From: an uncultured Erysipelotrichaceae bacterium | GTDB lineage: Bacteria > Bacillota_I > Bacilli_A > RF39 > UBA660 | Length of the DNA stretch: 45,702 nt | Direction: 5' to 3' | Assembly (NCBI GenBank): GCA_948444795.1 | Contig: CAOJUX010000007.1 | Span: forward strand, 1 to 45,702 | Shown: positions 1-45,702 of the stretch, piece after piece | Layout of the letters: each line of letters starts with the position of its first letter | Position numbering within the stretch: position 1 is the stretch's first letter | The notes under the pieces: model-generated | Database searches by the model: none | Told to the model about the DNA's origin: nothing | What the model saw: only the letters and a program-made list of their open reading frames with translations | Program-made: the position numbers and the translations under genes

Positions 1-176
1 AAACACAAGGATGGCATGGAGACTACACTAATTTTGTTAACTCTAGTAATCCTTGGCTTAGGCGTAGTGGCAATTCTGGCGGTACCGCTATTACTGGTGT
101 GTTTAGTTTTAATTACAACTATGGTGGAGCTTCTTCTGATGGGGGTTTCCGTCTAGTTTTATATCCAAATAAATAA
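1..176 (+). CDS. C-terminal end of a surface protein (lectin-like fold), partial
   Basis: The gene is cut by the window edge; codons run from base 3 to a TAA at 174-176, giving about 57 residues. The tail is rich in Gly, Ser, Asn and aromatics and ends in a GGFRLVL motif. Such a G-F-R-[LV]-x-L ending, preceded by a W-x-R-x-G stretch (here PWLRRSGNSGG), is typical of the C-type-lectin/formylglycine-generating-enzyme fold used by bacterial surface proteins and by diversity-generating retroelement targets. No reverse transcriptase or template repeat is in the window, so nothing shows that this copy is diversified. Family assignment is by motif only. Confidence 0.55.
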   Translation, partial: TQGWHGDYTNFVNSSNPWLRRSGNSGGTAITGVFSFNYNYGGASSDGGFRLVLYPNK

Positions 177-372
177 AAATGTAAATATTTATATATCCGA
201 AAGTAATCTTTAAAACAGTAATGATATGCCAGAATTACTTTGAAAAATAATAGAGGTAATTAACAGATGATAAACTAGAGAATATAGAAATAATAGATGT
301 GAATCTAGATTTTATTAAAATATATATGGTATGATTTAGAGAAAAAAGAGATATTATCATTAAAGTAACAAT

Positions 373-402
373 AATACTAAGGTTAAATCTTTAGTATTTT
401 CT
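373..402 (+). terminator. Candidate intrinsic terminator upstream of rplI
   Basis: AATACTAA (373-380) and TTAGTATT (391-398) form an 8-bp stem around a ten-base loop, followed by TTCTT. The stem is AT-only and the T-run short, so this is a moderate candidate. Confidence 0.4.
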
Positions 403-459
403 TATTGTGCTAAATAAAAATTGTATATTAATATTATTCATTTATTTTAAGTACTTTCA

Positions 460-488
460 TAGACTTTAATTTAAGAATTTGATAAAAT
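460..488 (+). promoter_or_regulatory. Promoter of rplI-dnaB
   Basis: TAGACT (460-465) and TAAAAT (483-488) are separated by 17 bases and lie just upstream of the rplI ribosome site. This fits a SigA-type promoter. Confidence 0.5.
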
Positions 489-509
489 ATAAATTGATTG
501 GAGGACTTT

Positions 510-956
510 ATGAAAGTAATATTAATAAAAGATGTTAAAAACCAAGGAAAATGTGATGATATTATTGAAGTAAGTGATGGATATGCTAATAATTTTTTGA
601 TAAAAAATAAGCTAGCAGTACCATATTCAAAAAGAAGTAAAGAAGTTTTAGATAGAGAACTAAATACTAAAAAAGAGAATGAAGCTAAAAAAATAGCTGA
701 ATGTGAAGAACTAAAAAAACAAATTCTCAAAAGTAAATATATATTTTATTTAAAATCCGGAAAAAATGATCAAGCCTTTGGAAGTATTTCTACTAAACAA
801 ATTCATGAAGAACTAAAGAAACAAGGTTTTAATATAGATAAAAAATGTATTCATTTGCAAGAAAACTTAGATTCTTTAGGATCTTATAATATAGAAATAG
901 AACTACATAAAAAAGTTAAATTTAATTTGAATATCGAAATAAAAAAGAAAAATTAA
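510..956 (+). CDS. rplI: 50S ribosomal protein L9
   Basis: Large-subunit protein that binds 23S rRNA near the L1 stalk base. The 148-residue product has the L9 layout: an N-terminal domain starting MKVILIKDVKNQGK with the signature DGYANNFLIKNKLAVP near residues 24-39, a Lys/Glu-rich connecting helix (about 45-75), and a C-terminal domain. An in-frame TTG 12 bases upstream overlaps the GGAGG ribosome site (500-504), so the ATG at 510 is the start. dnaB follows after 12 bases, the usual rplI-dnaB pairing of Bacillota. Confidence 0.96.
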   Translation: MKVILIKDVKNQGKCDDIIEVSDGYANNFLIKNKLAVPYSKRSKEVLDRELNTKKENEAKKIAECEELKKQILKSKYIFYLKSGKNDQAFGSISTKQIHEELKKQGFNIDKKCIHLQENLDSLGSYNIEIELHKKVKFNLNIEIKKKN

Positions 957-968
957 GGAAGTGAAACT

Positions 969-2318
969 ATGGCAGTAAAACAAATGCCTCAAAACCTAGA
1001 AGCTGAGATGAGCTGCCTAGGAGTATGTTTCTTGAATAAATATGCATTAGAGAAAGTATGTGAAGAATTACAACCAGATATGTTTTATAGTGATGCAAAC
1101 AAAAAAATATTTTTAGCATTACAAGAATTACATAAAAATAATATTCCTGTTGATATTACAACTATAAAAAATGAATTAGACAAAGAAAAAAATCTTAATG
1201 CTATTGGAGGAATTGAATATTTATCAGATACCATTGATACTGTTGCAACAACAGCTAATTTAGATTCTTATATTAATATCGTAAAAGAAAAAGCAACCAG
1301 AAGAAATTTAATAGACACAGCAACAAATATAATTACAGATACTTATGAAGAAAATAAAGATTTAACTTTATTACTAGATCAAGCTGAACAAAAAGTCTTA
1401 AATGTTGTAAGAGCTAGAGTAACAAGTGAATTTACTCCAATTAGTGAAGCTCTAAGAAGAGCGCAAGAGAATTTAGAAATAATAGCTAAAAATAAAAGCG
1501 CTATAACAGGACTTCAAACGGGGTTTTATGATTTAGATCAAGCTACAAGTGGTCTTCATGAAGGAGAACTTATAATAATCGCCGCAAGACCAGGTATGGG
1601 AAAAACTGCCTTTGCTTTAAATCTTGCAACAAATGCTGCATTTACAACTGATAAAGCTATTGCTATATTTAACTTAGAAATGAGTGCAGAACAATTAGTA
1701 AATCGTATGATTAGTGCTGTAGGACAAATTGAAGGCGATAAACTAAAAACTGGCATGCTAGGTAATAATGATTGGAAAAAATATAATGAAGCAATGAGTC
1801 AACTTGCTGATACCAATATCTATATAGAAGATAATGCATCTATTACTGCTAGCGAAATAAAAGCAAAATGTCGAAGATTAGCTGGAAGTGAAAAAGGCCT
1901 TGCTCTAGTTGTAATAGATTACTTACAACTTGTAACAACTGGTGGAAGAACAGAATCACGTCAAGTAGAAGTATCAGATATATCTCGTGCCTTTAAAACA
2001 ATGGCTATGGAATTAAAAGTTCCTGTTATTGCACTTGCCCAATTATCTAGAAATGCAGAGAGAAGAGAATCTAATCAACCCCGCCTTGCAGATTTACGTG
2101 AATCTGGTTCAATAGAACAAGATGCTGACTTAGTAATGTTTTTAAATAGACAAGATTATTTTGAAAATAAAACTGCCGAAAATAAAGCAAATATAGTACC
2201 AGTTGATTTAATTGTAGCAAAACATCGTCGTGGTTCAACCGGCCTTTATCAACTATTATTTGAACTTGATAAAAGCTGCTTTAAAAATTATGCTAAAACT
2301 GAAGAACCAAATTATTAA
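969..2318 (+). CDS. dnaB: Replicative DNA helicase DnaB (DnaC of Bacillus)
   Basis: Hexameric 5'-3' helicase that unwinds DNA at the replication fork. The 449-residue protein has an N-terminal primase-interaction domain (about 1-105), a linker, and a RecA-like ATPase domain with Walker A ARPGMGKTAFA (near 207-217), Walker B LVVIDYLQL, and the late motifs QLSRNAERR and DLRESGSIEQDAD. The length is normal. It sits 12 bases after rplI and is probably co-transcribed with it and with the downstream peptidase gene. Confidence 0.97.
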   Translation: MAVKQMPQNLEAEMSCLGVCFLNKYALEKVCEELQPDMFYSDANKKIFLALQELHKNNIPVDITTIKNELDKEKNLNAIGGIEYLSDTIDTVATTANLDSYINIVKEKATRRNLIDTATNIITDTYEENKDLTLLLDQAEQKVLNVVRARVTSEFTPISEALRRAQENLEIIAKNKSAITGLQTGFYDLDQATSGLHEGELIIIAARPGMGKTAFALNLATNAAFTTDKAIAIFNLEMSAEQLVNRMISAVGQIEGDKLKTGMLGNNDWKKYNEAMSQLADTNIYIEDNASITASEIKAKCRRLAGSEKGLALVVIDYLQLVTTGGRTESRQVEVSDISRAFKTMAMELKVPVIALAQLSRNAERRESNQPRLADLRESGSIEQDADLVMFLNRQDYFENKTAENKANIVPVDLIVAKHRRGSTGLYQLLFELDKSCFKNYAKTEEPNY

Positions 2319-2333
2319 AAAGGAATGATTAAG

Positions 2334-3866
2334 TTGAAAAAAGAAGAATTAATAAAAACTTGTATTATAACATTTCTAATTGTTGGAATGTTTATAATCG
2401 TAGGATTTACTAAAAGAGATAATGAAAGTGCTAGAGAAGTATATCAAGTATATTTAAATGGCGAAAAATTGGGTTTAATAAATTCTAAAAATGAGCTATA
2501 TGATTTAATTAATGAAGAGCAAAAAGATATTAAAGAGAAATATAATGTAGATACTGTCTACCCTTCAAATGGTTTTGCTATTAAAGAATATAATACTTAT
2601 AATGAAAATATAACTGATGTTAAAAGTATATATAACCAAATAAAAAATGAAGACGATTTTACTATATCAGGATATATTATCAAAATAAAGAGCAAAGATA
2701 AAGATGATGTTAATATTTATGTTACTAGCGAAAATGTGTTTAAAGAAGCTTTAATTAACGTTATTACAGCATTTGTAAATGAAGATGATTATAATAATTA
2801 TATGAATAACAGTCAAAATCAAATTGATGATATTGGTAAAATAATAGAAAAAATGTATTTTGAAGAAACAATAACTATCAAACCATCTTTTATTAGCATA
2901 AAAGAAAAAATATATAATGATCCTACAGAACTTACTAAATATTTAATGTTTGGATCAACAGAAAATCAAACTTTATATAAAATAGCAGAAGGGGATACAA
3001 TAGCATCTATTTCTGAAAATAATAAGTTAAATGTAAAAGAATTTTTAATAGCAAATCCTAAGTATAAAGACGAAAATGCAATGCTTGCAATTGGAGATAC
3101 TGCTAATATTGCCCTTATCAATCCAGTTCTTACTTTAGTAGAAAATCTGCATGTTGTAGAAGACGTAGAACAAGTATATACTAAAGAAGTCGTATATGAT
3201 AAAACTAAACCTAATTCATTTAATGAAATAACTCAAAAAGGTATAACAGGTATTGTACGAAGTACTCAAAAAGTTCAAGTAGTAAATGGTGAACAAAATC
3301 AAGGTGTAGAAAAAATAAGCGATATAACTATTAGAGAAACTCAAAATGAAATAATTACTCAAGGTGGAACTAAACCAATAACTAGAAGACCAAGCGGAGG
3401 AAGTACTCCAATTACTGGAAGTTATATTGATACAGGTCTAGACTGGGGATGGCCAACCAACAGGCCATATATTATAACATCTAATTTTGAATGGCGTTGG
3501 GGGTCATTCCATAATGCTATTGATATTTCTGGTACTGGAATGGGGTCACCTATTTACGCAACAAAAGATGGTGAAGTATTTGAAGTTAATAATACTTGTT
3601 CAAATGTCGGATATTATAGAAGCCAATGTGGTGGATCATATGGTAATTATGTTGTAATAAGACATGATAATGGAATTTATACAATGTATGCTCATTTACT
3701 GAGAAATGTCCCAGTACGTGTAGGGCAAACTGTATCAAGAGGACAAATAATTGGTAGTATGGGAAGTAGTGGTTCATCAACTGGTACCCACTTGCATTAT
3801 GGGGTTTCAATAGGAACACCAAATAAAGGTGGAACTTGGATAAATCCATGGAGATTATATAGATAA
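2334..3866 (+). CDS. Membrane-anchored M23 endopeptidase with LysM and G5-like domains
   Basis: Probable cell-wall hydrolase that cuts peptidoglycan cross-bridges outside the membrane. Seen in order: a transmembrane anchor (about 7-25), a long spacer, a LysM domain (about 220-265, TLYKIAEGDTIASIS), a G5-like beta segment (about 270-350), and a C-terminal M23 peptidase domain. The zinc motifs are intact: H393 and D397 in HNAID, and the H486-L-H488 pair. The ATG at 2325 touches the AAGGA ribosome site, so the TTG at 2334 (MKKEELIK...) is the better start, giving 510 residues. The stop overlaps the next ATG by one base. The architecture is like that of clostridial wall peptidases; the specific substrate is unknown. 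Confidence 0.85.
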   Translation: MKKEELIKTCIITFLIVGMFIIVGFTKRDNESAREVYQVYLNGEKLGLINSKNELYDLINEEQKDIKEKYNVDTVYPSNGFAIKEYNTYNENITDVKSIYNQIKNEDDFTISGYIIKIKSKDKDDVNIYVTSENVFKEALINVITAFVNEDDYNNYMNNSQNQIDDIGKIIEKMYFEETITIKPSFISIKEKIYNDPTELTKYLMFGSTENQTLYKIAEGDTIASISENNKLNVKEFLIANPKYKDENAMLAIGDTANIALINPVLTLVENLHVVEDVEQVYTKEVVYDKTKPNSFNEITQKGITGIVRSTQKVQVVNGEQNQGVEKISDITIRETQNEIITQGGTKPITRRPSGGSTPITGSYIDTGLDWGWPTNRPYIITSNFEWRWGSFHNAIDISGTGMGSPIYATKDGEVFEVNNTCSNVGYYRSQCGGSYGNYVVIRHDNGIYTMYAHLLRNVPVRVGQTVSRGQIIGSMGSSGSSTGTHLHYGVSIGTPNKGGTWINPWRLYR

Positions 3867-4624
3867 TGAAAGTAGTAGTACTCGCAAGTGGTTCTGAAGG
3901 AAATGCAACATATATAGAAACTAATGAAATAAAATTAATTATTGATTTAGGAAAAAATGCCAAATATATTAAAGAACAGTTAGACAAAATAAAAGTTACT
4001 CCAGAAGAGATTGATTATATTTTAATAAGTCATACTCATAAGGATCATACAAGTGCTTTAAAAGTATTTACCAATAAATATAAAACTAAAGTGTTATTAT
4101 CACAAGAAATGTTTTATGATTTAAATGACCTGAAAGATTATGATAATATTATAATTTATGAAGATGATATTTACCTTAAAAATGTTAAAATAGAAACAAT
4201 TAAATCTTCTCATGATGCTCCTGATTCAAGAAATTTTATTGTTTCAGATAATAAAACCTCTGTTGTATATGTAACAGATACAGGATATGTTAATCGTAAA
4301 TATTTTAAAAATTTAAAAAATAAAGATATTTATTTATTTGAAAGTAATCATGATATAGAAATGCTTATGAATGGTCCATATCCAAAATGGCTAAAAACTC
4401 GCGTTTTAGGTTCATTTGGGCATTTATCTAATAAAGATTCATCATTTTATTTAACAAAATTAATAGGTGAAAATACTAAAAAAATAGTATTAATGCATTT
4501 AAGCCATATTAATAATACACCTGAAAAAGCTTTAGAAACTGTTAATAAAACTTTTAAAGAATATAATATAGAATTTAAAAATATAACTTATGCTAAACAA
4601 TCTGAAATAACTAAGGTGATTTAA
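3866..4624 (+). CDS. walJ: MBL-fold metallohydrolase, WalJ/YycJ type
   Basis: Metallo-beta-lactamase-fold protein of the YycJ family, which in Bacillus belongs to the walRK neighbourhood and has been tied to coordinating replication and division. The motifs are the opening MKVVVLASGSEGNATYIE, the metal ligands HTHKDH (near residue 55) and a later HLS near 210. Length 252 is typical. It overlaps the upstream stop by one base and is followed directly by rlmH, an order also seen near the origin in Bacillus. The walR and walK genes themselves are absent here. Confidence 0.85.
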   Translation: MKVVVLASGSEGNATYIETNEIKLIIDLGKNAKYIKEQLDKIKVTPEEIDYILISHTHKDHTSALKVFTNKYKTKVLLSQEMFYDLNDLKDYDNIIIYEDDIYLKNVKIETIKSSHDAPDSRNFIVSDNKTSVVYVTDTGYVNRKYFKNLKNKDIYLFESNHDIEMLMNGPYPKWLKTRVLGSFGHLSNKDSSFYLTKLIGENTKKIVLMHLSHINNTPEKALETVNKTFKEYNIEFKNITYAKQSEITKVI

Positions 4625-5062
4625 GTGATAAAAATAATATGTTTAGGAAAAATTAAAGAAAAATATTTGATTGAGTTAATTAATGATTATCAAAAACGAA
4701 TTTCCAAATATCATAAAATAGAAATAATAGAATTAAAAGATGAAGATTCTATAGAAAAAGAAGAAATAAGTATTAAGAAACATTTAAAAGATAAAGCCTA
4801 TATAATTACTCTAGAAATAGAGGGCAATATTATTACAAGTGTTGAATTTGCAAGTCTTTTAGATAAAACTTTTATTATAAGTAATAATATTACATTTATT
4901 ATAGGTAGTTCTTTAGGGCTTCCTGAAAATATAAAAAAAATATCTAATTATAAATTATCATTTTCTAAAATGACATTTCCTCATGGTTTATTTAGAGGTG
5001 TACTTTTAGAACAATTATATAGAGCTTTTAAAATTAATAATAACGAAACCTATCATAAATAA
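4625..5062 (+). CDS. rlmH: 23S rRNA (pseudouridine1915-N3)-methyltransferase RlmH
   Basis: SPOUT methyltransferase that modifies pseudouridine 1915 in helix 69 of 23S rRNA. The 145-residue product shows the family pattern: MIKIICLGKIKEKYL at the start, the glycine-rich cofactor knot FIIGSSLGLPENI, and the C-terminal SFSKMTFPHGLFRGVLLEQL. The start is GTG, preceded by AAGGTG (4612-4617) at good spacing. The last codons form the left arm of the intrinsic terminator, and the tail is slightly shorter than the usual 155-160 residues. Confidence 0.95.
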   Translation: MIKIICLGKIKEKYLIELINDYQKRISKYHKIEIIELKDEDSIEKEEISIKKHLKDKAYIITLEIEGNIITSVEFASLLDKTFIISNNITFIIGSSLGLPENIKKISNYKLSFSKMTFPHGLFRGVLLEQLYRAFKINNNETYHK

Positions 5063-5076
5063 GATAGGTTTTTTTA
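5046..5076 (+). terminator. Intrinsic terminator at the end of rlmH
   Basis: AAACCTATC (5046-5054) pairs with GATAGGTTT (5063-5071), followed by a T-run. The rlmH stop codon lies in the loop. Confidence 0.85.
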
Positions 5077-5084
5077 AGTAGCTA

Positions 5085-5093
5085 TGCTATAAT
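5085..5093 (+). promoter_or_regulatory. Extended -10 promoter of the MFS-like gene
   Basis: TGCTATAAT, a TGnTATAAT extended -10, lies 20 bases before the start codon and right after the rlmH terminator. No clear -35 is visible. Confidence 0.55.
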
Positions 5094-5112
5094 ATATAAT
5101 AGGTGTAGTAAA

Positions 5113-6309
5113 ATGAATAAAGAAATAAAAAAAATATTATTAGTTCTAGCTTTTGCATCTTTATCATCAGGAATGATGTATGGTTTTCAAAAACTGTGGA
5201 TGCAAGAAAATAATCTGACAGTTGCTACTATTGGGACAGTATTTTCTATTTGTTCTTTATTATCAGTATCAGTAATATTCTTATGTTCTAATATAATTAA
5301 TCAAACAAAATTAAAAAAGTTTGAATTAGGTATTATGGTTATAAAATTAGTATGTATTACTTCTTTATTTTTTTTAAATAATTCAGGGCATAATATATTA
5401 ATAAAATTTTTAATAATGATAGATTATATATTAGATGTAGAAATTTATACTTGCATATACCCAATGTTAACATTAATAAATAAAAATGATAAATTATATG
5501 CCAGAAAAGATTTAATTTATAAATTTTTATACTATTTTGCATTTTTAATAGCTGGTTTTATATTAGGCAAAAAAATATTTAATATTAAAATAAACTATAA
5601 TTTTTTTGTTTTTGCTTCAGCATTATCACTATTAATTGCAATAATAATATTAATTAAAACCAATTTAGAACAATATTATGGAAAAATTAAAAGTAAAAAA
5701 GATAAACAATTATTAATAGAATTAGTATCAAAATTAAAAGGTGATAAAATATCTATTTTTTATCTTATTGCCCATATAACAGGTTTAATATCATACTATT
5801 CCATTTTAGGTCTACTTGCTATTATATTTATTAATTATTTTAATTTCAGTACTAGTTCTTATTCTTTATTTAATACATTAATGGGAATCTTGGCTGTAAT
5901 TATTGGAAGTATAATTTTAGAAAAATTAACATTTAAAAATGATTATTTAAATGTTTTTGTAAAATTTGGAGGAAGAGTAGTAATATATTTATTAGCATTT
6001 ATAATAAATAATAAAGTAGTATATTTATTAGCGTTTATCTATACACTATTTTTTGCTGAATCTTACGTCCATATAATAGATGCTCCTTATATAAATAGAT
6101 ATGAAGGGAAATATCAGCTAGCATTTTGTAATTTAAAAGAAATGTGTGGATATTTAGGACGATCAATCGGCGTTTATCTATGTGGTTTATTATTTACTAT
6201 TAATATAAGAATGAATTTTGCAGTAGCATTTATATTTTGTTTAATAAATTTAGTATTTAGATATTTAGATATTAATTTAAGAAAGAAGGAAGAAAATGAT
6301 AGGAAATGA
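5113..6309 (+). CDS. Polytopic membrane protein, MFS transporter-like
   Basis: A 398-residue very hydrophobic protein with about 10-12 predicted membrane segments and Lys-rich cytoplasmic loops, consistent with a major facilitator superfamily transporter. The N-terminal half contains FQKLWMQENNLTVATIGTVF, like the first MFS helices, but I see no classic MFS signature and cannot name a substrate. AGGTG seven bases upstream supports the start. The end overlaps ung by 14 bases, so the two are probably translated from one message. Confidence 0.6.
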   Translation: MNKEIKKILLVLAFASLSSGMMYGFQKLWMQENNLTVATIGTVFSICSLLSVSVIFLCSNIINQTKLKKFELGIMVIKLVCITSLFFLNNSGHNILIKFLIMIDYILDVEIYTCIYPMLTLINKNDKLYARKDLIYKFLYYFAFLIAGFILGKKIFNIKINYNFFVFASALSLLIAIIILIKTNLEQYYGKIKSKKDKQLLIELVSKLKGDKISIFYLIAHITGLISYYSILGLLAIIFINYFNFSTSSYSLFNTLMGILAVIIGSIILEKLTFKNDYLNVFVKFGGRVVIYLLAFIINNKVVYLLAFIYTLFFAESYVHIIDAPYINRYEGKYQLAFCNLKEMCGYLGRSIGVYLCGLLFTINIRMNFAVAFIFCLINLVFRYLDINLRKKEENDRK

Positions 6310-6961
6310 TTGGGATAAAGTTTTAGAAATAATTGAAAATAGTGAAGGCTTTCATAAATTTTATAAAGTTATTGAAAATGAATATAATCAAAAAACAATA
6401 TTTCCGCCGAAAGGCTATATATTTAATGCTTTAAAGTTAACTCCATATAAAAATGTCAAAGTAGTTATTGTTGGGCAAGATCCATATCATGGAGAAGGTG
6501 AAGCGCATGGTCTTTCTTTTTCGGTTCGCAAAGGAATAAAAATACCACCTTCATTAAAAAATATATATAAAGAGTTGTATGATGATTTAGGCATAACACC
6601 TCCTGATAATGGAGAGCTTATTAAATGGGCAAAAGAAGGTGTGCTTTTACTTAATGCTGTTTTGACCGTCGAAAAAGATAAACCCGCTAGTCATAAAAAT
6701 TTAGGATGGGAAAAATTAACTGATTATATAATCAAAATTTTAAATAATAAAGAAACACCAGTTGTATTTATTTTATGGGGCAATTTTGCTAAGGAAAAAC
6801 AAAAATTAATAACTAATAAAAATCACTTAATTATTTCATCAGCTCATCCTAGCCCATTTTCAGCCAAATATGGTTTTTTTGGAAGCAAACCTTTTTCTAA
6901 AACAAATGATTTTCTAATTAAAAATAATATTAAACCAATTGATTGGGATTTAAAAAGCTAA
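6296..6961 (+). CDS. ung: Uracil-DNA glycosylase
   Basis: Removes uracil from DNA as the first step of base-excision repair. The 221-residue family-1 enzyme has the water-activating motif GQDPYHG (catalytic D62), the uracil-binding segment GVLLLNAVLTV, and the minor-groove loop HPSPFSA (catalytic H184). Length and order of motifs are normal. A purine-rich ribosome site (AAGAAGGAAG) lies inside the end of the upstream membrane-protein gene. A terminator shared with the convergent lemA follows. Confidence 0.97.
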   Translation: MIGNDWDKVLEIIENSEGFHKFYKVIENEYNQKTIFPPKGYIFNALKLTPYKNVKVVIVGQDPYHGEGEAHGLSFSVRKGIKIPPSLKNIYKELYDDLGITPPDNGELIKWAKEGVLLLNAVLTVEKDKPASHKNLGWEKLTDYIIKILNNKETPVVFILWGNFAKEKQKLITNKNHLIISSAHPSPFSAKYGFFGSKPFSKTNDFLIKNNIKPIDWDLKS

Positions 6962-6982
6962 AAATATTTTTTTAGCTTATTT
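6955..6982. terminator. Bidirectional terminator between ung and lemA
   Basis: AAGCTAAAAA (6955-6964) pairs with TTTTTTAGCTT (6969-6979). The stem has A-rich and T-rich flanks on both sides and lies between convergent genes. Confidence 0.65.
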
Positions 6983-7525
6983 TAATTTGAAATCATTATA
7001 AATTTCATCTGTCATATCTTTTCCGTCAAAAAAAGGCTTAATTTTAAATCCATGAACTTTAGAAACAATATTTGAAGGGAATTTTCTAACTAAACCATTT
7101 ATTTCATTAGTATTCTTATTGTAGTATTCAGTAGAAGCAGATAATTTCTCGCTACTATTTCTAAATTTTTCAATTATTTCTTTAATTTCATTATCTTCTT
7201 TTAATTCTGGATAATCATCTCTAAATTTAAAAATTAAATTAATAGCTTCTTTTAATTTTCTATCAAGTTCAAAATTAGTAATATCTTTATATTTTAAATT
7301 AATATATTCTTTAAAATAATTTTTATCATCTTTTAAAATAGTTTTAATTTTATCACTAACTCTAACAATATAATCATATCTTTCTCTTAAAACTTCATCA
7401 ATTATTCCTTCAGAATGCTCTACTTTAGTTCTTAAATATTGTAATTTATTATAATAAACAATATAGATTATAGAAAGTATACAAATAATGATTATTAAAA
7501 CTAATAATATATATAATAATTTCAT
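6977..7525 (-). CDS. lemA: LemA family membrane protein
   Basis: LemA-family protein of unknown biochemical role: a short N-terminal tail, one transmembrane helix (about 5-25) and a helical domain. The family pattern is visible in the stretch with YNKLQYLRTKVEHSE and in the late NEINGLVRKFPSNIV (compare YN...YN..I..FP in LemA), followed by KPFFD. Family members are usually around 185 residues, as here (182). An in-frame GTG nine bases upstream overlaps the AGGTG ribosome site, so the ATG is the start. It is divergent from the hydrolase gene downstream. Confidence 0.85.
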   Translation of the reverse strand: MKLLYILLVLIIIICILSIIYIVYYNKLQYLRTKVEHSEGIIDEVLRERYDYIVRVSDKIKTILKDDKNYFKEYINLKYKDITNFELDRKLKEAINLIFKFRDDYPELKEDNEIKEIIEKFRNSSEKLSASTEYYNKNTNEINGLVRKFPSNIVSKVHGFKIKPFFDGKDMTDEIYNDFKLK

Positions 7526-7545
7526 TTTTATCACCTATTACATCC

Positions 7546-7551
7546 ATTATA
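7546..7551 (-). promoter_or_regulatory. -10 box of lemA
   Basis: On the minus strand TATAAT lies about 20 bases before the lemA start, in the short divergent intergenic region. Confidence 0.45.
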
Positions 7552-7571
7552 TCATCAAAATAATAAATATG

Positions 7572-7580
7572 TGATATAAT
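7572..7580 (+). promoter_or_regulatory. Extended -10 of the MBL hydrolase gene
   Basis: TGATATAAT lies 20 bases before the start codon, facing away from lemA. Confidence 0.55.
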
Positions 7581-7600
7581 TTAAAAAAATGGAGGAAAAA

Positions 7601-8098
7601 ATGAAAATCAAAACTATTATTGTAGGACCACTACAAACAAATTGCTATATTTTAACAAATGGTAATGATGCAATTATTGTTGATCCAGGAGATGAAGCAA
7701 TAAAAATAGAAAAAGAATTAGGAAACTTAAATTTAAAAGGTATACTTCTAACTCATAATCATTTTGATCATGTTGGGGCACTATCTTATTTTGAAAATAA
7801 ATATAATTTAAAACATAATGATAAAATAAAAGAATTTAATTATGAGACTATAAAGACACCAGGTCATACCAGTGACTCTATAACTTTCTATTTTAAAGAA
7901 GAAAATGTTATGTTTGTTGGAGATTTTATTTTTAAAAATGGTATAGGAAGAATGGACTTAGGTGGAAATGTAGAAGATATGAAAAATAGTTTAAAAAAGA
8001 TTTCCCAATATCCTAACAATATGGTTTTATATCCAGGACATGGTGATAAAACTACTCTTAAAGAAGAAATTAATAATTTTTCGTATTATATAAATTAA
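7601..8098 (+). CDS. MBL-fold hydrolase, glyoxalase II-like (YqgX type), short form
   Basis: Predicted zinc hydrolase. It begins MKIKTIIVGPLQTNCYIL, the usual opening of the YqgX/GloB-like group, and has the metal motif THNHFDHVG, then GHTSDS, the GDFIF aspartate and the final PGHGD. All metal ligands appear present. At 165 residues it is shorter than the usual 200-210, the loss lying between the HxHxDH motif and GHT. An ATG 12 bases upstream overlaps GGAGG, so the second ATG is the start. Substrate is uncertain. Confidence 0.8.
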   Translation: MKIKTIIVGPLQTNCYILTNGNDAIIVDPGDEAIKIEKELGNLNLKGILLTHNHFDHVGALSYFENKYNLKHNDKIKEFNYETIKTPGHTSDSITFYFKEENVMFVGDFIFKNGIGRMDLGGNVEDMKNSLKKISQYPNNMVLYPGHGDKTTLKEEINNFSYYIN

Positions 8099-8180
8099 GA
8101 TATATTATAAATTGGAACAAAAGTTTTTCGCAAAAAATCGAAACTTAAAATAATAAAAAATAACAAAAATAATAAAAAGC

Positions 8181-8209
8181 TTGTAGAAGAAAAAATAATA
8201 TGATAATAT
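8181..8209 (+). promoter_or_regulatory. Candidate promoter of antisense RNA
   Basis: TTGTAG (8181-8186), 17 bases, then TAATAT (8204-8209) preceded by TG at the extended -10 position. It points into the 3' end of the minus-strand toxin-like gene. Confidence 0.4.
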
Positions 8210-8215
8210 GTATGT

Positions 8216-8340
8216 AGATGAAGGAAACTTCATAAAATAAAAAATGTGTTACAAGAAAACTTTTGATAACACTTTGCTTTTATGTCAAAGCGTTATGCTC
8301 ATACATCGGTCAAATGTATATGTGAGCTAACGCTTTTATC
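8216..8340 (+). ncRNA. Candidate type I antitoxin RNA (antisense to 3' end of toxin message)
   Basis: No protein is encoded, but three hairpins follow a candidate promoter: ATGAAG-GAAA-CTTCAT (8219-8234), GTGTTA...TAACAC (8246-8272) and a long interrupted stem AAAGCGTTA...TAACGCTTT (8287-8335) ending in TTTTAT. Such an RNA of about 125 bases would cover the terminator, stop codon and last codons of the minus-strand toxin-like gene. That is the geometry of RatA/TxpA and SR4/BsrG. It is inferred from sequence only. Confidence 0.4.
8236..8272 (-). terminator. Terminator of the toxin-like gene
   Basis: Reading the minus strand, GTGTTA and TAACAC with an inner AAG/CTT pair form a hairpin followed by ATTTTTTATTTT. 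This is a good intrinsic terminator about 40 bases after the toxin stop codon. Confidence 0.6.
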
Positions 8341-8408
8341 ATGTCTAATACTATAAGTAGAATAATGATAACTATAAGAAATAGGATTAAGAAATCTTTC
8401 TTTCCCAT
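8310..8408 (-). CDS. Small hydrophobic toxin-like peptide (candidate type I toxin)
   Basis: A 32-codon gene: MGKKDFLILF followed by a run of Ile, Leu and Val, then LDMIKALAHIYI. It has a short basic start, one membrane helix and a polar end, like TxpA/BsrG/Fst-class toxins. Support: a near-perfect ribosome site AAGGAGG (8419-8425, ten bases before ATG), a minus-strand -10/-35 further upstream, an intrinsic terminator after it, and a convergent antisense RNA candidate. A 20-codon leader frame starting at TTG 8449 behind its own GGAGG overlaps the start, recalling hok/mok coupling. No homologue was checked; it could also be a regulatory or holin-like peptide. Confidence 0.55.
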   Translation of the reverse strand: MGKKDFLILFLIVIIILLIVLDMIKALAHIYI

Positions 8409-8518
8409 AGACTAATAACCTCCTTTTTATCCTTTCGAAGTTTGACCAAAACCCCTCCTGAATAAAAATTTGATAAAAGCAAAGCGCTCCAAAAAGTTTT
8501 CGAGTAACACAAGATATT

Positions 8519-8546
8519 ATTATAAAGACTAAAATAAATAAAGCAA
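8519..8546 (-). promoter_or_regulatory. Candidate promoter of the toxin-like gene
   Basis: Minus-strand TTGCTT (8546-8541), 16 bases, TATAAT (8524-8519). It would give a leader of about 100 bases before the toxin start. Confidence 0.4.
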
Positions 8547-8594
8547 GAGAATGATTTGTCATATTTTGAAAGGTGTAAACTCTATTATTACTAA

Positions 8595-8623
8595 TTGAAT
8601 TATGAATAATAGTGGGTTATAAT
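8595..8623 (+). promoter_or_regulatory. Promoter of the G-tract surface-protein gene
   Basis: TTGAAT (8595-8600) and TATAAT (8618-8623) are spaced exactly 17 bases apart, about 27 bases before the start codon. Confidence 0.7.
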
Positions 8624-8649
8624 AGTGATAGAAAATAGGAGGAAGAAAA

Positions 8650-9817
8650 ATGAAAAAATTTGAAAAGAATAAAAAACTAAAATACACCCTCCTAAGCGTA
8701 ATAGCCCTAGTCCTAGTACTGGGGGGGGGGTATTTTAGTATATAGAAGTTTTGCATTATTTGAGGTAAGTAAAACATTTAATATACTAGAAGGAAAAGTA
8801 CCAAACTTTACCAAAGGAGATATAACTTTAGCAGTACTTGTAGATGGAGTAAAACAAGAAGAGTTTCCAGATAAAAATGGTCATAGATATGTAGGATATG
8901 ATTGTAATAACGATGCAACAGTAGATGTAACATATGATAGGGAAATATCAAAATGGAAGGTTAATCTATCAACTACTGATCCCACAATATGTACTTTAAA
9001 ATTTGAAAGTTATACAAGTAGAAATTTAATAGAAGTTTTAAAAGAGACAAATGAATTAGTAAAATTCACCCATGAAGATACAGAACAAACAGGAAGTAAT
9101 ACCAATATAGATTATAGATATACAGGAAAAGATCCTAATAACTATGTTTTATTTAATGATGAGTTATGGCGAATAATAGGAATATATAATACAGATGATG
9201 GAACTGGTAAATATGAGGAAAGAGTTAAATTAATTTCTCAAAACTTAGTAACTCATCAAGGATGGACAACCGATAACAAGAATGATTGGAGTAATGCATC
9301 GCTTCAAAAATACTTAAATGGCGAATATTATAATACTTTAAATGATTCTGCTAAGAAAATGATAGGAAATGCAAAATGGTATCTAGGAGGTTTTGATGGT
9401 TACTCAATAATTCCTAAAGAAATATATGAAGTAGAGAGAAGTAATAATGTATATGGCACTAATACTAAAAACTTGATTGTAAAGATGGGCTTACCCTATG
9501 GTAGTGATTATGGTTTTGCTATTAATGATAATACTTGTTTAAATTCTAATATGCATGATTGGCATGGCAATAATTATTGTGCACTTAATAATTGGATGAT
9601 GCAAGTTTCGAACAGTTTGTGGACTATCACTCAAAATACGAGTTGTAATTATTCAGTTTTGGCTTTAATTGAAAGAGAAGCAGGATTATTTTATTTTTGT
9701 GATAACTCTAGTGTTTATCACTATGCAGTATATCCCACATTATATCTTAGTCCTGATACCATAGAAGTAGATGGATCTGGAACAAAAGATAATCCATATA
9801 TATTATCGCTAGAATAG
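8650..9817 (+). CDS. Surface protein gene with ten-G tract, currently out of frame (candidate phase-OFF)
   Basis: A strong promoter and AGGAGG ribosome site lead to MKKFEKNKKLKYTLLSVIAL, a signal/anchor segment. At 8721-8730 ten consecutive G shift the frame and translation stops a few codons later. With nine G the frame continues unbroken to 9817, giving about 388 residues: LVYRSFALFEVSKTFNI, then GDITLAVLVDG, then a domain with ELWRIIGIYN and MIGNAKWYLGG, ending GSGTKDNPYIL. The intact remainder argues against ordinary decay. This layout is common in exported proteins of gut Bacillota; function is unknown, probably surface exposed. The piece from ATG 9359 alone is only the C-terminal part. 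Confidence 0.75.
8721..8730 (+). repeat. Homopolymeric G10 tract (OFF)
   Basis: Ten G in an otherwise very AT-rich gene, placed at the end of the membrane segment. Nine (or 6, 12) G restore the frame; ten or eleven lead to stops within a few codons. Confidence 0.9.
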
Positions 9818-9876
9818 AAAATCCAATCAAAAAAGAAGCATATTCATTTTGAATATACTACTTTATCAATAGTATG

Positions 9877-9908
9877 AAAGAAATTATTTAGATTAATTTC
9901 TTTTTTTG
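9877..9908 (+). terminator. Terminator after the surface-protein gene
   Basis: AAAGAAATTA (9877-9886) pairs with TAATTTCTTT (9894-9903), followed by TTTT. It lies between convergent genes. Confidence 0.7.
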
Positions 9909-9909
9909 A

Positions 9910-10296
9910 CTAAAAAGTTTTTTCAGAATAACTATGACTATAATTTATTTTATCATTAAATTCTACATAATTTAAATAAATCATTCTTATCAAGTACCAT
10001 TTACCAGTAGAAGGATCACTAAGAATTAAATGATCCCTTCCAGCTTCTTCAATAATGCCATCATAAATTTTATCACGCCACTCTACTGAATCGGGATAGG
10101 AAACATAAGCCTTAACTTCTTTGCCTTTATTTAGCCTTAAAATATTTTCAATATAGCTTTGTTCTCCATCATTATATGGATCGTAACTAATATTTCCAGG
10201 TGGACTAATTACTTCATTAGGCTTTGATTGAACTCCAACTAAATTGTTATCAGTTGCACCAGGAAAAGTTGGGCTTTGATAAAAACTTCCATTCAT
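9910..10296 (-). CDS. gerQ: Spore coat protein GerQ family
   Basis: GerQ is a spore coat protein needed for proper germination and cross-linked by the coat transglutaminase in Bacillus. The 128-residue protein has a Pro/Asn-rich N-terminus and the conserved domain from residue 45: EQSYIENILRLNKGKEVKAY, then GIIEEAGRDHLILSDP and the YLIRMIYLNYVEF ending. AGAGGTGAT seven bases upstream supports the ATG. It is divergent from yitT. With spo0A and a sigH-like gene in the same window it supports a sporulation heritage; whether spores are made cannot be told from here. Confidence 0.85.
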   Translation of the reverse strand: MNGSFYQSPTFPGATDNNLVGVQSKPNEVISPPGNISYDPYNDGEQSYIENILRLNKGKEVKAYVSYPDSVEWRDKIYDGIIEEAGRDHLILSDPSTGKWYLIRMIYLNYVEFNDKINYSHSYSEKTF

Positions 10297-10354
10297 AAAA
10301 TTATCACCTCTATAGATAATATGAATATATCTTTAAAATTATTAAAAAATCAGT

Positions 10355-10360
10355 TATAAT
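10355..10360 (+). promoter_or_regulatory. -10 box of yitT
   Basis: TATAAT about 25 bases before the yitT start, in the divergent region with gerQ; no convincing -35. Confidence 0.4.
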
Positions 10361-10384
10361 TATGGAGAATAGGATTGTGATAAT

Positions 10385-11278
10385 ATGGACGTAAAAACAA
10401 TAACAGAAACAATAAAATCTCGTCAAATAATAAGTCGAACAATTATAATGATTATATCAGTATTTATACTTGCGCTAAATTATAATTTATTTTTATTATC
10501 AAATAATTTTGTAATTGGAGGGACTAGTGGGCTCGCTATAATTATTCAAAAGATTTTTAATATAGAACCATCATTTTTTATTTTTATAACAAGTCTTATT
10601 TTAATAATAATGTCAATAATATTTTTAGGATTTGAATCAACCAGCAAAACAATTATTGGCTCTTTATTGTATCCTATATTTATTTCTTTAACTAGCTCAA
10701 TTGCTAAAATTATTACTCCTTATCTAAATTTTGAAAGTACTATTATTATTGTTCTTTTAGCAGGATTATTAAGTGGTCTTGCTAATGGGTTTATTTATAA
10801 AACAGGTTTTAATACTGGCGGTAGTGATGTTTTAATGAAAATAATTAATAAGTATTATAAAATTTCAGAGGGAAAATCTTTATTTATTGTCAATTTAATT
10901 ATTATGTTATCTGGAGCATTTCTATTTGGAATTAATAAATTTATTTATGCTTTAATAATTTTATTTATAAACACAAAAGTAATTGATAGAATTTTAATTG
11001 GAATATCAAATAGTAAATTATTCTTTATACATACTAAAAAAATAAATGAAGTAAAAAAATTTATTATTGAGGAATTAAATTCAGGCGTTACTATATTTAA
11101 TGCTACAGGAGGTTTTAGTAAACAAAAAAATGATGTTTTAATGTGTGTGGTTAAAACTAATGATTATTATTTATTTAAAGATGCTGTTTTAGAAATAGAT
11201 CCTCATGCTTTTTTTGTAATTAATGACTGCTATGAAGTATCAGGCGGTGTAAAAGGTAAAAATTTCCCATTTATTTAA
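10385..11278 (+). CDS. yitT: YitT family membrane protein with DUF2179 domain
   Basis: Integral membrane protein of unknown transport role. The 297 residues hold six or so membrane helices (about 18-205) with the family motifs NNFVIGGTSGLA and TGFNTGGSDVL, then a cytoplasmic DUF2179 domain (about 210-290) ending in DPHAFFVINDCYEVSGG. Length and order are typical. AGGA lies about ten bases before the ATG. Confidence 0.9.
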   Translation: MDVKTITETIKSRQIISRTIIMIISVFILALNYNLFLLSNNFVIGGTSGLAIIIQKIFNIEPSFFIFITSLILIIMSIIFLGFESTSKTIIGSLLYPIFISLTSSIAKIITPYLNFESTIIIVLLAGLLSGLANGFIYKTGFNTGGSDVLMKIINKYYKISEGKSLFIVNLIIMLSGAFLFGINKFIYALIILFINTKVIDRILIGISNSKLFFIHTKKINEVKKFIIEELNSGVTIFNATGGFSKQKNDVLMCVVKTNDYYLFKDAVLEIDPHAFFVINDCYEVSGGVKGKNFPFI

Positions 11279-11289
11279 ATAAAAACAGG

Positions 11290-11298
11290 TGTTATAAT
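11290..11298 (+). promoter_or_regulatory. Extended -10 promoter of the ftsEX operon
   Basis: TGTTATAAT 20 bases before the ftsE start. Confidence 0.5.
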
Positions 11299-11318
11299 TA
11301 TATAATAAGGAGTAAATA

Positions 11319-12020
11319 ATGGAGTTAATAGAGATAAACAATTGTTATAAAACATATGGAAATGGAGTGACAGCTATAGCTGATCTTAATTTATCTATTA
11401 AAAAAGGTGAATTTGTTTTTCTAATTGGGGCCAGTGGAAGTGGAAAGTCAACTCTTATAAAAATGTTATATCGAGAAGAAAAACCAACTAAAGGAAGTGT
11501 TATAGTTGGAGGTATTAATGTAGCAAAATTAAGAAATGCTAAAGTTTATAAATTAAGAAGAAAACTGGGCATAGTATTCCAAGATTTTAAATTATTACCA
11601 AAACTTAACGTATATGAAAATGTTGCTTTTGCTTTAGAATCAATTGGAACTAATAAAGAAGACACCAGAAAAAAAGTATTAAGAGCACTTGAGAAAGTTG
11701 ATTTAAAAGATAAAGTAAGAAGTTTTCCTAATCAATTATCTGGAGGAGAACAACAAAGAGTTTGTATTGCCAGAGCCATAGTAAATAATCCAAAAGTATT
11801 AATTTGCGATGAACCAACAGGGAATTTAGATCCAAAAATATCTAAAGAGATTGTTGATATTTTAAATAAAATAAATAAAGAATCAAAAACTACTATTATA
11901 ATGGCTACTCACGATAAAGATATTGTAAATAAAATGAAAAAAAGAGTAATATTATTAGGCGGTGGAGTATTAAAAGATGATTGTGAGAAAGGAAGTTACA
12001 AAATAAATGAAAGCATTTAG
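11319..12020 (+). CDS. ftsE: Cell division ATP-binding protein FtsE
   Basis: ATPase of the FtsEX complex, which does not transport but transmits a signal across the membrane to activate wall hydrolases at the division site. The motifs are Walker A GASGSGKST (37-45), Q-loop VFQDFKLLP, signature LSGGEQQR (about 140) and Walker B VLICDEPTGNLDP. A length of 233 is normal. AAGGAG precedes the ATG. The end overlaps ftsX by 14 bases, and the third gene of the operon is a coiled-coil M23 hydrolase, the expected effector. Confidence 0.96.
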   Translation: MELIEINNCYKTYGNGVTAIADLNLSIKKGEFVFLIGASGSGKSTLIKMLYREEKPTKGSVIVGGINVAKLRNAKVYKLRRKLGIVFQDFKLLPKLNVYENVAFALESIGTNKEDTRKKVLRALEKVDLKDKVRSFPNQLSGGEQQRVCIARAIVNNPKVLICDEPTGNLDPKISKEIVDILNKINKESKTTIIMATHDKDIVNKMKKRVILLGGGVLKDDCEKGSYKINESI

Positions 12021-12900
12021 AGTATTAACAAAATCAATTAGAGATGCATTTAAAAGTGTATTTCGTAATTTTAGTCTTTCAACTGCATCTATTGTATGTA
12101 GTAGTATAACTTTAATTCTAGTAGCAGCCGCTTTAATAGTATCTTATAATGTTAAAGATATAACAAAAGAATTAGAACATGAGCTTTCTATCATAGTTTA
12201 TTTAAAAAAAGACACATCTAGTGAAAATATTACAGTAATAAAATCAAAATTAAATAATATGGAAAATATTGATAAGTTTGAATTTAAAAGTAAAGACGAG
12301 TGGAAACTTGAAATGAAAAATTCTAGTGAATCCTTAAATACCACTTTAGAGTATTTAGAAGAAAATCCTCTTTTAGACTCCTTTGTTGTAACTGTTAAAG
12401 ATGCTAATCTTTTAAAACCAACAGCTGAAGAAATCAAAAAAATAGAATTTGTATCTAGTGCAGATTATGGAGAAGGAATGACTGAAAGCTTAGTAAAAGC
12501 TTTTAACGTTTTAGAAAAAGTAACAATTATAATTGTTGTATCTCTTGTTTTAGTAACTATATTTTTAATTGGCAATACAATTAAGTTAACAATTTTCTCA
12601 AGGAGAAATGAAATAGAAATAATGCGTTTAGTTGGAGCAAGTAATATATCAATAAAATTACCATTTATATTTGAAGGTTTTATATTGGGCCTGCTTGGTA
12701 GTATAATTCCTGTTTTGTTATCGATTTATGGTTATATCATAATGTATGATCATTTTAACGGTTACTTATTTTCACAATTAATTAAATTAATAAAACCATT
12801 TAATTTTATATTATATATTTCAATTGCTTTATTATTTATAGGAACGCTTATTGGAATGTTTGGAAGCTATAGAGCTGTAAGGAAGTATTTGAAAATATGA
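12007..12900 (+). CDS. ftsX: Cell division protein FtsX
   Basis: Membrane partner of FtsE. The 297-residue protein has a first helix (about 20-45), an extracellular domain (about 50-165) containing ELSIIVYLKKD, and three C-terminal helices with the family motif NEIEIMRLVGASN near residue 203. This is the Gram-positive FtsX arrangement in which the extracellular loop contacts a hydrolase. The stop overlaps the next start as ATGA, so translation is likely coupled. Confidence 0.95.
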   Translation: MKAFRVLTKSIRDAFKSVFRNFSLSTASIVCSSITLILVAAALIVSYNVKDITKELEHELSIIVYLKKDTSSENITVIKSKLNNMENIDKFEFKSKDEWKLEMKNSSESLNTTLEYLEENPLLDSFVVTVKDANLLKPTAEEIKKIEFVSSADYGEGMTESLVKAFNVLEKVTIIIVVSLVLVTIFLIGNTIKLTIFSRRNEIEIMRLVGASNISIKLPFIFEGFILGLLGSIIPVLLSIYGYIIMYDHFNGYLFSQLIKLIKPFNFILYISIALLFIGTLIGMFGSYRAVRKYLKI

Positions 12901-14096
12901 AAACTTTTAGAAAAATATTTGCTATTTTAGTTGTTTTAAGTTTCTTAATTAGTCCTTTTAATACATATGCAAAAGAAGCAGAAACTTTAGGAGATTTAAA
13001 AAATGAATTAGCAAGACTTAAACAAGAAAAAAGTAATAATGAAGCTAATAAACGAAATACCCAAGGTGAAATTGCTCAAAGACAAAATGATATTTCGAAA
13101 GCAGAAACCGAAATAAGCCAAGCAGAAACTGATATTAATAGTGCTGAAGAAGAAATTAATAATTCCAATGAAAAAATAGTAGGATTAAGAGAAGAAACCG
13201 ATAAATTACTTGTATTTTTACAAGAAATGAAAAGTAATAATTCTTATGTTGAATATTTATTTGGATCAAATAGTATGACTGATTTAGTAATGCGTTTAAA
13301 AGCCATAGAACAAATAGCTGACTATAATCAAAATAAATTAAAAGAATTAGAAAACTTAATAAAAAGTAATGAACAACTAAAAGTGGATTTAAAGAATAAA
13401 CAAGATGATTTAAACAATAAAATAGCTATTTATCAAGATAAAATAAAAAATTTATATGGTAATTTAGAAGCTTATGATAAGTTTGACTTAGATATAGATA
13501 CTAAAATAAAAGTTGCTCAAAGTCAAGTTAACCACTATGCTGCAAAAAGTAGGGAGATTTTCAAATATGAAAAAGATGATGCAACTTTAACTGAACTTAG
13601 TATAACTCCTTATAATGGTGGCTGGCTAAAACCTCTTAAGAAAGGTGTTACAACTAGTACTATTGGAACACGCTGGGGCTCATACCATAACGCTCTTGAT
13701 ATTGGTGGTAATGCTGAGGGAACACCAGTATTTGCAGCTGCTGCAGGACGAGTTTCTGGTTTTATTTCTCATTATAAATGTGGTGGCAATATGCTTTATA
13801 TTGATGTAGTTGTAGGCGGAAAACAATATACAACTTACTATTATCATTTATTAAAAGTGAATGTTAAAGTTGGAGATACAGTTAATCAAAATACAGTTAT
13901 TGGAACTGTAGGTGGCTATTCAACAAGTACCAGTCATGGTGGATATGATTCTTGTACTACAGGAGCTCATTTACACTATGGAGTAGCAAGAGGTTTTTTC
14001 ACGGGAACAATAAATCGTAATACTGTTTTAACCCCACCAGGATTTCCAAATACAAAAGGATACAGATTTAATTCCAGAACTGATTACTATGGATAA
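12897..14096 (+). CDS. Secreted coiled-coil M23 endopeptidase (EnvC/PcsB-like FtsEX effector)
   Basis: Predicted division hydrolase controlled by FtsEX. It has a signal peptide (about 1-25, LVVLSFLISPFNTYA), a long Glu/Lys/Asn coiled coil (about 28-215) with SYVEYLFGSNSMTDLVMRL as in PcsB, and a C-terminal M23 domain. The zinc residues are present: H264 and D268 in HNALD, and the H358-L-H360 pair. Its position directly after ftsX in one operon makes the functional link strong. The coiled coil would act as the autoinhibitory and FtsX-binding part by analogy with EnvC and PcsB. Confidence 0.9.
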   Translation: MKTFRKIFAILVVLSFLISPFNTYAKEAETLGDLKNELARLKQEKSNNEANKRNTQGEIAQRQNDISKAETEISQAETDINSAEEEINNSNEKIVGLREETDKLLVFLQEMKSNNSYVEYLFGSNSMTDLVMRLKAIEQIADYNQNKLKELENLIKSNEQLKVDLKNKQDDLNNKIAIYQDKIKNLYGNLEAYDKFDLDIDTKIKVAQSQVNHYAAKSREIFKYEKDDATLTELSITPYNGGWLKPLKKGVTTSTIGTRWGSYHNALDIGGNAEGTPVFAAAAGRVSGFISHYKCGGNMLYIDVVVGGKQYTTYYYHLLKVNVKVGDTVNQNTVIGTVGGYSTSTSHGGYDSCTTGAHLHYGVARGFFTGTINRNTVLTPPGFPNTKGYRFNSRTDYYG

Positions 14097-14138
14097 ATAA
14101 AATAAAGCCAATATAAAAAATCTTTATTTTATTTTTTT
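14095..14138 (+). terminator. Terminator of the ftsEX operon
   Basis: A 13-bp stem, AAATAAAATAAAG (14095-14107) with CTTTATTTTATTT (14122-14134), followed by T. It begins in the stop codon of the hydrolase gene. Confidence 0.7.
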
Positions 14139-14141
14139 ATT

Positions 14142-14150
14142 TGATATAAT
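14142..14150 (+). promoter_or_regulatory. Extended -10 of the DUF4026 gene
   Basis: TGATATAAT directly after the terminator and about 47 bases before the start codon. Confidence 0.45.
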
Positions 14151-14197
14151 TTAAATATAATAAACAAATGAAATTATTATAGATAGGAGTAAAAATT

Positions 14198-15463
14198 ATG
14201 TTTTTTAGAAATAAAAATAAAATTTTGGAAAAACCATTATCATATTGGGAAGAAAAATCTTATATGCTTGCAATACTTAAAGATGATGAACCAGATATTT
14301 TAAAAAAAAGTATTGATAGAATAGCTTCGATAAAAGGAGTAAAAGTAAAAGATAATCATTATTCTATAGATGATAATGTTATATATGTAAATTTAAGTTA
14401 TGATAAAGAAGATTATGAAATAGGAATATTTTATGGAAATATTAAGGTCCCTGAATTTTATTTAAACAAAAATTTTCTATTTACTAATAAAGAAAGAGAA
14501 GAAATTTTAGTAGCTAAAAAATCATTAACTATTTTTATGAAATTTAATGAAAATATCCAAAAATCATTTCATTTACAATTGAAGTTGATTTTTAATCTTG
14601 TTCCAAATCTAATAGGAGTTTTGGATGAAAGCGCAGAGAATATTTTGCCTCAAAAATGGGTAAAAATGGCTTCTAAATCAGATGTTTTACCAAGCTCTGA
14701 AGATTTATTTACAATACAAGTTGTTCATGGAGAAAATAAAAAAATTTGGTTGCATACTCATGGATGTAATAGATGTGGAGTTACAGAACTAGAAATATTA
14801 GATTCAAATGAAGAAAATTTTAAAAATCATTATAATTTAATTAAATATTATGCGATGTATTTAATAGATGCAAAAGATAAAATAGATGCAAGATACAAAG
14901 GGGCATATCTTGGACGTTTAATTAACGGCATGCCCATTGTAACAACATGCATTTCTTGGACAGAGGGGATAACTAAATACAAAAGATTAAAATTAGGTAA
15001 TTTAGAAGATAGAAAAAATGGCCATAATAGTAAAACAAGTATTATTTTTTTATATACTAGTGAAGAAGATGAAAATAATAAAGTGATGAAACCAATTTCA
15101 ATTTATGATAAATGGTGGGGAGATAATCCAATATATTTTATAAGTGATCAAGAAACAGCTAGAATGAAAGAACTTGCTATAGAAAGATTTCATTATGTAA
15201 AAAATAACCTTGAAGGTAATACAGTTTTAATAAAAATTGGTCTTCCTTTAAAAGAACCTGGTGAATTTGAACATATTTGGTTTGAGTTAAAGGAAATAAA
15301 AGGAAATAAAATAAAAGCTATATTAACTCAAGAGCCTTATGAAATAAAAGATATTCATGAAGGAGACGAAGATTGGTACTCTATAAAAGATGTAACAGAT
15401 TGGATTATATATACTAAAGAAAGGGCTATATCACCAAGCACCGCCTATCTTTTAGAAAAATAA
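14198..15463 (+). CDS. DUF4026/DUF2314 domain protein
   Basis: A cytoplasmic 421-residue protein of unknown function. The N-terminal two thirds match the DUF4026 pattern (WLHTHGCNRCGVTELEIL near residue 188 and later ISIYDKWWGDNPIYFIS), and the C-terminal part is a DUF2314 domain (about 330-421) with HIWFELKEIKGNKIKAIL, GDEDWYSIKDVTDW and the ending ITP-like SPSTAYLL. Cys and His in HTHGCNRCG could bind a metal, but that is speculation. AGGAG eight bases upstream supports the start. It is a single-gene transcription unit. Confidence 0.75.
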   Translation: MFFRNKNKILEKPLSYWEEKSYMLAILKDDEPDILKKSIDRIASIKGVKVKDNHYSIDDNVIYVNLSYDKEDYEIGIFYGNIKVPEFYLNKNFLFTNKEREEILVAKKSLTIFMKFNENIQKSFHLQLKLIFNLVPNLIGVLDESAENILPQKWVKMASKSDVLPSSEDLFTIQVVHGENKKIWLHTHGCNRCGVTELEILDSNEENFKNHYNLIKYYAMYLIDAKDKIDARYKGAYLGRLINGMPIVTTCISWTEGITKYKRLKLGNLEDRKNGHNSKTSIIFLYTSEEDENNKVMKPISIYDKWWGDNPIYFISDQETARMKELAIERFHYVKNNLEGNTVLIKIGLPLKEPGEFEHIWFELKEIKGNKIKAILTQEPYEIKDIHEGDEDWYSIKDVTDWIIYTKERAISPSTAYLLEK

Positions 15464-15488
15464 AAAAGCATTTTAAATGTGTTTTTTT
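15462..15488 (+). terminator. Terminator after the DUF4026 gene
   Basis: An imperfect AAAAAGCAT/ATGTGTTTTT hairpin with a seven-T tail starting at the stop codon. Confidence 0.55.
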
Positions 15489-15500
15489 ATGGTAGTAATA

Positions 15501-15509
15501 TGATATAAT
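15501..15509 (+). promoter_or_regulatory. Extended -10 of yqeG-whiA
   Basis: TGATATAAT 26 bases before the yqeG start. Confidence 0.5.
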
Positions 15510-15534
15510 AAAAAAATATTAAAAGGTGAATAGT

Positions 15535-16104
15535 ATGAAGAAAAATATAAAAATGTTAAAAGTATTTTTTAAAGTTATTAAAGGAAATACAAAAGAAACA
15601 AACTTAATACTACCTAATAGTTATAAAAAATCCATAAAAGATATAGACTATAAAAAATTAAAGAAAATGGGAATTAAAAATTTATTATTTGATATAGATA
15701 ATACAATAATGCCTGTAAATACTATATTTATAAATAAAGATTTAAAAGATTTTTTTAAAAAATTGAAAAAAGATTTTAATATATGCTTAATAAGTAACAA
15801 CAATTTAAAAAGAGTATTTCCAGTTTTAACTGAATTAGAAGTAAACGGAATTTCATCGGCAAATAAACCAAATAAAAATGGTTTTGATAGAGCATTAAAA
15901 ATAATTAAAGGAAATATAAAAGAAACAGCTATAATTGGAGATCAAATGTTAACAGATATATATGGTGGTAAAAAATATGGTTTATATACAATATTAGTTG
16001 AACCATTTAAAAGAAAATATGATTTAAAAACAGGAATTAATAGAATACTTCAAAATTTGTTATTAAAAAGAATGAAAAAAATAACGAGGTATAAGTATTA
16101 CTAA
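15535..16104 (+). CDS. yqeG: YqeG family HAD IIIA-type phosphatase
   Basis: HAD-superfamily hydrolase; in mitochondria and plants the relative GEP4 dephosphorylates phosphatidylglycerophosphate, and the bacterial role may be similar but is not shown. The 189-residue protein has NLILPNSYKKSI at its start, HAD motif I FDIDNTIMP (about 51-59), motif II SNN, a Lys in ANKPNKNGF, and motif III IIGDQMLTDIYGG. An in-frame GTG nine bases upstream is inside the AAGGTG ribosome site, so the ATG is the start. whiA follows after 12 bases. Confidence 0.88.
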   Translation: MKKNIKMLKVFFKVIKGNTKETNLILPNSYKKSIKDIDYKKLKKMGIKNLLFDIDNTIMPVNTIFINKDLKDFFKKLKKDFNICLISNNNLKRVFPVLTELEVNGISSANKPNKNGFDRALKIIKGNIKETAIIGDQMLTDIYGGKKYGLYTILVEPFKRKYDLKTGINRILQNLLLKRMKKITRYKYY

Positions 16105-16116
16105 GGAGGTAAGAAA

Positions 16117-17040
16117 ATGACATTTTCGAGTCGTTTGAAAGAAGAAATAGCTAGTTTAGATAGTAATATTAATGAAAAAAGAGCAGAACTCTCAGCAATT
16201 TTACGATATGATTCTAGATTAGATACTAATAAACTAATCATAACTTGTGAAAATGCCAAAATTGCTAGAAGAATATACAGAAACTTAAAAGAGATATTTA
16301 ATATAAACATTAATATTATAGTAAGAAATCAAAAAAAATTAAGAGTAAAGCAAATATATATTTTAGAAATAAAGAATAAAGCAATGTTTATTTTAGAAGC
16401 ACTAAATATATATAAAAATAATAGAAAAATACCAGATAAATCTATTTATTATGAAACAAAAGAAGAAAAAATTGCTTATATAAGAGGAGCTTTTTTAACT
16501 ACTGGTTCTATAAATGATCCTAGTACTAGTGGCTATCACTTAGAATTTGTCTTATTACAAGAAGAAGATGCTATATTTATAAAAGATATTTTAAAAGATT
16601 TAAAATTTTTTAGTAAAATTTTAAAAAGAGGAAATCGTTATATGATTTATATTAAATCGGCTGAGGAAATAAGTGATATTATTAAATTATTTCGAGCTAT
16701 TAATTCTTTATTTTATTTTGAAGATATAAGAATATATCGTGACCATAAAAATATGGTCAATCGTCTTACAAATTGTGAAGTGGCAAATCAAGAAAAAACA
16801 ACAAGAGTTGGAATGAAACAAATTGCAAGTATTAAATATTTGAAAGAAAATGATTTATTTGATTTATTAGAAGAAAATACTAAAATAGTTTTAGAATATC
16901 GCTATAAATACCCCGAAGCATCTTATCAAGAACTTTCTAATATTATTTCTTTAGAAACTGATTATAAAATTGGCAAATCAGGCATTAACCATCACTTAAT
17001 AAAAATGAAGAAAATAATTGAAAATATAAAAAAATTATAG
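16117..17040 (+). CDS. whiA: WhiA, sporulation/division regulator family
   Basis: WhiA joins a LAGLIDADG homing-endonuclease-like domain to a helix-turn-helix. In Streptomyces it controls sporulation genes; in Bacillus it affects division and chromosome segregation. Seen in 307 residues: SSRLKEEIASL and an N-terminal domain (about 1-85), the LAGLIDADG-like part with YIRGAFLTTGSINDPSTSGYH, then the HTH with NRLTNCEVANQEKTTR and YQELS near 270, ending KSGINHHLIKMKKI. TAAGGAGG supports the ATG. The 3' end overlaps the convergent clpP by six bases. Confidence 0.94.
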   Translation: MTFSSRLKEEIASLDSNINEKRAELSAILRYDSRLDTNKLIITCENAKIARRIYRNLKEIFNININIIVRNQKKLRVKQIYILEIKNKAMFILEALNIYKNNRKIPDKSIYYETKEEKIAYIRGAFLTTGSINDPSTSGYHLEFVLLQEEDAIFIKDILKDLKFFSKILKRGNRYMIYIKSAEEISDIIKLFRAINSLFYFEDIRIYRDHKNMVNRLTNCEVANQEKTTRVGMKQIASIKYLKENDLFDLLEENTKIVLEYRYKYPEASYQELSNIISLETDYKIGKSGINHHLIKMKKIIENIKKL

Positions 17041-17598
17041 TATTTTATCTATAATTCCATAATCTAAAGCTTCATTTGAATCCATGTAGAAATCTCTTTC
17101 CATATCTCTTTTTAATGTAGCAATTTTTTTATTTGTTTTTTCAGACAATATTTTTATCAATTTATTTTTTGTTTTTAATATTTGATCAGCTACTATTTTT
17201 ATATCAGTCGCTTGACCTTGTATTCCTCCAAGTGGTTGATGAATCATTATACAAGCATTCTTAAGTGCACATCTTTCATCTCCACAAGCAAGTAAAAAGG
17301 CACCCATACTAGCTGCTAGCCCAACAACAATCGTTTTAACATCACTTTTAATGAAATTCATAGTATCCATTATGGCAAATCCACTATTAACTTCTCCCCC
17401 AGGGCTGTTAATATATAAACAAATTTCTTCATGATTTATTGAATCTAAATATAATAATTCGCTAATTACAATATTAGCGCTAGCTTCATTAATTTCACCA
17501 GTTAAAAACACAATCCTATCTTGTAAAAGTCTCGAGTATAAATCATATGCATATTCACGGCTGCTACTTTTTTCAACAACTGTTGGAATAATATTCAT
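17035..17598 (-). CDS. clpP: ATP-dependent Clp protease proteolytic subunit
   Basis: Serine protease subunit that forms the double-heptamer chamber of ClpXP/ClpCP. In 187 residues the catalytic triad is intact: S97 in GLAASMGAF, H120 in MIHQPLGG and D169 in MERDF. YINSPGGEV near 62-70 forms the oxyanion region. The loop between S97 and H120 is two residues shorter than in most ClpP. An in-frame GTG upstream overlaps the AGGTGAT ribosome site, so the ATG is chosen. No terminator fits between clpP and convergent whiA. Confidence 0.96.
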   Translation of the reverse strand: MNIIPTVVEKSSSREYAYDLYSRLLQDRIVFLTGEINEASANIVISELLYLDSINHEEICLYINSPGGEVNSGFAIMDTMNFIKSDVKTIVVGLAASMGAFLLACGDERCALKNACIMIHQPLGGIQGQATDIKIVADQILKTKNKLIKILSEKTNKKIATLKRDMERDFYMDSNEALDYGIIDKIL

Positions 17599-17653
17599 TT
17601 TAATCACCTATTAATATAATAGAAAAAAAGTTAAAAAATTATACAAGAAAATT

Positions 17654-17682
17654 ATGACAAATTATATCTAATATGATAAAAT
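17654..17682 (+). promoter_or_regulatory. Promoter of the uridine-kinase-like gene and gap
   Basis: ATGACA (17654-17659), 17 bases, TAAAAT (17677-17682) with TG upstream of the -10. Confidence 0.65.
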
Positions 17683-17706
17683 TAATAATAGAATATGAGG
17701 GGTAAT

Positions 17707-19350
17707 ATGAAAGAGATTACTATAACATTTAATAATGGGACAACTAAATCTTTTAAGGAAAATACATCTGTCGAGGTCATTTCAGAATATTATCAACAAT
17801 TTATGAAAAATCCAATTTTAGGAGCAAGATTAAATAATGAAATAATTACTATGAATAGTTTAGTAAAAAAAGATTGTAAAATTGATTTTATTGATATTTG
17901 CGATGCCTATGGATATAGAATGTACCAAGGTGCCTTAAAATTTATTTTTGAAGTTGCTGTAAAAGAAGTCTTCAAAAAAGCAGAAGTAAGATTTTTACAT
18001 AGTGTTCCAAAGGGTATAATGACTGAAATTGAACATAACACTAATATTGTTAAGGATGATTTAACAAAAATAAAAGAAAAAATGGCTGAAATTATAAGTA
18101 ATAACCTAAAAATAGAAAAATATAATGTTCTAAAAAAAGATGCCATAAATTTTTATAGAAAAATTAATATGCCCGAAAAAGCTTTTAATATTCATAATAC
18201 TAATAATAAAGTAGTAGATTTTTATAAATTAAAAAATATTTATAATTATTATTATACCGAAATGCCTTTTAGCACTAAGAATATAAATAAATTTGATTTA
18301 ATTTATTTAGGAAAAAATAGAATAGTATTAGTATATCCAAGTGCCAGAACAAGTGGATTAGTTCCAGAATATGTTCATTATGATAATATAATAGATAATT
18401 TTTCAGAAAATCAAAAATGGTTAGAAATTATGGAAGTAGAATATTTACCAGAGCTTAATAGTATTATAAGCTGTAATAAAATAAAAGAATTGATAAAATC
18501 TAATGAACTAAGATTTAATGATCAAATATCAAAAGTGGCTAAAGAAATAGTTGGAGATAATAAAATTAAAATAGTTTTAATATCTGGGCCTTCATCAAGT
18601 GGTAAAACAACAACCAATAATCGTTTATCAAGCTATTTAAATTCAATGGGTTATAAAACAATACCTATTTCAGTTGATGATTATTATAAGGATAAAGAAG
18701 AATTTGAAAGAGAAAATGTTAAAAATAGAGAAGTTTTAGAATCAATAGATACAAATATGCTTAACGAAGATTTAAATGATTTATTAAATGGAAAAGAAAT
18801 TCATCTTCCTTCATATGATTTTTTAAGTGATAAAAAGACTAGAAGAATAGAAAGTGTAAAAATGGATGAAAAAACTATCCTTTTAGTAGAAGGTTTGCAT
18901 TGTTTAAATGATGAGCTTACAAAAGATATAGATAATGATTGTAAGTATAAAATATATTTAAGCCCTTTTATACCCTTAGAAATTGATCGACATAACTATG
19001 TTTCAACAGTAGATTTACGTTTGTTAAGAAGAATTATAAGAGATAACCGTACTCGAGCCACAACTGTTTCTGAAACAATTGAAATGTGGCAAACCGTAAG
19101 AGAAGGAGAAGAAAAGTATATTTTTCCCTATATACACCAAGCTAATAAAGTAATAAATACTTCATATGTTTTTGAAGTTGGTGTGTTAAAAGTTTATGTA
19201 GAACCACTTTTATATTCAGTAGGACTAGATTCCCCATATTATGAAGAAGCCAGAAGACTTATAAATTTTTTACAAGGTTTCTATTCAATATCAAGTGAAT
19301 ATATAAGTAAAGATTCTATTTTAAGAGAATTTATTGGAGAAGGAGAGTAA
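17707..19350 (+). CDS. Nucleoside kinase: TGS/ThrRS-like N-terminus plus uridine-kinase domain
   Basis: A 547-residue protein of the family often annotated as uridine kinase-like. The N-terminus (about 1-65, EITITFNNGTTKSFKENTSV) resembles a TGS domain; residues about 65-170 resemble the second additional domain of threonyl-tRNA synthetase; a C-terminal P-loop kinase domain starts with GPSSSGKTT (about 294-302) and contains SVDDYYKD, LVEGLHCLN and RLLRRIIRD. The substrate in this family is a nucleoside, probably uridine or cytidine; the tRNA-synthetase-like parts have no known job. GAGGGG supports the second ATG over the one at 17695. gap follows after three bases. Confidence 0.82.
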   Translation: MKEITITFNNGTTKSFKENTSVEVISEYYQQFMKNPILGARLNNEIITMNSLVKKDCKIDFIDICDAYGYRMYQGALKFIFEVAVKEVFKKAEVRFLHSVPKGIMTEIEHNTNIVKDDLTKIKEKMAEIISNNLKIEKYNVLKKDAINFYRKINMPEKAFNIHNTNNKVVDFYKLKNIYNYYYTEMPFSTKNINKFDLIYLGKNRIVLVYPSARTSGLVPEYVHYDNIIDNFSENQKWLEIMEVEYLPELNSIISCNKIKELIKSNELRFNDQISKVAKEIVGDNKIKIVLISGPSSSGKTTTNNRLSSYLNSMGYKTIPISVDDYYKDKEEFERENVKNREVLESIDTNMLNEDLNDLLNGKEIHLPSYDFLSDKKTRRIESVKMDEKTILLVEGLHCLNDELTKDIDNDCKYKIYLSPFIPLEIDRHNYVSTVDLRLLRRIIRDNRTRATTVSETIEMWQTVREGEEKYIFPYIHQANKVINTSYVFEVGVLKVYVEPLLYSVGLDSPYYEEARRLINFLQGFYSISSEYISKDSILREFIGEGE

Positions 19351-19353
19351 GAA

Positions 19354-20358
19354 ATGATAAAAGTAGCAATTAATGGATTTGGAAGAATAGGAAGAGTAGC
19401 CTTTAGAGAGATGCTAAAAGATAGCATATTTGATGTTGTTGCTATAAATGATTTAACAAATGCAGAAGAACTAGCATATTTATTAAAATATGATACTAAC
19501 CATCGTAGATTAGACATGAATATTACAAGTGTTGATAATTACTTAGTTGTTAACAATAAAAAAATCAAAATATATAGTGTGAAAGATCCAGAAAATTTAC
19601 CATGGAATGAATTAGGCATAGACTTAGTTCTAGAGTGTACTGGTCTATTTACCAGTATTGAAGGAGCAGAAAAACATATTAAAGCTGGAGCCAAAAAAGT
19701 TTTATTATCAGCCCCAGCTAAAGATGATATTAAGACTATAGTTTTTAATGTTAATGATAATACCTTAAAAAGTGAAGATAAAATAATAAGTGGAGCTTCA
19801 TGTACAACCAACTGTCTTACTCCAGTATTAAAAGTTTTAAATAGTTCTTTTGGCATAAAAAAAGGTTTTATGTCAACAATTCATGCTTATACAAATGATC
19901 AAGCAAACCTTGATGTGCCTCATAAAAAAGGTATCAAAGAAAGAAGAGGAAGAGCAAGTGCTATGAACATAGTTCCAACTTCAACGGGGGTTTTAAAAGC
20001 TATAGGGAAAGTTTTACCAGAACTTGAAGGTAAAATAGATGGATTAGCTTATCGTGTTCCTGTAAGTGATGGATCATTAGTTGACTTAACAGTAGAGCTA
20101 AATAAAAGTACAACCAAAGAAGAAATAAATAAAATATTAGAACAAAATCAAAATGAAACTTTAAAAACTACATATGATCCAATAGTATCAAGCGATATTA
20201 TAGGTACATCTTGTGGTTCATTAGTAGATTTATCTCTAACAAAAGTTTTAGAAGTAGAAGGAAAACAATTAGTTAAAATATCTGCTTGGTATGATAACGA
20301 AGTAGGATACACTTGCCAAATGTTAAGAACAGCAAAAAAAATGCTTCAAAAATATTAA
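19354..20358 (+). CDS. gapA: Glyceraldehyde-3-phosphate dehydrogenase, type I
   Basis: Converts glyceraldehyde 3-phosphate, phosphate and NAD to 1,3-bisphosphoglycerate. The 334-residue protein has the Rossmann start INGFGRIGR, N32-D33 favouring NAD, the catalytic C150 in SGASCTTNCL and H177 in STIHAYTNDQ, and the late WYDNEVGY motif. GGAGAAGGAG precedes the ATG. It is translated right behind the kinase gene, and a strong terminator separates it from pgk. Confidence 0.98.
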   Translation: MIKVAINGFGRIGRVAFREMLKDSIFDVVAINDLTNAEELAYLLKYDTNHRRLDMNITSVDNYLVVNNKKIKIYSVKDPENLPWNELGIDLVLECTGLFTSIEGAEKHIKAGAKKVLLSAPAKDDIKTIVFNVNDNTLKSEDKIISGASCTTNCLTPVLKVLNSSFGIKKGFMSTIHAYTNDQANLDVPHKKGIKERRGRASAMNIVPTSTGVLKAIGKVLPELEGKIDGLAYRVPVSDGSLVDLTVELNKSTTKEEINKILEQNQNETLKTTYDPIVSSDIIGTSCGSLVDLSLTKVLEVEGKQLVKISAWYDNEVGYTCQMLRTAKKMLQKY

Positions 20359-20411
20359 GTCTCTTTTTATTCTACTTTTTTTTTAAATATAAAAAAATTT
20401 AATAAATATGT

Positions 20412-20450
20412 AAAGTTAATAATAAATTTTTTATTAACTTTTTATTTTTC
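20412..20450 (+). terminator. Terminator of gapA
   Basis: AAAGTTAATAA (20412-20422) pairs with TTATTAACTTT (20431-20441), followed by TTATTTTTC. Confidence 0.75.
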
Positions 20451-20459
20451 TGCTATACT
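20451..20459 (+). promoter_or_regulatory. Extended -10 promoter of pgk-tpiA
   Basis: TGCTATACT directly after the gapA terminator, 22 bases before pgk. Confidence 0.5.
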
Positions 20460-20481
20460 ATTATTAAGTGGTGGTTTTTGC

Positions 20482-21693
20482 ATGAAACAAAGATTAAAAA
20501 AAATGGATGTCAAAAATAAAAGAGTAATTGTTAGATTTGATTATAATGTTCCCATTAAAGATGGAGTTATTTTGGATGCCACCAAAATCTATGAAAGTCT
20601 TCCTACAATAAATTATTTAATAGAAAATGAAGCTAAAATAATAATATTGAGTCATTTAGGAAAAGTTAGAACTATAGAAGATAAAGAGTTTAATACTTTA
20701 TATCCAGTTTGTGATAAATTAAGTGAAATATTAAATAAATATATTACATTTGAATCTAATATTTTAGATCCTAAACTTATAGAAAAAACAAATGAACTAA
20801 AACCTGGCGAAATTATAATGCTCGAAAATACCAGATTTCTAGATTTAGATGGTAAAAAAGAATCAATTTGTGATTTTGAAACATCAAGATTTTTATCAAG
20901 CCTTGGAGATATTTTTGTTTTAGATGCTTTTGCATCAAGTCATAGAAGACATGCCTCAACTGTAGGAATAGCTAAATTTATTCCAAGTTGTATAGGATTA
21001 TCCTTAGAAAAAGAATTAAATAATCTTGATTCATTAATTATAAACCCTGCTCACCCTTTTACTGTTATTATGGGAGGAGCTAAAGTAGAAGATAAATTAC
21101 TATTAATAGAAAAAATATTAACAAAATGTGATTTTTTATTATTAGCTGGAGGTCTTGCTAATAGTTTTTTAAAAGCTTTAAATTTTAAAATTGGTAGTTC
21201 GTTAGCTTCTCATAATAAAGAAGTTGTTAATAAGTTAAAAGAGATAATGTTAAAAAATAAAAATAAAATAATGCTCCCTTTAGATGCGATAGTTGGTTGT
21301 AGTTATGATAAAAACTATGTTAAATATAAAAAAATAAATAAGATAGAAGATAATGAAATAATATATGATATAGGAACTAAAACTATTGAAAAATATAAAT
21401 TAACAATAGAAAAAAGTAAGACTATTTTTATGAATGGGACAATGGGTTTATATGAAGATAAAAGATATTCTAATGGAACAAGAGAAATTTTAGAAATTGT
21501 TCAAAAAAATAATGGCAAAAAAATAGCTGGTGGCGGTGATGCTGTATCTTCAATAAAAAATTTAGGATATCAAGAGGCTTTTACGTATTTATCTTGTGGT
21601 GGTGGAGCAACTTTAGAATACTTAATAAAAGGCCATTTAATTGCTATTGATAATATTATGGAGAGTGATGAAATTGAAGTACTTGATGTTTAA
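20482..21693 (+). CDS. pgk: Phosphoglycerate kinase
   Basis: Transfers phosphate from 1,3-bisphosphoglycerate to ADP. The 403-residue protein carries RFDYNVPIK (usual R-x-D-x-N-V-P), ILSHLGKVR where most enzymes have HLGRP, MLENTRF, SHRRHAST, MGGAKVEDK, FMNGTMGLYE and the nucleotide loop GGGDAVSS. The Arg-to-Lys change in the HLGRP motif is a mild oddity; the rest of the active site looks intact. The ribosome site is weak (GTGGTGG). Its 3' end overlaps tpiA by 26 bases. Confidence 0.96.
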   Translation: MKQRLKKMDVKNKRVIVRFDYNVPIKDGVILDATKIYESLPTINYLIENEAKIIILSHLGKVRTIEDKEFNTLYPVCDKLSEILNKYITFESNILDPKLIEKTNELKPGEIIMLENTRFLDLDGKKESICDFETSRFLSSLGDIFVLDAFASSHRRHASTVGIAKFIPSCIGLSLEKELNNLDSLIINPAHPFTVIMGGAKVEDKLLLIEKILTKCDFLLLAGGLANSFLKALNFKIGSSLASHNKEVVNKLKEIMLKNKNKIMLPLDAIVGCSYDKNYVKYKKINKIEDNEIIYDIGTKTIEKYKLTIEKSKTIFMNGTMGLYEDKRYSNGTREILEIVQKNNGKKIAGGGDAVSSIKNLGYQEAFTYLSCGGGATLEYLIKGHLIAIDNIMESDEIEVLDV

Positions 21694-22375
21694 TTTAAAA
21701 TCTAATTTAGATTTAAAAGAATTATTAAAATATAAAGAATTTATAACAAATTATGATTTTAGTAAATATAATTTAATATTATTTCCTGCAAATATTTACT
21801 TACCTTTTTTTTATAATACTTCTATAACTTTAGGAGTTCAAAATATAAGTTTATATGAAACAGAAATATTAACTGATGTAATTTTACCAAGGCAATTAAA
21901 AAGTTTAAAAGTTAAATATACTTTATTAAACCATGCGGAAGTTAATGATACATTAAATAATATTATACTTAAAATCAGAATAGCATCAAAAAATAGGATT
22001 AAAATAGTCTTAATAATTGGAGAGAAAGAACAAACTAATAAAGAAGAAACACTTATATATTTAAAAGAACAAATAAATATAATATTTAGTAATTTATCTT
22101 TAGAAGAAATAAAAAACATAATAATCGCATATGAACCAAGTTGGTTAATAAATCAAAATTTTAGTATTAATTTAAATGATTTAACATATTTAATAGATAA
22201 TTTAAAAAATGATACAAAAAATACTTATAAAATGAATATACCTATTATATATGGTGGTAGTATTAATGACAAAAATTTTAAAAACATATCTAAATTAGAT
22301 AATTTAGATGGATATTTAATCGGAAATTCTTGTAAAAATGAGGAAAATGTTGTCAAATTGCTATCAAGCTTATAA
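21668..22375 (+). CDS. tpiA: Divergent triosephosphate isomerase
   Basis: Position after pgk and residual motifs identify this as TIM, which interconverts dihydroxyacetone phosphate and glyceraldehyde 3-phosphate. Active-site residues remain: N9 and K11 (FNLK for the usual NWKMN), H89 (LNHAE for HSERR) and the Glu in AYEPSW. However, loop 6 lacks the AIGTG sequence (YEPSWLINQN), the GAFTGE segment is replaced by LYETEI, and GGSV is GGSI. At 235 residues it is short. GGAG a few bases upstream favours ATG 21668 over 21641. It is probably functional but fast-evolving; reduced activity is possible. Confidence 0.78.
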   Translation: MKLKYLMFNLKSNLDLKELLKYKEFITNYDFSKYNLILFPANIYLPFFYNTSITLGVQNISLYETEILTDVILPRQLKSLKVKYTLLNHAEVNDTLNNIILKIRIASKNRIKIVLIIGEKEQTNKEETLIYLKEQINIIFSNLSLEEIKNIIIAYEPSWLINQNFSINLNDLTYLIDNLKNDTKNTYKMNIPIIYGGSINDKNFKNISKLDNLDGYLIGNSCKNEENVVKLLSSL

Positions 22376-22407
22376 AATTTAGCAAATTTTGACACTTTTT
22401 TACAGGA

Positions 22408-22415
22408 TTCGACAA
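22408..22415 (-). promoter_or_regulatory. Spo0A-binding 0A box upstream of spo0A
   Basis: TTCGACAA, the exact reverse complement of the consensus 0A box TTGTCGAA, lies 79 bases before the spo0A start. It overlaps AGGATT, which resembles a SigH -35. This suggests autoregulation as in Bacillus. Confidence 0.6.
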
Positions 22416-22493
22416 AACCTTCTCTAGTAATTTATATGTATTTTATTTTATAATTAAAGTGCGTGCAGTAAATATAAATAAGAGGAGAGGAAA

Positions 22494-23258
22494 ATGAAAA
22501 AAAATATTAATGTTCTTATTATAGATGATAATGAAACATTTATAAAAGAACTTGAAAATAATTTTAGTAGTCACGCAGTAATTAATGTAGTAAAAGCTTT
22601 TCAAGATAGTAGATTAGGACTTGAATATATTATAGAAAATTCTAAAAGTTTTGATATATTATTATTAGATATTATAATGCCTGAAGTGGATGGGATAACA
22701 ATTTTAGAAGAGTTAAAGAATAAAAATATTAATAAAAAAATTATTGTTTTATCAAGTTATAAAACTGAAAAAACTTTAAAAATGATTAGTCAATATGAAG
22801 TAGATTATTATATGCCAAAACCAATAAATATCAAAATATTAGAAAAAAGAATTATGGGTATTGAATCAGAAATAATAGAACAAAAAGTAGATGCAAAAGA
22901 AAACAAAGTCGAAATAGAAATAAGTAAAATGCTTCATGATTTAGGAATTCCTTCTCATATTAGAGGATATCAATACATAAGAGATGGAGTGTATATGATG
23001 TATAAAAGCAAAGATAAATTAATTGGTATAACTAAATATATATATCCAGAAATAGCAACTAGATATGATACAACAGCAAGTAGAGTTGAAAGGGCAATTC
23101 GTCATGCAATAGAAGTAAGTTGGGCTAGAGGAGATTATGACTTAATGGAACATATTTTTGGACATAGTGTTGATTATGATAGAAGTAAACCAACTAATTC
23201 AGAATTCATAGCAGCAATCGCAGATAATATAAGATTAAAAAATAGATTAGCAATATAG
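22494..23258 (+). CDS. spo0A: Sporulation master regulator Spo0A
   Basis: Response regulator that, when phosphorylated, starts sporulation. The receiver domain (1-120) has D11-D12, phospho-acceptor D59 in LLLDIIMPEVDG, S87 and K109 in MPKP. The C-terminal DNA-binding domain (about 140-254) has the highly conserved SRVERAIRHAIEVSWARG recognition region. Length 254 is slightly shorter than in Bacillus. AGAGGAGAGG precedes the ATG. It stands inside the glycolytic cluster, between tpiA and a transglutaminase-like gene, with its own 0A box and terminator. Confidence 0.96.
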   Translation: MKKNINVLIIDDNETFIKELENNFSSHAVINVVKAFQDSRLGLEYIIENSKSFDILLLDIIMPEVDGITILEELKNKNINKKIIVLSSYKTEKTLKMISQYEVDYYMPKPINIKILEKRIMGIESEIIEQKVDAKENKVEIEISKMLHDLGIPSHIRGYQYIRDGVYMMYKSKDKLIGITKYIYPEIATRYDTTASRVERAIRHAIEVSWARGDYDLMEHIFGHSVDYDRSKPTNSEFIAAIADNIRLKNRLAI

Positions 23259-23282
23259 ACTTTTCGCGAAAGTCTTTTTTTT
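23257..23282 (+). terminator. Terminator of spo0A
   Basis: AGACTTT (23257-23263) pairs with AAAGTCT (23269-23275), then a long T-run. The stem includes the stop codon and the T-run merges into the next -35 TTGACA. Confidence 0.85.
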
Positions 23283-23309
23283 GACAAAATTTTTTTTATG
23301 GTGTATGAT
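23281..23309 (+). promoter_or_regulatory. Promoter of the transglutaminase-like gene
   Basis: Consensus TTGACA (23281-23286), 17 bases, TATGAT (23304-23309). It excludes the ATG at 23298 as a start because that codon lies between the boxes. Confidence 0.75.
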
Positions 23310-23339
23310 ATTTTGCAAACAAAGGGGGATGAAAATAAA

Positions 23340-24245
23340 GTGGATAATATTATAATAAAAGAAACTATGTTAAATAATAAAAACCAAATATTAATTTTAT
23401 ATCAAGAATTTTTAATGAATTATACTATATTAAATAGATTGTTTGAGATGCAAAATCCTGTAGAAATATATGCTATGTTTAACTATTTATTATATAATGG
23501 TTATTTATCCACAAATAAAAAATTTGAATTTCAAGACCAAAGATTACATGGAAAATTTTTTGCATCAGGTTCACTAGTTTTAACAGGAAAAGCAGTCTGT
23601 AGGAATATATCGCCAATGTTAACTGATATTTTAAACAGAAGTCAAATAAAAGCTTATAATTTATCCACATATTTTCCAAAATATTTAATTAATATCAAAA
23701 AAGTTGCCACTCCAGAATATTCTCAAGAAGAATTAGCTAATTGGATTAATAATCATATAAATGATCCCAAAAAGTCTAAAAAATTGATAGAAAAAATTGA
23801 AAGATTTTCAGATGATAAAGGAAAAAATATTGAATTACAATTAAAAAAATCTGAAGAACAAGATTTTATGGAATCTTTTTTCGGTAATCATGTTATAACT
23901 ATGGCTATAAAAGATAATAAAAATTATTTTTTAGATTCTACTTCAAAATCATTATTTAGTTCTTTAGATTCTGATAGTTATAAATTATACAATGATAAAG
24001 ACCAAATAATTGAAATAAAAAAATTAAAAACTTTATTTTGGTATAACACTTTAGAAGAATATTTAGAAATCTATAAAAGATTATTAGGAAAATATTCATC
24101 AAAGCCAAATTTAGCTGAAAAAATGGTCATAGAAAAAGTTTCCTTGTTATGTGAAAATAATAAAGACGTTTTAAACAGCTTCTATAATGAAAATAAAGAA
24201 CTATATGAAGAAATTACAAATAGAATTAAAACAATTAAAATTTAG
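23340..24245 (+). CDS. Transglutaminase-like cysteine protein, function unknown
   Basis: A cytoplasmic 301-residue protein with a papain/transglutaminase-like triad: C87 in TGKAVCRNISPML, H184 in GNHVITMAI and D199 in NYFLDSTS. That spacing and the G-x-C-R/H-V/LD-S pattern are typical of transglutaminase-core proteins in peptide cleavage or cross-linking. No signal peptide is seen. The start is uncertain: a GTG behind AAAGGGGG (ten-base gap) is preferred because the upstream ATG is within the promoter. It lies just after spo0A; a role in spore coat cross-linking (GerQ is a known transglutaminase target) is tempting but unproven. Confidence 0.65.
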   Translation: MDNIIIKETMLNNKNQILILYQEFLMNYTILNRLFEMQNPVEIYAMFNYLLYNGYLSTNKKFEFQDQRLHGKFFASGSLVLTGKAVCRNISPMLTDILNRSQIKAYNLSTYFPKYLINIKKVATPEYSQEELANWINNHINDPKKSKKLIEKIERFSDDKGKNIELQLKKSEEQDFMESFFGNHVITMAIKDNKNYFLDSTSKSLFSSLDSDSYKLYNDKDQIIEIKKLKTLFWYNTLEEYLEIYKRLLGKYSSKPNLAEKMVIEKVSLLCENNKDVLNSFYNENKELYEEITNRIKTIKI

Positions 24246-24249
24246 CCCC

Positions 24250-24279
24250 TTGACAAATTAAAAGTTAATGTAGTATTAT
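24250..24279 (+). promoter_or_regulatory. Promoter of the lytic transglycosylase gene
   Basis: TTGACA (24250-24255), 18 bases, TATTAT (24274-24279). It lies a few bases after the previous stop codon. Confidence 0.6.
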
Positions 24280-24309
24280 ATGCAACAATGTCAAAGAGGG
24301 GGAATATAT

Positions 24310-25131
24310 ATGAAAAAAGGGACGTTAAAGAAAAAAAGAAAAATGTTAAAACTAAAAAGATATGCGCTTAGCTTTTTATTAGGTACATGTATTGTTGCGC
24401 AAGCATCTATAAAAAACAATAACTCTAATATAAGTTATGCATTAGATGTGTCTAAAAGTACCGAAAATCCTTCCTGGGGGGGGGGTAGCCTTACCATAGA
24501 TAAAAAAGGTAAAGAACTAGCACAATATTATAAAGAATATATAGAATTTAATAAAAATTATAATATTAAAGATGAAATAGACGAAGTTCAAAACTTAACT
24601 GCTGGAATAAGTAGAGAACAACTATTAGATTTAGTATATGAAAGAGAACCAGATTATGGGTTCCCTTGTAGTCTTGATTTACAAAAACATATCAGAAATA
24701 TAGCTGATAAATATGAAGTCCCTTTTGAAGTAATAATGATTCTTTTAGATCAAGAGTCAAATGGTCATTGGAAAGATAATGGTAAAATATCTCCAACAAA
24801 TGATTATGGACTTGCCCAAATACATTACACAGTATTGCCGCTTGTCCAAAAAGGAACTGGACTAACCAAAGAGCAAATTTTAAATGACCCTTATGCAGCA
24901 GCAGAAGCTTGTGCGTATATTGTTAAATATACATGGGGCTTTCTAGGATATGACTTAAATAATTTTCATTATTTAAATACATTTGGTTCATATTGTGCTT
25001 GGATAGATTGGCAAAAAAGCCCAGAAGCTAGAATTTACGCCGATAGTTGTATTAAAAGACTAAAAGAGCATTTTTGGCTTACTGATGAACAAGTTAATGA
25101 TCCAAAACTTTATAGAAGTTATACAAAATAG
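24310..25131 (+). CDS. Secreted SLT-type lytic transglycosylase with in-frame G10 tract (candidate phase-ON)
   Basis: Predicted to cleave glycan strands of peptidoglycan, forming anhydromuropeptides. It has a basic N-terminus and signal segment (about 18-33, ALSFLLGTCIVAQAS), a low-complexity stretch with W56-G-G-G coded by ten G (24476-24485), then an SLT-like domain (about 120-260) with catalytic E149 in LLDQESNG and YGLAQIHY (the usual GLMQI). GAGGGGG supports ATG 24310, not 24280. Loss or gain of one G would stop translation near residue 60, before the enzyme domain, so expression may vary between cells. Confidence 0.82.
   Translation: MKKGTLKKKRKMLKLKRYALSFLLGTCIVAQASIKNNNSNISYALDVSKSTENPSWGGGSLTIDKKGKELAQYYKEYIEFNKNYNIKDEIDEVQNLTAGISREQLLDLVYEREPDYGFPCSLDLQKHIRNIADKYEVPFEVIMILLDQESNGHWKDNGKISPTNDYGLAQIHYTVLPLVQKGTGLTKEQILNDPYAAAEACAYIVKYTWGFLGYDLNNFHYLNTFGSYCAWIDWQKSPEARIYADSCIKRLKEHFWLTDEQVNDPKLYRSYTK
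24476..24485 (+). repeat. Homopolymeric G10 tract (ON)
   Basis: Ten G inside the coding region after the signal sequence. With ten, the frame is open; with eleven a TAG follows at once, with nine a TAG follows four codons later. Confidence 0.9.
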
Positions 25132-25156
25132 TATTATTTGATTAATACTTTTTTTA
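25130..25156 (+). terminator. Terminator of the transglycosylase gene
   Basis: AGTATTA (25130-25136) pairs with TAATACT (25143-25149), then seven T. The left arm begins in the stop codon. Confidence 0.75.
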
Positions 25157-25224
25157 TTTTTTTTGTAAAAAATATAGTTTTTTTCATCTACATATGATAG
25201 TATTAATACGAAAATGGTGGTTGT

Positions 25225-26730
25225 ATGAAAAAAATATTAACAATAATTTTAGATGGTTTTGGCTATAGTACTGATAAAGAAGGAAACGCTATTGCATCAG
25301 CATCTCCTAAAGAATTTGAGTATTTGTGGGGAAATTATCCTCATGCTTTATTAGAAGCTTCAGGACCTGCTATAGGCCTATTGGAAGGGCAATTTGGAAA
25401 TAGCGAAGTAGGACATATGACCATAGGAGCAGGAAGAAAAATAACTCAAAATATAGATCGTATTCATGAATATTTAAATAATAAAATTTTAGAGGACGAA
25501 AAATTTAAAAATTTAGTAAATGATACAATAAATAATAATAAAAGAATACATTTAATGGGATTATTTAGTGATGGAAAAGTGCACTCCGATATGAATCATT
25601 TTTTAAAATTATATAAAAGATTAGTTCAAAATGATATCAAAAATATTTATTTTCATTTAATAACTGATGGAAGAGACACTAAAACTAATGTTTCATATAA
25701 ATATATAGAAGAGTTAAATAATGAAATAATGGAAAATAAAGTTGGTAAAATAGCAACTATTTGTGGAAGATATTATGCTATGGATCGTGATAATAAAATA
25801 GAAAGAACTAAAGTTTATTATGATTTAGTAGTAAATGGTATAGGAAATAAAATAAATGATATTGAAGGAGCAATTAATACATTATATCAAAAAAATGTAA
25901 CAGACGAATTTTTATATCCTCTTTTAATAGATGATGAAGGTACTATAAAAGATGGAGATATTTTAATATGGATAAATTATCGAACTGATAGAGCAAAACA
26001 AATTTTGGATGCAATAACTACTATTGAGTATAATAAATTTACTACTAAAAAGTTTAATAGTTTAAAAACATTTTCATTTATCCCAATTGATGATAATATA
26101 AAAACAGAATATTTTTTAGAAGATGAACCTATAAAAAATCCTTTAGGAATTTATTTGTCTCAACTAGGGCTTACTCAAGCTCGAATTGCTGAAACTGAAA
26201 AATATGCTCATGTAACCTATTTTTTTGATGGGAAATATAATGGAAACATAGAAAATTGTTCAAAACATTTAATACCATCATTAAAAATAAAAACTTATGA
26301 TTTAGATCCAAGAATGAGTGCTGTTGCAGTAACAAAAGAAACACTTAGTTGTATGGAACAAGACCTAGACTTTATTTTAGTAAATTTTGCTAATCCCGAT
26401 ATGGTAGGTCACACAGGATCATATGATGCAACAGTAAAAGCTATAATGTCTGTAGATGCTTGTTTAAAGAAAATAATAGAAGAAGCAGAAAATAATTTTT
26501 ATACTGTAATAGTAACTGCTGATCATGGCAATGCCGATAAAATGATAGATAATGAAGGAAATATTGTAACAACTCATACTAATGCAAAAGTGCCCTTTAT
26601 TATTACAGATAAAAGTGTTAAAATAAATAGTAATGGAGATTTAACAAATATAGCTCCAACCATATTAGACTATATGGATATTGCAATTCCAAAAGAAATG
26701 AGAGAAAGTAAAAGTTTATTAATCAGATAG
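25225..26730 (+). CDS. gpmI: 2,3-bisphosphoglycerate-independent phosphoglycerate mutase
   Basis: Interconverts 3- and 2-phosphoglycerate with a metal-bound phosphoserine intermediate. The 501-residue protein has D10 in IILDGFG, the catalytic S60 in GQFGNSEVGH, TDGRDTKTN, CGRYYAMDRD, NYRTDRAKQ, the late FANPDMVGHTG and TADHGNAD. Length is typical. It belongs with gap-pgk-tpi but is separated from them by spo0A and two envelope-related genes. The gene after it starts ten bases on, so they may share a message. Confidence 0.97.
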   Translation: MKKILTIILDGFGYSTDKEGNAIASASPKEFEYLWGNYPHALLEASGPAIGLLEGQFGNSEVGHMTIGAGRKITQNIDRIHEYLNNKILEDEKFKNLVNDTINNNKRIHLMGLFSDGKVHSDMNHFLKLYKRLVQNDIKNIYFHLITDGRDTKTNVSYKYIEELNNEIMENKVGKIATICGRYYAMDRDNKIERTKVYYDLVVNGIGNKINDIEGAINTLYQKNVTDEFLYPLLIDDEGTIKDGDILIWINYRTDRAKQILDAITTIEYNKFTTKKFNSLKTFSFIPIDDNIKTEYFLEDEPIKNPLGIYLSQLGLTQARIAETEKYAHVTYFFDGKYNGNIENCSKHLIPSLKIKTYDLDPRMSAVAVTKETLSCMEQDLDFILVNFANPDMVGHTGSYDATVKAIMSVDACLKKIIEEAENNFYTVIVTADHGNADKMIDNEGNIVTTHTNAKVPFIITDKSVKINSNGDLTNIAPTILDYMDIAIPKEMRESKSLLIR

Positions 26731-26740
26731 GGGGATATAT

Positions 26741-28078
26741 ATGAAGAAAATAATTTTTGCAATATTTTTATGGATTTTGCCACTAACCGTATATGCTGGA
26801 AATATATCATGGGAAAGTACAACTCATAGTTATAATGATACTTATGATATTATTATAAAAGCAAATGATACAAGTGCCAATTATTTTTCTGGTACTTTAA
26901 ATATTACTAATGGTACTATAACAAAAATTTCTATGAGTAATGGCTGGATAAATAAAACTGGAGGAAGTAATAGTTTCTATTTTTATCATAATGGAATATC
27001 AAGTGGTAGTTTTGTAATAGCGACTGTGACTGTTAAAATGACAGGACATAGTACTTATTATATTGGGAATCCAAATTATGGAACAAATAAATGTACAAAA
27101 GATAATTATAATATTTTATATAATGAAAATGGAAATGTAGTTGACCAAAATACTTATAATAATAGTTATTGTAGTAAAAGTAATGATGCTACATTAAAAT
27201 CTTTAGAAATAAATAATTATTCATTAAATAAAATATTTAATAAAAATTCAACTACATATAACACTTTTGTGCCTAATAATATATCCAGTGTATCCTTTAA
27301 AGCAGAGCCAAACCATCCTAAAGCTATTATAACAAGTGGTTTATCTTGTAATTTAAAAGGCAATATTACTGTATGTAGAATAGAAGTAAAAGCCGAAAAT
27401 GGTAAAACTAATACATATTTTGTTAATGTTTATAAAAATAATGATTCTAATAATACATCAAATAATGATATTAATAATTTTAAAGTTCATAATGGGGTAT
27501 TAAATAAACCATTTAATATAAATACTAACTATTATGAAGTTAAAGTAGATGACAATACAGACTATATATATTTTGAATTTGATACTCCAAGTAATCATTA
27601 TAATCAAAAATGTAGTAGTAAAGCTGATACGTGTAGCTTTAATGTTAATGTTAATAATAGAAAATATTCTTATACTTTTAAATTAAATTCAAACAATAAT
27701 ATTGCTACAACTAATACCAATAATACATCAAGTAATAATAGTTATACAACTAAGAAAGTTAAATCAGCAACTAGTAATAATAGTACAAAAAAGAATGCAA
27801 AAACTAATAAAGATGGTAGTGTTTCTAAACAAAATGAAGTAACTATTGAAGAAACAAATAAAAATGATGAAATTATAAATGATGAAGATAAAACTATTAA
27901 TCCAATTGATAATTCTAAAAAAAGAAATAAAAAAGAAGTAAAAGAAGAAGAAACAACTAAAGAACAAGAAAATGATTCTAAAAAAGATGTTTTCCAAAAA
28001 AATACATTTTTTGTTATTTTAGCTGGAGTAAACTTAACCCTTGGAATAATTATTGGTAGATTTATTAAAAGAAGATAA
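26741..28078 (+). CDS. Surface protein with cohesin-like and cadherin-like domains, C-terminal anchor
   Basis: Exported 445-residue protein of unknown binding target. It has a signal peptide (about 1-20, IFLWILPLTVYAG), a cohesin-like beta domain (about 20-140), a cadherin-like beta-sandwich (about 150-230, SNDATLKSLEINNYSLN ... TNTYFVNVYKN), a second related repeat (about 240-315), a low-complexity Asn/Ser/Thr then Lys/Glu-rich stalk (about 320-415), and a C-terminal helix followed by KRR that anchors it in the membrane. Paired Cys in each beta domain suggest disulfides. The stalk is Asn-rich, reflecting AT bias. Start supported by GGGGG-type ribosome site. Confidence 0.72.
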   Translation: MKKIIFAIFLWILPLTVYAGNISWESTTHSYNDTYDIIIKANDTSANYFSGTLNITNGTITKISMSNGWINKTGGSNSFYFYHNGISSGSFVIATVTVKMTGHSTYYIGNPNYGTNKCTKDNYNILYNENGNVVDQNTYNNSYCSKSNDATLKSLEINNYSLNKIFNKNSTTYNTFVPNNISSVSFKAEPNHPKAIITSGLSCNLKGNITVCRIEVKAENGKTNTYFVNVYKNNDSNNTSNNDINNFKVHNGVLNKPFNINTNYYEVKVDDNTDYIYFEFDTPSNHYNQKCSSKADTCSFNVNVNNRKYSYTFKLNSNNNIATTNTNNTSSNNSYTTKKVKSATSNNSTKKNAKTNKDGSVSKQNEVTIEETNKNDEIINDEDKTINPIDNSKKRNKKEVKEEETTKEQENDSKKDVFQKNTFFVILAGVNLTLGIIIGRFIKRR

Positions 28079-28104
28079 TTCTATCATAAGTTTATAAGAA
28101 GTTT

Positions 28105-28152
28105 AAAGAACACTAAAATAGTAAATTACAATTGCTAATAGCGTTCTTTTTT
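28105..28152 (+). terminator. Terminator after the surface protein
   Basis: AAAGAAC (28105-28111) pairs with GTTCTTT (28143-28149) with further pairing inside the loop (TAGTAA/TTGCTA), then T. Confidence 0.7.
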
Positions 28153-28183
28153 GTATGAATTTAACTAAAAAACTTTTAATATT

Positions 28184-28192
28184 TGATATAAT
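28184..28192 (+). promoter_or_regulatory. Extended -10 of the 28232 operon
   Basis: TGATATAAT 39 bases before the start codon. Confidence 0.5.
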
Positions 28193-28231
28193 GTAGTATA
28201 ATTATAAATACCTTATATAGAGAGGTGGAAT

Positions 28232-28720
28232 ATGAAAAAATTAAAGAATTTATGGGTTGAAAATCGTGTATTATTTGTACTGTTTATTACTGTCATAGTT
28301 TGTATTTTTATTATAATAGGAGTTTGTGTAAAATATTTTTTTGGTTCATCTGATTCCAGTTATGGTGAAAGACTTGAAGGAATAGAAAAAGTAGAAGTAA
28401 CAAATGATATAAAAAATAATTATTTAAATAAAATGAAAGAAGATACTTCAATTAAAGATGTAAGTATTTTAAATAAAGGTAGAATTATTTATATAACATT
28501 AAATTTTAATGAACCAACAACATTAATAGAAGCAGAAAGTAAAGCATTATCTTCACTAGAAAATTTTGATGAAAATTATCAAGCTTATTATGATTTTAAT
28601 ATTACATTGAAACAAGATGAAAGCAGTACTTCTTCGGGATTCTTAATTATGGGGGCTAAAAATGCAAATGGTACTGGACTAAGTTGGAATAATAATACAG
28701 AAGTCAATAATGGAGAGTAG
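28232..28720 (+). CDS. Small membrane-anchored protein, unknown function
   Basis: A 162-residue protein with one N-terminal transmembrane helix (about 13-38) and an extracellular domain containing SIKDVSILNKGRIIYITLNF and a Ser/Asn-rich tail. I do not recognise a named family. GAGAGGTGG supports the start. It is two bases from the receptor gene downstream and forms an operon with it and yihY, so it may be an accessory subunit of that receptor. Confidence 0.6.
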   Translation: MKKLKNLWVENRVLFVLFITVIVCIFIIIGVCVKYFFGSSDSSYGERLEGIEKVEVTNDIKNNYLNKMKEDTSIKDVSILNKGRIIYITLNFNEPTTLIEAESKALSSLENFDENYQAYYDFNITLKQDESSTSSGFLIMGAKNANGTGLSWNNNTEVNNGE

Positions 28721-28722
28721 TT

Positions 28723-30741
28723 ATGAAAAAGAAGAAAATTATAATTATAATAATAATATTACTTTTGATTGGAATAATCGGAGGAATTATATATTGGAAT
28801 TTTAAAGATAATAACAAATTGACTGCTGATGAAAAAAGGTATTTAGCAAGTAATATAAAAACTGTTCAAAATATCAATGTTATTAATAATGTTAATATTT
28901 TTGGCTCTGATGGAAAAGGATTATTTTATGATTTTATTGATGATTTTTCTAGGAATTATAGTATAAAATTTAATAATGTAACTTATAATTTGACTGAAAA
29001 TGTAAATGGTTTATCTTTTACAAGCGGAAATACTATAGCAGAAAATGAGCTTGCTTTTTATGAAGATCATTATGTATTAGTATCAAAAAAATATGAATAT
29101 ATAAGTGATTTTAATAAAATAAAAGATTTAAAAATAGGTGTTACTCAAGACTCATTATCTTATATAAGTAGTTTTATAAATAATAATGTTTCACTAAATA
29201 CTTATAAAAATAGTGAAGAATTACTAAAAAATTTTGATGAACAAGAAAATATTAAATATATACTAGTACCATTAAATATATACATGGATACTATTCTTTC
29301 TAAAAATTATTCTATAGTATATCATTTTGGAGATATGAAATATTATTATAAATTATCAGGTGATAATAGTGCTTTAAACAATATATTAAAAAAATATTAT
29401 AATAAATGGAGCAAAAATCATTTTGATGAATATTATAGAAAACACTTATTTGATTTGTTTCAAGAAAATTTAAAAATATCACAAACAGAAATTGATGCTA
29501 TGCAAAGTATTTCATATAATTATGGAATGTTTGATTATAGTCCTTATGAAATTTTAACAGGAGGAAATTATGGAGGAATAATAGCTCAAATTATGAGTGA
29601 ATTTAAAGAGTTTAGTGGAATAGATATAAAATTTGTTAAATATAAAAATGAAAAAAAATATCTAAATGCAATAAATAAAGGTGATGCTAATATCTATTTT
29701 AATTTCTTTAGTTCAAATAATAATTTCACTAATATTCATTCTACTATTCCAATAAATTTTGAAGTACTAATAAATAAAAAAGATAGCCAAGTAATAAATT
29801 CATTAGCATCTTTAAAAAATCAAGAGGTATATCTATATGGAAATAGTATTTTGAATTCATTATTATCAGCTAATAATAGTTTAAAAATTAAAACTTATAA
29901 AGATTTAGGTGAGTTAAAAAAAGCTGTTAAAAAAGAAAAGATAATTATTATGGATAGTACAATGTATACAGCTTATCGTAATAATATTTTAAATGACTAT
30001 AGTTCAAGATATACTGGTACATTAAATAATGACTACTTATTTAAAACATCAGCTAATGAAACTTTTAATAAATTATTTCAAAATTATATTAATATGAAAG
30101 ATATAAAAGAAATAATTAATAAAGGTATTTACAATCATGATTTAACTTATAAAACAGGAACAATTACTGGTACTATTGCTCGCTATTTTATGTATATATT
30201 ATTAATATTTGTAATTACCTTCTTATATGTTTATAAAGTGACTAAAAAAGTAAAAATATCTAAAAAAATCAAAAAAGAAGATAAACTTAAATATATTGAT
30301 CAGTTAACATCATTAAAAAATCGAAATTATTTATCAGAAAATATGGAAGCGTGGGATAAAAATACTGTTTATCCCCAAACTATTATTGTAGTAGGTTTAA
30401 ATAATTTACAAGAGATAAATGACACAGTAAGTTATGAACAAGGAGATGTCCAAATAAAAAGTGCTGCCAATATTTTAGTTAAAAACCAGTTAGATAATAG
30501 TGATATTATAAGAACTGATGGTAATGAATTTGTTATATATTTAGTAGGGTATGCCCAAAAACAAATAACAAGTTATATTCATAAACTAAATAAAGAATTT
30601 AAAAAACTACCATATAATTATGGGGCATCTATCGGATATAGCATGATTACAGATGATATAAAATCAATAGAAGATGCAATAAACGAAGCAATAGAAGACG
30701 TAAATAAACAAAAGAAAAATGTTAAAAAAGAGGAATTATAA
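28723..30741 (+). CDS. Receptor with two solute-binding-like domains and degenerate GGDEF domain
   Basis: A 672-residue sensor. It has an N-terminal helix (5-25), two tandem extracellular solute-binding-protein-3-like domains (about 50-250 and 265-480), a second helix (about 487-507) and a cytoplasmic GGDEF-family domain (about 520-672) with DQLTSLKNRNYL at its start. The signature is RTDGNEF (599-603 DGNEF), so both the first Gly and the metal-binding Asp are altered and cyclase activity is unlikely. It may bind nucleotide or act by protein contacts. It overlaps yihY by one base. Confidence 0.78.
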   Translation: MKKKKIIIIIIILLLIGIIGGIIYWNFKDNNKLTADEKRYLASNIKTVQNINVINNVNIFGSDGKGLFYDFIDDFSRNYSIKFNNVTYNLTENVNGLSFTSGNTIAENELAFYEDHYVLVSKKYEYISDFNKIKDLKIGVTQDSLSYISSFINNNVSLNTYKNSEELLKNFDEQENIKYILVPLNIYMDTILSKNYSIVYHFGDMKYYYKLSGDNSALNNILKKYYNKWSKNHFDEYYRKHLFDLFQENLKISQTEIDAMQSISYNYGMFDYSPYEILTGGNYGGIIAQIMSEFKEFSGIDIKFVKYKNEKKYLNAINKGDANIYFNFFSSNNNFTNIHSTIPINFEVLINKKDSQVINSLASLKNQEVYLYGNSILNSLLSANNSLKIKTYKDLGELKKAVKKEKIIIMDSTMYTAYRNNILNDYSSRYTGTLNNDYLFKTSANETFNKLFQNYINMKDIKEIINKGIYNHDLTYKTGTITGTIARYFMYILLIFVITFLYVYKVTKKVKISKKIKKEDKLKYIDQLTSLKNRNYLSENMEAWDKNTVYPQTIIVVGLNNLQEINDTVSYEQGDVQIKSAANILVKNQLDNSDIIRTDGNEFVIYLVGYAQKQITSYIHKLNKEFKKLPYNYGASIGYSMITDDIKSIEDAINEAIEDVNKQKKNVKKEEL

Positions 30742-31580
30742 TGATTACGAGGTTAAAAAATTTTTTAAATAATGTTTATGTTGTAATCAAAAGGCCAGAA
30801 ATGTTACTTCTACCAGGACAACTGGCTTTCTTTTTTATATTATCTGTAGTTCCCATATTAACTATAATAAGCTATGGCTCAACAATTCTTAATTTGCCAG
30901 TTGATATAATATTTAATTTTTTGTCTGGAGCGTTTGGTGGAAATCTAGCAGGATTATTAACACCCGTAGTAGCAAAACCTAATGTGACATTAAGTTTTTT
31001 TATAACTATCTTAATGGGATTTTATATAGCGAGTAATGGAGCATCATCAATAATAATTACATCAAATCATATATATGGAATTAAAAACTCATCCTTTATT
31101 AAAAGGAAAATAAAAGGTCTTATAATGACAACAATTTTAGTTCTTCTATTTACTTTTATTTTAATATTTCTAGTATTTGGTAAAAATATTATAGGTATAA
31201 TTGAAATGGCAAATATTGATACGCGTGTAATATCACTAGCTTATAATATAATTAAAGGCCCAATTACATGGTTAATAATATTCATTTTTATAAAAATAAT
31301 CTATACTATGGCTCCTGATAGAAAAATACCAAGTAGTTATGTTAATTATGGGGCAGTTTTTACGACAATTATGTGGATTATAGTAACATCAATTTATTCA
31401 TATTATACAAGCCATTTTGCTAATTACACAATATATTATGGGGGTCTTGCCAATATTATTATATTAATGTTATGGGTATATTTTTTAGCATATATATTTG
31501 TTATAGGAATGGCACTAAATTACAAGGAAGAAATTGTTAAATTGGAAAAAACAGGGACAATTAAACTAGATTTTAAGTAA
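30741..31580 (+). CDS. YihY/virulence factor BrkB family membrane protein
   Basis: A six-helix inner-membrane protein (279 residues) of the YihY family, formerly misannotated as RNase BN. Motifs include LLPGQLAFFFILSVVPIL near 25-42, SNGASSIIITSNHIYG, the conserved MAPDRKIPSSYVNYGAVF and the end LMLWVYFLAYIFVIGMALN. The function of the family is unsettled; transport or envelope roles are proposed. The start overlaps the receptor stop (TAATG), making translational coupling likely. Confidence 0.9.
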   Translation: MITRLKNFLNNVYVVIKRPEMLLLPGQLAFFFILSVVPILTIISYGSTILNLPVDIIFNFLSGAFGGNLAGLLTPVVAKPNVTLSFFITILMGFYIASNGASSIIITSNHIYGIKNSSFIKRKIKGLIMTTILVLLFTFILIFLVFGKNIIGIIEMANIDTRVISLAYNIIKGPITWLIIFIFIKIIYTMAPDRKIPSSYVNYGAVFTTIMWIIVTSIYSYYTSHFANYTIYYGGLANIIILMLWVYFLAYIFVIGMALNYKEEIVKLEKTGTIKLDFK

Positions 31581-31582
31581 AT

Positions 31583-31628
31583 AATAAATTTGTACACAAG
31601 TATTACTTAGTACACCAAATTTATTTTT
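31583..31628 (+). terminator. Terminator after yihY
   Basis: AATAAATTTG (31583-31592) pairs with CAAATTTATT (31616-31625) with inner GTAC/GTAC pairing, then TTT. Confidence 0.65.
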
Positions 31629-31678
31629 GATATCAACTTAATATTATAGGTATTAACGATATTGAAAAGTAATACTTA

Positions 31679-31708
31679 AAAAGAAAGGTTTAAACTTTCT
31701 TTTTTTTA
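31679..31708 (+). terminator. Second terminator before the small exported peptide
   Basis: AAGAAAG (31681-31687), loop GTTTAAA, CTTTCTT (31695-31701), then a T-run; no gene lies between this and the yihY terminator. Confidence 0.7.
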
Positions 31709-31714
31709 GTAGTA

Positions 31715-31723
31715 TGCTATAAT
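31715..31723 (+). promoter_or_regulatory. Extended -10 of the small peptide gene
   Basis: TGCTATAAT 36 bases before the start codon. Confidence 0.5.
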
Positions 31724-31758
31724 TTTATAAAATATATTAAAAAGAAAGAAGAGATAAG

Positions 31759-31992
31759 ATGAAAATCAAAAATAAAAAAACAAATTATAGTAAAAAAAGT
31801 AAGTATTTAGCTTTGTTTATTATATCAACAATTTTAGTTAATCAGCAAGTACTTCCTACTTATATAAAAGAAGAAGAATTTGAACTAAAAATAGAAAAAA
31901 ATGAAGAAAGTGTGAATTTAACTAGAAAAAAGATAAAAAAGAATACCAATAATATAAACAAAGGTTATAAAAGAAAAATTAATATGATATAA
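31759..31992 (+). CDS. Small basic exported peptide, unknown
   Basis: A 77-residue product: Lys-rich N-terminus, one hydrophobic segment (about 17-33, LALFIISTILVNQQVLP) that could be a signal sequence, then an acidic stretch and a Lys/Asn-rich C-terminus. It has its own promoter and an AAGAAGAGA ribosome site. The promoter of rlmB overlaps its stop codon. I recognise no family; it could be a secreted peptide or a short membrane protein. Confidence 0.5.
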   Translation: MKIKNKKTNYSKKSKYLALFIISTILVNQQVLPTYIKEEEFELKIEKNEESVNLTRKKIKKNTNNINKGYKRKINMI

Positions 31993-31993
31993 T
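31985..31993 (+). promoter_or_regulatory. Extended -10 of rlmB-sigH
   Basis: TGATATAAT overlapping the stop codon of the preceding small gene, 26 bases before rlmB. Confidence 0.5.
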
Positions 31994-32019
31994 AATCCCT
32001 AATTGGAGTGTGATTAAAA

Positions 32020-32697
32020 ATGCTAGTATATGGAAAAAATGTTTTAAAAGATATTGAAGTAGAAAAAATTCATAAAGTGTATATTATAGATAATTTTAAA
32101 GATAATAAAATAATGGCATATATTAAAAAAAATAATATAAAATATGTAAATACTAAAAAGGATCAATTAGACAGAATGATAAAAGGTAATCATCAAGGTA
32201 TAATAATTGATATTGATGATTATAAATATTATAAATACGAAGATCTTTTAAAAGAAGAATTTATAGTAGTTTTAGATCATATAGAAGATGTTCATAATTT
32301 AGGAGCGATAATAAGAACTTGTGAAGCCGCAGGGATAAAATCTATTGTAATAGCTAAAGATAGATGCGCAAGAGTAAATGAAACCGTTATGAAAACAAGC
32401 TGTGGAGCTTTAGATAGAGTAAAAATAGTTGAAGTGACAAATATAAGTGATACTTTAAAAAAACTTCAAAAAGAAAACTATTTTATTTATGCTTCCTTTA
32501 TGGATGGAGAAGATTATAGAAAAATAAATTATAATGGCAAAAAAGTATTAGTTATTGGAAATGAAGGAAAAGGAGTTTCAACAGTAGTAGAAAAAATAAC
32601 AGATTTTAGAATAGGTATTCCTATGAAAGGAAAAGTAAATTCTCTTAATGCAAGTGTTGCTGCAGGAATACTTATTTATAAGATGATTGGAGAATAA
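32020..32697 (+). CDS. rlmB: 23S rRNA 2'-O-ribose methyltransferase, TrmH/RlmB family
   Basis: SPOUT-class enzyme that methylates a ribose 2'-OH, probably of G2251 in 23S rRNA. The start MLVYGKNVLKDI and a short substrate-binding domain (about 1-75) precede the SpoU domain with HNLGAIIRTCEAAG, IGNEGKGVS and IPMKGKVNSLNASVAAGI, the three cofactor motifs. Length 225 is on the short side. The gene order rlmB-sigH is conserved in Bacillota; yacP, usually between them, is missing. Confidence 0.92.
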   Translation: MLVYGKNVLKDIEVEKIHKVYIIDNFKDNKIMAYIKKNNIKYVNTKKDQLDRMIKGNHQGIIIDIDDYKYYKYEDLLKEEFIVVLDHIEDVHNLGAIIRTCEAAGIKSIVIAKDRCARVNETVMKTSCGALDRVKIVEVTNISDTLKKLQKENYFIYASFMDGEDYRKINYNGKKVLVIGNEGKGVSTVVEKITDFRIGIPMKGKVNSLNASVAAGILIYKMIGE

Positions 32698-32698
32698 T

Positions 32699-33322
32699 AT
32701 GGATTACACTGAATACAATGATAATGAATTATATAGTTTAATATGCGAAAATAATGAGGATGCTAAAGATATATTATTTTTAAAATATAAATATATAATA
32801 GATATTGCTATAAAAAAATATGCTTTTACTGCAATGAAATATAGTTTTGAATACAAAGATCTTTATCAAGAAGCTTTAGTTGGATTTTCAAAGGCTATAA
32901 AATCTTATAATGAAGAAAAAAATGCCTCTTTGCCAACTTTTATAAATATATGTGTAGAGAGAAGATTACAAAATATTATAAGGCAGGCTAGAAGAATCAA
33001 AAATAAATTTTTTCTTGAGAGTTTATCTTTAGATTATGTTTATGAGCAATATGAAGTACCTTTGCGTGATGTCATAAGCGATGATAATAAAAATGATCCG
33101 CTTGAAAGCATAAGTTTTGACGAAAGTTTTGATGAGTTATTAGATACTATTAAAAACTCTTTATCAGAAAATGAATATGAAGTATACAAATTATTAATAA
33201 CAGGAGAGTCTTATAGCGATATTGCCAAAATTTTAGGTAAAAATGTTAAACAAATTGATAATGCTATTCAAAGAATAAAAAATAAAATAAAATTTATTAT
33301 AAAAGAAAGACAAAGTGCTTGA
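32699..33322 (+). CDS. sigH: Sigma-70 family factor, SigH (Spo0H)-like
   Basis: Alternative sigma factor. The 207-residue protein has region 2 (about 5-90) with YKDLYQEALVGFSKAIKSY and FINICVERRLQNIIRQARR, and region 4 (about 145-205) with LSENEYEVYKLLITGESYSDIAKILG and the recognition helix VKQIDNAIQRIKNKI. The position between rlmB and secE-nusG is that of sigH in Bacillus, where SigH directs the switch to sporulation. The TTG 12 bases upstream overlaps GGAG, so the ATG is the start. Confidence 0.88.
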   Translation: MDYTEYNDNELYSLICENNEDAKDILFLKYKYIIDIAIKKYAFTAMKYSFEYKDLYQEALVGFSKAIKSYNEEKNASLPTFINICVERRLQNIIRQARRIKNKFFLESLSLDYVYEQYEVPLRDVISDDNKNDPLESISFDESFDELLDTIKNSLSENEYEVYKLLITGESYSDIAKILGKNVKQIDNAIQRIKNKIKFIIKERQSA

Positions 33323-33338
33323 TTTTAAGTCTTTTTTA

Positions 33339-33377
33339 TGTTAAATTATTTTTAACAAACACATAAGTGTTTTTATT
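33339..33377 (+). terminator. Weak hairpins between sigH and secE
   Basis: TGTTAAA/TTTAACA (33339-33357) and AACAC-ATAA-GTGTT (about 33357-33369) followed by TTTATTTT. The second could act as a partial terminator or attenuator before secE. Confidence 0.35.
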
Positions 33378-33399
33378 TTGGAAAAAAGAGGTTAATCTA

Positions 33400-33615
33400 A
33401 TGAAAAAGAAAGATAAAGAAAATTCTAAAAAAAAGCAAAAAAATAAAGTATCTTTTTTAAAAGGCATAAAAAGTGAAATGAAAAAAGTAACATGGCCAGC
33501 TAAAAAAGATATTCTTAAGTATTCTATAGCAACATTAATATTATGTATTGTAGTAGTATTATTCTTTCAGTTATTAAATTTAGGATTATCATTTATAAAA
33601 GGAGTATTTAACTAA
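33400..33615 (+). CDS. secE: Preprotein translocase subunit SecE
   Basis: Single-helix subunit that stabilises SecY in the export channel. The 71-residue protein has a Lys-rich cytoplasmic start, the amphipathic helix FLKGIKSEMKKVTWPAKKD, and one transmembrane helix (about 43-66). KKVTWPAKK is the SecE signature. GAGG eight bases upstream supports ATG 33400 rather than 33367. The rpmG (L33) gene that precedes secE in Bacillus is absent. nusG overlaps by one base. Confidence 0.95.
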   Translation: MKKKDKENSKKKQKNKVSFLKGIKSEMKKVTWPAKKDILKYSIATLILCIVVVLFFQLLNLGLSFIKGVFN

Positions 33616-34148
33616 TGGAAAAATTATGGTATGTAATTACGACTTATGTTGGTCATGAAGCAAATGTTAAAGATAAATTGGAAGCACGTACTGAATCAAT
33701 GGGCATGCAAGATAATATTTTTCGCGTAATTATACCTGAGACTGTAGAAATAGAAATTAAAGATGGTGTAAAAAAAGAAAAAGTAAAAAAAATGTTTCCT
33801 GGCTATGTATTTGTTGAAATGGTAATGAGTGATGAAGCTTGGTATGCTGTGCGTAACACTCCAGGAGTTACAGGTTTTATTGGCTCAAGTGGTAAAGGAG
33901 CAAAACCAACGCCAGTCCCTCCTAATGAAATTGATCATATTTTAGTTACTATGGGAATGTCAAGAGTTGATATTGAATCAGAACTTAAAGTTGGAGATAA
34001 AGTAAATATTATTGATGGACCATTTAAAGGAATGATTGGCACAATTGATTCTATTGATACAGAAAATGAAAGATTAAATGTTTTAATAGATTTATTCGGC
34101 CAAGAAACTCCAGTAGAAGTTGAATTATTCCAAGTAAGTAAAGCGTAA
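33615..34148 (+). CDS. nusG: Transcription termination/antitermination protein NusG
   Basis: Binds RNA polymerase and links it to Rho or the ribosome. In 177 residues: the NGN domain (about 1-105) with WYVITTYVGHEANVK, KMFPGYVFVEM and VRNTPGVTGFIG, and a C-terminal KOW domain (about 125-177) with VGDKVNIIDGPFKGMIGTI. AAGGAG precedes the ATG. It is normally followed by rplK; here a terminator and 1.7 kb of decayed DNA intervene. Confidence 0.97.
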   Translation: MEKLWYVITTYVGHEANVKDKLEARTESMGMQDNIFRVIIPETVEIEIKDGVKKEKVKKMFPGYVFVEMVMSDEAWYAVRNTPGVTGFIGSSGKGAKPTPVPPNEIDHILVTMGMSRVDIESELKVGDKVNIIDGPFKGMIGTIDSIDTENERLNVLIDLFGQETPVEVELFQVSKA

Positions 34149-34169
34149 AATAAAAAATAAAATTGTAAG

Positions 34170-34206
34170 AAAAATGCAGACATAAGAAACTTGTTTGCAT
34201 TTTTTA
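34170..34206 (+). terminator. Terminator after nusG
   Basis: AAAAATGCA (34170-34178) pairs with TGCATTTTT (34196-34204), extended by ACA/TGT inside, then T. Confidence 0.8.
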
Positions 34207-34226
34207 GTTTTAAGTAATAAAATATG

Positions 34227-34255
34227 CTGACTTTTTGTTATTATTATTATATAAT
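34227..34255 (+). promoter_or_regulatory. Promoter of the truncated glycine-rich gene
   Basis: CTGACT (34227-34232), 17 bases, TATAAT (34250-34255). Confidence 0.6.
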
Positions 34256-34281
34256 TAGTTTAAGATAATGGTGTATGTTGT

Positions 34282-34743
34282 ATGAAAAATTCAAGCAGTA
34301 AAAATATATGTAAATTTTTTTATATGACTTTAGAGATAGTAATATTTCTAATCCTTTTTTTAATGCCAATTAAAGTAGTAGCAAATGATTCATATGCATT
34401 TTCTTATACTGGAAAATATCAAGAATTTATTGTTCCAAATAATACAAGATATCGTATACAACTTTGGGGAGCCCAAGGTGGAGATTATGATTCTAGTTTC
34501 AGAGGAGGTTTTGGGGGTTATACTGAGGGAGAAATTAATTTACTTAAAGGCACAAAATTATATATTTACGTTGGTGGCCAACCAAGCAGTGATAAAAATA
34601 ATTTATATGGTGGCTGGAATGGTGGTGGAGCTACAGATATTAGAACGGTTCCTACAACTGCAAAAACCACATGGAATTCTAAAGAATCACTTGCATCAAG
34701 AATTATGGTTGCATCAGGTGGAGGGCTAACTGCATACATTTGA
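34282..34743 (+). pseudogene. Truncated exported glycine-rich surface protein
   Basis: A signal peptide (about 15-35), then the start of a glycine-rich beta domain: YTGKYQEFIVPNNTRYRIQL, WGAQGGD, RGGFGGYTEGEI, LYIYVGGQ and GGGATDIRTV. In the surface proteins I know with this domain, RIMVASGGGG leads on into a long Gly-rich region; here translation stops at 153 residues right after ASGGG, in mid-domain. Downstream DNA does not continue the domain, so the gene was cut by a rearrangement. The promoter is still good and a secreted fragment could be made. Confidence 0.65.
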
Positions 34744-35254
34744 CACAACATAAAGAAATTGAAGATTTGCTTTATTTTAAAGGGGTTATTAGCAAATATC
34801 ATATAAAAATAAATGCTATTGATAATATAGATAACTGTGATGTTTTAAAAATTGTACTATCTATATTGAAGTAAAACTATAGTCGTGTTCTTGATATTTA
34901 AGGAATAAAGTAAATAATAAAGAAAAATAATATTAATTGTAAAAAGCAAAAAGAAAAAGACAAAAGATAATACAGTTACAATGACAAAAGAAGATTTAGA
35001 AAAACTAAGAAATTATAAAAAGTCATTTTAAAGATGAATCAGAAAATGTGGATATTTATGATGATGATTGTGACTAAAGATGAAGTTATTGATGCTATTA
35101 GAAGAAAAAAATCCTAAAAAATTAAAAATGTTATTTGCTCAAGAAGAAGCTAACAGGTTAAAAGAAGAACTTAAAAATATGGAAAATGATAATAAATTGT
35201 TATTTATTAGAATAAATGTTATAATTCTATTAGAAAGTAAAAGGAGTATAAAGT
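34744..35254 (+). pseudogene. Decayed DNA with gene fragments
   Basis: No intact gene. Several short frames end in stops: THQ-KEIEDLLYFKGVISKYHI... ending ILK (34744-34874); MTKEDLEKLRNYKK, which continues after a frameshift as SHFKDESENVDIYDDDCD (about 34981-35074); and MKLLMLLEEKNPKKLKMLFA (35080-35274), a Lys/Glu-rich coiled piece without a ribosome site. They look like remnants of two or three genes brought in between nusG and rplK. I cannot name the parent families. Confidence 0.45.
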
Positions 35255-35695
35255 ATGGAAGAAAGAAAACTTAATAAGAAATTTGTTATTTTAATTAGTG
35301 TGATTTTACTTTTATTAGTTGCTATTATAGTTTGCTTAGTAGTGTTTTCATCTTCTAAAAAAAGTAATGAAAAAAGTTTAAATACATCTTTAACAGAAAT
35401 GGGTAGAGATTTTTATGAAAATTTCTATTATGAACAAGTTGGGTCATCAGCGGATGAGCGAACTAATTTGTTATCTAAATTTACTGATATAGGTATAAAA
35501 GTAGATCTTGAAAATTTAGAAAGATATAAAGATGGAGAATTTAAATCTAAAATAAGTGAATTTGTAAATAATAAAACAGATGAAAAATGTAATAAAACTA
35601 ATACTAAAGCTATTATTTATCCAAAGTCACCATATGGAAAAACAGATTATACTATAGAGGTAGTATTAGAATGTGGATTTGACGCAAAGAACTAG
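35255..35695 (+). CDS. Small membrane-anchored protein, unknown
   Basis: A 146-residue protein: short basic start, transmembrane helix (about 10-31), then an extracellular domain with TEMGRDFYENFYYEQVG and two Cys (EKCNKTNTKAIIYPKS and VVLECGFD) likely forming a disulfide. It resembles the small Cys-pair membrane proteins after rplL in this window in layout. AAAAGGAG nine bases upstream supports the start. Function unknown. Confidence 0.6.
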   Translation: MEERKLNKKFVILISVILLLLVAIIVCLVVFSSSKKSNEKSLNTSLTEMGRDFYENFYYEQVGSSADERTNLLSKFTDIGIKVDLENLERYKDGEFKSKISEFVNNKTDEKCNKTNTKAIIYPKSPYGKTDYTIEVVLECGFDAKN

Positions 35696-35713
35696 AGAAA
35701 TCTAGTTTTTTTC
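35690..35713 (+). terminator. Terminator before the rplK promoter
   Basis: AACTAGA (35690-35696), loop GAAA, TCTAGTT (35701-35707), then T. It includes the stop codon of the preceding gene. Confidence 0.85.
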
Positions 35714-35775
35714 TATTATTACTAATGATAAGTGGTGACATTTTAACTAATGATTAACAATTTAAAAATATTTAC

Positions 35776-35804
35776 TTGTATTACATTCATTTTTATGGTA
35801 TTAT
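35776..35804 (+). promoter_or_regulatory. Promoter of rplK-rplA
   Basis: TTGTAT (35776-35781), 17 bases, TATTAT (35799-35804), giving a leader of about 110 bases. Confidence 0.7.
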
Positions 35805-35839
35805 CTTAATGCAAAACGCATAAATTTATGTGTATTGTT

Positions 35840-35890
35840 ATTGCAAGTGGGAGGGAAATGCGGATTTGCCCTAAAAACCACTTACACGGA
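35840..35890 (+). promoter_or_regulatory. Ribosomal protein L1-binding leader of rplK-rplA
   Basis: AAGTGG (35845-35850) pairs with CCACTT (35878-35883), and AGGG (35852-35855) with CCCT (35869-35872), enclosing ATGCGG. This G-rich asymmetric hairpin resembles the L1 site of 23S rRNA and the known L1 autoregulatory site ahead of rplK. It probably lets excess L1 repress the operon. Confidence 0.55.
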
Positions 35891-35920
35891 AAAAATAAAT
35901 TTAAAATGGAGGTGTTTTTC

Positions 35921-36514
35921 GTGGCTAAAGAAGTCGTAAAGAAAATAAAATTACAAATCGAAGCTGGTAAAGCAACGCCTGCTCCACCAGTTGGAACATG
36001 TCTTGGTCCTGCTGGAATTAATATCCAAGATTTTTGTTCGAAATTTAATGAACAAACTCGTGATAAAATGGGCGATGTGCTACCTGTTGAGATTTCAGTA
36101 TATGAAGACAGAAGCTTTGATTTTGTTATAAAAACAGCACCTGCTGGATTCTTACTTAAAAAAGCTGCTAAAATTCAAAAAGGAAGCAAAAAAGGAGCTA
36201 ATGAGATTGTAGCAACAATTTCAAAAGCTGATTTAAAAGCTATAGCAGAAACTAAATTACCAGATTTAAATGCCTATGATGTAGATGCTGCAATGAATAT
36301 TATTGAAGGTACAGCTAGAAATATGGGTATAGCTATTGAAGGTGTTAATGATGCAGAACTTAAAGAACAAGCTCAAGAAGCACAAGTGCATGAAGCTGAA
36401 ATGGCTAAAAAAGATAAAGAACTAGCAGAAATGGAAGAAGAAGCTAAAGAACTTGCAGCAGGAATAACTGAAGTTCCAACAGCTCAAGATGAAGAACAAA
36501 AAGAAGAAGAATAA
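35921..36514 (+). CDS. rplK: 50S ribosomal protein L11 with acidic C-terminal extension
   Basis: L11 binds the GTPase-associated region of 23S rRNA. The start is GTG behind GGAGGTG (35908-35914); upstream in-frame codons cover the L1 leader and are not translated. The N-terminal domain has [17 protein letters not shown] and LGPAGINI, and the C-terminal rRNA-binding domain runs to GIAIEG near residue 141, where L11 normally ends. Here about 55 further residues follow, mostly Glu, Ala, Lys and Gln (ending QDEEQKEEE), probably helical then disordered. The extension is in frame and not a fusion with a known domain. Confidence 0.93.
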
Positions 36515-36570
36515 ATTTAAAATCAAAATAAAATCCGCTAATAAACCACAGTTAGGAGGTAAAGATTTCA

Positions 36571-37269
36571 ATGAAGAAGTTTGGGAAAAAATATGTGGAA
36601 GCTTCTAGTAAATTAGAGAAAAATAAAGAATATGATATTACAGAAGCAATTAAATTAGTTAAAGAAACTTCAATTACTAAATTTGATGGAACAGTTGATG
36701 TTGCTATTAATCTTAATGTAGATGCCAAAAAAGCTGATCAACAATTACGTGGATCACTAGTACTTCCAAATGGTACTGGGAAAACTAAAAAGATTTTAGT
36801 AATTGCTAAAGGTTCTAAAGCAGAAGAAGCAAAAAAAGCTGGAGCTGATTTTGTAGGAGATAAAGATATGATCGATAAAATCCAAAAAGAAAATTGGTTT
36901 GAATATGATGTAATTATCGCAACTCCAGACATGATGCCAGAGCTTGGTAAAATTGGTAAAATTTTAGGTCCTAAAGGGTTAATGCCAAATCCTAAAACTA
37001 ATACTGTTACTATGAATATAGAAGCAGCTATTAATGATGTTAAAAAAGGTATGGTAAGCTTTAAAACTGATACATATGGTAATATTCATAGTGTTATCGG
37101 AAAAGTTTCTTTTGACGAAAAAAAATTAGAAGAGAATCTTACTTATATTATAAGTACTATTTCCAAATTAAAACCATCAAGTGTTAAAGGTAAATTCATT
37201 AATTCAGTATCTATTGCATCAACAATGGGTCCTGGAATTAAATTAAATAAGAATTCTTTTGACATTTAA
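36571..37269 (+). CDS. rplA: 50S ribosomal protein L1
   Basis: Forms the mobile L1 stalk that moves E-site tRNA, and represses its own operon. The 232-residue protein has AIKLVKETSITKFDGTVDVAI, the domain II Rossmann-like part, and the signature KIGKILGPKGLMPNPKTNTV followed by FKTDTYGNIHSVIGKVSF. AGGAGG precedes the ATG at good spacing. The last codons, TTT GAC ATT, contain the -35 box of the rplJ promoter. Confidence 0.97.
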   Translation: MKKFGKKYVEASSKLEKNKEYDITEAIKLVKETSITKFDGTVDVAINLNVDAKKADQQLRGSLVLPNGTGKTKKILVIAKGSKAEEAKKAGADFVGDKDMIDKIQKENWFEYDVIIATPDMMPELGKIGKILGPKGLMPNPKTNTVTMNIEAAINDVKKGMVSFKTDTYGNIHSVIGKVSFDEKKLEENLTYIISTISKLKPSSVKGKFINSVSIASTMGPGIKLNKNSFDI

Positions 37270-37287
37270 TTAATAATTTAATATAAT
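37259..37287 (+). promoter_or_regulatory. Consensus promoter of rplJ-rplL inside the end of rplA
   Basis: TTGACA (37259-37264) and TATAAT (37282-37287) match the SigA consensus fully with a 17-base spacer. The -35 overlaps the last codons of rplA; the predicted start of transcription falls at the first base pair of the L10 leader. Confidence 0.85.
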
Positions 37288-37292
37288 ACATT

Positions 37293-37406
37293 TTAGAAAA
37301 GCAATTAACCAAAGACAGTAGGGGATAGAAAAATCTTAATAATCCTACCGAGGGAAAAACTTAAAACTTTATTTAAGCTCTTTTTCCCTAAAAAGAGCTT
37401 TTCTAA
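37293..37406 (+). ncRNA. L10 leader (ribosomal protein L10(L12)4-binding attenuator)
   Basis: It has the conserved core AACCAAAGACAGTAGG (about 37307-37322) and CCTACCGAGG. TTAGAAAAGC (37293-37302) pairs with GCTTTTCTAA (37397-37406), and AGGGAAAAA (37351-37359) with TTTTTCCCT (37381-37389). These compete with a terminator stem AAGCTCTTTTT/AAAAAGAGCTT. L10-L12 binding should select one fold and so tune rplJ-rplL. Confidence 0.88.
37375..37405 (+). terminator. Attenuator terminator in the L10 leader
   Basis: A perfect 11-bp stem AAGCTCTTTTT (37375-37385) with AAAAAGAGCTT (37390-37400), loop CCCT, followed by TTCT. It is mutually exclusive with the outer leader stem. Confidence 0.75.
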
Positions 37407-37427
37407 TCTATAGAAAGGAAGGATTCT

Positions 37428-37922
37428 ATGGCAAGTAAAAAAGTTTTAGAAGAAAAAAAAGCAGTTGTTTCTGAAATAGTTGATAAAATTAAATCTAGCG
37501 AATCTGTTATAATTTTTGAATACCAAGGATTAACAGTAGATGATTTAAGCACAATTAGAACTAAATTAAGAGAATCAGAATCTGAAGTTAAGATTTATAA
37601 AAATACATTACTCAAAAGAGCATTAGATGAATTAAATATTAATTTAGATGATTTCTTAAATGGGCCAAATGCAATTCTTTTTGGTAAAGATTTATTAGAA
37701 CCGATTAAAGTTATTTCAGAATTTGCAAAAGAACATGAAAAACTTGATATTAGAGTTGGTATCATAAGTGGAGATGTGGCATCTCTTGATACCATTCGCG
37801 AATATGCTAGTATTCCATCAAGAGAAGGTTTACTAACAATGCTTGCAGGTGGTATGATTCAATACGTAAAAGATTTATCAATAGCATTAAACTTGTATGC
37901 TGAAAAATTAGAAGAAAATTAA
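37428..37922 (+). CDS. rplJ: 50S ribosomal protein L10
   Basis: Base of the L12 stalk; with L12 it is also the repressor of this operon. The 164-residue protein has KVLEEKKAVVSEIVDKIKSS, the RNA-binding IFEYQGLTVDDLSTIRTKLR, VKIYKNTLLKRAL, and the C-terminal L12-binding helix (about 140-164). AAAGGAAGG supports the ATG. rplL follows after 15 bases. Confidence 0.97.
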   Translation: MASKKVLEEKKAVVSEIVDKIKSSESVIIFEYQGLTVDDLSTIRTKLRESESEVKIYKNTLLKRALDELNINLDDFLNGPNAILFGKDLLEPIKVISEFAKEHEKLDIRVGIISGDVASLDTIREYASIPSREGLLTMLAGGMIQYVKDLSIALNLYAEKLEEN

Positions 37923-37937
37923 TAGGAGGAAAGAAAA

Positions 37938-38306
37938 ATGGCAAAATTAAAAAAAGAAGATTTTATTAGTGCTTTAAAAGAAATGACTATTCTTGAAGTT
38001 AAAGAATTAGTAGATGCAATGAAAGAAGAATTTGGAGTAGACCCAAGTGCTGTTGCAGTAGCAGCTGCACCAGTTGCTGGAGCAGAAGATGCTGGATCAA
38101 GTACTAAAACAGTAGTACTTAAAAGTGCTGGTGGAAACAAAATTGCTGTTATCAAATTATTAAAAGAAATTACTGGTCTTGGACTTGTAGAAGCTAAAGC
38201 ATTAGCTGATAATGGCGGAAATATTAAAGAAAATATTGCATCTGAAGAAGCTGAAACTATCAAATCTCAACTAGAAGAAGCTGGAGCAGAAATAGAATTA
38301 GCATAA
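37938..38306 (+). CDS. rplL: 50S ribosomal protein L7/L12
   Basis: Stalk protein that recruits translational GTPases. In 122 residues: the dimerising N-terminal helices (about 1-35), an Ala-rich hinge (about 36-55, [13 protein letters not shown]), and the C-terminal domain with [20 protein letters not shown] and the conserved K and G residues of the factor-binding face. AGGAGG precedes the ATG. A terminator follows at once; rpoB is not downstream. Confidence 0.98.
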
Positions 38307-38322
38307 TAAAATCATAATTTAG

Positions 38323-38350
38323 ACTCATTACTATATGTAGTGAGTTTTTT
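38323..38350 (+). terminator. Terminator after rplL
   Basis: ACTCATTAC (38323-38331) pairs with GTAGTGAGT (38337-38345, one G-T pair), then TTTTT. Confidence 0.8.
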
Positions 38351-38500
38351 ATTTGTCAAAATTCTATTGCTATCAATCAAATTATAAACAAATAATAGGG
38401 TTTGGTGGTATTCTATCGTGATTTATTTTCTAACTAAATTAACCTCCAAAAAAAGAAAAAAGAGAATTTATGGTGTATATAATAGTATGAGGTAATCTTT

Positions 38501-38820
38501 ATGATTAAAACATAAGAAATAAAAAAATAGGTAAAAATGAACTAATCCCCTTAAGTATTGATTATATATTTACAGGGATATTTAATAATAAAGAAAATAT
38601 GGAATTAATAGAATCATTTGTAGGAGTATTTTTAGAAATAAATCCCAAAGAACTAAAAGGAAAGATAGAAATAATATCAAGAGATTTAGAAATAGAAAAT
38701 AAAAAAGAAAAAAATAATAAAGTAGATCTATTATTAAATTATAAAGGAGAAAAAATAAATACTGTCATTAAAAGAATAGTATTTGTTTGTAAAACAATTT
38801 TGATCTTATTTTTTTATTGA
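38501..38820 (+). pseudogene. Remnant of an Rpn/PD-(D/E)XK nuclease family transposase gene
   Basis: GAGG and an ATG give MIKT followed by a stop, but a shifted frame reads GKNELIPLSIDYIFTGIF, then NNKENMELIESFVGVFLEI and KKEKNNKVDLLLNYKGEKIN. This is the N-terminal pattern of Rpn recombination-promoting nucleases (NELMPLKxDYxFKxIFG...ENxxxLxSFLxxIL...K...LDV). The frame then degenerates into a hydrophobic end after about 70 residues and the catalytic Q-x-K region is missing. Frameshift plus truncation mark it as dead. Confidence 0.65.
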
Positions 38821-38845
38821 ACAAATCAAATCTTTTCGATATAAT
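38817..38845 (+). promoter_or_regulatory. Promoter of the 38866 membrane-protein operon
   Basis: TTGAAC (38817-38822), 17 bases, TATAAT (38840-38845). Confidence 0.7.
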
Positions 38846-38865
38846 TACAATAAGGTGATTGCTAA

Positions 38866-39129
38866 ATGAAAAAAGTAATAATTACACTAATTAAAATATT
38901 AATATTAGCATTTATAGCTATTTGGGCATGTTTAGTAGTTATAGATTATTTCAAAATCACAAAAAATGAACAGCCTTTATTTTGTTTGAGTGAAAAAGTA
39001 AATAATTATTCTGATGGAACAACTTATATTTGTAATGGGCTTGGTTACAAAGGAATTATTTATGATAGAACATGTATTAAATCAACTATGTTTGGGTCAT
39101 TTTTATTAAAAGAAAGACAATGCGGTTAA
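38866..39129 (+). CDS. Small membrane protein with four-Cys exported tail
   Basis: An 87-residue protein: a transmembrane helix (about 5-28), then an extracellular tail with Cys in LFCLSEKV, TYICNGLGYKGIIYD, RTCIK and RQCG, so two disulfides are possible. AAGGTG upstream of the ATG. The next gene starts one base after the stop. I do not recognise a named family; the G-Y-K-G motif between cysteines is also seen in the gene at 39556. Confidence 0.6.
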   Translation: MKKVIITLIKILILAFIAIWACLVVIDYFKITKNEQPLFCLSEKVNNYSDGTTYICNGLGYKGIIYDRTCIKSTMFGSFLLKERQCG

Positions 39130-39130
39130 A

Positions 39131-39556
39131 ATGAAACTAAATAATAAAGGATGGAGTTTAAATTCTATGTTGGTATTATGTGCAATATTATTGTTATTTC
39201 TTGTTATAGCAGCATTTTATAGTGTTCAATTATATAAATCAATGGGTAATAATATAAAATCAAGTATTAATGATACAATTACTCCTAATATAATTGAAGA
39301 AAAAATTAGAAGTAATGCTCTGTTATATTTAGAAAAATATTATGATGAAGAAATAGGGAGTGGTACTATTTCTGTAACTACCAATAATTTATTAAATTAT
39401 AAACTAATAGAAGATAATGATTTAATTATTTCAAATAATGATAAATGTGTGGGCTATGCTCTTTTAAGAAAAGAAAATAACAATATAACATCAGAACCTT
39501 TTATAAAATGTAATGATTATAAAACTATTGGGTTTCAAGAATGGAGAATAGAATAA
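39131..39556 (+). CDS. Prepilin-like membrane protein
   Basis: A 141-residue protein starting MKLNNKGWSLNSML followed by a hydrophobic helix (about 14-34). The N-N-K-G followed by a hydrophobic helix resembles a type IV prepilin leader (usually G-F-T-L-x-E), but lacks Glu5. The exported part has a Cys pair in DKCVGYALLRK and FIKCNDYKTIGF. No prepilin peptidase or pilus ATPase is in the window. The stop overlaps the next start. Confidence 0.55.
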   Translation: MKLNNKGWSLNSMLVLCAILLLFLVIAAFYSVQLYKSMGNNIKSSINDTITPNIIEEKIRSNALLYLEKYYDEEIGSGTISVTTNNLLNYKLIEDNDLIISNNDKCVGYALLRKENNNITSEPFIKCNDYKTIGFQEWRIE

Positions 39557-39906
39557 TGAAAAAAGTTAGTAAATACTATATTGCATGGGCTGTAATGGTA
39601 ATAATAATTTTTGCTTTATTAACTACTTTTGGTTTTATTTATAAAAACAAAAGTAATGACTATAAAAAACTTGAACAAAATATAATTGAAGCAACCCAAA
39701 AATACGTTGATAATAAATTTCTATATCCCGATAAAAATAAAAGTATAAAAATTACTATAAAAGAATTACAAGAAAATAACTTTATTGGTATTCTAAAAAA
39801 AGGAGAAGATGAATGTACTGGTTATGCAATTGTTAAATCATCTGGAACTGCTTATGATTATAAAGGATATATTAAATGTCCTCAATATCAAACTAAAGGA
39901 TATTAA
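39556..39906 (+). CDS. Membrane protein related to the preceding gene
   Basis: A 116-residue protein with an N-terminal helix (about 10-30) and an exported part ending EDECTGYAIVKSSG and KGYIKCPQYQTKGY. The C-x-GYA...(I/F)-K-C-x-x-Y-x-T-x-G pattern is shared with the upstream gene, so the two are probably paralogues acting together. The ATG at 39556 is preferred to 39541 because GGAG lies 39543-39546. Function unknown. Confidence 0.58.
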   Translation: MKKVSKYYIAWAVMVIIIFALLTTFGFIYKNKSNDYKKLEQNIIEATQKYVDNKFLYPDKNKSIKITIKELQENNFIGILKKGEDECTGYAIVKSSGTAYDYKGYIKCPQYQTKGY

Positions 39907-39912
39907 AAAAAA

Positions 39913-39941
39913 TTGACTTTTTCTTAAAATAATGTTATTGT
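39913..39941 (+). promoter_or_regulatory. Promoter of the 39969 gene
   Basis: TTGACT (39913-39918), 17 bases, TATTGT (39936-39941). It rules out the ATG at 39942 as a start. Confidence 0.6.
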
Positions 39942-39968
39942 ATGTCCCAATATGAAAGGGAATTGGTT

Positions 39969-41198
39969 ATGGAAAAAGAAAATTTAAAAGAATTAGAAAT
40001 CGTAGATTTAAATGAAAGAACAGATATTAACGAACAAGCTATAAAAAATGTTAGAAAGGCTAAAAACCAAAGTAAAACATATAGAATAAAAATATTAGCT
40101 ATGGGTTTAACTGCAATAGTAATAGGTATTGGAGCTAAAGTTGGAGTTGATATGTCAACTGATTGGTTCAATTCTAAAACTAAAATTGAAGCTTCTGCAA
40201 ATACAGAATCAACAGAAACATTAGCTATTAAAATAGACACTAATGATGAATTAGTAAGTAAAGAAGAAGAAGTTGATTACGATTTAAGTGATTTTAGTGA
40301 GCTTTTAAATGATCGTTTATTTGCCGACATTATAAAAAATATGTTAGAAAACATGGATAGAAGTAAAGCTAAAGAATATTTAAATGAATATTTGGCTCAA
40401 AGTAATAATAAAACCTTTTCTAATTTATTAATTGATATAGTTGAAAAAGAACAAACAGTTATAGAGAGTATTAAATTAGAAGATATAAAATATTATAATA
40501 ATTTAAATAAAGAAAATAGTATTTTACCAAGGCAAATATGTATATTTGAAAAAGTAGTGAATTATGGAGGATATAATTATTATACTCTTAAAAATAACAG
40601 AAGAAATATATATTTAATAACAAATAGATTTGGTGATATTGTTGTTATGGCATCCTTAGATCAAATTTATAAAGTGGAAAATCAAAAATTAAGTTCTTTT
40701 GAAGATTTATTAAAAAAACAAAAATTAGGACACTTAATTAAAGAAAGTTATACACCTCAAGAATTATACAATGATATTTTATTTAAAATAAATAGCTTAT
40801 TAACTTCAAAAGAAATAGATATTCAAAATATAAAATCAGAAGATACTATTGTTTTAGATACTGAAGGTATACAAACAGATTATCCAGATGATGAAAACCA
40901 ATATGATATTTTTATCAAAATATCTCCTTATCTATTTGCAGAAAATGCTACTGTCTATAAAGATATATTTGATGAAGATAATAAATTGGTTATAGATAGT
41001 GATTACTTTTTTAAATATTATAATACTAATTATTATGATAAAGATAGTACATTTGAAGATGGATATGATTGTATTATAAAGTTACCTGATTTTTTGAAAG
41101 AATTAACTTATGTATGTAAAGAAACTCATAATATTGGAGAATTAAAAAGTATTCATTTTGATATAAATTATAATGAAGAAATAAAAAGAGATAAATAA
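39969..41198 (+). CDS. Membrane-anchored protein of unknown function
   Basis: A 409-residue protein: an acidic then basic cytoplasmic start (about 1-38), one transmembrane helix (about 39-60, ILAMGLTAIVIGIGAKVGV) and a large extracellular region rich in Asp, Glu, Asn and Tyr, with ICIFEKVVNYGGYNYYTL and IYLITNRFGDIVVMASL as the most structured parts. AAGGG eight bases before the ATG supports the start. I do not recognise it. It lies in the accessory stretch between rplL and rpsL. Confidence 0.6.
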   Translation: MEKENLKELEIVDLNERTDINEQAIKNVRKAKNQSKTYRIKILAMGLTAIVIGIGAKVGVDMSTDWFNSKTKIEASANTESTETLAIKIDTNDELVSKEEEVDYDLSDFSELLNDRLFADIIKNMLENMDRSKAKEYLNEYLAQSNNKTFSNLLIDIVEKEQTVIESIKLEDIKYYNNLNKENSILPRQICIFEKVVNYGGYNYYTLKNNRRNIYLITNRFGDIVVMASLDQIYKVENQKLSSFEDLLKKQKLGHLIKESYTPQELYNDILFKINSLLTSKEIDIQNIKSEDTIVLDTEGIQTDYPDDENQYDIFIKISPYLFAENATVYKDIFDEDNKLVIDSDYFFKYYNTNYYDKDSTFEDGYDCIIKLPDFLKELTYVCKETHNIGELKSIHFDINYNEEIKRDK

Positions 41199-41555
41199 AT
41201 GAAAAACAAATATTAGAAATAGTAAAAGAAATTATTAAGATGGAAGATATGGATCTAATTGACAAAGCTATATCTTTGAAAATATTAAAAGATGAGTAGC
41301 CAATTTACTAGATGATGAAAAGAGGCAATTAGTGGCATTAGTTCATGCTGTTGCTTTTCTTGATGATGATACAGTTAAAAATAGTGCTGGACAATTTCTT
41401 AGTTATCCAGAATACTTAGAATTTGAAAAAAAGAAATAGAAGAATCGGAAGAATCTTCATTAGATTATAGTGACAAATTAAGTGAAGACAAATTTCAAGC
41501 TTATTATAATGAGGAATCCAAAGGCATAACAAGAATATTTGGAAAAAACAAATAA
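41199..41555 (+). pseudogene. Broken small gene with at least three frameshifted pieces
   Basis: Three frames together look like one protein of about 115 residues: EKQILEIVKEIIKMED...ILKDE (frame from 41201), then ANLLDDEKRQLVALVHAVAF and GQFLSYPEYLEF, then EESSLDYSDKLSEDKFQAYY ending FGKNK. Each is interrupted by stops. The parent family is unknown; it may once have been translated with the upstream gene. Confidence 0.5.
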
Positions 41556-41589
41556 TTCTTTTTTTATTCTTCAAATTTAATATTTTTTC

Positions 41590-41619
41590 TTGACTAACAT
41601 ATTATATTAGTGATATATT
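41590..41619 (+). promoter_or_regulatory. Promoter of rpsL-rpsG-fusA
   Basis: TTGACT (41590-41595), 18 bases, TATATT (41614-41619) preceded by TG as an extended -10. Confidence 0.65.
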
Positions 41620-41635
41620 ATTTGTGAATTTTAAA

Positions 41636-41700
41636 TATGGTTCTAATTCCTTTAGAACCTTATAAAATTAAATCAATGATACACCAGGATGTGTGTAAAT
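41636..41700 (+). promoter_or_regulatory. Structured leader of rpsL
   Basis: GGTTCTAA (41639-41646) pairs with TTTAGAACC (41651-41659), and ACAC-CAGGAT-GTGT (about 41682-41695) forms a second small hairpin just before the ribosome site. The CACCAGGATGTGTG block resembles sequences ahead of rpsL in other Bacillota, suggesting ribosomal-protein feedback; this is an inference from memory. Confidence 0.45.
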
Positions 41701-41714
41701 GAGAGGAGGATAAA

Positions 41715-42128
41715 ATGTCAACAATAAATCAATTAGTTAGCAACAAAAGAAAAAGAAAAATAAGAAAGAGTAATAGTCCTGTTTTAAATGTTGGATTAAA
41801 TACACTTGCAAGAAAACAAACTGACCAAAAAAGCCCACAAAAAAGAGGTGTTTGTACTCGTGTTGGAACTAAGACTCCAAAGAAACCAAATTCAGCTCTA
41901 AGAAAATATGCTAGAGTAAGACTTTCAAATGGTAAAGAAATCGATGCATATATTCCAGGAGAAGGACATAACTTACAAGAACATAGTGTTGTTTTAGTTC
42001 GCGGTGGGCGTGTTAAAGACCTAATTGGTGTTCGTTATCATATTGTACGTGGTACACTTGATACTCAAGGAGTTCAAAATAGAAGCCAAGGACGTAGTAA
42101 ATATGGAACTAAAAAACCTAAAAAGTAA
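41715..42128 (+). CDS. rpsL: 30S ribosomal protein S12
   Basis: Decoding-centre protein. The 137-residue product has [13 protein letters not shown], the loops [16 protein letters not shown] (Lys of the PNSA loop, wild type for streptomycin sensitivity) and [19 protein letters not shown], and ends [17 protein letters not shown] precedes the ATG. First gene of the str operon. Confidence 0.98.
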
Positions 42129-42152
42129 AAATAAATAAAGGAGGATAGAATA

Positions 42153-42620
42153 ATGCGTAAAAGAAGAGCAATTAAAAGAGATGTATTACCTGATCCAGTG
42201 TATAATTCTAAAGTAGTTACTAAGTTGATTAATCAAATTATGCAAGATGGAAAAAAAGGTACCGCTCAAAGAATTCTTTATGAAGCATTTGATATTATAA
42301 AAGAAAAAACTGGTAAAGAACCAATTGAAGTTTATAATCAAGCTTTAGAAAATATTAAACCAGCACTAGAAGTTAAATCTCGTCGTGTTGGCGGATCTAA
42401 TTATCAAGTTCCAATTGAAGTTAATGATGACAGAAGTCAAGCACTTGCACTTCGTTGGCTTGTAAATTATGCCAAATTAAGAAATGGCAAAGGTATGGCT
42501 ATTAATTTAGCAAATGAAATTATAGATGCAGCAGATGGAACTGGTGGAGCTGTTAAAAAACGTGAAGATACTCACAAAATGGCTGAAGCTAATAAAGCAT
42601 TTGCTCATTATAGATGGTAG
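42153..42620 (+). CDS. rpsG: 30S ribosomal protein S7
   Basis: Nucleates assembly of the 30S head and repressor of the str operon in other bacteria. The 155-residue protein starts [15 protein letters not shown], has the signature [32 protein letters not shown], and ends [13 protein letters not shown] supports the ATG. fusA follows after eight bases. Confidence 0.98.
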
Positions 42621-42628
42621 GTGGTAAT

Positions 42629-44704
42629 ATGGGAAAAAGAGATGTTCCAATTGAGAAAATAAGAAATATTGGTATTATGGCTCATATTGACGCTGGTAAA
42701 ACCACAACAACAGAAAGAGTATTATTCCATACTGGAATAACTCATAAAATAGGTGAGACTCACGATGGTGAATCTCAAATGGACTGGATGGATCAAGAAA
42801 AAGAAAGAGGTATTACAATTACTAGTGCAGCAACTACTGCTCATTGGAAAGGATATCGTTTAAATATTATAGATACTCCAGGACACGTAGACTTTACTAT
42901 AGAAGTTCAAAGATCACTAAGAGTTCTAGATGGAGCTATTGCTTTAATAGATGCTCAAGCTGGTGTAGAACCACAAACAGAAACTGTATGGCGTCAAGCT
43001 AATGAATATAAAGTGCCAAGAATGATTTGCGCTAATAAAATGGATAAATTAGGTGCTAACTTCTATTTCAGTTTAGGTACTATCAAAGATAGATTAGGAG
43101 CAAATGCAGCAGCTATTCAATTACCAATAGGAGCTGAGTCTGAATTTAATGGAATTATTGATTTAGTAACTAGAAAAGCTTATCAATATGATGGTAAAGA
43201 AGCTGAAGAACCAATAGAAATTGAAATACCAGCAGATATGAAAGACAAAGTTGAAGAATATAGAACTAAGCTAATTGAAGCAGTTGCTGATTCTGATGAA
43301 GAATTAATGGTATCTTATTTAGATGGAGCAGAAATTACAGTAGAATTACTTAAAGCTGCTATTAGGCGTGCTACACTATCTGTGGAATTCTTCCCAGTAT
43401 TATGTGCAACAGCTCTTGGAAATATGGGTATAAAATTAATGCTAGATGCAGTAATAGATTATTTACCAGCTCCAACAGATGTTGAGGCAATCGACTGTAT
43501 TGATAAAAATGGAAATGATGTAAAACGTCATCCAAGTGATTCTGAACCATTTACAGCCCTTGCATTCAAAATAATGACTGATCCATTTGTAGGTAGACTT
43601 TCATTCTTCCGTGTATACTCAGGAGTATTAAATAGTGGTTCATATGTTATGAATTCAACTAAAGGCGAAAAAGAAAGAATCGGAAGAATATTACAAATGC
43701 ATGCTAATCAAAGAAAAGAAATTAATGAAGTATATGCTGGAGAAATTGCTGCAGCAGTAGGTCTTAAAAATACTACAACTGCTGATACTCTGTGTGATGA
43801 GAAGAATTTCTGTATAATGAAAGGAATGGAATTCCCAGAACCAGTTATTGATATTGCTATAGAGCCAAAAAGTAAAGGCGATCAAGATAAAATGGCAATA
43901 GCAATTAATAAATTAGTAGAAGAAGATCCAACTTTACGTGTTAAGACTGATGCTGAAACAGGTCAAACTGTACTATCAGGAATGGGAGAACTTCACTTAG
44001 ATATTATTGTAGATCGTCTAAAAAGAGAATTTAATGTAGAATGCAACAAAGGTCGTCCTCAAGTTGCATATCGTGAAACAATTACCCAAACTGGTGAATG
44101 TGAAGGTAAATACATTAAACAATCAGGTGGACGTGGACAATATGGACATGTATGGATTAAATTTGAACCAAATCCAGGTAAAGGCTATGAATTCGTTGAT
44201 GCTATAGTAGGTGGAGTTGTACCTCGTGAATATATTCCAGTAACTGATAAAGGACTTCAAGAAGCTATGGCTGGAGGAGTTTTAGCTGGATATCCAGTAG
44301 TAGATGTTAAAGCTACACTATACGATGGTTCATATCATGATGTCGATTCATCAGAAATGGCATTTAAGATTGCAGCATCACTCGCTTTAAAAGAAGCTAA
44401 AAATAAATGTAAAGTTGTTCTTCTAGAACCAATAATGAAAGTTGTTGTAGATGTTCCAGAAGAATATATGGGTAATGTTATGGGAGATTTAACAAGCCGT
44501 AGAGGAAAACCTATGGGACAAGAATCTATCGGAAATGTTCTAAGAATAGTTGCTATGGTACCACTTTCTGAAATGTTTGGTTATGCAACAGACTTACGTA
44601 GTAATACCCAAGGACGTGGTAACTTCCAAATGGAAAAAGATCATTATGAAGAAGTACCAAAATCAATTGCTGAAGAAATAATTAAGAAAAACAGCATTAA
44701 TTAA
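42629..44704 (+). CDS. fusA: Elongation factor G
   Basis: GTPase that drives translocation and, with RRF, ribosome recycling. The 691-residue protein has the G domain motifs [13 protein letters not shown] (G1), [11 protein letters not shown] (G2), DTPGHVDF (G3) and NKMDK (G4), and domains II-V including the domain IV tip. The ATG at 42614 overlaps the rpsG end and precedes AGGTGG, so 42629 ([10 protein letters not shown]) is the start. Length is standard. Confidence 0.98.
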
Positions 44705-44713
44705 AAATAATAC

Positions 44714-44742
44714 TTGAAAATACGTTAAGTATTAGATAAAAT
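44714..44742 (+). promoter_or_regulatory. Internal promoter of tuf
   Basis: TTGAAA (44714-44719), 17 bases, TAAAAT (44737-44742), 29 bases before the start codon. AATACTT/AAGTATT around the -35 could also form a small hairpin. Confidence 0.6.
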
Positions 44743-44771
44743 AGAATAGTAAATTGAAAGGAGAAAAAACG

Positions 44772-45702
44772 ATGGCAAAAGAAAAATATGATCGTTCAAA
44801 AGAGCATGTTAATATTGGTACTATTGGACACGTTGACCATGGTAAAACAACATTAACTGCTGCTATAACAAAATATTTTGGAAAATTTGTTGATTACGCT
44901 GATATCGACAAAGCTCCAGAAGAAAGAGAAAGAGGTATTACAATTAATACTTCACACGTTGAGTATGAAACTGAAAAACGTCATTATGCTCACGTAGACT
45001 GCCCAGGACATGCTGACTATGTTAAAAACATGATTACTGGTGCAGCTCAAATGGATGGAGCTATTCTTGTAGTATCTGCTGCAGATGGTCCAATGCCTCA
45101 AACAAGAGAACATATTTTGTTATCTCGTCAAGTAGGTGTTCCTAAAATTGTTGTTTATATGAACAAATGTGACCAAGTAGATGATCCAGAATTACTTGAT
45201 TTAGTAGAAATGGAAATTCGTGAATTATTAGGAGAATATGACTTCGATAGTGAATGTCCTATCATTCGTGGTAGTGCACTTAAAGCTTTGGAAGGTGATG
45301 AAGCTGCTGCTCAATCTATTCGTGATTTAATGGCTGCAGTTGATGATTATATTCCATCTCCAGTTCGTGATACAGACAAACCATTCTTAATGAGTATTGA
45401 AGATGTATTTACGATTTCAGGTCGTGGAACAGTTGTTACTGGACGTGTTGAACGTGGACAATTAAATCTAAATGATGAAATTGAAATCGTGGGACTTAAA
45501 GATACGAAAAAAACAGTTGTTACTGGAATTGAAATGTTCAGAAAATCTCTTGACTTTGCTCAAGCAGGAGATAATGCTGGTGCACTTCTTCGTGGTATCA
45601 CTCGTGATGAAGTAGAACGTGGGCAAGTACTTGCGAAACCTGGTAGTGTTCATCCACATACTAAGTTTAAAGCTAGTGTTTATGTATTAACAAAAGAAGA
45701 AG
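44772..45702 (+). CDS. tuf: Elongation factor Tu, partial (cut by window end)
   Basis: Carries aminoacyl-tRNA to the ribosome. The reading frame is open from [20 protein letters not shown] to the window end, about 310 codons of the usual 394. GTPase motifs [40 protein letters not shown] and NKCDQVDD, then domain II with [20 protein letters not shown] nine bases before the ATG. It follows fusA with its own promoter. Confidence 0.98.

Follow-up and report, generated by a model that had tools for sequence, protein, structure and literature searches.

A run of ten G interrupts a candidate surface-protein gene of an uncultured Erysipelotrichaceae bacterium, and the question raised by this locus is whether the run is an error of assembly, the scar of a decaying gene, or a switch. 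The window, i.e., the whole stretch of DNA analysed, comprises 45,702 nucleotides. An initial annotation of it had proposed phase variation with the gene in its OFF state, and we compared the locus with its paralogues, with the remainder of its genome, and with related genomes.

The interrupted gene in the window

The window has a GC content of 25.7%, and its G runs have lengths of one to five, followed by two runs of ten; none of six to nine were present. The first run of ten occupied exactly the position given in the initial annotation, and the surrounding features were as follows.

8595–8623, + strand: sigma-70-type promoter, TTGAAT and TATAAT with a spacing of 17 (consensus scan, 10/12 matches)
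8637–8642, + strand: Shine-Dalgarno (SD) sequence AGGAGG, 7 nt 5′ of the ATG (sequence)
8650–8745, + strand: leader open reading frame (ORF) as read at G10, out of frame, with 24 leader codons, three Gly codons and TAG at 8743–8745 (translation)
8677–8738, + strand: predicted RNA hairpin (fold; synonymous-codon randomisation of 67 leaders; cross-species structures and covariation)
8721–8730, + strand: G10 tract, the candidate switch, in frame at G9 (sequence; homologue comparison)
8732–9817, + strand: ON-frame body, 361 codons plus stop (translation; domain matches)

The strong promoter and the good ribosome site claimed for this gene were both recovered, the latter ahead of the ATG at 8650, and sequence similar to the promoter also preceded the other copies of the leader cassette. 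In the G10 state, translation from this ATG shifts out of frame after 24 codons and gives the peptide MKKFEKNKKLKYTLLSVIALVLVLGGGYFSI followed by a stop. Beyond the tract, 361 codons can be read without interruption, starting at 8732 and ending at the stop at 9815–9817. Leader and body fuse at G9 or G12 and not at G10, in agreement with the approximately 360 codons previously said to open with nine G.

The ON-frame body consists, in order, of the end of a transmembrane (TM) segment, a shared domain (FEVSKTFNILEGKVPNF..CTLKFES) and a DUF6273-like C-terminal domain. The match to DUF6273 (PF19789) scored 21.9 bits, below the Pfam gathering cut-off of 23.5, and indicated remote similarity only. 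No relative of the product was found in the PDB by sequence, and its AlphaFold model had a mean pLDDT of 34.5. The gene belongs to a family of membrane-anchored proteins with a variable C-terminal part, which are probably surface-exposed, judging from the N-terminal TM segment. Adjoining the tract gene, on the − strand (9910–10296), a match to the spore coat protein GerQ (PF09671) was found, so the lineage may sporulate.

The second run of ten, which the initial annotation had missed together with the family context, lay in a different gene.

24310–25131, + strand: secreted SLT-domain (transglycosylase-like) protein gene (sequence, domain match)
24476–24485, + strand: second G10 tract, in the in-frame (ON) state (sequence; within the SLT-domain gene)

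Tracts across the genome and the genus

The window belongs to a short-read metagenome-assembled genome (MAG) of 1.46 Mb (81% complete, 5.8% contamination), and all tract lengths given here are MAG consensus values, with one assembled length per locus and one genome per species. This genome held 32 runs of at least eight G, of which 25 were exactly G10, compared to 0.036 runs of at least ten G expected per 1.46 Mb under a first-order model. The G10 tracts are not due to chance, as had been argued for the single run. The tract family, including the window gene, had 26 matches in the genome, and 17 of these had a 5′ cassette in common, made up of promoter, SD sequence, short leader, hairpin, and G tract, and began with identical residues 3′ of the tract. 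L040, at G9, was the only one of the 17 in frame; the other 16 were G10 copies and out of frame.

Paralogues lacking the tract (L165, L167, and L168 in the window genome; L180, L186, L190, and L209 in relatives) were continuous through the equivalent point, with IGGITLYRTFALYE where gated copies have LGGGILVYRSFALFE. Since they read straight through, the G9 reading corresponds to a real protein rather than to an accidentally open frame. Among 70 distinct cassette copies whose body is intact, all ten G9 copies were in frame, and five G8, 51 G10, and three G11 copies were out of frame; one further G10 copy, with a different register, was in frame (51 of 52 G10 copies OFF). With the tract at a multiple of three, 66 of the 70 would be in frame. 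The OFF copies had a median body of 371 aa, and their leader frame reached a stop no more than five codons past the tract, usually after three or four. This held in every species checked: homologues carried the tract at several lengths, G9 cassette copies were in frame, nearly all G8, G10, and G11 copies were out of frame, and the frames were otherwise intact except for a few truncated copies. Paralogues with intact long bodies, all OFF except L040, gave dN/dS values of 0.36–0.58, and the out-of-frame bodies are, judged from these comparisons, under purifying selection. Intact bodies under such selection argue against decay.

Tracts also occurred in other settings in the window genome. The SLT gene of the window, an acyltransferase gene (L044), a kinase-like gene (L051), and L049 were in frame at G10, and a TPR-repeat gene (L034), a GNKR-motif gene (L035), and L041 were at G9 and out of frame. 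Five tracts lay between −35-like and −10-like hexamers (L031, L033:5900, L045, L052, and L057), as did eight in relatives (L205, L247, L250, L252, L258, and L260–L262). These promoter-spacer tracts were G9 or G10, mostly G10, with spacers of about 15–20, as in promoter-spacing phase variation. That of L057:3059 (G000:C42), a G10, lay directly 3′ of mutS and ahead of genes of unknown function. One G10 tract (L036; 3141, − strand), close to a contig end, stood just 5′ of an ATG, with a ACCTCCGA/TTCGG hairpin 5′ of the tract; because only five bases separate it from the ATG, the tract itself may serve as Shine-Dalgarno sequence.

Some individual loci deviated from the common arrangement. One of the 16 G10 family copies (L054, G000:C28, near 2932, − strand) had unrelated upstream sequence right up to the tract, possibly because recombination took place there or because the contig is chimeric. 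Another gated copy (L037, G000:C3) had a stop 53 codons past the tract and is possibly a decayed member. Elsewhere in the genome (L124, G000:C5), a reverse transcriptase gene (8989–10002) was found between near-repeats (8660–8743 and 10228–10311; 87% identical) whose differences fall mainly where one copy has A; the arrangement looks like a diversity-generating retroelement, and no obvious target ORF was seen among the frames listed. Tracts near contig ends were commoner than expected in the window genome (8 vs. 1.1), as a repeated leader would lead one to expect, and individual lengths in this genome therefore need confirmation.

Tracts of at least nine G were present in 22 of 22 genomes of the genus, as was the tract gene family; genomes outside the genus had mostly few or none. 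Exact lengths summed over the genus were 70 G9, 383 G10, and 29 G11. The leaders were of two types. In type A, the tract lies inside the TM segment; type B is a short N-terminal piece (..NLPTS..RLGGG..) ahead of a TM protein, and its cassette was also joined to other membrane proteins (L265, L267, and L276). A second gated family, with another leader (MTKMCL plus G10), was found in genome G002 (L241, L225, L230, L233, L242, and L243), and family search identified one member, which contained PARCEL/DUF285 repeats. This PARCEL-repeat (DUF285) surface family of G002 had the same register and was out of frame at G10.

Cassette-type tracts in eight genomes comprised seven G8, 15 G9, 92 G10, and two G11, a count that leaves out one promoter-spacer match. 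Lengths were also mixed within single genomes, with six G8, two G9, and 12 G10 in G014, and six G9, 16 G10, and one G11 in G003. The slippery run was about 80% G10, yet G8, G9, and G11 copies occurred. At the end of one contig (L259, G018:C10), 48 consecutive G probably represent a sequencing artefact. The cassette pattern CTCCYAAC..G9 had no match in 395 genomes of the class, a sample without other members of the genus; the leaders of the window's own species have CTCCTAAG and escape this pattern too. Viral contigs gave no match to the cassette with two patterns.

The hairpin and the explanations of the tract

When cassette leaders were folded, the G tract paired back with an upstream CCTCC(C/T), closing an inner stem directly adjacent to the tract. 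In the window copy, the predicted hairpin is composed of the 5′ arm CTAAAATACACCCTCC, the inner stem CCCTAG../..TACTGGG, and a 3′ arm formed by the G tract and TATTTTAG. The codon CTC represented approximately 1% of the Leu codons in window genes but was nearly fixed at the hairpin site. The mean folding energy of 67 leaders was −24.0 kcal/mol, compared to −11.4 kcal/mol for synonymous recoding with genome codon usage, and 59 of the 67 were more stable than all 100 randomisations, although these are not 67 independent tests because many leaders are closely related. The inner stems varied by species yet kept pairing (CCATTG/CAATGG, CCAGAA/TTCTGG, and CATGAAAAAC/GTTTTTATG). All four inner pairs showed changes on both sides, with a covariation of 0.237 vs. 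0.146 after shuffling (0 of 500 as high), and the structure scored above every slid version. Prediction and conservation together point to a tract-including hairpin that is conserved in two leader types through compensatory changes. The idea that all tracts in ORFs have the hairpin was rejected, since those outside the cassette showed no consistent excess stability. In the PARCEL family, the hairpin did not form in the two leaders folded.

Register, recurrence, and selection taken together, we consider it likely that the G10 tract acts as the switch in a system of poly-G phase variation that extends over a genus of uncultured gut Bacilli, with switching presumably taking place within a population. 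Slipped-strand mispairing during replication would add or remove a G, and lengths would settle around G10, so that a gene's usual state would follow from its register. In the large surface-protein families, which need G9, most members would be OFF and a minority ON, whereas several enzyme genes, which read through at G10, would be ON most of the time. Any one cell would then present a few of its many surface proteins, drawn at random. On the transcribed tract, the hairpin could favour −1 slippage of RNA polymerase or mask the SD-like G run; it could also affect slippage of the DNA. If −1 slippage by RNA polymerase is favoured, "OFF" may be leaky. The phase variation proposed initially was thus upheld by register, length variation, and selection on the bodies, and its OFF state has to be qualified, being perhaps not fully off given the hairpin and the sharp G10 mode.

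Some findings count against phase variation or against its plain version. Mismatch repair looked intact, with one MutS match and two MutL matches, and slippage rates would consequently be lower; Neisseria, for its part, switches despite having mismatch repair. For the same matches, loss of mismatch repair was rejected as the cause of the many tracts. The dominance of a single length (G10) was sharper than in Campylobacter, and switching by replication slippage alone would not require a conserved hairpin. A two-level device is a tentative extension that we regard as rather doubtful: replication slippage would set the heritable G9/G10 state, and −1 transcriptional slippage at the stem-loop would give faint "OFF" expression, in a portable module fused to several surface-protein families across the genus. 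A cell would then show strong expression of one or two surface proteins, with weak, noisy expression of all the others.

Programmed transcriptional slippage by itself, in which the DNA stays at G10, a stem-loop in the nascent RNA drops one G, and expression is constitutive, low, and unswitched, appeared improbable. It would account for a hairpin that both abuts and includes the tract and is conserved with compensatory changes, and for a useful frame at G9 where the commonest DNA length is G10. The −1 shift from G10 is also in the direction of the stem-loop slippage of a Roseiflexus insertion sequence (PMC5009743). In the same sense, G10 was usual in nearly all species and had a higher share among cassette tracts than among other tracts (84% vs. 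69%, p = 0.012). Nevertheless, G8, G9, and G11 cassette copies stood beside G10 copies in the same genomes, the PARCEL family requires the same shift without the hairpin, and promoter-spacer tracts, which cannot use this mechanism, were mostly G10 too.

Still less credible was an attenuation-like control, in which translation of the leader, together with pairing of CCTCC to either the SD sequence or the G tract, would set translation or transcription and the frame would be secondary. In the window copy, the SD sequence plus the T at 8636 is a perfect 7-nt complement of CCTCCTA in the leader (8688–8694), and a longer fold favoured SD:CCTCC pairing over tract pairing. Complementarity of 5–7 nt was found in most copies, and CCTCC matched the SD sequence of its own genome a little more closely than that of other genomes (21 of 500 permutations did as well), which is only suggestive of co-variation. 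The leader of Streptococcus gallolyticus pil1 offers a precedent (PMC3894217). Against such control, the region 3′ of the hairpin had no U tract, usually four to five T in eight, and for this lack of U-richness the hairpin is also a weak candidate for an intrinsic terminator; moreover, the frame must matter, given that in the G10 state translation of the leader ends a few codons beyond the tract. An assembly artefact or decay, with wrong tract lengths or pseudogene copies, is highly unlikely, given that lengths and registers recurred in 22 independent assemblies and that the copies have intact bodies subject to purifying selection, even with an incomplete, partly contaminated short-read MAG, the tract excess at contig ends, and Illumina reads that can fail after G tracts (PMC9187656).

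With phase variation as the preferred reading, an uncultured genus of gut Bacilli appears to gate much of its surface repertoire by one repeated, OFF-favouring cassette. As the tract lies inside a conserved RNA hairpin, control of homopolymer slippage by a structure in cis, in DNA or in RNA, can be tested directly. Annotation pipelines are liable to label such MAG genes as pseudogenes or truncated ORFs.

Comparison with known systems

The best-known cases of poly-G phase variation come from Campylobacter, Helicobacter, and Neisseria, and to our knowledge Bifidobacterium provides the one studied case in a gut commensal. For RF39 or Mollicutes-like gut bacteria, no paper on poly-G phase variation was found in the open literature, which does not prove that none exists. 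In the porA-type switch of Neisseria meningitidis, poly-G lies between −35 and −10; the five promoter-spacer loci of the window genome and the eight in relatives resemble it, and it is not the window gene's own mechanism.

The phasome of C. jejuni is similar in its AT-rich background, its approximately 30 G/C tracts in surface-related ORFs, and its slipped-strand frame switching at short tracts of 8–11 (PMC6321876, PMC4965091). In Campylobacter genomes, G9 accounts for 53% and G10 for 26% of tracts (PMC6321876), whereas the mode found here is G10, one base longer and sharper. C. jejuni also lacks mismatch repair (PMC4235727), in contrast to the MutS and MutL matches of the window genome, and here many tracts lie in one shared hairpin cassette before large paralogous families.

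The sortase-pilus switch of Bifidobacterium breve likewise belongs to a gut commensal and has an intragenic G10/G11 near the start of a surface gene, with 93% G10 and 6.5% G9 at one pilus locus (PMC9187656). It involves two pilus operons and is not known to have a tract-including hairpin, unlike the genome-wide, hairpin-bearing family found here. In Roseiflexus IS630, an RNA stem-loop lies immediately 5′ of the slippery run and the −1 product is useful (Penno et al., 2015; PMC5009743); the run there is a T5C5 in a transposase gene, whereas here a G10 lies within the stem and slippage of RNA polymerase is only a candidate. S. gallolyticus pil1, from another member of the Bacilli, shares slipped leader repeats near a stem-loop, but its GCAGA repeats alter the length of the leader and act on a terminator, with no switch of frame (PMC3894217). 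Compared to these systems the principle is known, and what is new is the lineage, a portable cassette common to several surface families, a G10-centred register that favours OFF, and a hairpin that includes the tract.

Follow-up and report, generated by a model that had tools for sequence, protein, structure and literature searches.

We found an in-frame run of ten G residues (G10) in the gene for a predicted lytic transglycosylase (LT), and we consider it likely, with a probability of about three in four, that this tract is a contingency switch operating by slipped-strand phase variation as in Campylobacter and that it belongs to a genome-wide set. The gene lies in the window, by which we mean the whole stretch of 45,702 nucleotides that was analyzed. 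A frame calculation at the tract, the abundance and lengths of similar tracts in the genus, and a bias in their reading frames all bear on this proposal.

The lytic transglycosylase gene and its tract

Reading of the sequence placed the tract at positions 24476-24485 of the forward strand, where it spells codons 56-59 (W56-G57-G58-G59) of a gene at 24310-25131 (+). The open reading frame around it extends from 24280 to 25131, and the likely start is the ATG at 24310, which is preceded by a ribosome-binding site (AGAGGGGG, 24295-24302, +) seven bases 5' of it. Further upstream is a promoter-like TTGACA-18-TATTAT motif (24250-24279, +), which itself contains no G tract. The predicted secreted product of 273 aa is ON as assembled. 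It opens with a basic, then hydrophobic, N-terminal signal or anchor segment (24310-24441, +), in which a basic stretch is followed by YALSFLLGTCIVAQASI; a helix is predicted over residues 3-37, and the extent of the segment was set by eye. The tract sits in the subsequent linker, which is poorly conserved among relatives in a 7-row alignment, and the C-terminal part is occupied by the SLT domain (Pfam match at 24691-24930, +).

By frame calculation, a G9 tract leads to a stop after three codons and a G11 tract leaves zero codons before the stop. The original prediction had stated that the in-frame G10 lies between the signal sequence and the catalytic domain, and that one base more or less ends translation early; position, frame, and translation agree with the former, and the zero to three remaining codons with the latter. 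The LT gene thus combines two of the features expected of a slipped-strand phase-variable gene, a homopolymer far above chance length and a frame that ends upon the gain or loss of one base. Only 35 of the 460 glycine codons in 22 open reading frames of the window are GGG, so the all-G spelling of three glycines is not the usual codon choice. The neighboring genes are glycolysis genes and spo0A. No evident prophage was found in the gene neighborhood, and a search for the exact tract region among viral contigs gave no matches.

The reading of the protein as a GH23-type lytic transglycosylase, though a prediction from sequence and modeled structure, is sound, based on three kinds of evidence. 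The Pfam SLT domain (PF01464) scored 22.1 bits against a curated cut-off of 21.3. In a structure model built from a 15-row alignment, most of the C-terminal domain (residues 121-260) was predicted with a pLDDT above 90, and Foldseek placed the model closest to the solved structures of Slt, Slt70, MltE, and MltC (one match with E < 0.001, the rest near 0.001). Finally, E149 (codon at 24754-24756), S161, G167, Q170, and I171 were invariant in the 7-row LT alignment, and the S..GL.QI motif was invariant or nearly so. We take E149, in an E-S motif, to be the catalytic acid, and the downstream S..xDYGL.QI motif to be the GH23/SLT signature.

The LT is an accessory enzyme in the genus. The SLT family is present in 9 of 22 genus genomes, as a single copy in the source genome, and a related LT in 6 of the 22. 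No tract was found at six LT loci in five further genus genomes, nor at 13 loci in 12 further genomes from a draw of the order (loci that partly overlap the genus set); the LT tract is absent from every other LT locus found. In known phase-variation systems, tracts are often lineage-specific, and conservation among orthologs is not required. Homologs encoding WGGG with mixed glycine codons would have spoken against a switch, and here the relatives have no WGGG at all. Scanning named genome contigs with the LT protein alone returned nothing, while a 3-row LT alignment recovered two loci, both in MAGs labeled "uncultured Bacilli bacterium" from a "Lapin" set; these two named genus relatives are probably from rabbit. 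A candidate case in another genus (L079), where an LT seemed to be driven by a phase-variable promoter, was rejected, as a promoter-like site of the LT's own follows the upstream gene.

Long G runs and their frames across the genus

The window contains six overlapping G8 matches, compared with 0.06 expected from shuffles. The source genome (1.46 Mb in 74 contigs, 81% complete with 5.8% contamination) contains 88, corresponding to 32 runs of at least G8 (26 G10, 4 G9, and 2 G8), and the possibility that few or no other long runs exist genome-wide, which would have counted against the original prediction, can be set aside. In 223,688 bases, which were picked around long runs so that only the gap at G6-G7 is informative and not the share of G8 and above, we counted 148 runs of G4, 46 of G5, 4 of G6, none of G7, 2 of G8, 4 of G9, and 26 of G10. 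Based on this gap, the long G runs are a separate class; they are not a product of chance. Runs of at least G9 occur in all 22 genus genomes, and an exact G10 run occurs in 115 of 288 genomes from a wider draw of the order.

We read every tract of at least G8 in four genus genomes, namely the source genome (32 tracts), G011 (44), G012 (60), and G017 (36). The 172 tracts comprise 128 G10, 24 G9, 11 G11, 8 G8, and one G48; the last, at a contig end (L174:1859-1906, G017:C37), is probably an assembly or two-colour sequencing artifact. Tracts occur within reading frames, within the spacers that separate -35 from -10 hexamers, and in the leaders of a family of surface proteins.

In the source genome, this surface-like family has 16 leader copies and one leaderless copy, found at 8650-9817 of the window and at loci L032-L058; there are about 47 leader copies in G012 and 28 in G011. 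The leader reads MKK-EKNKKLKYTLLS-ALVLGGGILVYRSFALFE, and promoter and leader are near-identical among copies while the C-terminal parts are very different. The member in the window (8650-9817, +) carries the second G10 tract at 8721-8730 (+), which is out of frame (OFF) and breaks the frame, so the window does contain two tracts of the same length, one ON and one OFF, as originally described. Fifteen of the 16 leader tracts are G10 and one is G9; of the 13 that can be scored, 12 are OFF and the G9 copy is ON. In the leaderless copy (L054), homology to the family begins exactly at its G10 (3561-3570, - strand), and this copy may be a silent cassette or mark a joint left by recombination.

Eight other tracts of the source genome lie inside single genes: the LT, an acyltransferase, two TPR-repeat genes, a Fic-domain protein, a gene with a sub-threshold choline-kinase match, and two others. 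As assembled, four are ON and four are OFF, the latter at G8 or G9. Four more tracts fall in promoter spacers, flanked by -35 and -10 hexamers with at most one mismatch each, ahead of genes for a lipoprotein-like protein, a pseudopilin-like protein, and two proteins of unknown kind. One G10 in a promoter spacer (L052:3509, - strand) precedes a gene with a prepilin N_methyl motif; another promoter G10 (L057:3459, G000:C42:5658) follows the MutS_V match of mutS at a distance of 234 bases and stands ahead of a gene of unknown kind. The remaining tracts are intergenic or near contig ends. There are several such loci, and they are enriched for surface functions: half of the 32 tracts belong to the leaders of a single surface-like family, and polysaccharide-type genes are among the carriers in G011. 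At one place in that genome (L113, G011:C3:34401-54400), seven tracts within 20 kb accompany genes for membrane acyltransferases (Acyl_transf_3), a cluster that probably serves surface polysaccharide. The original prediction had envisaged a genome-wide contingency system coupling surface coat and wall remodeling; the genome-wide set is there, but the coupling is not supported, and the tracts look independent of one another.

For each coding tract we determined the frame phase, defined as the length modulo 3 that joins the upstream to the downstream frame; the observed tract length was not used. Among scorable non-leader coding tracts of the four genomes, 19 of 20 were in frame at 1 mod 3, as at G10 (P = 1.2 × 10−8 at one third), and 17 of 18 after removal of one member per homologous pair (P = 9.6 × 10−8). 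The one exception was a G012 tract (L181). Leader tracts behaved in the opposite way: 90 of 91 scorable ones, which are paralogs and therefore not independent counts, were in frame at 0 mod 3 (G9) and one at 1 mod 3, so that G10 means OFF. As assembled, 80 of these 91 are OFF and 11 ON. These counts omit 13 leader tracts whose frame could not be scored, mostly at contig ends, and 48 of the 68 non-leader tracts, which lay in promoters, between genes, or at contig ends, or had an upstream frame below 60 bases; five of the omitted tracts with a short upstream frame had phases 0, 2, 0, 0, and 1. The pattern defining the leader class was chosen after the flanks had been seen, and separate clustering gave about the same groups, except that two G011 acyltransferase tracts joined the leader family.

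At the commonest length, single genes therefore appear to be framed ON, and the large surface family OFF. With one modal length and a class-specific phase, single genes, this LT among them, would be ON by default and the surface family OFF by default. We are evenly balanced over a broader proposal, in which there is a single G10 set point at which single genes, the LT included, are framed or spaced ON with rare OFF cells, surface families with dozens of copies are OFF so that few members are displayed per cell, and it is the phase of the flanks, not the tract, that is under selection.

Promoter spacers hold 25 of the 68 non-leader tracts of the four genomes, compared with 1.1% of random places, and in 14 of the 25 the spacer at G10 would be 17 or 18. 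In G017, a thymidylate synthase gene with an in-frame G10 has another G10 in the promoter-like spacer before it (L162:1847-2762 and 6338-6939), and a guanylate-kinase-like gene with an out-of-frame G9 lies nearby. The idea of a phase-variable core thymidylate synthase was rejected, as the gene is not core: it occurs in just 4 of the 22 genus genomes, and 3 of these matches exceed the cut-off.

Outside the genus, we read 45 tracts in genomes of three other genera by a rule fixed beforehand (21 of 21 in G233, 13 of 41 in G180, and 11 of 34 in G116), none of which was a scorable single-gene tract. In the G180 family, 11 of 13 tracts could be scored, with an ON phase of 0 mod 3; G10 is out of frame there, which fits a default of OFF. 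The G233 and G116 tracts lie mostly in dispersed repeats that have no long reading frame (L227-L246 and L257-L266), and not every G10 run is therefore to be read as a gene switch.

A putative switch and its alternatives

In the mechanism we propose, replication slippage would add or remove one G at the LT tract. Cells with G10 would make the full secreted LT, whereas G9 or G11 would bring a stop right behind the signal segment, and since the frame breaks at that point, no active enzyme would be left. The same type of tract would act at about 30 other places in the source genome, in frames and in promoter spacers. The frame at modal G10 would set the usual state, with single genes ON in most cells and OFF in a minority, and the surface family mostly OFF with a minority ON; the LT would usually be ON, and a minority of cells would be OFF. 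The assembled genomes, one per species, show the position, frame, abundance, and class-dependent frame bias of the tracts and their lengths from 8 to 11; slippage in living cells, the switching rate, and any benefit are inferred. Near-identical paralogs of one genome differ in length (G9 versus G10, with flanks 95-97% alike), lengths from G8 to G11 occur within the family of G012, and two species at 68-73% identity share the tract position within a Fic-domain gene. These length differences and the shared site support slippage and maintenance.

Less wall cutting may alter muropeptide release, sensitivity to phage or lysozyme, or the assembly of surface structures. The most likely benefit, which is a guess, would be that a minority of the cells differs from the rest in wall turnover or in the release of muropeptides when phage or host attacks. 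Mismatch repair, which would lower slippage at mononucleotide runs, looks present in the genus judging by its genes (mutS in 20 of 22 genomes and mutL in 22 of 22). Given these genes, unlike in Campylobacter, switching rates may be lower, and loss of mismatch repair as the cause of the tracts was rejected. The source genome has two mutL matches (G000:C27 and G000:C38); contig C38, which also bears a G8 tract (L056), may be a contaminant.

The sharp mode at G10 (128 of the 172 tracts) would also be expected if length were fixed and RNA polymerase or the ribosome slipped at the tract, giving a set ratio of full to truncated product. Leader copies of three other species are likewise almost all G10 and out of frame, and read-through would explain the open downstream frames in dozens of out-of-frame copies. 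Such programmed slippage is nonetheless unlikely: lengths of 8, 9, and 11 occur among close paralogs, single genes, being in frame at G10, have no need of it, and many tracts lie in promoter spacers. Somewhat less probable still is that the LT tract is a static glycine linker and the surface family alone varies. The LT is ON as assembled and its linker is poorly conserved, as this would predict, but the rarity of GGG, a tract length equal to the genome mode, and relatives without WGGG all argue against it, as do the other tract-bearing single genes of the source genome that are OFF at G8 or G9 (four of the eight).

We give little credence to the view that G10 runs mark boundaries of recombination or of mobile repeats, with secondary effects on frames. 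It would account for the leaderless surface copy, whose family homology begins at the tract, and for the frameless repeats of G233 and G116; it sits poorly with single-gene tracts that share no common flanks and with the strong frame bias. That the tracts are homopolymer artifacts of assembly is scarcely credible. The G48 run does stand at a contig end, and some contigs terminate in or close to a tract, but tracts of the same length recur in contig interiors of separately assembled genomes from 22 species, and their frames and promoter spacing are coherent. Slipped-strand switching remains our preferred reading of the LT tract.

Significance and comparison with known systems

The most familiar poly-G contingency loci come from pathogens, among them Campylobacter and Neisseria, and promoter-spacer homopolymer switches are known from Neisseria opc and porA and Bordetella fim, where the spacing between -35 and -10 is altered. 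Poly-G phase variation as such is already well known; what appears new is a dense system in uncultured Bacilli, with an LT as putative target and a frame that depends on gene class. Our searches of the open literature (titles and the starts of abstracts) found no phase-variable lytic transglycosylase, and nothing was found in the open literature on phase variation in RF39 or on homopolymeric-tract phase variation in uncultured gut Bacilli. The accessible part of one paper names LTs, and there not as phase variable (PMC10327513). If true, a dense poly-G system in uncultured, spo0A-bearing Bacilli would widen the range of settings in which random switching shapes microbiomes, and with the LT as a target, chance would decide from cell to cell on the turnover of the wall or the release of muropeptides. 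The rule on frames, which reads the default state from phase and modal length, can be applied to any tract-rich genome.

The closest comparison is with C. jejuni, for which the accessible text of one study gives 29 loci with poly-G or poly-C of at least 7 and, by length, 257 G8, 214 G9, 431 G10, 77 G11, and 9 G12 loci analyzed (PMC4965091). As in that species, G10 is the commonest length here, tracts lie within frames, and surface-modifying genes are affected. The present system differs in its phylum, in the large surface family that is out of frame at the mode, in its many promoter-spacer tracts, and in having mismatch repair genes, which are absent in C. jejuni according to the portion of a second study available to us (PMC5530802). 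The original prediction had called a phase-variable peptidoglycan lytic enzyme unusual; the word suits a lytic transglycosylase, yet among peptidoglycan hydrolases there is a precedent, since the same portion describes C. jejuni pgp1 as a peptidoglycan hydrolase gene switched by frameshift and adds it to the phase-variable genes (PMC5530802). Pgp1 is a DL-carboxypeptidase, as far as the accessible text states (PMC3961634). In both cases a wall-cutting enzyme would be switched by frameshift, with the difference that the enzyme here is a predicted lytic transglycosylase. The pgp1 tract is of the short poly-A type. Like the switches of Neisseria opc and porA and Bordetella fim, some tracts here lie in -35/-10 spacers and would change their spacing; unlike in those switches, promoter and coding tracts coexist here in a Bacilli lineage, and the LT promoter is free of a tract.
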